A stretch of DNA of 64,000 bases. Source: Salvelinus alpinus. Taxonomy: Eukaryota > Chordata > Actinopteri > Salmoniformes > Salmonidae. The notes under the pieces were generated by a model. It did not search any database, was not told the origin of the DNA, and was given only the letters and a program-made list of their open reading frames with translations. Shown here piece after piece: positions 1 to 64,000 of the stretch. Within the stretch, counting starts at the first letter, position 1. Every line of letters begins with the position of its first letter. Where the stretch lies: positions 16,949,072 through 17,013,071 of the forward strand of contig NC_092091.1 in the NCBI RefSeq assembly GCF_045679555.1. The letters are read 5' to 3'. The translations under genes and the position numbers were made by a program.

Positions 1-400
1 ATTCTAATTTTTTCCCAACACTATTTCAGCTTTATCCTTTTGGAACCATATATTAGTATATTCACGCGCTTCTAAAATAATTGGAATAAAGATTTTAGGA
101 ACTATTTCCTAAAAGTTATTATTGGTTTTCACTTTTTCGATTAATTAAATACTTTGCCAAAGTATTTCGGCAATATCCTTTTGGAACAATATGTTAGTAA
201 AATCAAGCGTTTCTAGAATAATTATTTAATTAATTCTAGGACTCATTTTTCTCAAAAACTAATAAAAAAAACTCAAAACTCAAAAACTAACTAATTAATT
301 AAATACTTTCCCAAAGTATTTCAAACGTGTCCTTTTGGGACAATATATTAGTGTATCCTAGCGCTTCTAGAATAATTATTTAATTAATTCTAGTCCTTAA
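1..400. repeat. AT-rich degenerate tandem repeat
   Basis: Three diverged copies of a roughly 140-170 bp unit. Each carries a TCCTTTTGG(A/G)AC motif, an ATATATTAGTRTA motif, a GCGCTTCTAGAATAATT motif and TTAATTAA runs, for example at 121-240 and 295-395. No reading frame is conserved. It may be a local minisatellite or an internal repeat of the LTR-like unit to the right. Confidence 0.6.
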
Positions 401-638
401 GGCAAACCCAGCAGCACGAGAGGGAAAAAATCAAGTCAACTTATCAGCAGAAAATAGCTTCAGAACAGCCCACCCATTTTGACTCGGCGGTCACTTTCAC
501 ACAGCCTCAATTTAGCATATGGCTAATCAGTAGCAATCGGCCTCGTGGAACGTTCAATCACCCACATTGATTTGGAGAGTTTCAAGTTTAATACCTTCTA
601 CCATTAATTTCGCTAACACAACTTGAACATACAATATC
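401..638. other. unassigned spacer
   Basis: About 240 bp between the two tandem repeats. I see no ORF, RNA gene or recognised repeat in it. Confidence 0.5.
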
Positions 639-1015
639 ACATTAGATTCCTCACGGTAACACCTAGCTGATTGCCAATTCAACTACTGCCCGACTATTTG
701 GATCTCACATTAGATTCCTCACGGTAACACCTAGCTGATTGCCAATTCAACTACTGCCCGACTATTTGGATCTCATCTTTTAATTATGGATTCCTCACGG
801 TAACCCCTATCTGATCACTTATCAGTTATGGCCCGACTATTTGAATCGTTATAAAGCTCATTCCTCACTGTACATCTAGTCGATCAAAATTATGGATTCT
901 TCACGGTAACCCCTAGCTGATCACTTATCAGTTATGGCCCGCCTATATGAATCGTTTATAAAGCTTATTCCTCACTGTACATCTAGTCGATCAACATATC
1001 GACTAGTGCCAGACT
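639..1015. repeat. ~71-bp tandem repeat array
   Basis: Two almost identical head-to-tail units at 639-706 and 706-775 contain ATTCCTCACGGTAACACC and GCCCGACTATTTG. At least three diverged units follow to 1015 and keep TCCTCAC(G/T)GTA and (A/G)CCCGACTATTTGAA. It directly precedes the minus-strand LTR-like unit, so it may be an internal or U3-distal repeat of that element. Confidence 0.75.
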
Positions 1016-1379
1016 ATGTGAACAAGTCTTATTATTACTCAGATATCTTTACACAATGCCTTAGATTCTAAACAATTTCACATAAATTAAACCGTAATTC
1101 ATACTCACTCCAGTACTCCTGATCACAATTTAGATATTGACTATAATACAATATACAGAATTTGATTAAACAGGCTTCTGCTTACCTTTAAGTTTCGAGC
1201 TCTCTGATCAGTTTCCTGGGTGAGTTGAATCGCGATATCTCCTGGACAGGTCACCCCTCCTTCTAGAATCTTTCTCCCACTCGCCTCCTGTCTCTTGAAC
1301 TTTCTATGGACCGAATTCAAAGGTTTTAACAACCATCCTCTGCTTACCAAGTTTCTGTTAGTAAAACGTTTACTGGAGA

Positions 1380-1800
1380 CAGGAGATCAAGTAGAGACAT
1401 AGGACGAGGTGGATAATTATATAATAAGGCCGTTTATTCAGATGCAAAGATATCTTAGTAAATCGTGCAGCACGGCTCCTTCTGTCTGACTCGTATGGAA
1501 TCGTCGGAAGAGAACGCTCTAAACAGTTCATACAGATTATATAGGCAACAAGCAAAGTAGGTTGATCTTGTAGTCTGGCCTTCCGATTGGTCGATCTGGG
1601 TCGTGGGTAGTCCTGTCCGGGCCTGATGTCGACATTCCATTGGCTTTTCACACAGTTCTTTGTCCTAGTCTCATCCAAAGGCATCCTGCATGTGCGTTTG
1701 TTTTCACAGGGCCCTATTCATGGGGGCGGGGATGTGTGTGTGGGTCTGACAAAGTAGTGGGGATGGGTGCATGTTGTGTCAAGTATAGCTTGTGCTGAGA
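1380..1800 (-). mobile_element. LTR-like promoter and poly(A) unit
   Basis: Read on the minus strand it has the order of a retroviral-type LTR: two CCAAT motifs (near 1635 and 1582), a TATATAATC box (1535-1543), and AATAAA (1433-1438) about 100 bp further on. A GTAAGC splice-donor-like site follows downstream. The short minus-strand frames here show no recognisable domain. Exact LTR ends and target duplications were not found. It could be a solo LTR of a spuma- or gypsy-type element. Confidence 0.4.
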
Positions 1801-1850
1801 AGTGGTTAAAACAAGTTACCAGTATCTAATACAATTTCTTACAGTATCAT

Positions 1851-2212
1851 GCTTGTAAACAAATTATAAATTAGCCATTATCCAATGGTTGTGAATGCAT
1901 CCAACTGGTATTTACGACTTGGTAAATTCCCAACTCCCACTTGGTTACGAACGCATCATTAATGGAAGTGAGAATTTACTATGTATGACTGAGAAAAATA
2001 CACTCGAACGGCCCTCCAACTGGTAATTAGTAGTGGGAAATGTGCCTTTCATCCTGAGCTCCCACTTCTCCCACATGCTGACCTCTGACGTGACTTACTA
2101 AGTAAAGGACGTTGATTACTGCATTTTTGGCAGTTAAATACAACAGCAAAACATTATTTATATAAAGCAATCTATTAATATGTTTTTTAAACACTATAAT
2201 TTGTTTACAAGC
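1851..2212. mobile_element. small inverted-repeat element (MITE-like)
   Basis: A perfect 18-bp inverted repeat, GCTTGTAAACAAATTATA at 1851-1868 and its complement at 2195-2212, bounds about 326 bp of non-coding DNA. The motif ATGCATCCAACTGGTATTTA in the element recurs at 2286-2305, so part of it is duplicated just outside. Confidence 0.5.
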
Positions 2213-2673
2213 ATAATAGCTGTACTTTTAGTTTATGGTTGACACAGCTTATTGGCAATTAGCATATTGGTGTTCAAAGCACCTGAATGCATCCAACTGG
2301 TATTTACAACTTCACAAATGGTAATTACCACCTTTCCACTTGGTTATGAATGTAGTATAATCCTCTCGCTTTGCTTCTTTCTCTCTGGTATGGGCGATTG
2401 GGTGTGTGTATGGAAAGCAAAACGGCTAATTGGGCAGATTTGTTGCCACTCAAGACCGTTTTGCGTGGCTGATTGGGCTGCGTGGCAAGTTGATAAAGGT
2501 TACTACAAGCTCTACTCCTTTGATCTATGCATGTGGTTGTTGTGAGATTTTTGCAGTAGCGGACACCTTTTAGTACCATGATTTCTTCACCGTTCCCATT
2601 CCCATTCACAAGGGGGCGATAGAAAAGTATTTTATTTTTGTCTTTTCATTTTGTTGCCTTCCCTTGCTAGTAG
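2213..2673. other. unassigned spacer with partial MITE duplication
   Basis: Holds the diverged second copy of the CATCCAACTGGTATTTA segment (about 2236-2355). The rest has no gene that I can support. The open frames on both strands here show no domain. Confidence 0.4.
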
Positions 2674-2764
2674 TAGCTAGTGATAGGAGGTTCGGCTCCT
2701 TTAACTGATTCTGATATTTTCGACTTGTTCAGTCATTTCATTCAAATGTCTCTTTGTTTTTCAG

Positions 2765-2880
2765 TCCAACAGGAGTGTATCCCTCAGACCATCCGGTGCA
2801 TAGACATCTTGTGCCATTGTGATCCGTGCGCAAGCACCCTGTTGTGGAGACTACAGCACATCCAGCCTGTGGGTGGACAG
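2765..2880 (+). other. exon-like segment
   Basis: A pyrimidine-rich acceptor (TTTGTTTTTCAG) precedes an open segment rich in Cys and His (reading ...CIDILCHCDPCAST...), which ends at a donor-like CAG/GTCAGT. I do not recognise the product. It may be a relic exon of an intron-containing transposon or a host gene. The downstream sequence to 3060 stays open in the same frame but is not clearly spliced. Confidence 0.25.
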
Positions 2881-3104
2881 GTCAGTATCTCATCAAATAT
2901 GATACAACATTGTGTAAAACATTTCATTTTTTTGATAAATCAAAATGTTGACTTTTTGTTCCCTTTTCCCCAAGTTTTAGACATGAGGCGTGACATGCAG
3001 AACATCAGGCTCACACCACGAGAAGCAGTGCATGATCAACACCACCCTCAATCTACTTGAACTGATGTAACTCTCTCTCACTCTGGGGGTAAGACATAGT
3101 TTAA

Positions 3105-4921
3105 CTTTTACAGCCTCAGAAACCCGGATCCGGGAGCACCCCCCACCCCCCACACACTGATTAGCATAGATAGCATAGCTTCAGAAGTAGATAGTAGCAT
3201 CTAAATATCATTAAATCACAAGTCCAAGACACCAGATGAAAGATACAGATCTTGTGAATAAAGCCACCATTTCAGATTTTTAAAATGTTTTACAGGGAAG
3301 ACAAAATATGTAAATCTATTAGCTAAACACGTTAGCAAAATACACCACTATTCTAACTCCATCAGTTTCTTACTCCTTCAGGTGCTATCACCAATTCGGC
3401 TCAACTAAGATATTGATAGCCAATAACCTATAAAAAAAACCATCAGATGACAGTCTGATAACATATTCATGGTATAGGATAGTTTTTGTTAGAAAAAAGT
3501 GCATATTTCAGGTAGAAATCACAGTTTACAATTGCACCGACCATCACAAATCCACTAGAATTACTAGATAGAGCAACGTGTATGACCAATTTACTCATCA
3601 TAAAACATTTCATAAGAATAGACAAAGCATAGCAATGGAAAGACCCAGATCTTGTGATTCCAGACAATATTTCAGATTTTCTAAGCGTTTTACAGCGAAA
3701 ACACAATAAATCGATAAGTTAGCATACCACATGTGAAAACGTTACCAGAGCATCGATTCCAGGCAAAGAGCGCTATAACGTAATCACCGCCAAAAGATAT
3801 TAATTTTTTCACTAACCTTCTCAGAATTCTTCCGATGACACTCCTGTAACATCATTTTACAACATACATATACAGTTTGTTCGAAAAGGTGCATATTTAG
3901 CCATACAAAACCGTGGTTACACAATGAAAATACTAGGAAATCAAGCCTCAATATGTCTGACGTCATCTATCAGAGTGATCTAGTTTAATTAAAAGCTAAT
4001 CATATACTTGACTAAAAAATACAGGGTTGACAGGAATCGAAAGACAAATTAGTTCTTAATGCAACCGCTGATTTACATTTTTAAAATTATCCTTACTTTT
4101 CAATACAGGGTTGGCCAAGTGAAGCTATACCAAACAAAATGGCGATGTATGCGTTTAAAATATTTCGACAGAAACACGGTTTATCATATTAAATATTGCT
4201 TACTTTGAGCTGATCTTCCATCATATTCTTGGGCAATGTATCCTTTCTATGTTATAAACGTCTTTTGGTCGATAGATGTCCTCTGTCCTTCGAAATGTCC
4301 ACTAACAACGACCGAGACCGCGAAACGTTCCCAAAGCTAGAAAGTGCACGACAAATAAATTCCTCAGAATCGCACTAAACGGATATAAATTGCTATAAAA
4401 CGGTTAAAATTAACTACATTATGATGTTTTTAACAACTATAACGACTGAAAACATGACCGGAGAAATATAGCTGGTTAGAAAACGATTTGGAACGAGGCA
4501 GGTCCGATGGCCTTCACGCTTGAGGCGCACGTTGAGAAAGGGGGGTCTCTGTACATTTTGGGCTTTTATAATGGCTGGGAATATCCCATCGACTTCATTG
4601 AAAACGTGATGACGTACAGACACCCAGAGGAAGACGTAGGCAGTGTCGGTTTCTTCATAGCATTCACTGTGGCCTTATAAACAGACCCCAGATCAGAGGA
4701 AAACATTTCTGAAATCTGAACCCTGTCATGAAAAGTGCTGTAAAAATTGTTCTGTACCACTCAGAGACAAAATTTCAACTCCTATAGAAACTATAGACTG
4801 TTTTCTATCCAATAATAACAATAATATGCATATTGTACGATCAAGAATTTAGCACGAGGCAGTTTAATTTGGAGACCCAAATATGCTAATGCGGAACAGC
4901 ACCCCCTATAGTTGCAAGAAG
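3105..4921 (-). mobile_element. TTAA-flanked piggyBac-like non-autonomous element, copy 1
   Basis: Flanked by TTAA on both sides (3101-3104 and 4922-4925). The flanks join into GTAAGACATAGT-TTAA-ACATCACAGATAG, which matches the uninterrupted duplicate at 5049-5085, so the insertion point is precise. The inside is non-coding and shares the 'tttctatccaat...atatgcat' zone with the copy at 20987-21916. TTAA duplication is the hallmark of piggyBac transposases. No transposase is encoded. Confidence 0.65.
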
Positions 4922-4925
4922 TTAA

Positions 4926-5100
4926 ACATCACAGATAGAAATTCCCACTGTGCCCATGATAAAATGCATTCATTGTTCACTTGTTCTTCAACAATGTCAG
5001 GTACAGGCAGTGATGACTGGGGCCTTCAGCAAGTTGGACACAGGAGGTAAGAAATAGTTTGAACATTACAGATAGAAATTCCAACTGTGTCTATGATACA
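4926..5100 (+). repeat. local duplication with splice-donor-like motif
   Basis: The string around GGTAAGAMATAGTTTRAACATYACAGATAGAAATTCC occurs at about 3085-3104 plus 4926-4950 (split by the TTAA element) and intact at 5045-5085. It marks a small duplication of an exon/intron-border-like segment. No product is recognised. Confidence 0.5.
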
Positions 5101-5229
5101 GTAAACTACATTACTTTACTTGGCTGCTTTGATCAAAACTTGTATGTAATATAACCTATTCTGGGAGCCTAATGTGTGTGTATGAACTATGTGGAATATT
5201 TTTTAACCATTGGCTCCCCTAAAAATAGG

Positions 5230-5520
5230 TACTGACAAGAGGAGCAATATGAGTCTGTCAGAGGTCATCACATTGGATGGGGATGGTGATGGAGACCTTG
5301 GTGGTCCACACAACGAAGAAGCGGGTGTTCTTTCCAGTGATGTAGAGCTGCCCTTGGACCTGGTGCCAGTAAGGATGGTCTTCACGGAGGCTGTAAGACA
5401 CTCCCTCTTTGATATAGAAATCCTTTGACTTCCCTGCTTCTTCAATGGCAAGGCCCCTTGCACAATAAGAACACTTCACCACTGCTGTGATGCCCACCAG
5501 ACCATCCGGTGAGCCACCCA
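5230..5520 (-). pseudogene. YqaJ/lambda-exonuclease-like fragment
   Basis: Minus-strand translation shows the core of the YqaJ viral-recombinase family of PD-(D/E)XK nucleases. A GGSPDGLVG motif (5490-5515) carries the metal-binding Asp; then comes VVKCSYCARG, where the family has E-x-K (Glu replaced by Val, Lys kept); then SKDFYIKE and HPYWHQVQGQLYITG with the conserved Gln. It runs about 95 residues and stops at CDDL followed by a stop codon; upstream the frame is soon lost. YqaJ domains occur in animal transposon-like ORFs as well as phages. Loss of the catalytic Glu and truncation make it a dead relic. Confidence 0.6.
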
Positions 5521-5639
5521 GGATCCCAGACCCCGTGACCTAAATCCCTGACATTTTGAATGCCTTGATTCCCTCCTCCAGGGCCCCCAGCTGTGCCCTG
5601 GACACTATATGTGAATTGATTGCCCCCATCTATCTTTAG

Positions 5640-6953
5640 AGCTTGTGCTGTTAGGTGACCTAAACTGGGACATGCTTAACACCCCGGCCATCCTACAATC
5701 TAAGCTTGATGCCCTCAATCTCACACAAATTATCAATAAACCTACCAGGTACAACCCCAAATCCGTAAACACGGGCACCCTCATAGATGTCATCCTAACC
5801 AAGTTGCCCTCAAAATACACCTCTGCTGTCTTCAACCAAGATCTCAGCGATCACTGCTTCATTGCCTGCATCCGTAATGGGTCTGCGGTCAAACGACCAT
5901 CCCTCATCACTGTTAAACTCTCCCTAAAACACTTCAGCGAGCAGGCCTTTCTAATCGACCTGGCCCGGGTATCCTGGAAGGATATTGACCTCATCCCGTC
6001 AGTAGAGGATGCCTGGTTATTCTTTAAAAGTGCATTCCTCACCATCTTAAATAAGCATGCCCCATAAAAAAAAAAATAGAACTAGGAACAGATATAGCCC
6101 TTGGTTCACTCCAGACCTGACTGCCCTTGACCAGCACAAAAACATCCTGTGGCGTACTGCATTAGCATTGAATAACCCCAGTGATATGCAACTTTTCAGG
6201 GAAGTTAGGAACCAATATACACAGGCAGTTAGGAAGCAAAGGCTAGCTTTTTCCAACAGAAATTTGCATCCTGTAGCATAAACTCAAAAAAGTTCTGGGA
6301 CACTGTAAAGTCCATGGAGAATAAGAGCACCTGCTCCCAGCTGCCCACTGCACTGAGGTTAGGAAACAATGTCACCACCGATAAATCCACAATAATTGAG
6401 AATTTCAATAAGCATTTTTCTACGGCTGGCTATGCTTTCCACCTGGCTACCTCTACCCCGGGCAACAGCCCTGCACCCCCCACAGCAACTCGCCCAAGCC
6501 TCCCCCATTTCTCCTTCACCTAAATCCAGATAGCTGATGTTCTGAAAGAGCTCCAAAATCTGGACCCCTACAAATCAGCCGGGCTAGACAATCTGGACCC
6601 TCTCTTTCTAAAATGATCTGCCGAAATTGTTGCAACCCCTGTTACTAGCCTGTTCAACCTCTCTTTCGTATCGTCTGAGATTCCCAAAGATTGGAAAGCT
6701 GCCGCGGTCATCCCCCTCTTCAAAGGGGGAGACACTCTAGACCCAAACTGCTACAGACCTATATCTATCCTACCTTGCCTTTCTAAGGTCTTCGAAAGCC
6801 AAGTTAACAAACAGATTACCGACCATTTCAAATCCCACAGTACCTTCTCCGCTATGCAATCTGGTTTCAGAGCTGGTCATGGGTGCACCTCAGTCATGCT
6901 CAAGGCCCTAAATGATATCATAACCGCCATCGATAAGAGACAATACTGTGCAG
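5640..6953 (+). mobile_element. L2-like LINE copy A, 5' part (endonuclease to RT start)
   Basis: 5'-truncated LINE. The frame opens in the apurinic-type endonuclease at LLGDLNWD and continues through LSDHCFI (the catalytic SDH motif) to about 6067, then breaks. The linker and reverse transcriptase N-terminus follow at 6300-6950, with SAGLDNLDPLFLK, PLFKGGD, CYRPISILP and GFRAGHG readable but interrupted by stops. It halts inside the RT at 6953, where an LTR has inserted; the LINE resumes at 7960 in register. Confidence 0.8.
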
Positions 6954-7955
6954 TGTTGTGGAATATTGCCTCAGAAATATAACACTCTTACAAGAACTTG
7001 TGAATTCAATATAGACTTTAATACAAAGTAGCAAAGCCGTGCTGGTCCGCGGAAAAACAAACCTCCCTGAGCACTGGCTCTGCTTTTATACACATACAGC
7101 ATATGGGTACATCCCATATGTGAATGAAGTTACTCCCCTTAGTCCTTCTGCCACCATTATCTTTTAGTCTGAATTCTTTGCTTGTTCATGCCCAATAACG
7201 CCCATATCTGCTTCCGGTTAGATTATAATGGTGGCGGGACCCCTTTATGTCATACAAAAATAATACATTTATTGCATGCTTATGTTTCACCTGTTGGTCA
7301 TTTTGCTACCATCCTCCTTCCTGTTGTAACGGTAGTCGTCATATTCCTCCTCCTCGGACGAGGAGAGGCGAGAAGGATCGGACCAATACGCGGAGTGGTT
7401 AGTGTTCATGATGAATGATTTATTATAACGGAAAAACTGAACACTGAAAATACAAAACAAATAAACGAAGTGCAGAAAACAGATACAGTACCGTGTGGTG
7501 AAAAACACAAACACGGACACAAACACCCACAAAACACAAGTGAAACCCAGGCTGCCTAAGTATGATTCTCAATCAGGGAGAACGATTGACAGCTGCCTCT
7601 GATTGAGAATCATACCAGGCCGAACACAAAAATCCCTACATAGAAAATCAACCATAGACAAACCCACCCAACTCACGCCCTGACCAACTAAAATAAATAC
7701 AAGACAAAGGAAAACAGGTCAGGAACGTGACACCTGTGTCCTTCTGACATTAGTATGTACAGCTGTCATAAATGTACTTATGGCCTTGGCTAATGTACTC
7801 ATGTTCGTTTAGCTTTATGTAATTTTTGGCATGTTACCCTACTCAGAAATAGCAAATATACTGCGTGTAACCTTCTCTTCCTCTGGCCAATGTACTTATG
7901 TCCTTGCTACTTCAGCCTAGCAGCTGCACCTATTTATATTACATTAGCTCCCACA
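6954..7955 (-). mobile_element. LTR 'TGTTGTGG' family, copy 1, inserted in LINE A
   Basis: Begins TGTTGTGGAATATTG and ends CTCCCACA, flanked by a 4-bp GCAG duplication (6950-6953, 7956-7959) that restores the LINE sequence. On the minus strand AATAAA-like sequence near the left end supports an LTR reading toward the left. About 590 bp without the nested element at 7325-7732. Related copies begin at 33927, 51430 and 57654. Confidence 0.75.
7325..7732 (-). mobile_element. solo LTR 'TGTCACGTTC' family, copy 1 (nested)
   Basis: A 408-bp unit that on the minus strand begins TGTCACGTTCCTGACC and ends CCGTTACA, with a 5-bp CCTGT duplication on both sides (7320-7324, 7733-7737). Inside are a hairpin (GATTCTCAATCAG...CTGATTGAGAATC, 7564-7612), AATAAA-like sequence, and an ATG frame (start 7407-7409) that runs out through the LTR end: MNTNHSAYWSDPSR then an acidic Ser/Glu/Asp tract. 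The plus-strand copy at 19120-19492 has the same layout. I infer a gypsy-type LTR whose gag start lies inside the LTR. Confidence 0.75.
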
Positions 7956-7959
7956 GCAG

Positions 7960-9450
7960 CCGTATTCATCAACCTGGCCAAGGCTTTCGACTCTGTCAAT
8001 CACCACATTCTTATCGGCAGACTCAACAGCCTTGGTTTCTCAAATGACTGCCTCGCCTGGTTCACCAACTACTTCTCTGATAGAGTTCAGTGTGTCAAAT
8101 CGGAGGGCCTGTTGTCTGGACCTTTGGCAGTCTCTATGGGGGTTCAACAGGGTTCAATTCTCGGGCCTACTCTCTTCTCTGTATACATCAATGGTGTCGC
8201 TCTTGCTGCTGGTGATTCTCTGATCCACCTCTACGCAGACGACACCATTCTGTATACTTCTGGCCCTTCGTTGGACACTGTGTTAACTAACCTCCAGACG
8301 AGCTTCAATGCCATACAACTCTCATTCCATGGCCTCCAACTGCTCTTAAATGCAAGTAAAACTAAATGCATGCTCTTCAACCGATCGCTGCCCGCCCGCC
8401 CGCACCTTCCCGCCCGTCCAGCATCACTACTCTGTTCTGATTTGAAAATGTGGACAACTACAGACACCTAGGTGTCTGGTTAGACTGTAAACTCTCCTTC
8501 CAGACTCACATTAAGCCTCTCCAATCCAACATTAAATCTAGAATCGGCTTCCTAGATCGCAACAAAGCATCCTTCACTCATGCTGCCAAACATACCCTTG
8601 TAAAACTAACCATCCTACCAATCTTCGATTTCGGCGATGTCATTTACAAAATAGCCTCCATCACTCTACTCAACAAACTGGATGCAGTCTATCACAGTGC
8701 CATCCGTTTTGTCACCAAAGCCCCATATACTGCCCACCACTGCAACCTGTACACTCTCGTTGGCTGGCCCTCGCTTCATACTCGTCACCAAACCCACTGG
8801 CTTCAGGTCATCTACAAGTCTTTGCTAGGTAAAGCCCCGCCTTATCTCAGCTCACTGGTCACCATAGCAGCACCTACCCGTACCACGCGCTCCAGCAGGT
8901 ATATCTCACTGGTCACCCCCAAAGCCAATTCCTCCTTTGGCCAGCTTTCCTTACAGTTCTCTGCTGTCAATGACTGGAATGAACTGCAAAAATCACTGAA
9001 GCTGGAGACTCATATCTCCCTCACTAACTTTAAGCACCAGCTGTCAGAGCAGCTCACAGATCACTGCACCTGTACATAGCACATCTGTAAATACCCCATC
9101 CAATCTACCTCATCCCCATACTGTATTTATGTATTTATCTTGCTCCTTTGCACCCCAGTATCTCTACTTGCACATTCATCTTTTGCACATCTATCACTCC
9201 AGTGTTTAATTGCTATATTGCTATGGTCTATTTATTGCCTTACCTCCCTTATCTTACCTCATTTGCACACACTGTATATATACTTTTTCTACTATATTAT
9301 TGACTGTATGTTTGTTTATTCCATGTGTAACTCTGTGTTGTTGTATGTGTCGAACTGCTTTGCTTTATCTTGGCCAGGTCGCAGTTGTAAATGAGAACTT
9401 GTTCTCAACTAGCCTACCTGGTTAAATAAAGGTGAAATAAATAAAGAAAA
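7960..9450 (+). mobile_element. L2-like LINE copy A, 3' part (RT core and tail)
   Basis: Resumes the LINE broken at 6953. Reverse transcriptase motif A reads LAKAFDSVNH, motif B GVQQGSILGPTLF, and motif C YADDTILYT (about 8233-8260), the catalytic Asp pair. The frame shifts near 8450 and the C-terminal region continues to 9079. The 3' end is GTTAAATAAAGGTGAAAT, a tail typical of the salmonid LINE group related to HpaI SINEs. Several stops and frameshifts show it is inactive. Confidence 0.85.
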
Positions 9451-9731
9451 ATTATCTGTGCACCACTTTACAGACACCCCATCCAACGACAGTGATCGGA
9501 GGACCCTTTTTAGTAGCGACAGAGTAACGCGCTTGGCCCTAACCACTGCTCTATAATTTTTGGCAGTCAACCTCCCTCAACTCATGGTATGCCAGTTGGG
9601 TCTGGTGCGCTGTCCATCTGTTGCATGCCATATATATTCTCCTGCTGCTCCACCGACAGCACCATGCCAGCCAGGATGCTTGCATGCCCCAGGTACCCTT
9701 GCCCATTACAGCTGTAGAATGTTTTATAAAC
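9451..9731. other. unassigned spacer
   Basis: Short stretch between the LINE tail and the gypsy LTR. The frames that cross it show no domain, and I see no repeat family in it. Confidence 0.4.
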
Positions 9732-10121
9732 TGTCAAGCCCTGATCTGTTTCACCTGTCCTTGTGCTTGTCTCCACCCCCTCCAGTTGTCGCCCATCTTC
9801 CCCACTTATCCTCTGGGTATTTGTACCTGTGTTTTCTGTCTGTTTGTGCCAGTTTGTCTTGTTTGTCAAGCTAACCAGCGTTTATCCTGTCAGCTCCTGT
9901 CTTTTCCCAGCCTCTCTTTTTCTCGTCCTCCTGATTTTTGACCCTTGCCTGTCCTGACCCTGTACCCGGCCACCTGACCACTCTCGTCCTGTACCTTTGC
10001 TCCTACTCTGGATTATCGACCACTGCCTGCCTTGACCTGTCGGTTGCCTGCCGCTGTTGTTACGATAGACATTGTAACTTCACACAATCTGCACTTGGGT
10101 CTTAACTTGATACCTGATATA
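9732..10121 (+). mobile_element. solo LTR of a gypsy element
   Basis: About 390 bp starting TGTCAAGCCCTGATCTG, with the same order of motifs as the 3' LTR of the gypsy element at 29047-29436, also 390 bp: CTGATCTGTTTC, GTGTTTTCTGT, CCTGCC repeats, and a terminal GGGTCTTA...TGATA. No internal coding sequence flanks it, so it is a solo LTR. Confidence 0.65.
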
Positions 10122-10226
10122 AACTGTAATTTTCATGAGGACAAGAACAGTTTTTCCATAAACTTTTAATTGTTAACTTGGGATTTTATCAATTGACATA
10201 TCATTCATATAATGGGAAGGATCCTG

Positions 10227-10915
10227 TAAAACAACTGTGTTGAGGAAAACTTCCAGGAATTAGGCAAAACATATTTATTAGCAATAACAGTTTATTCAAG
10301 CAATTGCAGGGAAGTTCACTCTTGGGATATAATGGAGAGGAACTGAATTATTACAGAATCACAGTCTTTATATACTTAATCTACACAGGGCTCCTGAGTG
10401 GCGCAGCGGTCTAAGGCACTGCATCTCAGTGCTAGAGGCGTCACTACAGACACCCTGGTTTGAATACAGGCTGTATCACACCCGGTTGTGATTGGAAGTC
10501 CCATAGGCCGGGGTGGCACATAATTGGCCCAGCGTCATCTGGGTTTGGCTGGTGTAGGCCGTCATTGTAAATAAGATTTGTTCTTAACTGATTTGCCTAG
10601 TTAAAAAAATACACAAAGAGGTGCTTAAATGAGAGACAAGGGGTACTTGTCTCCATTTCCTTAAAGTACTGTACAAACAAGAACAGTTTCTAAACAGTTC
10701 TCACAGTCTATGTGTCTAAGATAGGGGAGTGATAAGATCTTTAGAGCCTAAACAGATAGAACAAGAATTCACCCTGGCTGGGCCTATAGTGCCCTAAAGA
10801 TAAGGAGCCAGTAACAAATCACTACTTTGTGTGCTGTGTGAAGAGGGTACTGGACAATGTGGAGAATTACCAGAGATATAGTACTATTCAACTTAAGCAT
10901 TTACAAAGCATTAGA
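10227..10915 (-). mobile_element. LTR-like unit hosting a SINE
   Basis: Read leftward it has a TATATAAAG box (near 10370), AATAAA about 80 bp on (near 10290) and a CAACACA terminus at about 10227. This is the layout of an LTR. A SINE interrupts it at 10388-10609. The outer (U3) end was not located exactly, and no coding region is attached. Confidence 0.4.
10388..10609 (+). repeat. HpaI-type SINE, full length
   Basis: tRNA-derived SINE. The RNA polymerase III A box TGGCGCAGCGGTCTAAGG (about 10399) and B box GGTTTGAATAC (about 10457) are intact. The body contains GTCCCATAGG and AATTGGCCCAGCGTC. The tail GTCATTGTAAATAAG...CCTAGTTAAA equals the 3' end of the LINE at 21921-23045. A TACACA duplication flanks it (10382-10387, 10610-10615). 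Confidence 0.9.
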
Positions 10916-11314
10916 CTGTAACAGAACCATTTTGAATTAATGTACCACTCCGAATATATAAATACTGTGCCTTTGAAGATTTGTCTCTGGTCATGCAAGT
11001 ACAATGCAGGCTGGATGTCAAAACAAAGTCAATTCTGAATGTGAATAGATTTTTTGATTCATTCTCATCTTTGACAACATTCTAGAACTGAGTTATCACT
11101 CATCGACGTCTGGTATCCTGGGCAATCTGGTTAATGATTATATCATTGATTTAGTGGCTCTTTCCTTGTAGAATGTTGACAGTTGTATAGAACATATTTT
11201 ATTGCTAAGATGCTCAAACTTAACTTAATAGCTACACTCACCGATACAGGATAAACGTTATCCCTCATGCTGGCCCTGACCAAAGCGGTAAATTTCCCCT
11301 CACCAGAGTTGTGG
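10916..11314. other. unassigned spacer
   Basis: About 400 bp with no coding frame, RNA gene or recognised repeat that I can support. Confidence 0.4.
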
Positions 11315-11480
11315 ACTTAAGTTACATGACTTGGTCTCTAGTCTGACTCGAGTCACAAATTTGATGACATGATACTCGACTTGTTAGAAAATAACATAAC
11401 TTGAGACTTGACTTGGACTTGGAGGCTCAAAACTCGGAACTCGACTTTGACTTGAGACTGATGACTTCAAACTATCTGGC
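11315..11480. repeat. ACTTG/ACTCG simple-type minisatellite
   Basis: Irregular tandem array of ACTTG, ACTCG and GACTTGG words, such as GAGACTTGACTTGGACTTGG. No coding potential. Confidence 0.7.
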
Positions 11481-11520
11481 CAGGTTTTGTCATGTTTTGT
11501 CACACATTTTGTGGCGGACT

Positions 11521-11930
11521 GGGCAGCCCAACCCTCTTCCTGGAGATCTCTGGCCACCCCTCACTGGCCACCCCTCATAGCCTGGTTCCTCTCTAGGTTT
11601 CTTCCTAGGTTTTGGCCTTTCTAGGGAGTTTTTCCTAGCCGCCGTGCTTCTACACCTGCATTGCTTGCTGTTCGGGGTTTTAGGCTGGGTTTCTGTACAG
11701 CACTTCGAGATATTAGCAGATGTACGAAGGGCTATATAAAATAAACTTGATTTAATTTGATGATCTCCAGTCCGGTGGGTTTTCAGTCCAGCCCTAATTT
11801 AACACACCTGATTCTACTAATTAGCTGCTCAACAAGACCTTAACTAGCTGAATCAGATACGCTAAATTAGGGTTGGACTGAAAACCTACAGGATAGTAGA
11901 TCTCCCGGAAGAGGATTGGGCAGCCCTGGG
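11521..11930. mobile_element. hAT-like MITE split by a retroposon
   Basis: Long inverted repeats pair GGGCAGCCCAACCCTCTTCC at 11521 with the complement around 11905-11925. The inner arms GTTTTCAGTCCAGCCCTAAT and ATTAGGGTTGGACTGAAAAC also pair. The element is interrupted at 11551-11761 by a 3'-truncated retroposed repeat, with GATCTC duplicated on both sides (11545-11550, 11762-11767). Confidence 0.7.
11551..11761 (+). repeat. 3' end of an abundant salmonid retroposed repeat
   Basis: Carries CCTCTCTAGGTTTCTTCCT, TTTCTAGGGAGTTTTTCC, CTTCTACACCTGCATTGC and a terminal GGCTATATAAAATAAA tail. A longer copy lies at 24482-25576. Copies that share the 3' end, differ in 5' extent and carry short target duplications point to retroposition. 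No ORF; the driving LINE is unknown to me. Confidence 0.7.
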
Positions 11931-11934
11931 CTAG

Positions 11935-12650
11935 TGAAATGCACACTCAGCACTGATTGGATCAGCAAACTGTCAATCAATACAGGTTCGGTGAGCTGTA
12001 GTGTACAGCTTTAGGATCGGGTGCAGCGCAAACGTCAAATTGTAGGAAGAGAAAATTACCATAATAAATAAATATGCATCTCCAAAAATTGATTGTGATC
12101 AACAATATTAACTGTTTAATTTGCAAGCTCACCAGCAATGGGGCAACAATTACCAGGAGGCTTACTGGTCTTTTGGTATGTGACAATTGCTTGAAATGTT
12201 TAATTTACTCATGAAGCCTGCATTTGGAATTTGTTGTTAAAATGAATTATTACTGTGGCGAAGACGCACCATAGACGAGGATCTTCACTTGCCCTCTCCA
12301 AACTCCTGCCAGTGGAGAGTGCTTTTTTTTCTCTTGTTGAAATGTTTGCTGTTGCTTTCACACATCTAAATACATAGGCCCAATGTGGTAAATCTATATA
12401 TTCCATCTACTACTACAATAATTGCTAGTGTTTCATCATTCCATCCCGGTACCATTTATTGCCACCCGTAGACATTTCTGTTTCATGTTTGATAGGCCTG
12501 CAAAACATTTTCATTTAGCCAACCATTTCGTACCCTGCTCTGAGTGGACGCGATGTTTATAGTGCACATTAACGTTCACAAGACTCATGAGGTTGAAGTC
12601 CGGTTTATTTTTGTATAATTATTTTAGGGGGTAGATCAGCTTTAATATTG
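11935..12650. other. unassigned, possibly unique DNA
   Basis: About 700 bp without a recognised repeat or a frame showing a domain. Confidence 0.4.
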
Positions 12651-13433
12651 CAGATAGTTTGGACACACCTACTCATTAAGGGTTTTTTCTTTATTTTCAC
12701 TATTTTCTACATTGTAGAATAATAGTGAAGACATCAAAACTATGAAATAACACATAGAAACATGTAGTAACCAAACAAGTGTTAAACAAATCAAAATACA
12801 TTTTATATTCTTCAAAGTAGCCACCCTTTGCCTTGATGACAGCTTTGCACACTCTTGGCATTCTCTCAACCAGCTTCATGAGGTAGTCACCTGTAATGCT
12901 TTTCCAACAGTCTTGAAGGAGTTCCCACAAATGCTGAGCACTTGTTGGCTGCTTTTCCTTCACTCTGCAGTCCAACTCATCCCAAACGATCTCAATTGGG
13001 TTGAGGTTGGGTGATTGTGGAGGCCAGGTCATCTGATGCAGCACTCCATCACTCTCCTTCTTGGTCAAATATCCCTTACACAGCCTGGAGGTGTGTTTTG
13101 GGACATTTTCCTGTTGAATAACAAATGATAGTCTCACTAAGCGCAAACCAGATTGGATGGTGTGTTGCTGCAGAATGCTGTGGTAGCCTTGCTGGTTAAG
13201 TGTGCCTTAAATAAATCACAGACAGTGTCACCAGCAAAGCACCCCAGGACCATCACACCTCCTCCATGCTTCACGGTGGGAACCACACATGCGGAGATCA
13301 TCCGTTCACCTACTCTGGGTCTTCCTTTCCTGTGGTGGTCCTCATGAGAGCCTGTTTCATCGTGGCGCTTGATGGTTTTTGCGACTGCACTTGAAGAAAC
13401 TTTCAAAGTTTTTGACATTTTCCAGATTGACTG

Positions 13434-13965
13434 TGTGGTGGAATTATTGTAATCAAAAGGAGAGACTTTTAAGATTTCTTCAAAGCAATCAAACTTTATT
13501 ATTTAATTAGTGCAGTAATGGAGCTGGTCGGTAATCAACCCTGGAGGTGATCACTGAGAACTCAATAAGCTGGTTTGAGCCAGTATTTTATAGCAAAGTC
13601 CATCCTCCTTCAGTCTACATGACACACAACAGATGTATGGAATGGGTCACAAGGTTAAGATTTGTATGAAAGATAATTATAATTCACAGCAGACAGTATC
13701 TGCTGTAAAAACATCAGAACTAATTGTGTAGAGACCAGTGTCTGGCACTCCAACTCCAAACTGGTCTCTCCCTGGTACCGTATAGAACAAAAACATTAAC
13801 TCATGCTCTGGAATGCGGTATCCCCAAAGACATCATAAATCTTCCAGAGTCCCATCCTCAGTAGTACACACACAGATGAGCATTCTAACAAACCCTTATT
13901 CTGTTGAATAGAACAACCATTTGATGCAATAACAACATTATAACAATCTTGTAATTTCCACCATA
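13434..13965 (-). mobile_element. solo LTR inside the Tc1 element
   Basis: 532 bp bounded by TGTGGTGGAATTATTG and AATTTCCACCATA, flanked by a 4-bp ACTG duplication (13430-13433, 13966-13969). The flanking Tc1 sequence is continuous once it is removed. The minus strand has AATAAA near 13495. No gag or pol attached. Confidence 0.7.
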
Positions 13966-14120
13966 ACTGATCTTCATGTCTTATAGTAATGATGGACTGT
14001 TGTTTCTCTTTGCTTATTTGAACTGTTCTTGCCATAATATGGTATTTTACCAAATAGGGCTATCTTCTGTATACCACCCCTACCTTGTCACAACACAACT
14101 GAGTGGCTCAAACGCATTAA

Positions 14121-15471
14121 CCTGTTTGGGATATGGGGCGGTATTTTCACGTCCGGATGAAAAGTGTGCCCAAAGTAAACTGCCTGCTACTCAGGCCCAG
14201 AAGATAGGATGTGCATATAATTGGTAGAGTTGGATAAAAAACACTTTAAAGTTTCTAAAACTGTTATAATTCTGTCTGTAAGTATAACAGAACTCATTTC
14301 GCAGGCGAAACCCTGAGGACAAACCATCCAGGATTTTTTTGTTGTTGAGGTGACCATGTTTTCTATGGGAATCTAGATTTCGGAGGCATCTGGTTGCAAT
14401 TCCTTGGGCTTCCACTAGATGTCAACAGTCTTTAGAAATTGGTTGATGTTTTTCTTTTGAGTAATGAAGAAGTATGGCTATTTCAGAACGAGGGTCGAGA
14501 CTAGTGTACTGTTGTGTTTGGGGCGTGCAACCTAGCGCTCGCTCCACTTTAATTTTCTCCGCTATTGAGCGCAGTTTATTCCGTCTTAAATTTTATTGAT
14601 TATTTACGGAATAAAATACCTAAAGTTGTATTAGGAAAGTTATTTGAAGTGTTTGGACCGAGATTACAGGTAACTTATTAGATACTTACAAATACTTACA
14701 AGGTGGTGATTGACTCCGCTGTCCTGGCGTCGTGGAACAAACTCCCTCACGACGCCAGGACAGCGGAGTCAATCACCACCTTCCGGAGACACCTGAAACC
14801 CCACCTCTTTAAGGAATACCTAGGATAGGATAAAGTAATCCTTCTCACCCCCCCCCCCCCCTTAAAAGATTTAGATGCACTATTGTAAAGTGGCCGTTCC
14901 ACTGGATGTCATAAGGTGAATGCACCAATTTGTAAGTCGCTCTGGATAAGAGCGTCTGCTAAATGACTTAAATGTAAATGTAAATAATGTGTAGTCATGT
15001 TGGGCGAGTTGGAACCGGTGTTTTTCTAAATCAGACGCGCCAAATAAATGGACAAAATAAATGGAAATTTTGGGAATATAGCGACGGAATTAATCGAACA
15101 AAAGGACCATTTGTGAAGTTTATGGGACATATTGGTGTGCCAACAGAAGATCTTCAAAGGTAAGGCATGAATTATATCGTTATTTCTGAGTTCTGTGTCG
15201 CACCTGGCGGGTTGAAATATGATTGTCATGTGTTTGTTTGATGGGGTGCTGTCCTCAGATAATAGCATGGTTTGCTTTCGCCGTAAAGCCTTTTTGAAAT
15301 TTGACACAGTGGCTGGATTAACAAGAAGTTAAGCTGTATTTTGGTGTATTGCACTTGTGATTGTATGAAAGTTAAATATTTCTAATAATTTATTTTGAAT
15401 TTCGCGCTCTGCAATTTCACCGGATGTTGTCGAAACGTTCCGCTAGCGGAACCTCTAGCTGTAAAAAGGTT
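14121..15471 (+). mobile_element. TTAA-flanked piggyBac-like non-autonomous element, copy 2
   Basis: TTAA at 14117-14120 and 15472-15475 joins the interrupted Tc1 sequence CGCATTAA/GAAGG. It starts CCTGTTTGGGATATGGGG and ends CTAGCTGTAAAAAGGTT. It shares CACTAGATGTCAACAGTC and CACCGGATGTTGTCGAAA with copies 3 and 4. No transposase. A LINE fragment sits inside at 14700-14990. Confidence 0.75.
14700..14990 (+). mobile_element. truncated LINE 3' end with terminal palindrome
   Basis: Encodes the last residues of a LINE ORF (reading WNKLPHDARTAESITTF then RRHLKPHLFKEYLG and a stop), a C tract, and the tail GCTCTGGATAAGAGCGTCTG...AAATGTAAATGTAAAT. The same tail ends the SINE at 60741. Its 5' end is a 35-bp perfect inverted repeat (14700-14734 with 14748-14782) around a 13-nt loop. 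Confidence 0.7.
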
Positions 15472-15496
15472 TTAAGAAGGAAAGAAATTCCACAAA

Positions 15497-16920
15497 TGTG
15501 ACTCGTTTCAGGAAACTAAACATATGTCGCGGGTCACTACTTCACAGGAGAGCCATTGGAACGTAAACTTCTTTTTTTTAAACCAAAATGCGTTTTTTGG
15601 CAGAAATTACTTCTGGAACATGAACTTTTATGTCCCTTAATAACAGACTTGTATGCCATCTGTAAATACGAATAAAATGGTTAAATTACGAGCCTAGTTG
15701 GTTTAGCCACAGAAAAAGGTAGAAACCTTCCTGCTAACCATGAATGGCTGAGATAATGAGTTGGCTGGACATGCCAAGAGATGAGTTCAGATTGGTCTGC
15801 CATATAGCACGCTTCTGTCTATTTGAGCTGGTCAGTATGTGTAGGTAATCCTGTCTAACGCTGCTTTTTTAATGTATTGCGTAGTAGAACTGCATAAGTG
15901 TTGCTCTCCACTTTCTGGAGGACCGAGTTTTGAAATCAGTGGAATTAGAGTATGATACCTAAGGAGATGGAGAAAACACCTGTCTCCGGATTACATCTTC
16001 AAACTAAGGGCAACCATGGCATCCGTGACAGGGAGAGGCGTCCATCCATGATGTATATAGGTAAGAGTGTCTAGCTAGCTTCATTTTCAGACATTACACA
16101 TTTCTAATTTTGTCAGAAAGTAATTTTCATTTCAAGTTAAAGTGTACTGTTAGCTAGCTAGCTAACATGTTATTATTCATATCTCAAAGCCATTTGCTTT
16201 GCTAGTTATAGCCTAATGTTAACTAGCTAACATTCAACCTAGTTGGTTAGCTACCTGCAGATTCATGCAGGGTAGTAACGTCATGAGTTGAAATTATGTT
16301 TCATTGTTTACCTAGCTAGCTAGCTACATCTTAACAAAAGACTCCACTATGCATATAACCATTTCAATAGAAAGCCAGAGCAGCTGTCACAGTGACAATC
16401 TACTTCGATTTCAGAGCAGTTTTGTCTGAGTGTGCCAGAGCGCAGAATAATTGATGAATTTACAAACACTCAACACCTGTTGAATATGGCCGGTGTCAGT
16501 AAACGTTGCCAGCAGCACAGTTGCAGTGACCAAAGCTCTGAATAACATAAAAACAGCCTAACTAGCTCTGCTAGGCCGAGTAAAATGGTCAGTTCTCAAA
16601 TTTTTGTCTGTTAGCCAGTTAGCTTGGGTGCTTGACTGTTGTTGTTAGGACAGAACGTTCGGATCAACCCTTAAAAAGATGGGTGTGGCTAAAGCTTATA
16701 AGGGTGTGAACGATGCTGAATGGGTGTAGACAAAGAAGAGCTCTCCAGTAGGTACCACAATATTCAAAGTTTGTCAACTTTCAAAGCAGAATTACTTTGC
16801 CATTGTTCTTCAAATACAGTGTATGATATACCATTTTGTAGCTATGTATCTCTGCTTTTATCCAATGTAAAAAAACACAATTTCAAATTTTGCTACATAA
16901 GACCGAATCAAGGCGCTCGG
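15497..16920. repeat. unclassified interspersed repeat, 1.4 kb
   Basis: Interrupts the Tc1 sequence between CCACAAAT and TCACAAAT, a 7-8 bp flanking duplication. Starts GTGACTCGTTTCAGG, ends AAGGCGCTCGG. It contains several GCTAGCTAGC-rich tracts. No domain in any frame. A duplication of 8 bp would fit a hAT element, but no terminal inverted repeat is clear. Confidence 0.5.
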
Positions 16921-17224
16921 TCACAAATTAACTTTTAACAAAGCACACCTGTTAATTGAAAGGCATTCCAGGTGACTACCTCATGAAGCTGGTTGAGATA
17001 ATGCCAAGTGTGTGCAAAGCTGTCATCAAGGCAAAGGGTGGCTACTTTGAAGAATCTCAAATATAAAATATTTTGATATGTTGAGCAATTTTTGGTTACG
17101 ACATGATTCCATATGAGTTATTTAGTTAGTTTTGATGTCTTTACAATATTTCTAAAATAGTAAAAATAAAGAAAAACCCTGGAATGAGTAGGCGTGTCCA
17201 AACTTTTGACTCATATTTTTTAAA

Positions 17225-17660
17225 ATATATTTTCCTTCTTTATAACCTTCCCCTAACCCTACCACCCCTCGCCTAACTAATGGACAACAATACTTAGTTT
17301 TCCACTTCGAGCTTAAACATACTACATACTACTGTCAACCCCTCCCATCTGTCTCTGAAGACCATCCTGTTGATTTCTAGCTGCCAAATATTTTTCCACC
17401 GTGCTGTGATGTTTCACAAAAGTTCTGTACCTTCTATTCTCATGGTATCTACAGATTCTAAATGAAAGAAAAACACCTTTTGCGAAGAGTATTTTATAGT
17501 ACTGATCTATTGACTCTGATTTTTCAAATCACCCAGCAGTGCTATTTGCAGAGTTAGCTCAAAGTCAATTTTGTAATTGTTCAACCATTCCTGAACCTGC
17601 GACCAAAAACAAGTGATCTAATGATTCTGTCTCTTCGCAGCAAAATCTGCAGAGCTGGGA
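17225..17660 (-). pseudogene. L1-type LINE C-terminal fragment
   Basis: Minus-strand reading gives WGIQPSQLCRFCCEET then ESLDHLFL, the Cys-rich C-terminal motif (C-x2-C...H-x-F) of L1-clade ORF2 proteins. Sequence resembling an ORF2 end follows to about 17300 with frame breaks. Both ends are truncated. Confidence 0.45.
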
Positions 17661-17689
17661 TGGTTGTATCCCCCATACACAGTGCATTC

Positions 17690-18605
17690 GAAAAGTAACT
17701 GAGCAATCGGGGGAGAAGGGACTTGGTCAGGGAGTTGACCAAGAACCCGATAGTCACTCTAACAGAGCTCTAGCGTTCCTCTGTGGAGATGAGAGAACCT
17801 TCCAGAAGCACAAACATCTCCACCAATCAGGCCTTTATGGTAGAGTGGCTAGATGGAAGCCACTCCTCAGTAAAAGGCACATGACAGCCTGCTTGGAGTT
17901 TGCCAAAAGTCACTTAAAGACTCTCAGACCATGAGAAACAAGATTCTCTGGTCTAATGAAACCAAGATTTAACTTTTTGGCCTGAATGCCAAGCGTAACA
18001 TCTGGAGGAATCCTGTAACATCCCGACGGTGAAGCGTGGTGGTGGCAGCATCATGCTGTGGGGATGTTTTTCAGCAGCAGGGACTGGGAGACCAGTCAGG
18101 ATCAAGGGAAAGATAAACGGAGCAAAGTACAGAGAGATCCTTGATAACAACTTGCTCCAGAGCGCTCAAGACCTCAGACTGGGGCAAAGATTCACCGTCC
18201 AACAGGACAACGAACATAAGCACACAGCCAATACAACGCAGGAGTGGCTTCGGGACAAGTCTCTGAATGTTCTTGAGTGGCCCAGCCAGAGCCCGGACTT
18301 GAACCCGATCGAACATCTCTAGAGAGACCTGAAAATAGCTGTGTAGCAACGCTCCCCATCCAACCTGACAGAGCTTGAGAGGATCTGCAGAGAAGAATGG
18401 GGGAAACTCCCAAAATACAGGTGTGCCAAGCTTGTAGTGTCATACACAATACGACTCGATGCTGTAATCGCTGCTTCAACAAAGTACAAAGTAAATGGTC
18501 TGAATACTTACATAAATGTGATATTTCCGTAAAAATAAATTGAGAAAATGCTAATATTTAAAAAAAAGACTGTTTTTGCTTTGTCAAAACAGACAGAGTA
18601 TTTCA
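17690..18605 (+). pseudogene. Tc1 transposase relic (second family)
   Basis: Starts at a Tc1-type end (ACAGTGCATTCG) and carries decayed transposase. The longest open piece (18029-18322) reads [19 protein letters not shown], a second catalytic Asp in [10 protein letters not shown], and [11 protein letters not shown] with the catalytic Glu, followed at once by a stop codon. Upstream parts are frameshifted and the 3' end is truncated by the next element. Confidence 0.75.
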
Positions 18606-18624
18606 CTGATAATTAATTGTATCA

Positions 18625-20409
<1,785 letters not shown>

Positions 20410-20610
20410 TACAGTGGGGCAAAAAAGTATTTAGTCAGCCACCAATTGTGCAAGTTCTCCCACTTAAAAAGATGAGAGAGGCCTGTAATTTTCATCATAG
20501 GTACACTTCAACTATGACAGACAAAATGAGAAGAAAGAAAATCCAGAAAATCACATTGTAGGATTTTTAATGAATTTATTAGCAAATTATGGTGGAAAAT
20601 AAGTATTTGG
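20410..20610 (+). mobile_element. Tc1 terminal fragment (third family)
   Basis: Starts TACAGTGGGGCAAAAAAG, continues GTCAGCCACCAATTGTGC and ends at AAATAAGTATTTGG, the outer 200 bp of a Tc1 element. The rest is replaced by LINE sequence, so this is a truncated end. Confidence 0.7.
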
Positions 20611-20986
20611 TTTTTATTGACTTGGCCAAGGCTTTTGATACGGTAGACCATTCCATTCTTGTGGACCAGCTAAGGAGTATTGGTGTCTCTGAGGGGTCTT
20701 TGGCCTGGTTTGCTAACTACCTATCTCAAAGAGTGCAGTGTACAAAGTCAGAACATCTGCTGTCTCAGCCACTGCCTGTCACGAAGGGAGTACCCCAAGG
20801 CTCGATCCTAGGCCCCACGCTCTTCTCAATTTACATCAACAACATAGCTCAGGCAGTAGGAAGCTCTCTCATCCATGTATATGCAGATGATACAGTCTTA
20901 TACTCAGCTGGCCCCTCCCCGGAATTTGTGTTAAACGCTCTACAACAAAGCTTTCTTAGTGTTCAACAAGCTTTCTCTGCCCTTAA

Positions 20987-21916
20987 AACCTTTCTGGCGC
21001 AGGCGTTCCGCTAGTGACCCACCTCGACAACATCCGGTGAAATTGCAGAACGCCAAATTCAAAATACAGAAATAGTCATAATAAACATCAATAAAAAATA
21101 CAAGTGTTATACATCGGTTTAAAGATTAACTTCTTGTTAATCCAGCTGCTTTGTCAGATTTCAGAAAAAAGGCTTTACGGCGAAAGCATACCATGCGATT
21201 ATCCTTCGGACAGCGGCCCGCTTACAAAAGCATACAAACATTTTACAACCAAGTAAAGGAATTACAAAAGTCAGAAATAGCAATAAAATGAATCACTTAC
21301 CTTTGAAGATCTTCATATGGTTGCAGTCACAAGAGTCCCAGCTACACAATAAATGTTCGATATAGTCCCTCTTTATATCCCAAAGAGGGACTTTTTATTT
21401 TGTTGGAGCGTTTTGTTCAGTAATCCACTGGCTCAAAGGCGGTCAAAACATGCAGACGAATACATCCTAATAGTACCGGTAAAGTTCGTTGAAACATGTC
21501 AAATGATGTTTATAATTAATCCTCAGGTTGTCAATCGTCTAAATAATCGATAATATTTCAACCGGACAATAGCGTCTTCAATAGAAAGGAAAAACAACTA
21601 AGACTGTTGACATCTAGTGGAAACCATAGGAACTGCAATCTGGGTCCTAACCCATTAGATACTCTATAGGCATTCAATTTAAAACTACCCACATCAAAAA
21701 TATCCCACTTCCTGGATGGATTTTCCTCAGGTTTTCGCCTGCCATATCAGTTATGTTATACTCACAGACATTATTTTAACAGTTTTGGAAACTTTAGACT
21801 GTTTTCTATCCAAATTATATGCATATCCTAGCTTCTGGGCCTGAGTAACAGGAAGTTTACTTTGGGCACGCTTCTCATCCAGACGTCAAAATACTGCCCC
21901 CGAGCCATAAGAAGTT
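20987..21916 (-). mobile_element. TTAA-flanked piggyBac-like non-autonomous element, copy 3
   Basis: 930 bp flanked by TTAA (20983-20986, 21917-21920). Removing it and one TTAA restores the LINE codons A-L-N-L-V-L-N-T exactly. Minus-strand order matches copy 2, including CACTAGATGTCAACAGTC and the CACCGGATGTTGTCGAGG end. Confidence 0.85.
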
Positions 21917-22729
21917 TTAACCTGGTTCTGAACACCTCCAAAACAAAGGTAATGTGGTTTGGTGAGAAGAATGCACCTCTTCCCACCGGTGTGATTACTA
22001 TCTCTGAGGGTTTAGAGCTTGAGGTAGTCACCTCATACAAGTACTTGGGAGAATGGCTAGATGGTACACTGTCCTGCTCTCAGCACATATCAAAGCTGCA
22101 GGCTAAAGTTAAATCTAGACTTAGTTTCCTCTATCATAATCGCTCCTCCTTCACCCCATCTGCCAAACTAACCCTGATTCAGATGACCATCCTACCCATG
22201 CCAGATTATGGAGACGTAATTTATAGATCGGCAGGTAAGGGTTTTCTCGAGAGGCTAGATGTTCTTTACCATTTGGCCATCAGATTTGCCACCAATGCTC
22301 CTTACAGGACACATCACTGCACTCTATGCTCTTCGGTAAACTGGTCATCTCTGTATACCCGTCGCAAGACCCACTGGTTGATGCTTATTTATAAAACCCT
22401 CTGAGGCCTCACTCCCCCCTATCTGAGATATATGCTGCAACCATCATCCTCCACATACAACACCCGTTCTGCCAGTCACATTCTGTTAAAGGTTCCCAAA
22501 GCACACACATCCCTGGGTTGCTCCTCTTTTCAGTTCGCTGCAGCTAGCGACTGGAACGAGCTGCAACAAACACTCAAACTGGACAGTTTTATCTCAATCG
22601 CTTCATTCAAAGACTCAATCATGGACACTCTTACTAACAGTTGTGGCTGCTTTGCGTGGTGTATTGTTGTCTCTGCCTTTTTGCCCTTTGTGCTGTTTCC
22701 TGTGCCCAATAATGTTTGTACCATGTTTT

Positions 22730-22860
22730 GTGCTGCTACCATGTTGTGCTGCTGCCATGTTCTGTTGCTACCATGTTGTCATGTTGTGTTGCTACCATGC
22801 TGTGTTGTCATGTGTTGCTGCCATGCTATGTTGTTGTCTTAGGTCTCTCTTTATGTAGTG
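22730..22860 (+). repeat. TGCTRCCATGTTGT short tandem repeat
   Basis: Irregular repeats of TGTGCTGCTACCATGTTG-like words in the LINE 3' UTR. Its long open frame is a by-product of the repeat. Confidence 0.6.
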
Positions 22861-23045
22861 TTGTGTTGTCTCTCTTGTTGTAATGTGTGTTTTGTCCTAT
22901 ATTTTTATTGAATTTATTTTTATTTTTAATCCCAGCCCCCGTTCCCGCAGGAGGCCTTTTGCCTTTTGGTAGGCTGTCATTGTAAATACGAATTTGTTCT
23001 TAACTGACTTGCCTATTTAAATAAAGGTTAAATAAAATAAAATAT

Positions 23046-23811
23046 TGGTTCCGCAACACCAAGACTACTCCATGGCTATTCTAAATAATATAAAGTTCCC
23101 ATCGAGGAGTGGAATAATGACAACCAATACTATCCATAGTAGGGATTGTAATAAAATAAACAAATGCAACAATTGATAAAGAATGTAAACTACAAACACA
23201 CTATTCCATTCAAGATAGGGAATGTTGTAAAATAATTAATATTCAACATTCTATTCATAGTATTTATAAAAGACAGCATTAGAAGAAATTAAAATGATTG
23301 AAATAATACATCTTCAAATATAAGGAACAAAAGTACTTTAAAAGCCCGAAATGAGGTAGGGATCAACATGGTAGGGATAAAAACACAGCAAACAGAGGAC
23401 ATAGAAGGCACAGTATGTGGGTATGTGCGGGTGTATTGAGATGGAAGGTGGGGGTGAGTGCTTTTGTGTTTGTAAAAGTGTGGAGTTAAGTGAGAGGGAC
23501 CAGTGTGTGTGTGTGTGTGTGTGTTTCAGCTAGGACACTGACATTGGTTAATCAAATCTCCCCATTCTTGCAAAATTTTGCATGCCTTCTCAAACAGCTA
23601 AAACTGTACATGCATTCGCACATCAAGTCTTCTCTTGAGTTGTGCTTAGGGATGGAACAACTGTTGAACATCTGAGCTTGTGGTTGTTTGTGGGGGAAGG
23701 GTGGGGAGTGTGTGTGTGTGTTATGGTGGAGAAATTACAAGACTATGTTATAATACTGTTATTGCATCAGATGATTGTTTTATGTAATAAAATTTGGTTC
23801 TATTAGTACTC

Positions 23812-23845
<34 letters not shown>

Positions 23846-24096
23846 CCCACATCTGTTGCTATAGGTTGTCATGACTCTCCAGTGACGATCTGAAGGATCA
23901 GGTTACAGTGGGTCCGCTCTACAGCGTGCTCTCTCTCGTAGAGGGGAGAGGGGGAAGTCGGCTGTTTGATGGTGGTCATAAAATACGCTGCCTCTATGCA
24001 CTGTAGGGTTCACAGATTGGAATGTAAACTGTGGAACACAGAGACTCTTGGACATCAAAAGATTGAATAATTAAACAATATTTATATTTTTGAGAA
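23046..24096. other. unassigned DNA with GT microsatellites
   Basis: (GT)n tracts at 23503-23524, 23708-23721 and 23813-23838. The rest has no frame with a domain and no repeat family I recognise. Confidence 0.5.
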
Positions 24097-26368
24097 TGTG
24101 GGAGTGGTCTGTGGACACTTAAGGGACAGTCATGGCGAGTGTGTTTCATTTGGGGATCTCATGAAGGACAGAAAACACTCATTCCTGTGTCTTTGGTTGT
24201 GTACACCTCTTAATTATGGGGTTTACATCTAAATATTGTGAAACGTATGCGATTAAACATGAAACAATTTGTGAAAAGATGTGATGTTAACCTTCTAAAT
24301 GAAAAAATATGGGTTTTCATATAGTTAACCAAATCAGTGGCCACGCCCACGTGAACATAGACATTACGTTGGCGTCATGGACCGGCCTTTTCTCAGAAGT
24401 GTATGAAACCCACTCCTGACGAAATTTACACAAGACTACAAAACATGGAGCTGACGTTACATGTTGAAATGGTTAAGAACTACAACACCCCTCTCTCCAC
24501 TGGGATTCTCTGCCTGTAACCCTATTACAGGGGCTGAGTACCTGGCTTACTGGTGCTCATCCATGCCGTCCCTAGGAGGGGTGCGTCACTTGAGTGGGTT
24601 GAGTCACTGACGTGATCTTCCTGTCTGGGTTGGCGCCCCCCTTTGGGTTGTGCCGTGGCGGAGATCTTTGTGGGCTATACTCGGCCTTGTCTCAGGATGG
24701 TAAGTTGGTGGTTGAAGATATCCCTCTAGTGGTGTGGGGGCTGTGCTTTGGCAAAGTGGGTGGGGTTATATCCTGCCTGTTTGGCCCTGTCTGGGGGTAT
24801 CATCGGATGGGGCCACAGTGTCTCCTGACCCCTCCTGTCTCAGCCTCCAGTATTTATGCTGCAGTAGTTTATTTGTTGTGGGGCTAGGGTCAGTCTGTTA
24901 TATCTGGAGTACCTCTCCTGTCTTATCCGGTGTCCTGTGTGAATTTAAGTATGCTCTTTCTAATTCTCTCTTTCTCTCTTTCTTTCTTTCTTTCTTTCTC
25001 TCTCTCTCTCGGAGGACCTAAGCCCTAGGACCATGCCTCAGGACTACCTGGCATGATGACTCCTTGCTGTCCCCAGTCCACCTGGCCGTGCTGCTGCCCC
25101 AGTTTCAACTGTTCTGCCTGCGGCTATGGAACCCTGACCTGTACACCGGACGTGCTACCTGTCCCAGACCTGCTGTTTTCAACTCTCTAGAGACAGCAGG
25201 AGCGGTAGAGATACTGTTAATGATCGGCTATGAAAAGCCAACTGACATTTACTCCTGAGGTGCTGACTTGTTGCACCCTCGACAACTACTGTGATTATTA
25301 TTATTTGACCATGCTGGTCATCTATGAACATTTGAACATTTTGGCCATGTTCTGTTATAATCTCCACCCGGCACAGCCAGAAGAGGACTGGCCACCCCTC
25401 ATAGCCTGGTTCCTCTCTAGGTTTCTTCCTAGGTTTTGGCCTTTCTAGGGAGTTTTTCCTAGCCATCGTGCTTCTACACCTGCATTGCTTGCTGTTTGGG
25501 GTTTTAGTCTGGGTTTCTGTACAGCACTTTGATATATCAGCTGATGTAAGAAGGGCTATATAAATTAATTTGATTTGAACTCTATAGGCCCAGGAGACCA
25601 GACAGTGTGTAGTGTTGGCTATACGGCTGGAAGTGGTTCATCTCAGAGACTATAGATCACCACAGAATAAGAGCAAATCCTAGACATATAATTACTAGTC
25701 TGCAGCTGGAAATTACGTATGTCTAGTACGAGAATACCCGACAACCGCGGAAGCATCTATTCTATGCAACAACCATCTGTACGCCTGACGTATCCATTAC
25801 AACAGACACTATCCAGACCCGCTGAGAAAGCGACAACTACGAAAGACATTGTCTCTTCTGGGGAAGTCAACCAGACTCTTTTATGAACTGACTCTCCAGC
25901 AGATGGACAGGCGATTCCAACAGAGAAGACAACAACGACATACGGGCATAAATATATACGTTGCAATTATTTTCGAACGAGTGGCTGATTATGTGCAAAG
26001 GATTAGCATGTGTGAGTGAATCCATTTTGTCTTTCCCGCTTTTTATCGGTCCCCACCCCCTTTCCATTGGCTACCAAGCCGTCATACCAGTTTAGCCCAC
26101 TAGGAACTTATCAATGCATTGTGTTAGTAAACAATAACTATATTGTTTGTTTATGTATTTCTGTGATTTGTTAAGTTAATTAGTAAATAACTAATTAAGC
26201 CAATTTGTATATGAAAACTAGGGTTCGTGCAGATATCCAAGGGTTTGCAACGTTCAGTAATGAGAACTGATGAGGTAATAATAATACATTAATACAAGAC
26301 TGTACTCGATAAGATATGAACATATCTGAAGAGTCGATTCGGGAAATAGAGACTATAAACATTTTCCA
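24097..26368 (+). mobile_element. large LTR with primer-site-like motif
   Basis: Sequence from about TGTGGGAGTGG to ATTTTCCA is followed at 26370 by TGGTGCCCCGACTTCC, which has the TGG-start form of a retroviral primer-binding site. A TAAATATATA box lies near 25947. A retroposed repeat (24482-25576) splits it. Only a short AT-rich leader follows to about 26560, with no gag or pol. The left border is uncertain. Confidence 0.4.
24482..25576 (+). repeat. abundant retroposed repeat, long copy
   Basis: Runs from ACAACACCCCTCTCTCC to TATATAAATTAATTTGATTTG, flanked by 5-bp GAACT duplications (24477-24481, 25577-25581). Contains a CTTT/CT tract at 24966-25010. Its last 200 bp match 11551-11761. The open frames in it show no conserved domain, so I read it as non-coding. 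Confidence 0.75.
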
Positions 26369-26690
26369 GTGGTGCCCCGACTTCCTAGTTAATTAAAGTT
26401 CACATGATCAGTTTAATCATGTAATAATAATTACACATAGAGAATTGATTTGATAAAATAACAGTCTTCACATTTAATGATAGTCACAGACCCGACAGGG
26501 TCAATGATGTTTAGGACAATGCGGGATGAATCACAATAATTGTTTGCCAAAATAGTAATTGCTTGCCAAAATTTTTATTTTTGTAATGCCAATCCTGGTT
26601 ATAGGTAACAATCCTTTGTATGAACTGCCTATATTATTACGCAAATTATTTGTTAATTGTGGAAATAAATTAAGACATTCAAGATTTTTC
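26369..26690. other. leader-like AT-rich stretch
   Basis: Follows the primer-site-like motif. AT-rich, without a supported frame. Probably the 5' leader of the LTR element, truncated by the Tc1 element at about 26698. Confidence 0.35.
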
Positions 26691-27120
26691 AATATATACA
26701 TCACCAGTCACTCATTCAAGGGTTTTTATTTATTTATACTATTTTCTACATTGTGAAATAATAGTAAAGACATCAAAATTATGAAATAACAAATATGGAA
26801 TCATGTAGTAACCAAAAAAGTGTTTAACAAATCAAAATATATTATATATTTGAGATTCTTCAAAGTAGCCACCCTTTGCCTTGATGACAGCTTTGCACAC
26901 TCTTGGGATTCTCTCAACCAGCTTCATGAGGTAGTCACCTGGAATGCATTTAAATTAACAGGTGTGCCTTATTAAAAGTACATTTGTGGAATTTATTTCC
27001 TTCTTAATGTGTTTGAGCCAATCAGTTGTGTTATGACAAGGTAAGGGTGGTATACAGAAGATAGGCCTATTTGGTGAAAGACCATGGCAAGAACAGCTCA
27101 AATAAGCAAAGAGAAATGAC

Positions 27121-29046
27121 GGTTTGCTAATTTCTGCCAATGTTTCATCCATGGTTATAGCACCCTTGCTTCCCCCCTCTCTGCACTCACCTCTCCCAAG
27201 GTTCCGTTCATATGGTCTCCAGCAGCTGACCGGGCCTTCTCAGACTTCAAGCAGCGATTTAATACAGCTCCCATCTTAATCCATCTGGATCCGTCCTGTC
27301 AGTTCGTAGTGGAGGTCGACGCCTCGGACGTCGGAGTGGGGGCTGTCCTGTTCCAGCGTTCTGCCCAGGACCAGAAGCTTTCCTTTCCCATAGTCTTAAC
27401 CCCGCTGAGAAGAACTATGACGTGGGAAATCGAGAATTACTCGCAGTTAAGATGGAGTTTGAGGAGTGGAGGCACTGCTTAGAATGGGCGGAACATCTAT
27501 TCTTGGTGTGGACGGATCATAAGAACCTGGAATATCTCTGAACCGCCAAGCACCTCAACTCCAGGCAGGCGAGATGAGCCCTGTTATTCACTCTTTTCTA
27601 TTTCACTATCTCCTAACATCCAGGGTTCAAGAATGTGAAGCCTGATGCACTTTCACGTCTGTACAGCCCCGCTACTACACCATCGGACCCCGAGACCATC
27701 CTCCCTAATTCCTGTCTAACGGCTGCTATCATCTGGTGAATAGAATCTGGTCCGCAAGGCACAGTGTTCCCAAAACCCGGGGGTCTGGCTAACCGGCTGT
27801 TTGTCCCGGACTCTGCCAGAGCACATTCCTCGAGACTCACCTTTCATCCTGGCTCCAGTCGGACCTTGGCTTTCATCCGACAATGTTTTTGGTGGCCCAC
27901 CATGGTTCCTGACATCTCCGCGTTCATTGCCAGCCACTCCTTTTTCTTCACCGCCCCTGGTCCCATATACCCTTGGACTTCGTCACGGGTCCCCCTCTGT
28001 CAGATAACAACACCACCATCCTTATGGTGGTGGATAGGTTTTCCAAAGCTGCCCATTTTATCCCCCTTCCTAAGTTGCTCTATGCTCAGAAGATGGCCCA
28101 GCTCATGGTGCAGCACGTCTTCCGGATCCATGGACTTTGAAGACATGGTGTCCGATCTTGGTCCTCAGTTCTCATCCCGGTTCTGGAAGGGTTTCTGCAC
28201 TCTCATTGGGTCATCGGCCAGCTTGTCCTCTGGTTTTCATCTCATCTAACGGCCAGTCAGATTGAGCCAATCAGGACCTGGAGATGACTCTTCGTTGCCT
28301 CGTCTCCACCAATCCCACCACCTGGAGCTAGCAACTTGTGTGGGAGGAATATGCCCGCAACACCCTTCCTTGTTCTGCTACTGGTCTCTCGCCTTTTGCG
28401 TGTTCCCTGGGATATCAGCCCCAGCTCTTCCCAGAGCAAGAGGTCAGCATACCTTTTACCCAGATGTTCGTCTGTCGCTGTCACCATACCTGGAAGAGAG
28501 CCTGGGCCGCTCTTCTGAAGACCACCTCCAGGTATCACCAACAGGCGGACCGCCACCGGGCCCCTGCTCTCCGCTACTGTCTTGGGCAGAGGGTATGGCT
28601 TTCCACTCAGGATCCGCCCCTCCGGGTGGAGTCCCGCAAACTTTCCCCCCATTTTACTTGCCTTTTCCACATCTCTAAGGTCCTTAGACCCTCTGCTGTT
28701 CGCCTTCTGTTGTCCTGCACCCTCTGTATACATCCCACTTTCCATGTATCTAGAACTAAACCCATCTCACAGCCCTTTGTCTCCTCTTTCCAGGCCCACC
28801 CCTCACCCCCATCTCATCAACGGCCATCCAGCGTACATGGTGAGGTGCCTCCTGAGCGTTCTATCTCAAGGCAGGGGATTCCAGTACCTGGTTGACTGGG
28901 CGGTTATGGCCCGTGAGGAGAGATGTTGGGTTCCTGCCAGGAATACCCTGGACCCAGCTCTCATCGCGGACTTCTGCCATCTACACCCCGGTCAACCAGG
29001 AATGTCCCAGGGTAGGACACCAGGTGGCGCCCCTAGAGGGGGGTAC
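27121..29046 (+). pseudogene. Ty3/gypsy pol 3' half with chromodomain (decayed)
   Basis: Starts at the end of reverse transcriptase ([17 protein letters not shown]). RNase H follows with [16 protein letters not shown] carrying the catalytic Asp; the H-K-N-L-E-Y motif is in another frame. Integrase shows LTFHPGSSRTLAFIRQ and FWWPTMVPDI of the HHCC-core boundary, then VVDRFSKAAHF with a catalytic Asp and MVSDLGPQFSSRFW with the next. A C-terminal chromodomain reads GFQYLVDWAV...EERCWVPARN. The purine tract GAGGGGGGTAC meets the 3' LTR. Many frameshifts; gag, protease and most RT are missing. Confidence 0.85.
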
Positions 29047-29672
<626 letters not shown>

Positions 29673-29731
29673 TCAGACACAGAGTAGGTGAACGGATGAT
29701 CTCCGCATGTGTGGTTTCCACTGTGAAGCAT

Positions 29732-29862
29732 AGTATAGAGTGCAGTGATGTGTCCTATAAGGCGCATTGGTGGCAAATCTGATGGCCGAATGGTAAAGAA
29801 CATTTAGCCGCTCGAGAGCACCCATACCTGCCGATCTATGAATTACGTCTCCGTAATTGTAA
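29732..29862 (-). mobile_element. inverted LINE fragment within Tc1
   Basis: 131 bp whose minus strand reads YGDVIHRSAGMGALERLN then VLYHSAIRFATNAPYRTHHC, the segment of the copy D LINE found at 22200-22330. It has no LINE 3' tail or poly(A)-like end, and exactly replaces part of the Tc1 transposase gene. Confidence 0.8.
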
Positions 29863-30204
29863 TGGTTTGGGATGAATTGGACCACAGAGTAAAGGAAAAG
29901 CAGTCAACAAGTGCTCAACATATGTGGGAACTCCTTCAAGACTGTTGGAAAATAATTCCAGGTGAAGCTGGTTGAGAGAATACCAAGAGTGTGCAAAGCA
30001 AAGGGTGGCTACTTTGAAGAATCTCAAATATAAAATATATTTTGATTTGTAGAACACTTTCTTGGTTACTACATGATTCCATATGTTTTATTTCATAGTT
30101 TTGATGTCTTCACTATTATTCTACAATGTAGAAAATAGTAAAAAATAAAGAAAAACCCTTGAATGAGTAGGTGTGTCCAAACTTTTGACTGGTACTGTAT
30201 ATAT

Positions 30205-30780
30205 ACACTACCGTTCAAAAGTTTGGGGTCACTTAGAGATTTCCTTGTTTTTGAAAGAAAGGCACATTTTTGTCCATTAAAATGATAAACTTGGATTAGC
30301 TAATACAACATGCCATTGGAACACAGGAGTGATGGAAGCTGATAATGGGCCTCTGTACGCCTATGCATATATTCCATCAAAAATCTGCCGTTTCCAGCTA
30401 CAATAGTCATTTACAACATTAACAATGTCTACACTGCATTTCTGATCAATTTGATGTTATTTTAAAAGGCTAATTGATCATTAGAAAACCCATTTGCAAT
30501 TATGTTAGTACAGCTGAAAACTGTTGTTCTCAATAAAGAAGCATTAAAACTGTCCATCTTTAGACTAGTTGAGTATCTGGAGCATCAGCATTTGTGGGTT
30601 TGATTACAGGCTCAAAATGGCCAGAAACAAAGCACTTTCTTCTGAAACTGAAACTCGTCAGTCTATTCTTGTTCTGAGAAATGAAGGCTATTCCATGCGA
30701 GAAATTGCCAAGACACTGAAGATATCTTACAACGCTGTGTACTACTCCCTTCACCGAGAAGCGCAAACTGAAGTTGCTTA
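30205..30780 (+). mobile_element. Tc1 5' half (ACTACCGTTC family)
   Basis: Starts with the terminal repeat CACTACCGTTCAAAAGTTTG and reaches the transposase N-terminus, MARNKALSSETETRQSI then LRNEGYSMREIAKTLKIS, a helix-turn-helix DNA-binding domain. Cut at about 30780 by another Tc1 3' end. The same terminal repeat occurs in the resf1 intron at 40357. Confidence 0.75.
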
Positions 30781-31056
30781 CCAAGACGACATTGAATGTT
30801 CCTAAGTGGCCTAGTTAACAGTTTTGACTTAAGTCACCTTGGAAATCAATGGCAAGAATTGAAAATGGCTGTCTAGCAATGATCAGCAACCAACTTGACA
30901 CTTGGAATCATTTTTTTAAAGAATAATGTGCAAATATTTTGCAATCCTGGTGTGGAAATCTCTTAGAGACTTACCTGTAAAGACTCAGCTGTATTCACTG
31001 CCAAAGGTGATTCGAACATGTATTCACTCAGGGGGTTGAATACTTATGTAATCAAG
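30781..31056 (+). mobile_element. Tc1 3' end (another family)
   Basis: Begins in transposase just before CCTAAGTGGCC, passes GAAAATGGCTGTCTAGCAAT and ends GGGTTGAATACTTATGTAAT, as Tc1 elements do. It is fused to the 5' half of a different family, either by nested insertion or by deletion. Confidence 0.6.
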
Positions 31057-31057
31057 A

Positions 31058-31565
31058 TACACTGCACAAAACATTTAAGACACCTTCGTAATATTGAGTT
31101 GCGCCCTCAACTTTTGCCCTCAGAACAGCCTCAATTCATTGGGGCATGGACTCTACAAATTCTAAAAAGTGTTCCAAAGGGATGCTGGCCCATGTTGACT
31201 CCAATGCTTCCCACACTTGTGTCAAGTGTGCTGGTTGTCCTTTGGTTGGTGAACCAATCTTGATACACGCGGGAAACTGTTGAGCGTGAAAAACCCAGCA
31301 GTGTTGCAGTTCTTGCATAAACCGGTGTGCCTGCCATCTACTACCATACCCCATTCAAAGGCACTTAAATATTTTGTCTTACCCATTCACCCTCTGAATG
31401 GCACACATACACAATCCATGTCTCAATTGTTTCCTCTCCTTCATATTCACTGATTGAAGTGGATTTAACAAGTGACATCAATAGGTGACCATAACTTTCA
31501 CCTGGATTTACCTGGTCATGTCATATAAAGACCAGGTCTTCTTAATGTTTTGTACACTCAGTGTA
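31058..31565 (-). mobile_element. short non-autonomous Tc1 element
   Basis: Inverted ends TACACTGCACAAAACATTTA and TGTTTTGTACACTCAGTGTA, about 508 bp. The minus strand keeps a remnant of a helix-turn-helix, reading [15 protein letters not shown]. No catalytic core. Confidence 0.7.
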
Positions 31566-33300
31566 GATAGCATGCAATATTAAATCAAATGGTTACTTTG
31601 GATAAAGTCAATTTCATGTGCCTTGGCTTTCATGCCAACAAAGTAAAAAACCTCATGAATCTTTCCATGTGCTCAATATCTTTTTGTTGATGAATAGGCA
31701 TCAGCACAAGTTCACTCATGTTATTATCCATTTAATCTCACATGACATCATTCACGAGACAATGGGTCCAATTATCTGTTATTTTCTATTTTTTTATTAT
31801 ATTTTTCCAAAATTACAAACAGTCATGGTAAAGCCTACCACATAGGAAAAAATAAATGGGCTATACAAAAGCAATGCCAGATAGTAATAAAATAAATAAA
31901 TATTTGATATGCAAACTGTGTTCTACAGTATTATCAGGTCGGTATTCTTGCATGCATCGAGTCTCTCTGCCATACGAACAGTGTAGCAGGGCTGTAACAG
32001 TGTGGGTTGTGTAAATCCATTCGTTTCCCATCCAGTCTGATCTGTAGTGAAGTAATGAGGAGTGATCTGTAACTGAGGTGCAAACGGAATAATTGCATTG
32101 AGAATATGCCGTCTGGGAGTATTCGATTAGAGCTGTGTGATTAGAGCAGTACATAGATGTACTGTATCCTGTTGCTTGGTCTGTAGCAGGAAGCAGCTGT
32201 GATTGATTTTATTTCTGCAGGGGTGGCAACAGCAGCGTTGGGGGAGTGGATACTCTGAAGGTTTGATAGTAAATGGAGCAGACTGAAGCTGGGATGTTTA
32301 AGGATAATGAATAGTAATGATTGTTAGGTCATACAAGTTTGTTCTGTCAGGGCTGATGCTAGTGACCTCTAGCCCAGTTACAACAAACCCACTTATGTGT
32401 CTTTACTACCGCAGGACAAAAGGAACAGCTCACACAATGTTGAAGAGAGTCAATTTGGCCTGCATTTCCTGTTGAAAGATCTCCTGTTTGCGGTCGCACA
32501 CAAGGCAGCTGACTGCCCTTATGCACACACAGAAAACAGTGAACATTAACGTCAGAAGCGAGAGAAGGGGATAAATGAAGAAAGATGCTAGATTGAATCA
32601 GAATTGTTATAAAATAAATGTTAAAATGTTGAAATTGACTTGCCTGACTTGCCTAGTTAAATAAAGGTTAAATAAAGACATATATTGACTTGCGATTTTG
32701 AGTAATATAATGTAGTTAACCATAATGAGTCATCGGTTCAGCCATAGCCGCTGGAAGATGTTTGGGGGTGATGCAGAATTGTAATTGTTTTGCATGCACT
32801 ACAGACAGGTATATCTGTCTGATAATGCAGGACTTGTAAAGGCCCAGTTACCTTTGTGAGAAAGAAAAAAAAGTTTAAAAAAAATGTATTCTGATTTTTC
32901 AGGGGGTGATGCAGCACCCTCAGCACCCCTATGGGTTCAGCCAGAAATTGACATTTCTGGAGTAAAGGGACCTACGCCTGGAATTGATTGTAATAAATTA
33001 TTGGTAAAGTCCATATAGGGTTGAATCTAGACCCCAGCCAGGTAAGATAATCCTTAGTACACAAAGTGGAAGCCTTTACCGAAGAGTGAGTAGGTTGAAA
33101 GGGGCAGCGTAGCTAGAGTATCAGACTTGGAGAATGGGAAGGCCCATATAGACTTGGTTGAGTTCATTCCCTAGCTGAGACTAACCTATCTGTAGTTAAG
33201 GGTCACACACATCGCACCGAATGTGAATCTCCTGTTCGTCTAGCGATCATTTAGCGCGCTGTTAACGTGCGACTGACGACATTTTTGTGCGATTGTAAAA
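31566..33300. other. mostly unassigned DNA with one LINE/SINE tail
   Basis: No frame shows a domain. At 32640-32680 the string GACTTGCCTAGTTAAATAAAGGTT is a remnant of the HpaI/LINE 3' tail. The remainder may be unique DNA. Confidence 0.45.
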
Positions 33301-33344
33301 TCTGTTGGCACCATCATTGTATCTGTGCCATTATAGCGTCTGTG

Positions 33345-33560
33345 ACTGCCTCAATGGTGCTGCCCATGCTATCTCCATTTTGAAGTAGTCAATTTTCCTT
33401 CTTCACGATTGGCTGATCCCTTCTGAAGACCCAGTTGGACATGATGCCAACAGGGTCACCAGGAGGGATCAGCCAATGAAGTTGGAAGTCCGATCCAGTT
33501 GACTACATTAAAATAGTTGAAGCTCTCAATGGCGCTGCCCATGCTAATACAGCCTTTTGG
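33345..33560. repeat. palindromic MITE-like repeat
   Basis: Imperfect inverted repeat: GATTGGCTGATCCCTT (about 33408) pairs with AGGGATCAGCCAAT (about 33456), and GTAGTCAA with TTGACTAC further out. Direct copies of CTCAATGGYGCTGCCCATGCT lie at both edges. Non-coding. Confidence 0.55.
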
Positions 33561-33599
33561 ACACTAGTGGCCTCTATCATTCTCCATGGTTTGCACTCG

Positions 33600-33926
33600 G
33601 TTCGTAAGTACTCTTGGCAGGCAAACGCTATCAAGGACCTCAGCCACCCGAGCCAAGCCCTGTTCACCCCGCTACTATCTAGAAGGTGAAGACGTTACTG
33701 GTGCATCAATGCTGGGACCAAGAGACTGATAAACAGCTTCCATCTCCAGGCCATCAGACTGTCAGACAGTCATCACTAGCTTGCCTCCGCCTAGTCCGCC
33801 TAGTACCCTGCCCTGAACCTTAGAGACTGCTGCCCTATGTACTGGTCAATTTAATGTTTACATACTTGTCAAAACTACCACTAAGGACTCCAAGTCGAAG
33901 TTAAATGAACAGATATTTATTGATAT
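33600..33926 (+). mobile_element. Rex1-like LINE 3' region, part 1
   Basis: Contains CTATCAAGGACC, CTGTTCACCCCGCTACTATC and AGACTGATAAACAGCTTC, which match the C-terminal coding region of the LINEs at 50016 and 56230. The 3' UTR is split and resumes at 38548, after a nest of other elements. Confidence 0.65.
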
Positions 33927-34526
33927 TGTTGTGGAATATTGACTCAGAAATATTACACCTTTACTGGAACTTGTGAATTCAATTTAGACTTTATTACAAA
34001 GTAGCAAAGTCGTGCTATTCCATGGAACAACCGTCTTTCTCAGCACAGAGCTTTGCTTTTATAGCATTACATCCTTACATAACGCATATGGGTACTCCCC
34101 ATATGCAAATGAAATAACTCCCCTTGTCCTTTCGCCACCATTATCTTTTAGTCCCAGTTCTTGCTTGTTCACGCCCATTAACGCCCCACATCTGCTTCGA
34201 GTTAAATTATAATGGTGGCAGGACCCTTTAAGTAATACAAAAAATAATACATTTATTGTATACATATGTTTCACGTATTGGTCATTTTGTATTAGTATGT
34301 CCAGATGTAACAAATGTAGTTATGGGCATTTGCTAATGTAGTCATGTACATTAGCTAATGTAATCATTGGCATGAGTTTTGCTCAGAAACAGCATATGCA
34401 CTAGGTGACATCATTTCTACATTTAGCCAATGTAATTATTGGCATGATCTCTTCTCGGAAATAGCAAATGCAATTAGTGGCATTATCGAATTATCTCCCT
34501 CAATATCGGCTGGAGAGGTTACAACA
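33927..34526 (-). mobile_element. LTR 'TGTTGTGG' family, copy 2
   Basis: 600 bp from TGTTGTGGAATATTGAC to GAGAGGTTACAACA; the minus strand carries AATAAAGTC near the left end. The body matches copy 1 (6954), including CCACCATTATCTTTTAGT and TAAATTATAATGGTGG. No clear target duplication was seen. Confidence 0.65.
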
Positions 34527-34863
34527 AACAATACTCAAGGCACAAGTCTGTCAGAAGCTCTGAAGGGGTGCTTCCCCTTCAGAGCTTCCCCTTCAGCTTC
34601 CCCTTCAGCACTCTTTATACTCATGCACAAACTAGGCGTCTGCTCTCAGGGTGCAATAAACTGATAATGACCTTGCACACAGTTTCTAGGCGTTGGGCGA
34701 AAGTACAAATGGGTTCCATTCTTTCTGCTCTTCTATCAGTTCCCTCCCTGAGAGCAAAGTCACAGAACACCCTAATAGTCAGGAAACAACACGCTACATA
34801 TCACACATTTGCAGATACAGGATGTCTAAAATGTCTACTACATACTGTTCTACCCAATCTATG
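34527..34863. other. unassigned, with a 12-bp repeat
   Basis: Includes about three copies of GCTTCCCCTTCA (34569-34610). No gene seen. Confidence 0.4.
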
Positions 34864-35530
34864 TACAGTTGAAGTCGGAAGTTTACATACACTTAGGTTG
34901 GAGTCATTAAAACTTGTTTTTCAACCACTCCACAAATTTCTTGTTAACAAACTAGATTTGGCAAGTCGGTTAGGACATCTACTTTGTGCATGACACAAGT
35001 CATTTCTCCTGCTTTGCTGCAGGAGGTTGGGCACCCCCCACAAGTGTGCACTTTACAAAATAGATGGCGTTATGAGAAAGGAAAATTATGTGGATATATT
35101 GAAGCAACATCTCAAGACATCAGTCAGGAAGTTAAAGCTTGGTTGCAAATGGGTCTTCCAAATGGACAATGACCCCAAGCATACTTCCAAAGTTGTGGCA
35201 AAATGGCTTAAGGACAACAAAGTCAAGGTATTGGAGTGGCCATCACAAAGCCCTGACCTCAATCTTATAGAACATTTGTGGGCAGAACTGAAAAAGCGTG
35301 TGCGAGCAAGGAGGCCTACAACCCTGACAACAGCTCTGTCAGGAGGAATGGGCCAAAATTCACCCAACTTATTCACCCAAGCTTGTGGAAGGCTACCCAA
35401 AACGTTTGACCCAAGTTAAACAATGTAAAGGCAATGCTACCAAATACTAATTGAGTGTATGTAAACTTCTGACCCACTGGGAATGTGATGAAAGAAATAG
35501 AAGCTGAAATAAATAAGTCTCTCTACTATT

Positions 35531-38408
35531 AAAATGCAGAACTAAGAACAGATATAGCCCTTGGTTCACTCCAGACCTGACTGCCCTTGACCAGCACAAA
35601 AACATCCTGTGGCGGACTGTAATAACATTGAATAGTCCCCGCGATATGCAACTGTTCAGGGACGTCAGGAACCAATACACGCAGTCAGTCAAGAAAGCAA
35701 AGGCTAGCTTTTTCAAGCAGAAATTCGCATCCTGTAGCTCTAACTCCAAAAAGTTTTGGGACACTGTAAAGTCCATGGAGAACAAGAGCACCTCCTCCCA
35801 GCTGCCCACTGCACTGAGGCTAGGTAACACGATCACCACTGATAAATCCATGATAATCGAAAATGTAAAAAAAAATTCAATAAGCATTTCTCAACGGCTG
35901 GCCATGCCTTCCTCCTGGTGTAACGGATGTGAAATGGCTAGCTAGTTAGCGGGTACGCGCTACTAGCGTTTCAATCAGTTACGTCACTTGCTCTGAAACC
36001 TAGAAGTAGTGTTGCCCCTTGCTCTGCAAGGGCCGCGGCTTTTGTGGAGCGATGGGTAACGACGCTTCGTGGGTGTCAGTTGTTGATGTGTGCAGAGGGT
36101 CTCTGGTTCGCGCCCGAGGTCGGGGCGAGGGGACGTACTAAAGTTATACTGTTACATTGGTGCCGTGACCCGGATCACTGGTTGCTGCGGAAAAGGAGGA
36201 GGTTGAAAGGGGGGTGAGTGTAACGGATGTGAAATGGCTAGCTAGTTAGCGGGTACGCGCTACTAGCGTTTCAATCAGTTACAACACTTGCTCTGAAACC
36301 TAGAAGTAGTGTTGCCCCTTGCTCTGCAAGGGCCGCGGCTTTTGTGGAGCGATGGGTAACGATGCTTCGTGGGTGTCAGTTGTTGATGTGTGCAGAGGGT
36401 CCCTGGTTCGCGCCCGAGGTCGGGGCGAGGGGACGTACTAAAGTTATACTGTTACACTGGCTACTCCAATCCCGGCCAACAGCTACTCGCCCAAGCCTCC
36501 CCAGCTTCTCCTTCACCCAAATCCAGACAGCAGATGTTCTGAAAGAGCTGCAAAACCTGGACCCGTACAAATCAGCTGGGCTAGACAATCTGGACCCTCT
36601 CTTTCTAAAACTATCCGCCTCCGTTGTTGCAACCCCTATTACCAGCCTGTTCAATCTCTCTTTCGTATCGTCCGAGATCCCTAAAGATTGGAAAGCTGCC
36701 GCGGTCATCCCCCTCTTCAAAGGGGGTGACACCCTAGACCCAAACTGTTACAGACCTATATCCATCCTGCCCTGCCTATCTAAAGTCTTTGAAAGCCAAG
36801 TTAATAAACAGATCACTGACCATTTAGAATCCCACCATACCTTCTCCGCTGTGCAATCCGGTTTCCGAGCCGGTCACGGGTGCACCTCAGTCACGCTCAA
36901 GGTATTAAACGATATCATAACCGCCATCGATAAAAGACAGTAATGTGCAGCCGTCTTAATCGACCTGGCCAAGGCTTTCGACTCGGTCAATCACCATATT
37001 CTTATCGGGAGACTAAATAGCCTTGGTTTTTCAAATGACTGCCTCGCCTGGTTCACCAACTACTTTGCAGACAGAGTTCAGTGGGTCAAATCGGAGGGCC
37101 TGTTGTCCGGACCTCTGGCAGTCTCTATGAGGGTACCACAGGGTTCAATTCTCGGGCCGACTCTTTTCTCTGTATATATCAATGATGTCCCTCTTGCTGC
37201 GGGCGATTCCCTGATCCACCTCTACGCAGACGACACCATTCTGTATACTCCTGGCCCTTCCTTGGACACTGTGCTAACTAATCTCCAAATGAGCTTCAAT
37301 GCCATACAACACTCCTTCCGTGGCCTCCAACTGCTCTTAAACGCTATTAAAACAAAATGCATGCTTTTCAACCGTTCGCTGCCCGCACCCGCCCGCCCGA
37401 CTAGCATCACCACCCCTGGACGGTTCCGACCTTGAATATGTGGACAACTATAAATACCTAGGTGTCTGGCTAGACTGTAAACTCTCCTTCCAGACTCATA
37501 TTAAACATCTCCAATCCAAAATCAAATCTAGAATCAGCTTTCTATTTCGCAACAAAGCCTCCTTCACTCACGCCGCCAAACTTACCTGAGTAAAACTGAC
37601 TATCCTACCGATCCTCGACTTCGGCGATGTCATCTACAAAATAGCTTCCAATACTCTACTCAGCAAACTGGATGCAGTCTATCACAGTGCCATCCGTTTT
37701 GTAACCAAAGCCCCTTATAACACCCACCACTGTGACCTGTATGTTTTAGTCGCCAGACCCACTGGCCCCAGGTCATCTATAAGTCTATGCTAGGTAAAGC
37801 TCTGCCTTATCTCAGTTCACTGGTCATGATAACACCCACCCGTAGCACACGTTCCAGCAGGTATATCTCACTGATCATCCCCAAAGCCAACACCTCATTT
37901 GGCCGCCTTTCCTTCCAGTTCTCTGCTGCCAGTGACTGGAACGAATTGCAAAAATCGCTGAAGTTGGAGACTTTTATTTCCCTCACCAACTTTAAACATC
38001 AACTATCTGAGCAGCTAACCGATCGCTGCAGCTGTACTTAGTCCATCTGTAAATAGCACACCCAATCTACCTACCTCATCCCCATACTGTTTTTATTTTC
38101 TTTACTTTTCTGCTCTTTTGCACATCATCTGCTCATTTATCACTCCAGTGTTAATCTGCTAAATTGTAATTATTCACTCCTATGGCCTATTTATTGCCTA
38201 CCTCCTCATGCCTTTTGCATACACTGTATATAGACTTTCTTTTTTCTACTGTGTCATTGACTTGTTTATTGTTTACTCCATGTGTAACTCTGTGTTGTTG
38301 TCTGTGTCACACTGCTTTGCTTTATCTTGGCCAGGTCGCAGTTGCAAATGAGAACTTGTTCTCAACTAGCCTACCTGGTTAAATAAAGGTTAAATAAATA
38401 AATAAAAA
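35531..38408 (+). mobile_element. L2-like LINE copy B, split by a TRIM
   Basis: 5'-truncated. Linker 35570-35918, then the TRIM, then RT from 36461: SAGLDNLDPLFLKLSAS, PLFKGGDTLDPNCYRPIS, GFRAGHGCTSVTLKVLND, LAKAFDSVNH (motif A), PQGSILGPTLFS (motif B) and YADDTILYTPG (motif C). Stops at several points, for example after KRQ near 36942. The tail CTACCTGGTTAAATAAAGG ends at about 38408. Same subfamily as copies A and C. Confidence 0.85.
35919..36456 (+). mobile_element. TRIM-type LTR retrotransposon, complete copy 1
   Basis: Two 238-bp LTRs (35919-36156 and 36219-36456), TGTAACGGATGTG to ACTGTTACA, that differ at only about four positions. Between them are 62 bp: a primer site TGGTGCCGTGACCCGGAT (36158-36175), one mismatch from the complement of the tRNA-His 3' end, and a purine tract AAAGGGGGGTGAG ending at 36218. 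A 4-bp CTGG duplication flanks it (35915-35918, 36457-36460), and the LINE is continuous without it. No protein is encoded, so it depended on another element's enzymes. Confidence 0.9.
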
Positions 38409-38547
38409 TTATTCTGACATTTCACATCCTTAAAATAAAGTAGTGATCCTAACTGACCTAAAACAGGGAATTTTTACTTGGATTAAATGTCAGGAATTGT
38501 GAAAAACTGAGTATAAATGTATTTGTAAACTTCCGACTTCAACTGTA

Positions 38548-38830
38548 TATACTGTATTCTGGCTCATGCTATATAAACTACTGCTGTACACACATTTTCT
38601 ATTCATATACTGTCTATACACAACATTCACATACTGTATATCTATATTCCAGACTCTGACATTGCTCTTTCTGACCTTGCACTTCTGATAAATCTTAATC
38701 CAAAAGTTAAAAAACAAGAGATTGTGTGCGTTATTGTATTGCTAGATGTTGCTGCATTGTTGGAGCTAGAAACATAAGCATTTCACTGCACCTGCGATAA
38801 CATCTGCTAAACTGTGCACCCTAATGGTTG
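38548..38830 (+). mobile_element. Rex1-like LINE 3' UTR, part 2
   Basis: Contains CATATACTGTCTATACACAA, CAGACTCTGACATTGCTC and AAGCATTTCACTGCACCTGC then ATAACATCTGCTAAAC, a 3'-UTR style shared by Rex1-like LINEs here. It continues the fragment at 33600-33926 after removal of the nested elements. Confidence 0.55.
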
Positions 38831-39189
38831 AGACATTGTGTTGGCACCTGAGCGTTCTGGACATTCTGCAACGACCTTCACATTCTGACTGTCTGAACAA
38901 AGGTGGTGTAAAACAAAAGTTGTTTGAAAGAGGCCATCAAAAAAACATCCTAAGAATTCAAAGGGTCTCATGTGAGAACAACTTTTGTTTGCAATCCAGA
39001 ACAACTCCGGGAGGCTAACCAATTGACACCCAACAGTGTCACAGACTAGTGCTAATTGCTCTGGATTAGCATTCACACCTAACCAATAGACACATCTGGC
39101 TCTGGCAACAGAATGTACCCAGCTTGCAAATACCCTCTAAAGTCAACAAGAATATCCAAGTGAAGGATGCTCTAGAGATAAAAACCAAT
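38831..39189. other. unassigned spacer downstream of resf1
   Basis: No repeat or gene recognised; likely intergenic DNA between the LINE tail and the end of resf1. Confidence 0.4.
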
Positions 39190-40133
39190 ATAAAGTATGT
39201 CAAATATTTATTTAGAAATAAATAACAAAATAAACCAACATATTAAAGAAATAACACTAGGTACAAAAAATTAAAAGTAAAAAAATATATACATTAATAC
39301 ACCATACGGTAATGCACCAGGTGACTAATGACACACGTTTCCTGGCAGTGTTGTTTTTGTCTGTCACACGTTCAGTTTTTCACAAATTTCAATCTATAAC
39401 TACGAAGAACTATAAAAGTTTAATACTAAAATACAGAACCAGAATACAAAGGTCTAACTAATGCAATGCAACGTTGTTTAAGCTGTCTCAGTATCTTGAA
39501 CCATACAGTACTGTTCATCCTGTGGCAACAAAAGGAATCGGTTTAAACTCCAGCAAAATAACTATTGAGAATGTAACTATTGATAAGGTATGAGAATGTA
39601 GAAGGTAAGAGTCAAGAGGTGAAATTATGTAGCCTACAAATTCAAATAAACTGCAGTACATTTTGCATAGTCCAAATTCTGATATCCGTGCAAACAATAA
39701 ACATGAGGTTTGCATAAAATATTGTTAACCCCAAACTTTTTTTTAAAAGTCTGAAATGACATTGACAAGAAAATAGCCATCCAATGGGCCACAAAACTTT
39801 GTTTAATGTTTTTTTAATGACAAAGTCTTGCAATGTTGACCGTCAGGCCTGAGGTAGAGGAGGATACTGTCAGATATATTGGCTCAGTCATTTAAGAATA
39901 TAAACAATTATTACGATAAAAAAAATAACCATATTATGAACTGCCCAACCTTACCACAATAAGGTCAATATCTGCATTCCAAAATAACATAATTTTGTTA
40001 TGAAAAAGTTTGTCATGAACAAAAAAAAACTGAAATTGTACAGACTATATTTCCATTGGAAACAAGTTACAAGAAACAGATCGTCAACAGTCCTCACTCC
40101 ACTCCTCCATTCCTTAACTGGAGGCAATACAAA
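39190..40133 (-). other. resf1: resf1 3' UTR with poly(A) signal (inferred)
   Basis: AT-rich sequence after the resf1 stop codon without repeats. On the minus strand an AATAAA hexamer lies at 39206-39211, so cleavage would fall near 39190. The length would be about 940 nt. Its extent is inference; no transcript was available. Confidence 0.45.
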
Positions 40134-40261
40134 CTAGTCTTGGGATAGCCGCTTGAATTTCATCTGAAACTCCTGGAAGGCAGTGGAGGAAGACTTGGGG
40201 ACTTTAGTGGTCGAAGAGGTGAGAGGACAATATCTCTTCTGAGGGCCAGCAGACCATAAAC
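40134..40261 (-). CDS. resf1: resf1, last coding exon
   Basis: Minus-strand exon after the acceptor CACTCCCAGTAG. It completes the codon left open by the previous exon and reads SAGPQKRYCPLTSSTTK then VPKSSSTAFQEFQMKFKRL and SQD, then TAG (40134-40136). The (F)QEFQMKFKRL ending resembles the C-terminal Phe/Tyr-Lys-rich segment of vertebrate RESF1. The 128 nt keep the frame exactly. Confidence 0.75.
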
Positions 40262-40356
40262 CTACTGGGAGTGTAATAGTTCATTTGTTACAATAAATTT
40301 AAAACACCTCACATTTGACAGAAAGGAATAAATAGAGATCTGGAACTGCATAGATA

Positions 40357-40760
40357 CACTACCGTTCAAAAGTTGGGGTTCACTTATAAATGTCCTTGTT
40401 TTTGAAAGAAAAGCAATTTTTTTTGTCCATTAAAATAACATCAAATTGATCAGAAATACAGTGTAGACATTGTTAATTTTGTAAATGACTATTGTAACTG
40501 GAAACGGCTGATTTTGAATGTATTATCTACATAGGTGTACAGAGGCCCATTATCTGCAACCATCACTCCTGTGTTTTAATGGCACATTGTGTTAGCTAAT
40601 CCAAGTTTATCATTTTAAAAGGCTAATTGATCATTAGAAAACCCTTTTGCAATTGTTGACGTTGAGACTGGTGTTTTGCGGGTACTATTTAATGAAGCTG
40701 CCAGTTGAGGACTCAAAAACAAGGACATTTCTAAGTAACCCCAACATTTTGAACGGTAGT
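40357..40760. mobile_element. non-autonomous Tc1 element in the last resf1 intron
   Basis: Terminal repeats CACTACCGTTCAAAAGTTGG and its complement ending CGGTAGT, with TA on the left. About 400 bp, non-coding, same family as 30205. It lies between the last two resf1 exons and leaves both splice sites intact. Confidence 0.75.
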
Positions 40761-40853
40761 ATACAAAAAACACTTTCCTTACAAAAGACATGCAATGTAG
40801 GAAGCCATAATACATACATTTTCAACATGTGGTTGGATAGAGCATGCTATTAC

Positions 40854-40922
40854 CTTGGGATTTCCGGACTATTGTTTTAGGACTCTCAGTCGTCGTAGCA
40901 ACAGCATCAGCACCAGCCATTT
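40854..40922 (-). CDS. resf1: resf1, penultimate coding exon
   Basis: A 69-nt exon (23 codons), bounded by the acceptor CACTTTTTCCCATAAG and the donor CAAG/GTAATAGC. It enters and leaves in the same phase as the giant exon's donor and reads MAGADAVATTTESPKTIVR then KSQ without a stop. Its short size kept it from being seen as an ORF; it is called because both junctions and phases fit. Confidence 0.7.
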
Positions 40923-41015
40923 CTTATGGGAAAAAGTGTTTCAATGTGAAAAGGGTAGGTATAAATGTCTAATTACAGGTAATCGTAATTGGAGTAACCA
41001 TAATTGGAGTAAGAC

Positions 41016-42417
41016 TAGGGCTGGGCGATATGGCCAAAATCTCATATCACAATACTGTTCACATTTTTGACGATATGACCGCATTTTATATGTTTTTGAA
41101 TAATACAAGTTCTAAATATTCAGGACCCTAGGGTGGCAACACATAAATTAAGTGATTTCAATGTGGCATTCTACATTCTGATTGGATTGAACAGTATAAA
41201 ACAACTTCAACCAAATATAATGTTCTGCATTTTCATACATTTCTGCATTTCCTGCACTTTTTGAATCATTTTCACACTGTCCTATAGGGCTGCATGATAG
41301 ATATGGGAGAAGAAAATCTAGGCCTACAGTAGTTTATTGGCGAAGTGTTGAAATCGTGGAAGTATAATGATATTGTAATTCAATAGTTGGAATATAGAGG
41401 GCATCACTTTGAATACATTGTTATTTGACATGACAACAAATTAATAAGCCAGGGAGGAATTATTTTGACAGGATAGGAACGAACGTGTTGGTCAGTGTTT
41501 CCTAGGGGACCCTATACAATTGTTACATTATGTGTGTATTCTCTTACATCATGTAGCTAGCTAGAAATCATGCTTCGCCTAAAGATGGGTTAGCTGACGT
41601 CACGAAAACGATCCGCACGCTTCAAATGGGACAGAAGTCTGAGTTGTTGTGATTCTGGATAGCCAGATAGTTTCTTGTATTGTTGGTAGCTATCATGTGG
41701 GAAATCGTAAGGGACTTGTTTCAGTTAGTATAATATTTTTCTTGATACAAATGTCGAGGTGTTTTGACCGATTTCATGTCAATGCTAATATGGCAAAAAG
41801 TCACTAGCTAGCTAACCAACAACTATAACAATGTATTTGAGAGACAAGTGCTCATTGAGCAACTCTATTTGTTTTCAATAAACATTGAAGAAATATAGTT
41901 TACATGTCAACAACTAAACAAATGTTTTACTCCACAGTTGCGCATGCATCGGTTGTGTTACTAAACAATCAACCCATCTATTCCTCTCTGATTTAGAAAC
42001 ATACTGATCTAGGCCTGCATCAGCAATGGTATCAATCAGGCTGCATTATTGGCTAGCTACGTTTGCGCCGACTGATTACATTTGGATAACTAGTTAGCGA
42101 TTAGCATTAGTGGCGAACATGATTTATTTTAGCGCCAACTTGCTAAGAAAAGGCAAACTAGATGTTGGCAGACTAAGATACACAAACTAGTAGTGTAATT
42201 ACAGAATGCTTAGAAAGCAGCATCGAGGAGAGGGACAACGACTTGCAAGAAGCAAACGATGTAAACCAAAAAAAATGACATTTCACGCGCCAGAGTTGCA
42301 TATCACATTTAACAAACCAAACACTGAAATACAGTTTTAGAAGGTACAGTTAAAACCCAAACTGGTCCTTGCATCAATACCGGAACCCAGTAAAATATGC
42401 TATACCGCCCAGCCCTA
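41016..42417. mobile_element. hAT-like element in a resf1 intron
   Basis: Terminal inverted repeats TAGGGCTGGGCGATATGG and its near complement TATACCGCCCAGCCCTA, with 8-bp duplications AGTAAGAC/CGTAAGAC (41008-41015, 42418-42425), as hAT transposases make. 1402 bp with no transposase frame. It ends about 30 bp from the splice donor of the giant resf1 exon. Confidence 0.75.
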
Positions 42418-42457
42418 CGTAAGACAGAGCAAGGATATCTGTTTTGGTACTACTTAC

Positions 42458-45400
42458 CCTTCATTGAACCAGTCTGTGAAGTTGAGTCATCTTTGAAGTT
42501 GAACGACTCTGGCAGCACACTGAACCTCAGAACACTGTTCTCCTCAAGAGGCAAAAGAGCAGGGCTCCTGATCTTATTTGTACTTTTTTCCACTGTATCA
42601 GGTTTGCTGGATGGCACCGCCTTGATCCTAGATTTCTTCAGTCTGAGTTTCAGGCCATTTAAGATTCTCTCTCTTTCAATGTGCCGCAAAGTCTGCTTGG
42701 CCCTTACGGTTCTTTCTGGTGTGGCTCGTCTTTCAGAGGATAATGCACTACCATCTGTGCTGGTCGAGGTAACAGTATTTTTGGCAACTTCAGCACAAAC
42801 AATCTTCGGAGCAAAGCCTCTTCTGTTTCGTAGTCTTGATGCTCTGCCCCTGGACTTTGTCTTCTTTGTTGGCACAAAACTGTTCTCCCACTCGTTGAAG
42901 AGCCGTTGTCTGACTGGGCTTTCCACTGGCGGGCTGGTCTCGGAGGGCTCTATCCTCCAGGACTTGACATTCACACTGAGGGTTATAGGAGGTGCTGGAG
43001 CTTTGTCTGCAAAAGGTCTAGGTCGAGAAGAATTATGGTCCTTGCGTTGGCCAGTTACTACAGTCCCATTTGTTCTCTGGGGCGAGGAACCAAACAAGGC
43101 CAGACTTACTGTGGTGACCCTTGAAATCTTGGTCCCAATTCCAGGTTCTGCTGGCTTCTGGAGATTGCGACCATTTGAAGGTCGCTCTTCTTCCAAAGAG
43201 TTAGAAGCACTTGTATTGGGGGGCTCGAAATCGTCATCTGTGTCAGTCAAGTTGACCTCAGGAACAAGTTGAATGAAGGGACCCAAACCTTGCCTTATTT
43301 TCCTTCGCTTTCTTGGGACAGACAATTTTGAATGAGGACCTTCAACACATCTCTTGTGTCCAACCCCTTTTTGTTTAACCTTGCAGCTACAATTTAATTT
43401 AGGCGATAGATGCTTGTGACATCTTTGTGCCAAGGAGAGTGATGTTAGAAAACTGATTTTCTCTGCTGGTTGGCGTAGCAGATTAGAAGTAGGAATGGTA
43501 ACTGTAGGAATGACTTCACTACCCCCAAGGATCCTTTCTTCCAAAGTGACACTAAGTGCTTGTACACATTCCATTTGTTTCTGGAGTGGACCTGATAGTT
43601 GCTGCTTTGGCTGTACATTGTCCCACACCAGCTCGGACATTGGGGTGGATACTTTGAGAAAGTCTTCATAGCTCGAGAAGACATCTTCAATTTCAACTTC
43701 AATAATGTTTGGGCACTTGATGGGCAGGCACAGTGATGGGGGTTTTGACAATGGCAAGCTCTTCGCCCCATTAGTGTATGGGCGATCAGTCTCAGATTCA
43801 CTATCAGACAAGACAAAAGTTTGGCATTCAATGCCTGTAGATTTCCATGATTGGGGATTCCCATTTTTACCAGGATTCCCTTCCCTCTCTCCTTCTGCTG
43901 TGCCATTTGATTTACATAAATGCAGGCTTTCCCTTTGTTCTGCATTTGTTGTGCTCGGTTCAACAGCCAAAGTTCCCTCGACAAACATCTTCGCATTCAC
44001 AGTGGCCTTTGTCAAACCCAATTCAGCCTTGTACTGGCATTTGCAGGACACAGAATTGGTGGACCCACTGAACACTGCCTTCCAACGTGAGAGACAACAG
44101 TAATCTTCTGATTGGACATCCACTTCGTATTTTACAGTCGTCAACTTTACATCTACACCCTCAGATGATTTATCCTCCACGGAGTAATCTTTCAACTCAT
44201 TCAGCTCCACATCCACTGGCAATTTCAACTGGTCTTCTCCCACTTTGTCTTGCAGTAGCGGTCCATTGAAAAACCGCATAGCCTCTTCTGGTGGCAGCAC
44301 GTTGATCTCCAGGGAGGAAAATGGATCACAAAAAAGTATGTTTTCACTTTCTTTCTTAACTGGTGAGAGGGTATGTGTAGATCTGTGTGCCAAACTTGAC
44401 CCTTGAATTTCTTTAGGATCAGATTCAGAGGATGCTGGTCTCTCTGTCTGAATCACCTCAGTCTGCATGTCACTGGCAGAGTCTGAAGAATTTTCATTTT
44501 CGGTACAATTCCGTTTTGGTTGTTCATCTCTTTGAAGAGTCTGTTGGTCATATATTAGTGACCAAGGGAATCCAAACTCCCTGTCTATGTCATCAAGCTG
44601 CTTATTGGTGTTCAACCATGAGGACTCTTGACCCGGGACCTCGGGGTAAACAGAATCATGTTTAAGAATGACACATTTCTCTTCAACTTGAGCCCAGTTT
44701 TTGCGCCTGACTTGTGAAAATATGACAGACTGTGATGACATATCGTCGCCACACACAGATCGAACCTCTCGCATTGTATTCCATAAAATACCAGATCTTG
44801 CAGCATCTATAAGCTTCTGCCCATCTCCATCCCAATAGAGGCTTAGTAGCTTGCTTTCAACTTGTGTCTCAGAGCATTTTGGATGTTGCACAGTGTCTAC
44901 CAACTCCTTCAATTTACCAAGTCTCCATTTGATTACAGGAACTGAGGACAAATCAAAAATGTCATCTGAAACTACTTTTTCATTTGTTTCCTCACTCAAT
45001 TGGTTAACATGCACATGAGTGGTCATTTCTCTGCCAGCTAACTCTTTTCTCTGAGTGGCTTGACATTTCAAATTAGATAATGGTTGAGAATCCACTTTCT
45101 CTACATGTAAGCAGTTTGATCGTGACCATTCAGACTCAAAATTTGAATATGTCTTGGCCAGTTCAACATCTGAAGTTTCTGAATCCTGAGTCACTGTTCT
45201 TTCAGCACCCGATTCTAATGTAGCTTCTGGTCTGACCTTGGGGACTATTTGTCCAGATTCATTTGTCAAAGAAACAGATACAGTAAGAGTTGTTTTGGCT
45301 TGTGATGGACTTTGGTCACAAGATTCTTCCCCAGGGTTGCTCACATTTTCACCACCAGTTGAGAACGACATACCTTGGGTAGTCAAGGGCATTCTATCAG

Positions 45401-47183
45401 CCACATTGAGAGATGTGTTTGTCTGCATACACTGCGATAGTGGTTGTACAATGGCGATGGCCTTCTGCACCGTAGGAACAGAGAGGGCATTACTTGCAGA
45501 TGATCCTTGCCGCACCAGAGCACTTTCATTAGGTTTATCTCCTATCAAAATAACATTTTCTGCTCTAAATCCATTTCCACTTTTGTCCTCTGTTACCGTT
45601 ACGTAATAGCCCTGTCTTATGGGGTATGACGGCGGCACAGACTCACAGTTTTGCTGGCCTGAAAACTGCATACCATGGTTTAGCACAGAAGAAGATGGTC
45701 CAGTGTTGGATATCAAAACATTGGCGTTTTTTGGCTTGTTATGTAGTGTATGGGCTGAGCCTTGGTTTGGTATGTATTGCAGAGAATGTGCTCCTGCCCC
45801 AACCACATGTCCCGTCTTGTTCAGCACGGGTCCATGGGAGTGCTGGCCTGGGTATGGTGGAGGAGCGGACTCCCGGGTGTGCTCGACTGAAGACTGTATA
45901 CTATCGTTTGGCACAGATGAAGATGGTCCAGTGTTGGATCCCAGAGCATAGGTGCCGCCTGCCTTGTAATGTAGGTTGGATACGCCTTCGATATGGAGCC
46001 TAGGATATGGGGCATGGTGTGCATTATTTTCAATGGCCCCTGCCTGACTGTTCATATTTGCACAATTTGACGCAAGTCTGTTCTGTTGTGGTGGGTTGGT
46101 AAGGCCTGCAGGGCGATATCTTTGAAAATTATTAAGAGAAGGGTTATGCATAACATTGTATTGAGGATTCTGGCTAATGTTATGCATTGGCATTGACTGC
46201 CCCACTGTAGCATTTGGTAGATTGACCTGGTTGTTGCTGTCTGTGAGAGGTTGGAAGGGATACATTTGCCTGTGGTTTGATGGGTCAGTTTGGACAGGTG
46301 TGCCATGTTGAACCCTGTTCATCTCAGTCCTGTTGTTATTGTTTTGATTTTGAATCAAATGCAACCGTTGTTTATATGCTGTGGGAGACAGTGGAGATGT
46401 CCTTGATGGTACACTACTTGTCTCCTGTGCACTTTGCAAAGAGTTTGGTGTTTGTGGATACCCCTGATGAAGAGCTTGAACTGCCATCCTACTTGAATCC
46501 TTTCCACTGACTACAGTCCATTGATGATTGACATGATTGGGACTCCTACCCATTGCAAGAGCAGCAGAGGTACCACTGGAGGCCCCCTCTTGTCTGCCAA
46601 GTACCAGCTGCTGACTACCACTTGCTGGGCTTTGGAGATAAATACAATTTGTATTCAGTGATGCATTAATATCAGAGGGGCAGTGAATGGTTGCACCCTG
46701 ACCATTCTGTACCAACCTCTGTGAATTGTTACTATTAACACCTAAAGACCCATGTCCCTGCTGGAAAGTGGGTTTAAATGCATCGTTAACCCTTCCGGGC
46801 AGGGTGTGATGGTATCCACTTTGTGATGTAACAGCAGTTGATTGTGCAGCTGCATTGTTAGTCAAGAGTGATGTCAAAAGGGGACTAGTGGCCATTAGGG
46901 CCTGCTCTTTTGTGGGTGCCTGTTGATTCTGGGTCTGTCCACTCCAGTAACCTACACTGGTTACTTGACTGCTGTGTGGTAGGCATTCACCACCTTGAGT
47001 ATATGGGACCGCTGGTCCGACTTCCCTACCAAGTGTATACGCCACAGATGGTCTGACCGGCCCATATTGATGAGAATAGGTGCTCGGATTCCCACTCAGC
47101 TGACCACTGGTGACTTGGGGACTTGAGGATTGTCCAGTGACTGATCGATCCGGTCCACTTTGGGGCCAGGTAGAGGTCTGCAT
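42458..47183 (-). CDS. resf1: retroelement silencing factor 1, giant coding exon
   Basis: One exon codes for about 1575 residues. The start chosen is ATG 47181-47183 (MQTSTWPQSGPD), the first in-frame ATG after a strong acceptor (TTTTTCATTTCAG, exon start 47241); the donor AGG/GTAAGTAG ends it at 42458. With the two small exons the product is about 1640 residues; human RESF1 has about 1750, also mostly from one exon. Long Gln/Asn/Ser-rich N-terminus; helical-looking VIKWRLGKLKELVDTV at about 749; SLEINVLPPEEAMRFF and then YCCLSRWKAVF...SCKCQ (about 960-1045), matching human RESF1 I-x-ILSSEQ and CC-x-W-x-C-x-C modules; basic PRKRRKIRQ near 1289 (likely nuclear localisation signal); VLRFSVLPESFNFKDD near the end. 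RESF1 is a nuclear partner in SETDB1-linked silencing of endogenous retroviruses. An internal repeat (SNTGPSSSV, twice) lies at about 410-520. Intact, no frameshift. Confidence 0.8.
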
Positions 47184-47241
47184 TCTCCTTGGCTTCTCAG
47201 TCTCGCCTTCTGCCCTGTGGTATGGCAGAACGTAACCATTT

Positions 47242-48039
47242 CTGAAATGAAAAACATGATAAACCAGGATTAGCCCAACAAAACACACAGTAACAAATGT
47301 GGCTTGAATCCAATGGTAAAAATCTAGGGTATGGCAATCTGGTGCCAGAAAGCCATCATATTCTTTGAAAGCATAGAAGAGATCGGTAGGCTAGCTGCTA
47401 TTTTTTCACCACTGGCGTAAACTGAGGTGGGCCGCTCGACTGGAGACACCCAAGATGTCAGGACACTGCATCAGCGCTACACCCATGACTTAGGGTACGC
47501 AACAGAAACTCATACACACATCCGAGGTTGAGGGGTCTGGAACGGTACATTGGTTTACTCCCCGTGAGAATGGACTGATGGGAACTGAAGACAAAAATTA
47601 TCAGATGGACTGAAGGTAAAGGAGGAGACTTGAGTCCAGTAGAAGTACAAGCGGTCACGTCAAGATAAAACGGCTACTATAAATTTAACCTCTCTCGTAC
47701 TCAAGGTTATACATTAACTTAATTAATTATGCATTCATTACTACATTCTCATGACTATGCAATGTCTCTCATAGAACATGAGTTTGTCACAATGGGATGG
47801 ATTTATCACAGAGCTTAATTTTCTTTATTTACGGTACATTTTCAATCTGTTCTGTATTGTTTCCTATGATGGAAACTGTATGACTTGTGCCGATTCTTAT
47901 TGTATAATTAGCTCATTGGTATGGGTTAGGTTGTTGGAGCTTGTGTGTGTTATTGTAGCAAAAAGGGTAAGTACAGAAAGTGTCGGTTTCAGGTCAGACA
48001 ATTTTAGTTGTGTATATTAAGATTAAGGAAGTATGTAAA
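47242..48039 (-). other. start of a long resf1 intron; unassigned
   Basis: Follows upstream of the giant exon's acceptor. No repeat family or conserved frame is recognised; probably unique intron DNA. Confidence 0.4.
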
Positions 48040-48592
48040 AGAGCATCAGTCGGGTCTCAGTTCCTGTTAAGCAAAGCTAGTTTTTGTGAAACTAGGCCGA
48101 GAAGGTGGTGGAACTCAACAGCCAACAATAGTTGAAGAGTAAGGAAACATCTGGGAGGGGGGCCAGAGCGATCTGCCCCTCCCAAAAGATAGAATTTGTA
48201 GATAAGTGGCCCTCTTTCTGGGACTGACCCACAAACAGGACCAAGCCTGGCATGTCGAGGAGTGACAGACTCCATCCTAACTGGAGGGGTCCTCTCATCT
48301 TATCTATGAACATAGACAGGGCTCTAACTCCTCCAGCTCCACAATGAGATAGCCTGCTGCCTGGCCTGCACCCTGTTAGCCAGCTTAGTAGAGTCTGCCA
48401 CTAGCACAGTCAGTGTAGTTACTTCAGCTATCCCCATTGAGACCGTGTCTGTGCCTCGATCTAGGTTGGGCAAAACTAAACATGGCGGAGTTAGCCTTAG
48501 CAATCTCATTGGAATAAAGATCTCCTCCATTCCTGTCATTATTGAAAAAGATTGTGATATCTCACATCTCAAAATAGGGCTACTTAATTATG
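48040..48592 (+). mobile_element. L2-like LINE 5' region, copy E
   Basis: 5' UTR-like sequence (CATGTCGAGGAGTGACAGAC) leading to a frame that reads VPRSRLGKTKHGGVSLSN, SIPVIIEKDCDISH and LKIGLLN, the start of an endonuclease domain of this LINE type. It stops at the TTAA of the next element. Confidence 0.6.
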
Positions 48593-50011
48593 GCTGCAGG
48601 GCAGTATTGAGTAGCGTGGATGAAAAGGTGCCCAGAGGTGCCCAGAGTAAACTGCCTGCTCCTCAGTCCCAGTTGCTAATATATGCATAGTATTAGTCTA
48701 TTTGGATAGAAAACACTCTGAAGTTTCTAAAACTGTTTGAATTATGTCTGTGAGTATAATAGAACTCATATGGCAGGCAAAAACTTGAGAAAAAAATCCA
48801 ACCAGGAAGTGGAAAATCTGAGGTTTGTAGCCTATCGAATACATAGTGGTATATGGGTCATTTTGCACTTCCTACGGCTTCCACTAGATGTCAACAGTCT
48901 TTAGAACCTTGTTTGATGCTTCTGTGAAGGATGAGGGAATAAGAGCTGATTAAGTCAGGGGTCTGGCAGAGTGCCACGAGCTCAGTCTCGCGGGCTCCCG
49001 TGAGAGTTAGCTGCGTTCCATTGCATTTCTACAGACAAAGGAATTCTCCGGTTGAAACATTATTGAAGATTTATGTTAAAAACATCCTAAAGATTGATTC
49101 TATACATCGTATGACATGTTTCTACGAACTGTAATTTGACTTTGTCTGAACTTTCGCCTGGACTTGCCCGCGCCTCCTGAGTTTGGATTTGTGTACTAAA
49201 CCCGCGAACAAAAAGGAGGTATTTGGACATAAATTATGGACTTTATCAAACAAAACAAACATTTGTGAAACTGGGATTCCTGGGAGTGTATTCTGATGAA
49301 GATCAAAGGTAAGTGAATATTTGTAATACTATTTCTGACTTCTGTTGACTCCACAACATGGCGGGTATCTGTATGGCTTGTTTTTGTGTCGGAGTGCCGT
49401 ACTCAGATTATTGCATGGTGTGCTTTTTCCGAAAAGTTCAAAAAAAAATCTGACACAGCGGTTGCATTAAGGAGAAGTGGATCTAAAATTCCATGCATAA
49501 CAATTGTATCTTTTAGCACTGTTTATTATGAGTATTTCTGTAAATTGATGTGGCTCTCTGCAAAATCACCGGATGTTTGAGGCAAAACATTACATAACAT
49601 AACGCGCCAATGTAAACAGATTTTTGGATATAAATATGAACTTTATCGAACAAAACATACATGTATTGTGTAACATGAAGTGCTATGAGTGTCATCTGAT
49701 GAAGATCAAAGGTTAGTGATTAATTTTCTCTATTTCTGCTTTTTGTGACTCCTCTCTTTGGCTGGAAAATGGCTGTTTTTCTGTGACTAGGTGCTGACCT
49801 AACATAATCGTTTGGTGTGCTTTCGTCGTAAAGCCTTTTTGAAAATCGGACACTGTGGCTGGATTTACAACAAGTTTATCTTTAAAATGGTGTAAAATAC
49901 TTGTATGTTTGAGGAATTTTAATTATGGGATTTCTGTTGTTTTGAATTTGGCGCCTTGCAGTTTCACTGGCTGTTGAGGTGGGACGCTAGCGTCCCGAAT
50001 ATCCCAGAGAG
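48593..50011 (+). mobile_element. TTAA-flanked piggyBac-like non-autonomous element, copy 4
   Basis: TTAA at 48589-48592 and 50012-50015. Contains CACTAGATGTCAACAGTC and the end GGACGCTAGCGTCCC...AGAGAGG. A 49040-49500 segment is partly repeated at 49600-49850 (ATAAATATGAACTTTATC..., GATGAAGATCAAAGG). The right flank is a different LINE from the left, so a later rearrangement is likely. Confidence 0.65.
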
Positions 50012-50015
50012 GTTA

Positions 50016-51360
50016 ACATGGTGGCTGTTTAACAGTCTGATGGCCTTGAGATAGAAGCTGTTTTTCAGTCTCTCGGTCCCTGCTTTGATGCACCTGTACG
50101 GACCTCGCCTTCTGGATGATAGCGGGGTGAACAGGCAGTTTCTCGGGTGGTTGTTGTCCTTGATGATCTTTATGGCCTTCCTGTGACATTGGGTGGTGTA
50201 GGTGTCCTGGAGGGCAGGTAGTTTGCCCCCGGTGATGCGTTGTGCAGACCTCACTACCCTCTGGAGAGCCTTACGGTTGTGGGCAGAGCAGTTGCTGTAC
50301 CAGGCGGTGATACAGCCCGACAGGATGCTCTCGATTGTGCATCTGTAAAAGTTTGTGAGTGCTTTTGGTGACAAGCTGAATTTCTTCAGCCTCCTGAGGT
50401 TGAAGAGGCACTGCTGCGCCTTCTTCACCACGCTGTCTGTGTGGGTGGACCAATTCAGTTTGTCCGTGATGTGTACACCGAGGAACTTAAAACTTACTAC
50501 CCTCTCCACTACTGTCCCGTTGATGTGGATAGGGGGGTGCTCCCTCTACTGTTTCCTGAAGTCCACAATCATCTCCTTTGTTTTGTTGACGTCGAGTGTG
50601 AGGTTATTTTCCTGACACCACACTCCGAGGGCCCTCACCTCCTCCCTGTAGGCCGTCTCGTCATTGTTGGTAATCAAGCCTACCACTGTAGTGTAATCTG
50701 CAAACTTGATGATTGAGTTGGAGGCGTGCATGCCCAGTGTTGAGGATCAGCGGGGTGGAGATGTTGTTACCTACCCTCACCACCTGGGGGCGGCCCGTCA
50801 GGAAGTCCAGTACACAGTTGCACAGGGCGGGGTCGAGACCCAGGGTCTCGAGCTTGATGACGAGTTTGGAGGGTACTATGGTGTTAAATGCTGAGCTGTA
50901 GTCGATGAACAGCATTCCTGTATGTTGTTATGATCACACCATGTCTCGTTAAATCATAAGGCATACCTCCCCGCCCCTCTTCTTAACAGAAAGATGCTTG
51001 TTTCTGTCAGCGCGATGCGTGAAGAAAACAGCTGGCTGTACCGACTCCGATAGCGTGTCTCGAGTGAGCCATGTTTCCGTGAAGCAAAGAACGTTACAGT
51101 CTCTTATGTCTCTCTGGAATGCTACCCATGCTCGGATTTCATCAACCTTGTTGTCAAGAGACTGGACATTGGCGAGTAGTATGCTCGGGAGCGGTGCGCC
51201 CATCTCCGGAGCCTGACCAGAAGACCGCTTCGTCTGCCCCTTTTACAGCAACGTTGTTTTGGTTCGCCGGCTGGTATCCGATCCATTGTCCTGGGTGGTG
51301 GGCAAAACAGAGGATCCGCTTTGGGAAAGTCGTATTCCTGGTCGTAATGATGGTGAGTTG
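50016..51360 (-). mobile_element. Rex1-like LINE, decayed
   Basis: Minus-strand order: endonuclease start (SILLANVQSLDNKVDE, CNVLCFTETWL) at 51200-50950; RT motif [13 protein letters not shown] at 50915; [13 protein letters not shown]-terminal VVSFKFLGVHITDKLNW to the GPYRCIKAGTERLKNSF segment at 50100. Most of the endonuclease and RT N-terminus is deleted between 50930 and 50950. The SSAFNT motif is typical of the CR1/Rex1 group. Confidence 0.8.
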
Positions 51361-51429
51361 ACGTTGCTCTTATATCCAGTAGTTCCTCCCGACTGTATGT
51401 AATAAAGCCTAAGATTACCAGTTACAACG

Positions 51430-51590
51430 TGTTGTAGAAATATTTGCTCATTATTATTTCTCAGATACAGGAACTTGTGAATTCAAATAGAATTTAATAC
51501 AAAGTAACAAGCCGAGCTGGTTCATGGATCAACCGACTTTCCAGCCTTGGCACACACTTTTTATACAGTTTTCATGCTTACGTCAAACAC
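51430..51590 (-). mobile_element. LTR 'TGTTGTAG' family, copy 3, first segment
   Basis: Starts TGTTGTAGAAATATTTG and carries AGGAACTTGTGAATTCAA as in copies 1 and 2. A LINE interrupts it at 51591; it continues at about 53206-53436 and, after a hAT-like element, at 55334-55475. Confidence 0.65.
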
Positions 51591-53190
51591 ATCTCTTTCT
51601 AAAATGATCTGCCGAAACTGTTGCAACCCCTATTACCATCCTGTTCAACCTCTCTTTCGTATCGTCTGAGATTCCCAAAGATTGGAAAGCTGCCGCGGTC
51701 ATCCCCCTCTTCAAAGGGGGTGACACTCTAGACTCAAACTGCTACAGACCTATATCTATCCTACCCTGTCTTTCTAAGTTCTTCGAAAGCCAAGTGAACA
51801 AACAGATTACCGACCATTTCGAATCCCACCGTACCTTCTCCGCTATGCAATCTGGTTTCAGAGCTGGTCATGGGTGCACCTCAGCCACGCTCAAGGTCCT
51901 AAATGACATCATAACCGCCATCGAAAAGAGACATTACTGCGCAGCCATATTCATCGACTCTGTCAATCACCACATTCTTATTGGCAGACTCGACAGCCTT
52001 GGTTTCTCAAATGATTGCCTTGCCTGGTTCACCAACTACTTCTCTGATAGAGTTCAGTGTGTCAAATGGGAGGGCCTGTTGTCCGGACCTCTGGCAGTCT
52101 CTATGGGGGTGCCACAGGGTTCAATCCTCGGGCTGACTCTCTTCTCTGTATACATCAATGATGTTGCTCTTGCTGCTGGTGATTCTCTGATACACCTCTA
52201 CGCAGACGACACCATTCTGTATACTTCTGGCCCCTCTTTGGACACTGTGTTAACAAACCTCCAGACGAGCTTCAATGCCATACAACTCTCCTTCCGTGGC
52301 CTCCAACTGCTCTTAAACGCAAGTAAAACGAAATGCATACAATTCAACCGATCACTGCCCGCACCTGCTCTCCTTCACTCATGCTGCCAAAAATACCCTC
52401 GTAAAACTGACCATCCTACCGATCCTCGACTTCGGTGATGTCATCTATAAAATAGCCTCCAACACTCTACTCAACAAACTGGATGCAGTCTATCACAGTG
52501 CCATCCATTTTGTCACCAAAGCCCCATACACTACCCACCATTGCGACCTGTACGCTCTCGTTGGTTGGCCCTCGCTTCATACTCGTCGCCAAACCCACTG
52601 GCTACAGGTTATCTGCTAGGTAAAGCCCCGCCTTATCTCAGCTCACTGGTCACCATAGCAGCACGCGCTCCAGCAGGTATATCTCACTGGTCACCCCCAA
52701 AGCCAATGCCTCCTTTGGTCGCCATTCCTTACCAGTTCTCTGCTGCCAAAGACTGGAACGACCTGCAAAAAACTCCCTCACTAGCTTTAAGCATCAGCTG
52801 TCAGAGCAGCTCACAGATTACTGCACCTGTACATAGCCCATCTATAATTTAACCCAAACAACTACCTCTTCCCCTACTGTATTTATTTATTTCCTTTGCA
52901 CCCCATTATTTATATTTCTACTTTGCACATTCTTCCACTGCAAATCTCCCATTCCCGTGTTTTACTTGCTATATTGTATTTACCTCGCCACCATGGCCTT
53001 TTTTGCCTTTACCTCCCTTATCTCACCTCATTTGCTCACATTGTATATAGACTTATTTTTCTACTGTATGTTTTGTTTATTCTGTGTTGTTGTATGTGTC
53101 GAATTGCTATGCTTTATATTGGCCAGGTCGCAGTTGCCAATAGGAACTTGTTCTCAACTAGCCTACCTGGTTAAATAAAGGTGAAATAAA
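51591..53190 (+). mobile_element. L2-like LINE copy C
   Basis: 5'-truncated LINE in the RT domain: TFSAMQSGFRAGHGCTSAT, PQGSILGLTLFSVYIND, YADDTILYTSG. The motif A segment LAKAFD is deleted (the sequence goes from AIFID straight to SVNHH), removing a catalytic Asp. Further deletion near 52370 fuses parts of the C-terminal region. Tail CTACCTGGTTAAATAAAGG near 53180. Confidence 0.85.
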
Positions 53191-53205
53191 ATTAAAATAA
53201 AAAAA

Positions 53206-53436
53206 CATAGTAACTCCTCTTTATGTTAATGACTCCTCCCTCTGGCATTTAGCCACCATTATCTTTTTGCCTTGCACTCATTTCAGCTTGGTTTCCATGT
53301 TCTTATTGGCACATACATTATGGCATAGATGCCATTGGTGGCGTAACCATAGCAATGGTACAAAAATAAACAGACACGCACACTCCCAAGGCACATGCAT
53401 GTCTAATGGTGCTTAAGTAATACAAACCTATGCTCC
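53206..53436 (-). mobile_element. LTR 'TGTTGTAG' family, copy 3, second segment
   Basis: Contains AGCCACCATTATCTTTTTGC and GGTGGCGTAACCATAG, shared with the segment at 58510-58560 and copy 1. Lies between the LINE tail and the hAT-like element. Confidence 0.6.
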
Positions 53437-55333
53437 ATAATCGGTCAACCTCTAATTAGATTTTAACGCCAATACCGATTATTGGGGGGACCAAAAAAAG
53501 CTGATAGCGATCAATCGGCCGATTTTTTTTATTTATTTGTAATAATGACAATTACAACAACACTGAAGGAACACTTATTTTAACTTAATATAATACATCA
53601 ATCAATTCAATTTAGCCTCATAAATAATGAAACATGTTCAATTTGGTTTAAATAATGCAAATACAAAGTGTTGGAGAAGAAAGTAAAAGTGCAATATGTG
53701 CCATGTAAAAAAGCTAACGTTTTAGTTCCTTGCTCAGAACATGAGAACATATGAAAGCTGATGGTTCCTTTTAACATGAGTCTTCAATATTCCCAGGTAA
53801 GAAGTTGTAGGTTGAGGTTATTATAGGACTATTTCTCTCTATACCATTTGTATTTCATATACCTTTGACTATTGGATGTTCTTATAGGCACTTCAGTATT
53901 GCCTGTAACAGTATAGCTTCCGTCCCTCTCCTCGCCCCTACCTGGGCTCGAATCAGGAACACATCGACAACAGCAACCCTCGAAGCATCGTTACCCATCG
54001 CTCCACAAAAGCTGCGACTCTTGCAGAGCAAGGGGAGCAACTACTCCAAGTCTCAGAGCGAGTGACGTTTGAAACGCTATTAGCGCGCACCCTGCTAACT
54101 AGCTAGCCATTTCACATCGGTTACACCAGCCTAATCTCGGGAGTTGATAGGCTTGAAGTCATAAACAGCGCAAGAGCTGCTTGAAAACACACGAAAGTGC
54201 TGTTTGAATGAGTGCTTACGAGCGTGCTGCTGCCTACCACCGCTACGTCAGACTGCTCTATCAAATCATAGACTTAATTATAACACACAGAAATACGAGC
54301 CATAGGTCATTAATATGGTTAAATCCGGAAACTATCATTTTGAAAATAAAACGTTTATTCTTTCAGTGAAATACGAAACCGTTCCGTATTTTATCTAACG
54401 GGTGGCTTCCATAAGTCTAAATATTCCTGTTACATTGCACAACCTTCAATGTTATAATCATAATTACGTAAAATTCTGGCAAATTAGTTCGCAACGAGCC
54501 AGGCGGCCCAAACTGTTGCATATACTCTGACTCTGTGTGCAATGAACGCAAGAGAAGTGACAATTTCCCTAGTTTAATATTGCCTGCTAACATGAATTTA
54601 TTTTAACTAAATATGCAGGTTTAAAAATATATACTTCTGTGTATTGATTTTAAGAAAGGCATTGATGTTTATGGTTAGGTACATTCAAGCAACGATTGTG
54701 CTTTTTTCGCAAATGCACTTTTGTTAAATCATCCCCCGTTTGGCGAGTTGGCTGTCTTTGATAGGAAGAAATAGTCTTCACAGTTCGCAACGAGCCAGGC
54801 GGCCCAAACTGCAAGAGAAGTGACACAATTTCCCTAGTTAAAAGAAATTCATGTTAGCAGGCAATATTAACTAAATATATAAAAAAATATATACTTGTGT
54901 ATTGATTTTAAGAAAGGCGTTGATGTTTATGGTTAGGTACATATTGGTGCAACGACAGTGCTTTTTTCGCAAATGCGCTTGTTAAATCACCCATTTGGCG
55001 AAGTAGGCTATGATTCAATGATAAATTAACAAGCACCGTATCAATTATATGCAACGCAGGACAAGCTACATAAACTAGTAATATCATCAACCATGTGTAG
55101 TTAACTAGTGATTATGTTAATTAAGATTGATAGTTTTTTATAAGATACGTTTAATGCTAGCTAGCACCTTACCGTGGCTCCTTGCTGCACTCATAACAGG
55201 TAGTCAGTCTGCCACGCAGTCTCCTCGTGGAGTGCAATGTAATCGGCCATGATCGGTGTCCAAATATGCAGATTACCGATTGTTATGAAAACGGCCCTAA
55301 TTAATCGGCCATTCCGATTAATCGGTCGACCTC
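53437..55333. mobile_element. hAT-like element with internal duplication
   Basis: Ends carry AATCGGTCAACCTC and its partner ATTAATCGGTCGACCTC, with CTATGCTCC/CTCTACTCC flanks. About 1.9 kb including a nested TRIM LTR. A 300-bp segment is duplicated in tandem: GTTCGCAACGAGCCAGGCGG at 54488 and 54784, and GTTTATGGTTAGGTACAT at 54668 and 54925. No transposase seen. Confidence 0.65.
53904..54125 (-). mobile_element. TRIM-type solo LTR
   Basis: 222 bp from TGTAACAGTATAGC to CATCGGTTACA, the reverse of the TRIM LTRs at 35919, including GCTAGTTAGCAGGGTGCGCG and the GACGTTT/ACGTCACTC zone. No second LTR or interior is attached. No matching target duplication was found. Confidence 0.75.
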
Positions 55334-55475
55334 TACTCCTAATGAACCTTACTGGACTAGGTAACGGCTTCCCTTAGCCTAATGACCTAGACACACATAA
55401 GAGTAGTACACAGAGTAAGTGCACTCTAAGAAGTATAATGTGCACCAATGTACTGGAAAATTACCAATAAAACGC
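55334..55475 (-). mobile_element. LTR 'TGTTGTAG' family, copy 3, third segment
   Basis: Contains CTTCCCTTAGCCTAATG and CCCAGACACACA-like sequence also found at 58570-58605 in copy 4. Cut on the right by a Tc1 end. Confidence 0.5.
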
Positions 55476-56195
55476 TGAACTGTAGTCAGGTCAAGAACCT
55501 GGTGAGAACTACGAGCATGCAGATGAGCTTCCCTGAGACGATTTCTGACAGTTTGTGCAGATCCAGTTTCATCAGCTGTCCGGCTGGATGGTCTCAGACA
55601 ATCCCACAAGTGAAGAAGCCGGGTGTAGAGGTTCTGGTCTGACGTGGATACACGTGGTCTGCAGTTGTGAGGCCAGTTGGAAGTACTGCCAAATTCTCTA
55701 AAACAACATTGGAGGCAGCTTATGGTAGAGAAATGAACATTCAACAGCTCGTAGACATTCCTGCAGTCAGCATGCCAACTGCATGCTCCTTCAAAACATC
55801 TGTGGCACTGTGTTGTGCGACAAAACTGCACATTTTAGAATTGTCTTTTATTGTCCTCAGCTCAAGGAGCACCTGTGTAATGATCATGCTGTTTAATCAG
55901 CTTCTTGATAATCCATCCACCTGACAGGTGTGGCATATCTTGGCAAATGAGAAACACTCACTAAGAGGGATGTGAACAAATTTGTGCACAAAACTTGGAA
56001 GAAAGAAGCTTTTTGTGCAAATGGAAAATTTTGGGAATCTTTTATTTCATCTCATGAAACTTGTGACCAATGCTTTACGTTGCTTTGCGTTTATATTTTT
56101 GTTAAGTGTATTTCATCGGCTGATTTCCTTATATGAACTGTACCTCAGCAAAATCTTTGAAATTATTGCATTTATATTTTTGTTCAGTATAGAAG
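55476..56195 (-). mobile_element. Tc1 5' portion (minus strand)
   Basis: Right terminus TTTGTTCAGTATAG (56182-56195) is a Tc1 terminal repeat. The minus strand then reads a decayed transposase with [18 protein letters not shown] and SAQTVRNRLREAHLHARS. The catalytic domain is missing at the left break. Confidence 0.7.
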
Positions 56196-56224
56196 GTTGA
56201 TTAACTGTATTGCAAACATATAGA

Positions 56225-57205
56225 CAGTGGTAGGCCTGATCACCGACAATGACGAGACAGCCTATAGGGAGGTCAGAGACCTGGCCGGGTGGTGCCAGAA
56301 TAACAACCTATCCCTCAACGTAACCAAGACTAAGGAGATGATTGTGGACTACAGGAAAAGGAGGACAGAGCACTCCTTCTTACCATTCTCATCGACGGGG
56401 CGGTAGTGGAGCAGGTTGAGAGCTTCAAGTTCCTTGGTGTCCACATCACCAACAAACTAACATGGTCCAAACACACCAAGACAGTTGTGAAGAGGGCACG
56501 ACAAAGCCTATTCAGGAAACACATTTTTTGGGGCATGGGTCCTCAGATCCTCAAAAGGTTCTACAGCTGCAACATCGAGAGCATCCTGACTGGTTGCATC
56601 CTAGCCTGGTACGGCAACAGCTCGGCCTCCGACCGCAAGGCACTACAGAGGGTAGTGCGTACGGCCCAGCACATCACTGGGGCTAAGCAGCCATCCAGGA
56701 CCTCTACACCAGGCAGTGTCAGAGGAAGGCGCTAGAAATTGTCAAAGACCCCACCCACCCCAGTCATAGACTGTTCACTCTACAACCGCATGGCAAGCGG
56801 TACTGAAGTGCCAAGTCTAGGACAAAAAGGATTCTCAACAGCTTTTACCCCCAAGCCATAAGACTCCTGAACAGGTAATCAAATGGCTACCCGGACTATT
56901 TGTATTATCCCCCCCAACCCTTCTTTACACTGCTGCTACTCTCTGTTTACCATATATGCATAGTTACTTTAACCGTACCCTCATGTACATACTACCTCAT
57001 TTAGGCCGACTAACCGGTGCCTGTATATAGCCTCGCTACTGTTATTATTCACTGTCGTTTTTTTCTTCTCCTTACTTATTGTTCACCTAATACCTATTTT
57101 TTACTAAGATTGCACTGTTGGTTAGGGCCTGTAAGTAAGCATTTCACTGTAAGGTCAACTACACCTGTTGTATTCGGTGCACGTGACAAATAAACTTTGA
57201 TTTGA
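56225..57205 (+). mobile_element. Rex1-like LINE 3' half
   Basis: Reads [50 protein letters not shown] and SILTGCILAWYGNSSA, matching the minus-strand LINE at 50016. The frame is lost after about 56735. The 3' end is GTATTCGGTGCACGTGAC then AAATAAACTTTGATTTGAT. Confidence 0.8.
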
Positions 57206-57653
57206 TATAGGCATATTGTTAATTTGGAGAAATGGGAGGTATTTGATGCACAGGAATTCTAGGCTAATAAAAATATAGGCCTAATGATAAAACAGATGCA
57301 TTTGCCGTTGGTAAGGAGATCGCATGTCGTCTAATATATGTTTACTTGACTTTTAAAGCCCTAAATAAAATTATTGCAGGACATAAGTGGTATAAATTAT
57401 TCCCACCACACAACAAATAGTAGGCTAGCATTTATCAAATCACTCATTCAATAGCCAAGCATTTTCGAAGGTAAATAGATCGGTAGCCTTGACAGTATGG
57501 GTAGGCTACAGTATTGGTGTACAATATTAGGTGTGCAACATCATAGCCCATTTAAAAAAGGTGCTACATGTTATATTTGTGGCCAGAAAATCTCTTGTCA
57601 AATTGACTGGCGCTGAGTGATTTGTATAAGTACCACATCCTAACAAATTGTGG
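57206..57653. other. unassigned spacer
   Basis: About 450 bp, no recognised repeat or coding signal. Confidence 0.4.
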
Positions 57654-57747
57654 CATGTAGTAGAAATATTGGTCCAATAATATTTCTCAGATACCGGAAC
57701 TAGTGAATTCAAATAGACTTTATTACAAAGTAACAAGCCGAAATTTG

Positions 57748-57932
57748 TATATTTTGGAGACCAGAGGAAAGAGTGCCTACTACTGGCCCTCCAACACCCC
57801 TTCCAGCAGCATCTGGTCTCCCATCCAGGGACCAACCAGGACCAAACCTGCTTAGCTTCAGAAGCAAGCCAGCAGTGAGATAGGGTAGGGTGCTATGCTG
57901 CTGGTTTATCTCTTCGTCTTGTTTCTAACTTG
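57748..57932 (-). ncRNA. 5S rRNA-derived sequence
   Basis: The minus strand contains GAAGCTAAGCAGG, then GGTCCTGGTTGG, then CTGGATGGGAGACC, the order and spacing of the internal control region of 5S rRNA (box A, intermediate element, box C). The 5' part is diverged (AGCATAGCACCCTA for the usual CATACCACCCTG) and the 3' end continues into non-5S sequence (GGAGGGCCAGTAGTAGGC). It is therefore a 5S pseudogene or the head of a 5S-derived SINE, not a working 5S gene. Confidence 0.6.
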
Positions 57933-57936
57933 TTTA

Positions 57937-58459
57937 TGAAACAGTTTTAACTTTACGTCCGTCCCCTCGCCCCGACCCAGGGACCCTCTGCACACATCAA
58001 CAACTGACACCCACGAAGCGTCGTTACCCATCGCTCCACAAAGGCCGCGGCCCTTGCAGAGCAAGGGGAACCACTACTTCAAGGTCTCAAAGCGAGTGAC
58101 GTAACCGATTGAAACGCTATTAGCGCACACCACCGCTAACTAGCTAGCCATTTCACATCCGTTACACTCACCCCCCTTTCGACCTCCTCCTTTTCCGCAG
58201 CAACCAGTGATCCGGGTCAACAGCATCAATGTAACAGTATAACTTTACGTCCGTCCCCTCGCCCGCGAACCAGGGACCCTCTGCACACATCAACAACAGT
58301 CTCCCACGAAGCATCGTTACCCATCGCTCCACAAAAGCCGCGGCTTTTGCAGAGCAAGGGGAACCACTACTTCAAGGTCTCAAAGCGAGTGACGTAACCG
58401 ATTGAAACGCTATTAGCGCGCACCACCGCTAACTAGCTAGCCATTTCGCATCCGTTACA
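57937..58459 (-). mobile_element. TRIM-type LTR retrotransposon, complete copy 2
   Basis: Two 230-bp LTRs (57937-58166 and 58230-58459) around a 63-bp interior, in reverse orientation to copy 1. The interior keeps the purine tract (as CACCCCCCTTT) and a diverged primer site (GGTCAACAGCATCAATG on the plus strand). A TTTA duplication flanks it (57933-57936, 58460-58463). The LTRs differ more than in copy 1, so it is older. Confidence 0.85.
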
Positions 58460-58687
58460 TTTACACCCATCTTAACTCGGATATCACTCCTCTAAATGGC
58501 ACAGACTTCCGAGCATAGATTCTACTGGTGGCGTAACCATAGGAATGGTACAAAGAAATGCCTAATGACCCTTCCCTTAGCCTAATGGCCCAGACACACA
58601 CATACGGTAAAGCCTATATTGATTCTTCTCTAAGATACATAACACGTGTAATGGAAAATCCCCTATAGGCACAGCATGTAGCTGTGG

Positions 58688-58730
58688 CACAATCGGTTAG
58701 CGGGCGGCTCACCAATAAGAAGGCTGCAAC
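58688..58730 (+). repeat. tRNA-like fragment
   Basis: TGGCACAATCGGTTAGCG closely resembles the D-arm and A box of a tRNA-Ile. No anticodon arm, B box or acceptor stem follows, so it is a fragment or a SINE head rather than a tRNA gene. Confidence 0.35.
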
Positions 58731-60217
58731 ATTAAAATGCATTATTTTGGGGGAAAATGTCTTTAAACACTATTATTCCTCTATTACTGTAGATATATTA
58801 AAGACATTTTCTGGAATTACAATGCAAAAATATTACATGTAACACCTTTAAATTTCGGAGCATATATCAAACCAGGAGAAGAAACCAGTCATTCACAGAT
58901 CATCAAAATATTGAAAAACTATTTGTTTTATGTAAAGAAATGTGGGCTGTAGCATATACTTTTAATTTGTTCACAAGGACAATCAATCTTGCAGAATGTG
59001 CATGCATACAGTGTCTGGCCCTCACTTGGCTGCAAGCGTTTTTTTGTTTGGAAAAACCACTTTAACGTTCTACACACACCTCTGCCGAAATTTGCCATTG
59101 TACTTTCTTTAAGGAACTTTCATGGCCCCGTTCCAACATCTCCAAATTAGGGTGTTTTTCTTACCATAAAATGTGAACGAACAAAGCACAAATATAATAT
59201 GGCACTGTTTTATCAATGAAAACATACTAGGCTATGTTGTGTGTGACAGTTTTATAAACCCCATAATTTGTGGCGCACACAAATCCTAGAATCTCCATTT
59301 ACGTCAGAATTTAGTAAAAAATGTAAGCACTGTTAATAAATGAGGCCCCAGGCTTCGTGGAGTTCAGCTAACGTTACGCCCTTACAAAAAAAGATCGCAG
59401 TCAGAGTGCAATATATGCTACAAAGAATTCGTCCAAATCAACGTTTTTTTCACTGTTGTAATTTTGCAGTGTAACTGCTTTTGTTATACTGCAGTTTCAA
59501 AAATACAATATGTTTTGTAAGGGCGCGACTACTCCAGTCACCCAAGGTCTATAGCCTACTTTAATGTACATTATGAAACGCTTACCTTGTACCTATGTTT
59601 GTCCTCTGTAGATGCGTGCCTTTGTTTGCTTTAATCTATAATTTTTCAAAAGTTAAACTACAACTGGCTGTATGCTCATTTCTGTTTCTCGAAGATGGCA
59701 ACTCAGCGAAAATGCGCATGCTCAATAAGTATTTGGAGATCTAGGCCTGTCGTCAGATTCAAGGTATACGTTTCAGAACTAAATATGTTTTTTAAATATT
59801 GATCTTGAGCGAATCGATTTAGTCGGAGATTAATTCCACAAAGCCTGTTCTCTGCTCGACTCCGTTGGAGTTAATCAGAAACTTCCTTCACGATGGAGTT
59901 GAGTTTAGTCAGCTACGCTGGACCACCCAGTGTAACGTGTGTATCATGTGAAACGCTAGTCTGAGTTGCTATGCGCTTTGGAATTCGAAAATGTATTAAT
60001 AAATCACTATCATAGGCAGGATCATTTAGCCTAATATAGCCTACTTTATTCCTTTTCAGCCGGTCAAATAAACACTGCCTTACAGAATTGCCTTTCTTTA
60101 GTCAGAAAATGTAATCCTACAGTTTGAGTTATCTGCTGCCCAGCAAGGCTAGCTATGTACTTCATGTTAGTAAGAGATAGACCTAAAATTATATTTTAGA
60201 AAATGTACTTACAGATT
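58731..60217. other. mostly unassigned DNA
   Basis: No supported exon or repeat family. A TGCGCATGC palindrome-like NRF1-type motif lies near 59712 beside an ATGGCAACTCAGCG string; whether this is promoter DNA is unknown. Confidence 0.35.
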
Positions 60218-60310
60218 ATTCTAAAGACACGTTGTCCGTTAAAACCCGTAATCCTCAAATTGCTCCTTTGACTCCAGCTTCAGCAGCCACGCCAACTACG
60301 TTTGCTACGG
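60218..60310 (-). other. resf1: candidate untranslated first exon of resf1
   Basis: The minus strand ends in a strong donor, AATCT/GTAAGTAC, and contains stops in all frames, as expected of a 5' UTR exon. An RFX X-box-like GTTACCGTAGCAAAC starts near 60310. The next acceptor on this strand with coding downstream is that of the giant resf1 exon, 13 kb away. Assignment is inference. Confidence 0.35.
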
Positions 60311-60548
60311 TAACTTTTTTCTGAGGTGCGTTCAATTCGCTTGAACGTTTGCTACATTGTGGAACTGCTTGTACTGAACCACACGTTTCCCCCAAAACGT
60401 TCTTGTCGACTTTGAGGTACGTTTGTTCCCATTTGGTGGGTGTGGCTTGACCCAAACGTTCCCTGTTTTTCAACTGGTATTTCAGTACAGCCAAATATTA
60501 TGACTATACTAACAAGCATTTCGCTTGTATGAAACCAATACAATTAGT

Positions 60549-60705
60549 GGGCTCCCGAGTGGCGCAGCGGTCTTTGGCACTACAAGCACCCTGGTTAGAA
60601 TCTAGGCTGTATCACAACTGGCCGTGATTGGGAGTCCCATAGGGCGGCGCACAATTGGCCCAGCGTCTTCCGGGTTTGTTCTTAATTGACTTGCTTAGTG
60701 TTTTT
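60549..60705 (+). repeat. HpaI-type SINE, 3'-deleted
   Basis: GGCTCCCGAGTGGCGCAGCGG (A box), CCTGGTTAGAATCTAGGC (B box zone), GGGAGTCCCATAGGGCGGC and CAATTGGCCCAGCGTC. The segment between CCGGGTT and TGTTCTTAA is deleted. Confidence 0.85.
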
Positions 60706-60737
60706 TTGTACGTTTTTTTTTTTTGAGATACCCTAAC

Positions 60738-60912
60738 AAAGGGAGTCATTGTGGCTCAGTTGGTAGAGCATGGCGCTTGCAACACCGGGGTTGTGGGTAT
60801 GATTCCCACGGGGACCAGCATGGAGAGAAAAAAATACAAGCATCTATGCACAAACTACTGTAAATCACTCTGGCTAAGAGTGTCTGCTAAATGACTGAAA
60901 TGTAAAATGTTG
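60738..60912 (+). repeat. tRNA-derived SINE with LINE-type tail
   Basis: A box GTGGCTCAGTTGGTAGAG, B box GGTATGATTCCC, then the tail TCTGGCTAAGAGTGTCTGC then TAAATGACTGAAATGTAAA, which is also the 3' end of the LINE fragment at 14700-14990. It resembles the AvaIII/V-SINE type. Confidence 0.75.
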
Positions 60913-61019
60913 TTCACAAAGTGCCACGGTAGGCTGTTTACCTCCCGCCCCTCTTTTCTTTCGATTGGTGGATACATCTCATTATTGTAATCTGGTTTTG
61001 ACTATTCGATGAGGGTTGT

Positions 61020-61027
61020 TGACGTCA
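61020..61027. promoter_or_regulatory. CRE palindrome
   Basis: TGACGTCA, embedded in a 12-bp palindrome GTTGACGTCAAC, upstream of the candidate plus-strand first exon. A reverse CCAAT box (GATTGG) lies near 60962. Consistent with promoter DNA but not proof. Confidence 0.35.
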
Positions 61028-61399
61028 ACGGCCTGTATTCAATGGAGAGAGTCTATGCTACTAGCCTCATAACATGAATATGCATAGCCATCACGAGACA
61101 ATGCCGATATAAAGTTGCCTATATGTCACGTGTCCTACTTATATCAGTACACTCATAACAACTTAAGCATTACAAAACGTCTATTAGATCAAATCAATGT
61201 AATAAATAAGCCATACATTTTTTGGTTGACAAATTCGACTTTCTCATTGACCGCCATACAAAAACTCCTTTCTTGGTGGGTGAAACAACGAAAAACCGCC
61301 AACTGCTGGAGGGAAACAGATTTTCCGCCGATTTGGGTCTCTCGCTTCCTCTCTGGTACGTCATCATTTCTATTCAATTGAACGTTCCAGAAGAGAAGG

Positions 61400-61579
61400 C
61401 TCCTGACTGCAGGTATGCAGTTCGGGGCCTGGCTCAATGTGGGCAGAGTCAAACGCTTTTAACCTGAACCCTTCCCGTCTCCTTCAAGGTCACCCAAGTT
61501 GAGGTTCACGTTGAATGTGTCAACGAAAGTGAATCTTAATCGAACCTAACCTACATGGATAAAAATATAAACCATGGAA
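61400..61579 (+). CDS. candidate first exon, start codon before a donor
   Basis: Kozak-like ACCATGGAA is followed directly by the donor GTAAGTGAG. Only M-E would be coded here. The 5' limit is unknown. The next candidate exon (61932) continues in phase 0 without a stop. Confidence 0.35.
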
Positions 61580-61931
61580 GTAAGTGAGGCTGTCATTATG
61601 CATAATGTACTTTGTAATATTCATGTTATACCAGTGCAGTGGTATATTTTTATATAACCAACTACCACAACAATGTTAGCATAGCGTTAATTAACAACCA
61701 TTTGCACTTGAGTTAGCTAATTAGCAATAGCACCCTTTTGTATGTGAACTAGCTAACTGCTTACAATGAGGGAATCTTATTTGGACAAATTTGCCTACTT
61801 GAGCAGTAAGCCTAGGTTTACATGTACAGTTATGCAATCGATTTGATCGTTGATTTTTCTGTGTTTCTTCATTGTGTGCCTTGATGTGTTTGGCTGGCTC
61901 TAAATGTGTATTGTTGATGCCATTCCCTTAG

Positions 61932-62104
61932 TTACACATAGCGAGCCTACACATAGTATGTACAAAAATGAAATCACCTGGTCCCAACATACATGGCAAG
62001 TCAAGAAAAGTAATTGTAACTTGTCCACACTGCAAACTGAAGTTATTAAATAAGGAAAAACTTCAAAACACATTTACGAAGAAAACATACTCATTGCTTT
62101 GAAA
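61932..62104 (+). CDS. candidate zinc-finger-like exon
   Basis: After the acceptor GCCATTCCCTTAG the phase-0 reading is LHIASLHIVCTKMKSPG, then SRKVIVTCPHCKLKLLNK, then EKLQNTFTKKTYSLL and a stop. CPHC-x(8-9)-EKLQ resembles the first half of a C2H2 finger; the second His pair is not present. Either the frame is broken or an unseen donor removes the stop. Too short to appear as an ordinary ORF. Confidence 0.35.
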
Positions 62105-62328
62105 CAGTGTCCAAGGAAAGATTTTTTGGCATGTGAGTGCATTGATGTTGTGGGGTTTTGCTAGGCTTAGCGTGCTAAAATAACTATAAACTAGAAGGAT
62201 TTTACATTAATTAAAGTTTAAGCTACTGACTCATGTAGGCCTGACAATTTGTCTTTGTTCTCAGGAGTAACAGTTCTCATAGCCTAACCATGGGGCCACA
62301 GCCTGAAATATGTGTGTGTATGCAACAA

Positions 62329-62853
62329 TGTACAAGGCCCTAAGATATGAACAAAAGTGTGAAATGTGTGTGTGTGCTGAGAAGGGTGCTTCCCCGTGTG
62401 ACCAAAACTGTGCTAATCTTAGAGAGGCACATGAGGGGTTTAGAGGGAGGGGGGGTGAATCAGGAGACTGCTGATTGTGGTGCACAATGGACAATAACAG
62501 ATAAACTATACACACAAAGATCATCTCTGCACCCGAAGACAAGTCGTCACATGCGCTAAGGGGCTAGGACTAGCTTAAGCGCCAACACCAACGATAGGCC
62601 AGTGAGTTTAAACCATGCTGTGCCTCTATTCTAACAGGCCTGTACAGAATCAGGAACTACCTCTGTTGGAGTATAAAAGGGGAAGGGGGTAGGGTGTTGG
62701 CTGACTTCTCTGTTTTCATCCTGCGTGATGTTACAGTGAACCCGTATATACGGAAATTGCATTTGCCATTTATTAACTATTGAATTAAACAATTATTTTA
62801 ACAAAGTTCAGGTGTGCTATTGTTCCTATCTCAGTTGAACCTTCGCAGCCTTA
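62329..62853 (+). mobile_element. LTR-like unit
   Basis: About 525 bp starting TGTACAAGGCC, with ACAA on both sides (62325-62328, 62854-62857). GTATAAAAGGGG at about 62671 is a strong TATA box, followed by a short leader and an AT-rich end. The terminus reads CTTA rather than CA. No internal region attached, so a solo LTR is the best reading. Confidence 0.4.
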
Positions 62854-63037
62854 ACAATGTGAGAAATGGTGTGTTTGCAGTCAAATACATTTTATGGACC
62901 AGCAACACCCATACATGTTGTGAAAAATACTTGGACTAATTCAGTTCCAACTGTGTTAAAAACTGTTATGCATGCTGGAGTATAAAAAGTTGTTGAATTG
63001 TACTTTTTCTTTACTTTCACATACACTGTGTTCACAG

Positions 63038-63236
63038 AAACATTGCTCGGATCTTGTCCCCTGGACCTTGGAGGACTTTTGGTGTGGATGATGTTCAGGT
63101 TGGATATTCCTTTAAATTATTCCACTCAACTGTACCATTTGATTGTCATTCCTTTATTGAAAATTGTACCTTGTTCACACCACAGGGCCTACCAAAGCAA
63201 GGTTTTTCAAACAATTGTGGGGTGTTTGTTTTGATG
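63038..63236 (+). CDS. Ulp1/C48-like protease exon with catalytic Cys
   Basis: Acceptor ATACACTGTGTTCACAG, donor GATG/GTAAGA. Reads PWRTFGVDDVQVGYSF, KLFHSTVPFDCHSFIE and GLPKQGFSNNCGVFVLM. The last motif matches the Q-x-N-x-x-(D)-C-G-V-F-V signature around the nucleophilic Cys of Ulp1/SENP cysteine proteases, with Asn in place of the usual Asp before Cys. The His of the triad would be in an exon further 5', which I did not find. Confidence 0.55.
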
Positions 63237-63573
63237 GTAAGATGCTGGCTATTCAGTTTATTATATTAGTCCTGTTTTCTGTTATAACATACGAAAAGTT
63301 ATTATTATTTCTGTGCTTGCAGCATGCTAAGCACACTATTGTTCATACTTTTTCTTGTTTATTTATCTTGACACTTTTTGGGACCTGTTTTTACACTACA
63401 TACACAATTCATACATCAACCTCCTGCAGAGCTGGACGCTGATGTGACATGCTGTGACTTCTTGGGGGCGACATCTTCTACATCCTGAAATATATTCCTG
63501 GGGGGGTGGTATTATTATTATTGTTGTTATCATAACTATCAAACTTAACAACCTATTCTTTCTTAACTTATAG

Positions 63574-63618
63574 TACGCGCTATACATTGCAATGGAAGCA
63601 TTGTGTGATTTCACTGAG
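63574..63618 (+). CDS. Ulp1-like protease, next exon
   Basis: A 45-nt exon between the acceptor TCTTAACTTATAG and the donor GAG/GTATGT, phase 0 on both sides. Reads YALYIAMEALCDFTE, which continues the CGVFVLM strand/helix of the previous exon as in Ulp1-like proteins. Confidence 0.5.
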
Positions 63619-63702
63619 GTATGTATAAATTGTGAAATTCTCATCACTAGTGGATATGTTTTTTTGGATACCCATCCGATTGTGTGATTTTCTTTTTCAA
63701 AG

Positions 63703-63807
63703 GAAAACATGCAGCAAGTTAGGCGATGGTGGTGCCTAGTTCTCCTGCAGAACTTTCCCATGCCGTTACTCTTGAACGTTGTAAAAACTTTTAATTTGCA
63801 TCCTTAA
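63703..63807 (+). CDS. Ulp1-like protease, C-terminal exon
   Basis: Acceptor TTTCTTTTTCAAAG. Reads ENMQQVRRWWCLVLLQNF then PMPLLLNV and on to a stop at 63805-63807. The RRWWC-x-LLL segment resembles the last helix of animal transposon-associated Ulp1 proteins. A further exon-like segment (SEEERLKDRKIRQIQN, 63893-63950, before GTAGGT) lies downstream, but its phase does not join. Confidence 0.5.
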   Translation, partial: ENMQQVRRWWCLVLLQNFPMPLLLNVVKTFNLHP

Positions 63808-64000
63808 AATCACTTGTTTCACTGTAGCCAGACTGATCTGAATATATTTTCATATTGAATGTATGTAATGTATGTCATTCACTCACTAAGGTCTGAAGAA
63901 GAGAGGTTGAAAGATCGAAAAATACGGCAAATACAAAACACACTACGGGTAGGTGTCACACGATGAGTGGTATAGTCATAAACCAATGGTTAAAGACTTC

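Follow-up and report, generated by a model that had tools for sequence, protein, structure and literature searches.

A tRNA-His-primed TRIM retrotransposon family in Salvelinus alpinus, probably of the Helenus type

Within a stretch of 64,000 nucleotides from the genome of Salvelinus alpinus (the whole of which we call the window) lie two copies of an element that is, with practical certainty, a TRIM, i.e. an LTR retrotransposon without coding capacity, some 540 bp long. Sequence evidence by itself could hardly come closer to showing that tRNA-His primes it. We consider it probable that the element is a recently active char TRIM that carries an internal tRNA-like Pol III promoter in its LTR, is primed by tRNA-His and is mobilised in trans, which would make it a Helenus-type TRIM (TRIMp3) of a salmonid; the assignment to Helenus, resting on the promoter boxes, is moderately supported.

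The better preserved of the two copies (copy A, Table 1) measures 538 bp, with LTRs of 238 bp that differ by 4 mismatches and an interior of 62 bp (36157-36218); having two LTRs, a total length below 1 kb and no coding capacity, it has the size and structure of a TRIM. Its primer site starts 1 base after the 5' LTR, and the purine run nearest the 3' LTR, GAAAGGGGGG, stops 4 bases (TGAG) short of it. Copy A sits in a LINE, of which an uninterrupted related copy in the window (6385-6530) represents the empty site: when the flanks of copy A are joined, they align with this LINE copy across CCTGGCTAC. A second comparison of this kind, with 51381-51520, gave no alignment. The LTR pair with some four differences, the 62-bp interior and the CTGG duplication within a LINE, all proposed in the initial annotation, are thereby confirmed with their coordinates.

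The second full copy (copy B), also proposed there at 57937-58459 with a TTTA duplication, is likewise real and lies on the minus strand; its LTRs are 93% identical and thus more diverged than those of copy A. When copies A and B were compared by BLAST with the window, the matches were these two copies and an LTR at 53904-54125, the remainder being short inverted self-matches. This third LTR, put forward as a solo member of the family, is genuine, yet it is not an independent insertion, because the same LTR recurs with the same CTGG duplication and the same outer flanks in 27 of 30 fetched loci (taken from 40 listed genome matches, with 1921 candidates), embedded in a longer repeat.

Table 1. 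Coordinates of the two TRIM copies, their parts and the older solo LTR in the window
Feature	Position	Strand	Remark
Target site duplication CTGG, left	35915..35918	+	copy A
5' LTR of copy A, 238 bp, TGTAAC...GTTACA	35919..36156	+	
Only TTTT of copy A 5' LTR	36040..36043	+	counterpart in 3' LTR: candidate Pol III terminator
Box-A-like TGGAGCGATGGG, copy A 5' LTR	36045..36056	+	within the best conserved LTR stretch
T-arm/box-B-like sequence	36102..36118	+	GGTTCGCGCCC core at 36105-36115; core conservation about average
Primer site TGGTGCCGTGACCCGGAT	36158..36175	+	18/18 complement of char tRNA-His including CCA
Second tRNA-His block GGTTGCTGCGG	36180..36190	+	11/11, collinear; 2/5000 shuffles reach 11
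Purine-rich stretch AAAAGGAGGAGG TT GAAAGGGGGG	36191..36214	+	polypurine-tract candidate
3' LTR of copy A, 238 bp	36219..36456	+	
TTTT of copy A 3' LTR	36340..36343	+	candidate Pol III terminator
Target site duplication CTGG, right	36457..36460	+	copy A
Older solo LTR, passenger inside another repeat	53904..54125	-	
3' LTR of copy B	57937..58166	-	TTTA at 58460-58463 and 57933-57936
Interior of copy B, 63 bp	58167..58229	-	GATGCTGTTGACCC form of primer site
5' LTR of copy B	58230..58459	-	

The family was sampled in the S. alpinus genome (2.37 Gb). A char host agrees with an open frame of 1646 aa elsewhere in the window (42453-47390), which shares 98% identity with a Salvelinus namaycush protein over 96% of its length. 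With the 5' LTR of copy A as query, the best 40 of 2161 candidates gave 66 matches, a figure that is not a copy number, and with copy B as query 48 matches were listed from 3334 candidates. The family sample consists of 40 loci fetched from the copy A LTR search, one of them (L048) copy A itself; being chosen by likeness to copy A, it favours young copies, and its share of solo LTRs is no genome-wide estimate. Two-LTR copies occupy 25 of the 40 loci, 22 of them with at least two full LTRs and three (L010, L030 and L032) with a truncated second LTR, and the other 15 loci hold solo LTRs only. Matching flanks of at least 4 bp border 21 of the 22 copies with full LTRs (none at L047; a 6-bp match within a CA repeat at L021), and 4-bp duplications border 12 of 16 solo LTRs and are absent at 4, one solo LTR adjoining a full copy in L043. 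All 23 interiors of the 22 complete loci are 62-63 bp long. LTRs also occur in arrays, three in L040, four each in L084 and L085, and four full and one partial in L123. Each LTR of L084 and L085 is closest to a neighbour, a pattern that fits unequal exchange; GAGG stands on both sides of L084, and L085 has no exact duplication.

The two LTRs of a copy belong together: across the 23 LTR pairs, none of 10000 random re-pairings gave a distance as small as that within copies. The closest LTR was the copy's own partner in only 7 of the 23 pairs, which may reflect that one LTR per copy had been picked for closeness to the query. Four pairs have no mismatch and the most diverged has 18, and because pairs without differences exist, the family looks to have been active recently in char. 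The dispersed TRIM family suspected at the outset in a salmonid host is thus borne out by its two-LTR copies, solo LTRs and 4-bp duplications; neither of the outcomes set against it, a deletion product seen once or a lack of further copies, is what we found, copies being abundant and a limited search for a coding parent empty.

The case for the primer is built on the char's own tRNA-His. A genome search for GGTTCRANTCCGRGTCACGGCA gave 18 occurrences, always with CCGGGTCACGGCA; three are TRIM copies by position (L111, L118 and L119), and the four read among the other 15 are identical tRNA-His genes (L124-L127), which serve as the reference. Over 18 nt the primer site of copy A has 0 mismatches to this tRNA-His with its CCA. 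The tRNA-His primer of the initial annotation therefore stands, and the single mismatch it had noted does not; that mismatch presumably represents a difference from mammalian tRNA-His. We had considered whether TGACTCGG might be the perfect primer site, in which case the majority site would need another tRNA, and rejected this, as char tRNA-His reads CCGGG; TGACTCGG follows an LTR end of the TRIM type at three places only (L052, L053 and the rearranged L051).

The complementarity continues beyond the primer site. Most of the interior's first 34 bases are complementary to tRNA-His, in blocks of 18 and 11 nt with the spacer CACT between them. The second block, GGTTGCTGCGG, which had not been remarked before, matches a later part of the tRNA in 11 of 11 positions with the order kept, a length that only 2 of 5000 dinucleotide shuffles reached, and it is exact in 21 of 25 interiors found by script among the 40 loci; in L129 and L130 the complement to tRNA-His is continuous over 38 nt. 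The Ty1 primer site, described as bipartite with segments parted by a small internal loop (PMC5371799), provides a precedent for this two-block arrangement.

Some copies carry more of the primer than its 3' end. In L128 (the place of L119), an LTR end is followed by a T, a 75-nt exact complement of tRNA-His with CCA and a piece of U5, downstream of which lies an ordinary interior with a primer site of the GATGCTG type (see below); TAGA stands on both sides of this element, whose LTRs are 8 mismatches and 10 gap positions apart. The source was the mature tRNA, because none of the four tRNA-His genes read encodes the CCA and TTGC follows instead. The sequence of L128 shows that mature tRNA-His was copied into DNA at the primer site of this copy. 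L051 shows a similar order of primer-site copy, U5 piece and interior, which could alternatively have arisen by deletion within a tandem array. In L131, with LTRs identical over 235 bp and a CATA duplication, a partial tRNA-His in sense orientation lies behind the primer site, and L133 consists of the last 76 LTR bases and the 18-nt primer site, followed by unrelated DNA. L133 may have been left by plus-strand strong-stop DNA, whose presumed stop is nucleotide 58 of the primer, according to the account in PMC1785368. The search pattern that yielded L128-L133 demanded the 18 primer bases, so that exactness within them is no separate evidence.

Primer sites fall into two types. In the 23 interiors, the mutated form GATGCTGTTGACCC (GATGCTG type) is found 17 times and the tRNA form (GGTGCC type) 6 times, and mismatch-free LTR pairs occur in both (L025 for GGTGCC; L026, L041 and L043 for GATGCTG). 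By a crude nearest-LTR test, the GGTGCC sites do not form one clade, because the nearest LTR of a GGTGCC copy belongs to a GATGCTG copy in 3 of 6 cases and is tied in the other 3, a comparison skewed toward GATGCTG by the 16 such copies as against 5 others; the L025 LTR is identical to one in L027. Single events of rewriting from tRNA-His would explain the scattered GGTGCC sites, and recombination between copies is a rival explanation. The inherited GATGCTG sites would fit the mode of Ty1 and Ty3, in which the primer tRNA sequence is not passed on, as stated in PMC5371799.

Tentatively, and at somewhat less than even confidence, we take the interior to be a captured and shortened primer tRNA-His (the two collinear blocks) plus a purine tract, with almost nothing of its own; its mutated primer site would normally be inherited and occasionally replaced by a fresh copy from tRNA-His, and L128 would be a case in which copying went past the usual stop at A58 and took in the entire mature tRNA. 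Were this true, a vertebrate TRIM would serve as a naturally occurring test of primer inheritance and of read-through into the primer. Genome comparison could then address whether LTR elements of vertebrates transmit the sequence of the primer tRNA like retroviruses or omit it like Ty1 and Ty3, and how often reverse transcriptase continues beyond A58 of the primer; copies with identical LTRs such as L131 and L025 would be a means of catching single events. The likeness to the yeast elements, i.e. the bipartite primer site of Ty1 and a primer tRNA whose sequence is not handed on, to which the persistence of the GATGCTG site points here, has its limits. Both yeast elements are coding, Ty1 is primed by tRNA-iMet, and some char copies do bear tRNA-type primer sites. 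Ty3 too has tRNA-iMet as its primer (PMC5371799).

How the element is transcribed is the point on which the Helenus assignment turns. In an alignment of 15 LTRs, mostly chosen as diverged, the best conserved stretch is LTR 123-144 (TTTGTGGAGCGATGGGTAACGA; 0.997 in 20-base windows, against a mean of 0.927), followed by 15-44 (0.98-0.99). The former contains the box-A-like TGGAGCGATGGG, 48 nt upstream of the box-B-like GGTTCGCGCCC, whose core is conserved at 0.921. These box-like sequences had not been noted in the initial annotation. Set beside the Helenus consensus, with TRGCY..YGG for box A and GGTTC for box B, the LTR contains GGTTC and TGG, and in place of TRGCY it has the inexact TGGAG in copy A and TGGCG in L052. 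In the old copy L052 the 5' LTR reads TGGCGCGATGGG, and the T arm is fully paired there. A joint score for box A, box B and T stem, tested against dinucleotide shuffles and partly post hoc, as the T-arm term was added after the older copies had been viewed, was reached by 0 of 1000 shuffles for the L052 5' LTR, 2 for the L053 5' LTR, 6 for the L053 3' LTR, 10 for the old solo LTR, 25 for the copy A 3' LTR and 430 for the L052 3' LTR, which has lost the T arm; the six LTRs scored 17-21 and their opposite strand 15-17. The single TTTT is a further regular feature: of 64 LTRs, 57 have exactly one, 5 have none and 2 have two, and in 55 it lies at LTR position 122, directly before box A. The copy B 3' LTR has no TTTT.

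These features suggest a mechanism in which Pol III would transcribe the element from a tRNA-like promoter inside the LTR, composed of box A and the T arm. The RNA would start shortly before box A of the 5' LTR and end at the TTTT that directly precedes box A of the 3' LTR, so that a short repeat would be present at its two ends, as described for Cassandra. Mature tRNA-His would anneal through its 3' 18 nt and the second 11-nt block, and Gag, reverse transcriptase and integrase would be supplied by another LTR element primed by tRNA-His. Against the Pol III model, a polymerase starting upstream of box A would immediately run into the TTTT of the 5' LTR, the TTTT is missing from the copy B 3' LTR, and the LTR stretch 15-44 is nearly as conserved as that containing box A.

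The main competing account, which we regard as unlikely but deserving of serious attention, is that of an ordinary TRIM, tRNA-His-primed and trans-mobilised, transcribed by Pol II from a usual LTR in which the box-A/B-like sequences have arisen by chance. It draws support from the plainer box-A/B score used earlier, which was reached by 39-66 of 1000 shuffles for five LTRs and by 280 and 836 for those of copy B, and from the unremarkable conservation of the box-B core. The Rfam tRNA model found no tRNA in the LTRs of copy A, the old solo LTR and L052 up to E = 10, and ARAGORN found 0. Alignment to human tRNAs was no better than for shuffles (53-167 of 500 in four LTRs) except in the old solo LTR (2 of 500), and human Val tRNA gave 124-462 of 1000. 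The combined box-A/T-arm score argues against chance, as do the conserved box-A stretch and the single TTTT before it; moreover, copies A and B lack AATAAA, ATTAAA and TATA[AT]A, and hence a poly(A) signal or TATA box.

The reading we prefer, that of a tRNA-like Pol III promoter, finds its counterpart in Helenus, described as TRIMs with tRNA-derived LTR promoters and 4-bp duplications in animals (Kojima, 2024; PMC10886601). Akin to these, the char element has a short LTR pair, here with candidate boxes A and B, and only a primer site and a purine tract inside, and shares the 4-bp duplication, a tRNA-His primer, high copy number and tandem arrays (as in LTR-11_DR); the likeness, including that to LTR-11_DR, is drawn from the published description and not from sequence alignment. 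According to that description, vertebrate Helenus primers are tRNA His, Leu or Lys, and LTR-11_DR, a Helenus of zebrafish, forms tandem arrays and has 5575 LTRs (PMC10886601). Pol III transcription is stated there to be unproven for Helenus too (Kojima, 2024; PMC10886601). The char element differs by its second tRNA-His block and its copies with captured primer tRNA. Cassandra of plants is likewise a TRIM with a Pol III promoter in its LTR, and we take as our model its transcript, which runs from the 5' to the 3' LTR and has a short terminal repeat; its promoter is derived from 5S rRNA and its transcription is shown, as described in PMC10886601, whereas the putative promoter of the char LTR is tRNA-like and its transcription is predicted.

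Should the promoter part hold, Helenus-type TRIMs would extend to char. The fishes in Table 1 of the 2024 description are coelacanth, sterlet, paddlefish, Cypriniformes, a catfish and milkfish, with no Salmoniformes (PMC10886601), and a later meeting report mentions Helenus in one sentence (PMC12859917). The literature we searched on TRIMs in fish or salmonids, including fragments of the element's sequence as text, contained no salmonid TRIM; the element may quite possibly have a name in Repbase or Dfam already.

A partner was sought with a pattern of the LTR end plus either type of primer site, in which the usual next TRIM base was excluded, so that the search covered partners with any other base there. 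It gave 42 genome sites, with 0 in the control. Of the 37 fetched as short stretches, a script classed 31 as TRIM and 6 as uncertain; on reading, four of the six (L088, L104, L119 and L101) were TRIM-derived, and two (L097 and L115) were another LTR, which ends in CCGGTTACA and is followed by an identical spacer and 18-nt tRNA-His site. The other 5 of the 42 lie within TRIM copies by position (one in L024, two in L123 and two in matches of the copy B query). The longer stretches at the two exceptions (L132 and L134) are 83% identical over 64 bp around the site, and we regard them as leads. None of the seven L132 ORFs of at least 110 aa holds a reverse transcriptase or integrase domain, and one holds a Tc-type transposase, so that this limited search of 42 junction sites and the L132 ORFs identified no autonomous partner or coding parent. 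Scanning IMG/VR with the interior, near records possibly left out, returned 0 matches.

These results also bear on the suggestion that the element arose by internal deletion from a single coding LTR element that has the same LTR and is still in the genome. TRIMs can arise in this way, as noted in PMC10886601, and L132 and L134 do add two tRNA-His-primed LTR-like sites with GGTTACA ends. With 35 of the 37 fetched atypical LTR/primer junctions TRIM-derived and two belonging to another LTR, and with L132 ORFs that hold neither domain, we consider this origin very improbable.

Folding of the LTR is strong (z -6), and a conserved RNA hairpin is nevertheless not upheld, since 0 of 48 pairs show change on both sides. 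A foldback or MITE-like DNA element, whose LTR unit would transpose with 4-bp duplications and whose two-LTR form would be a tandem dimer, might be read from this fold, the TGTAAC/GTTACA ends, the many single units with 4-bp duplications and the arrays of 3-4 units, but we reject it as highly improbable. The lack of two-sided changes in the fold speaks against it, and the conserved 62-63-bp interior with its primer site and purine tract, the linkage of LTR pairs and, at the LTR junction of L128, the mature tRNA captured together with its CCA all point to reverse transcription.

In two copies of the TRIM, a non-coding LTR retrotransposon with a tRNA-His primer site, tRNA-His sequence was found inside the element itself. 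In the insertion at L128, a 75-nt stretch lying between the LTR and the interior is the complement of the entire mature tRNA-His, and the insertion at L131 contains a tRNA-His piece in sense orientation within the interior. The two LTRs of L131 are identical across 235 bp, and this copy is a very young TRIM. As RNA, the 5' LTR of copy A in the window (35919-36156) folds far more strongly than shuffled sequences (z -6), with no pairs changed on both sides.

The old solo TRIM LTR sits in a repeat that has ends of the TAGAGGTCGACCGATTA type and measures ~1.6-1.9 kb. Of the 30 matching loci fetched from the char genome, 27 have this LTR together with the same CTGG duplication and flanks. The TRIM LTR seems to have multiplied as passenger of a transposable element. 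L132 and L134 represent a separate LTR-like family, with a GGTTACA end and an 18-nt tRNA-His primer site; L134 runs on into a minisatellite of ~78 bp.

Positions of the repeat, LINE copies and TRIM insertions
Feature	Position	Orientation	Remark
Repeat with passenger LTR	window 53474-55336	minus	compared across L054-L083
LINE copies with reverse transcriptase pieces	window 6071-9455, 35531-38412, 51470-53204	same orientation	
L128	G000:C33:6496900-6498300		TRIM insertion with full tRNA-His complement
L131	G000:C8:87066700-87067800		TRIM with sense tRNA-His piece

The three LINE copies are spaced ~15-30 kb apart. At window 60745-60900 a UnaL2 LINE 3' element is preceded by a tRNA-like head, a combination that resembles a SINE whose tail comes from a LINE; a second UnaL2 element lies at window 14919-14972. 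A 1646-aa open frame (window 42450-47390), without Pfam match at E 0.001, has relatives in salmonids, pike and mudminnow, labelled si:ch211-106e7.2 or uncharacterized. At window 637-775, a 68-bp unit occurs twice in tandem and matches 100%.
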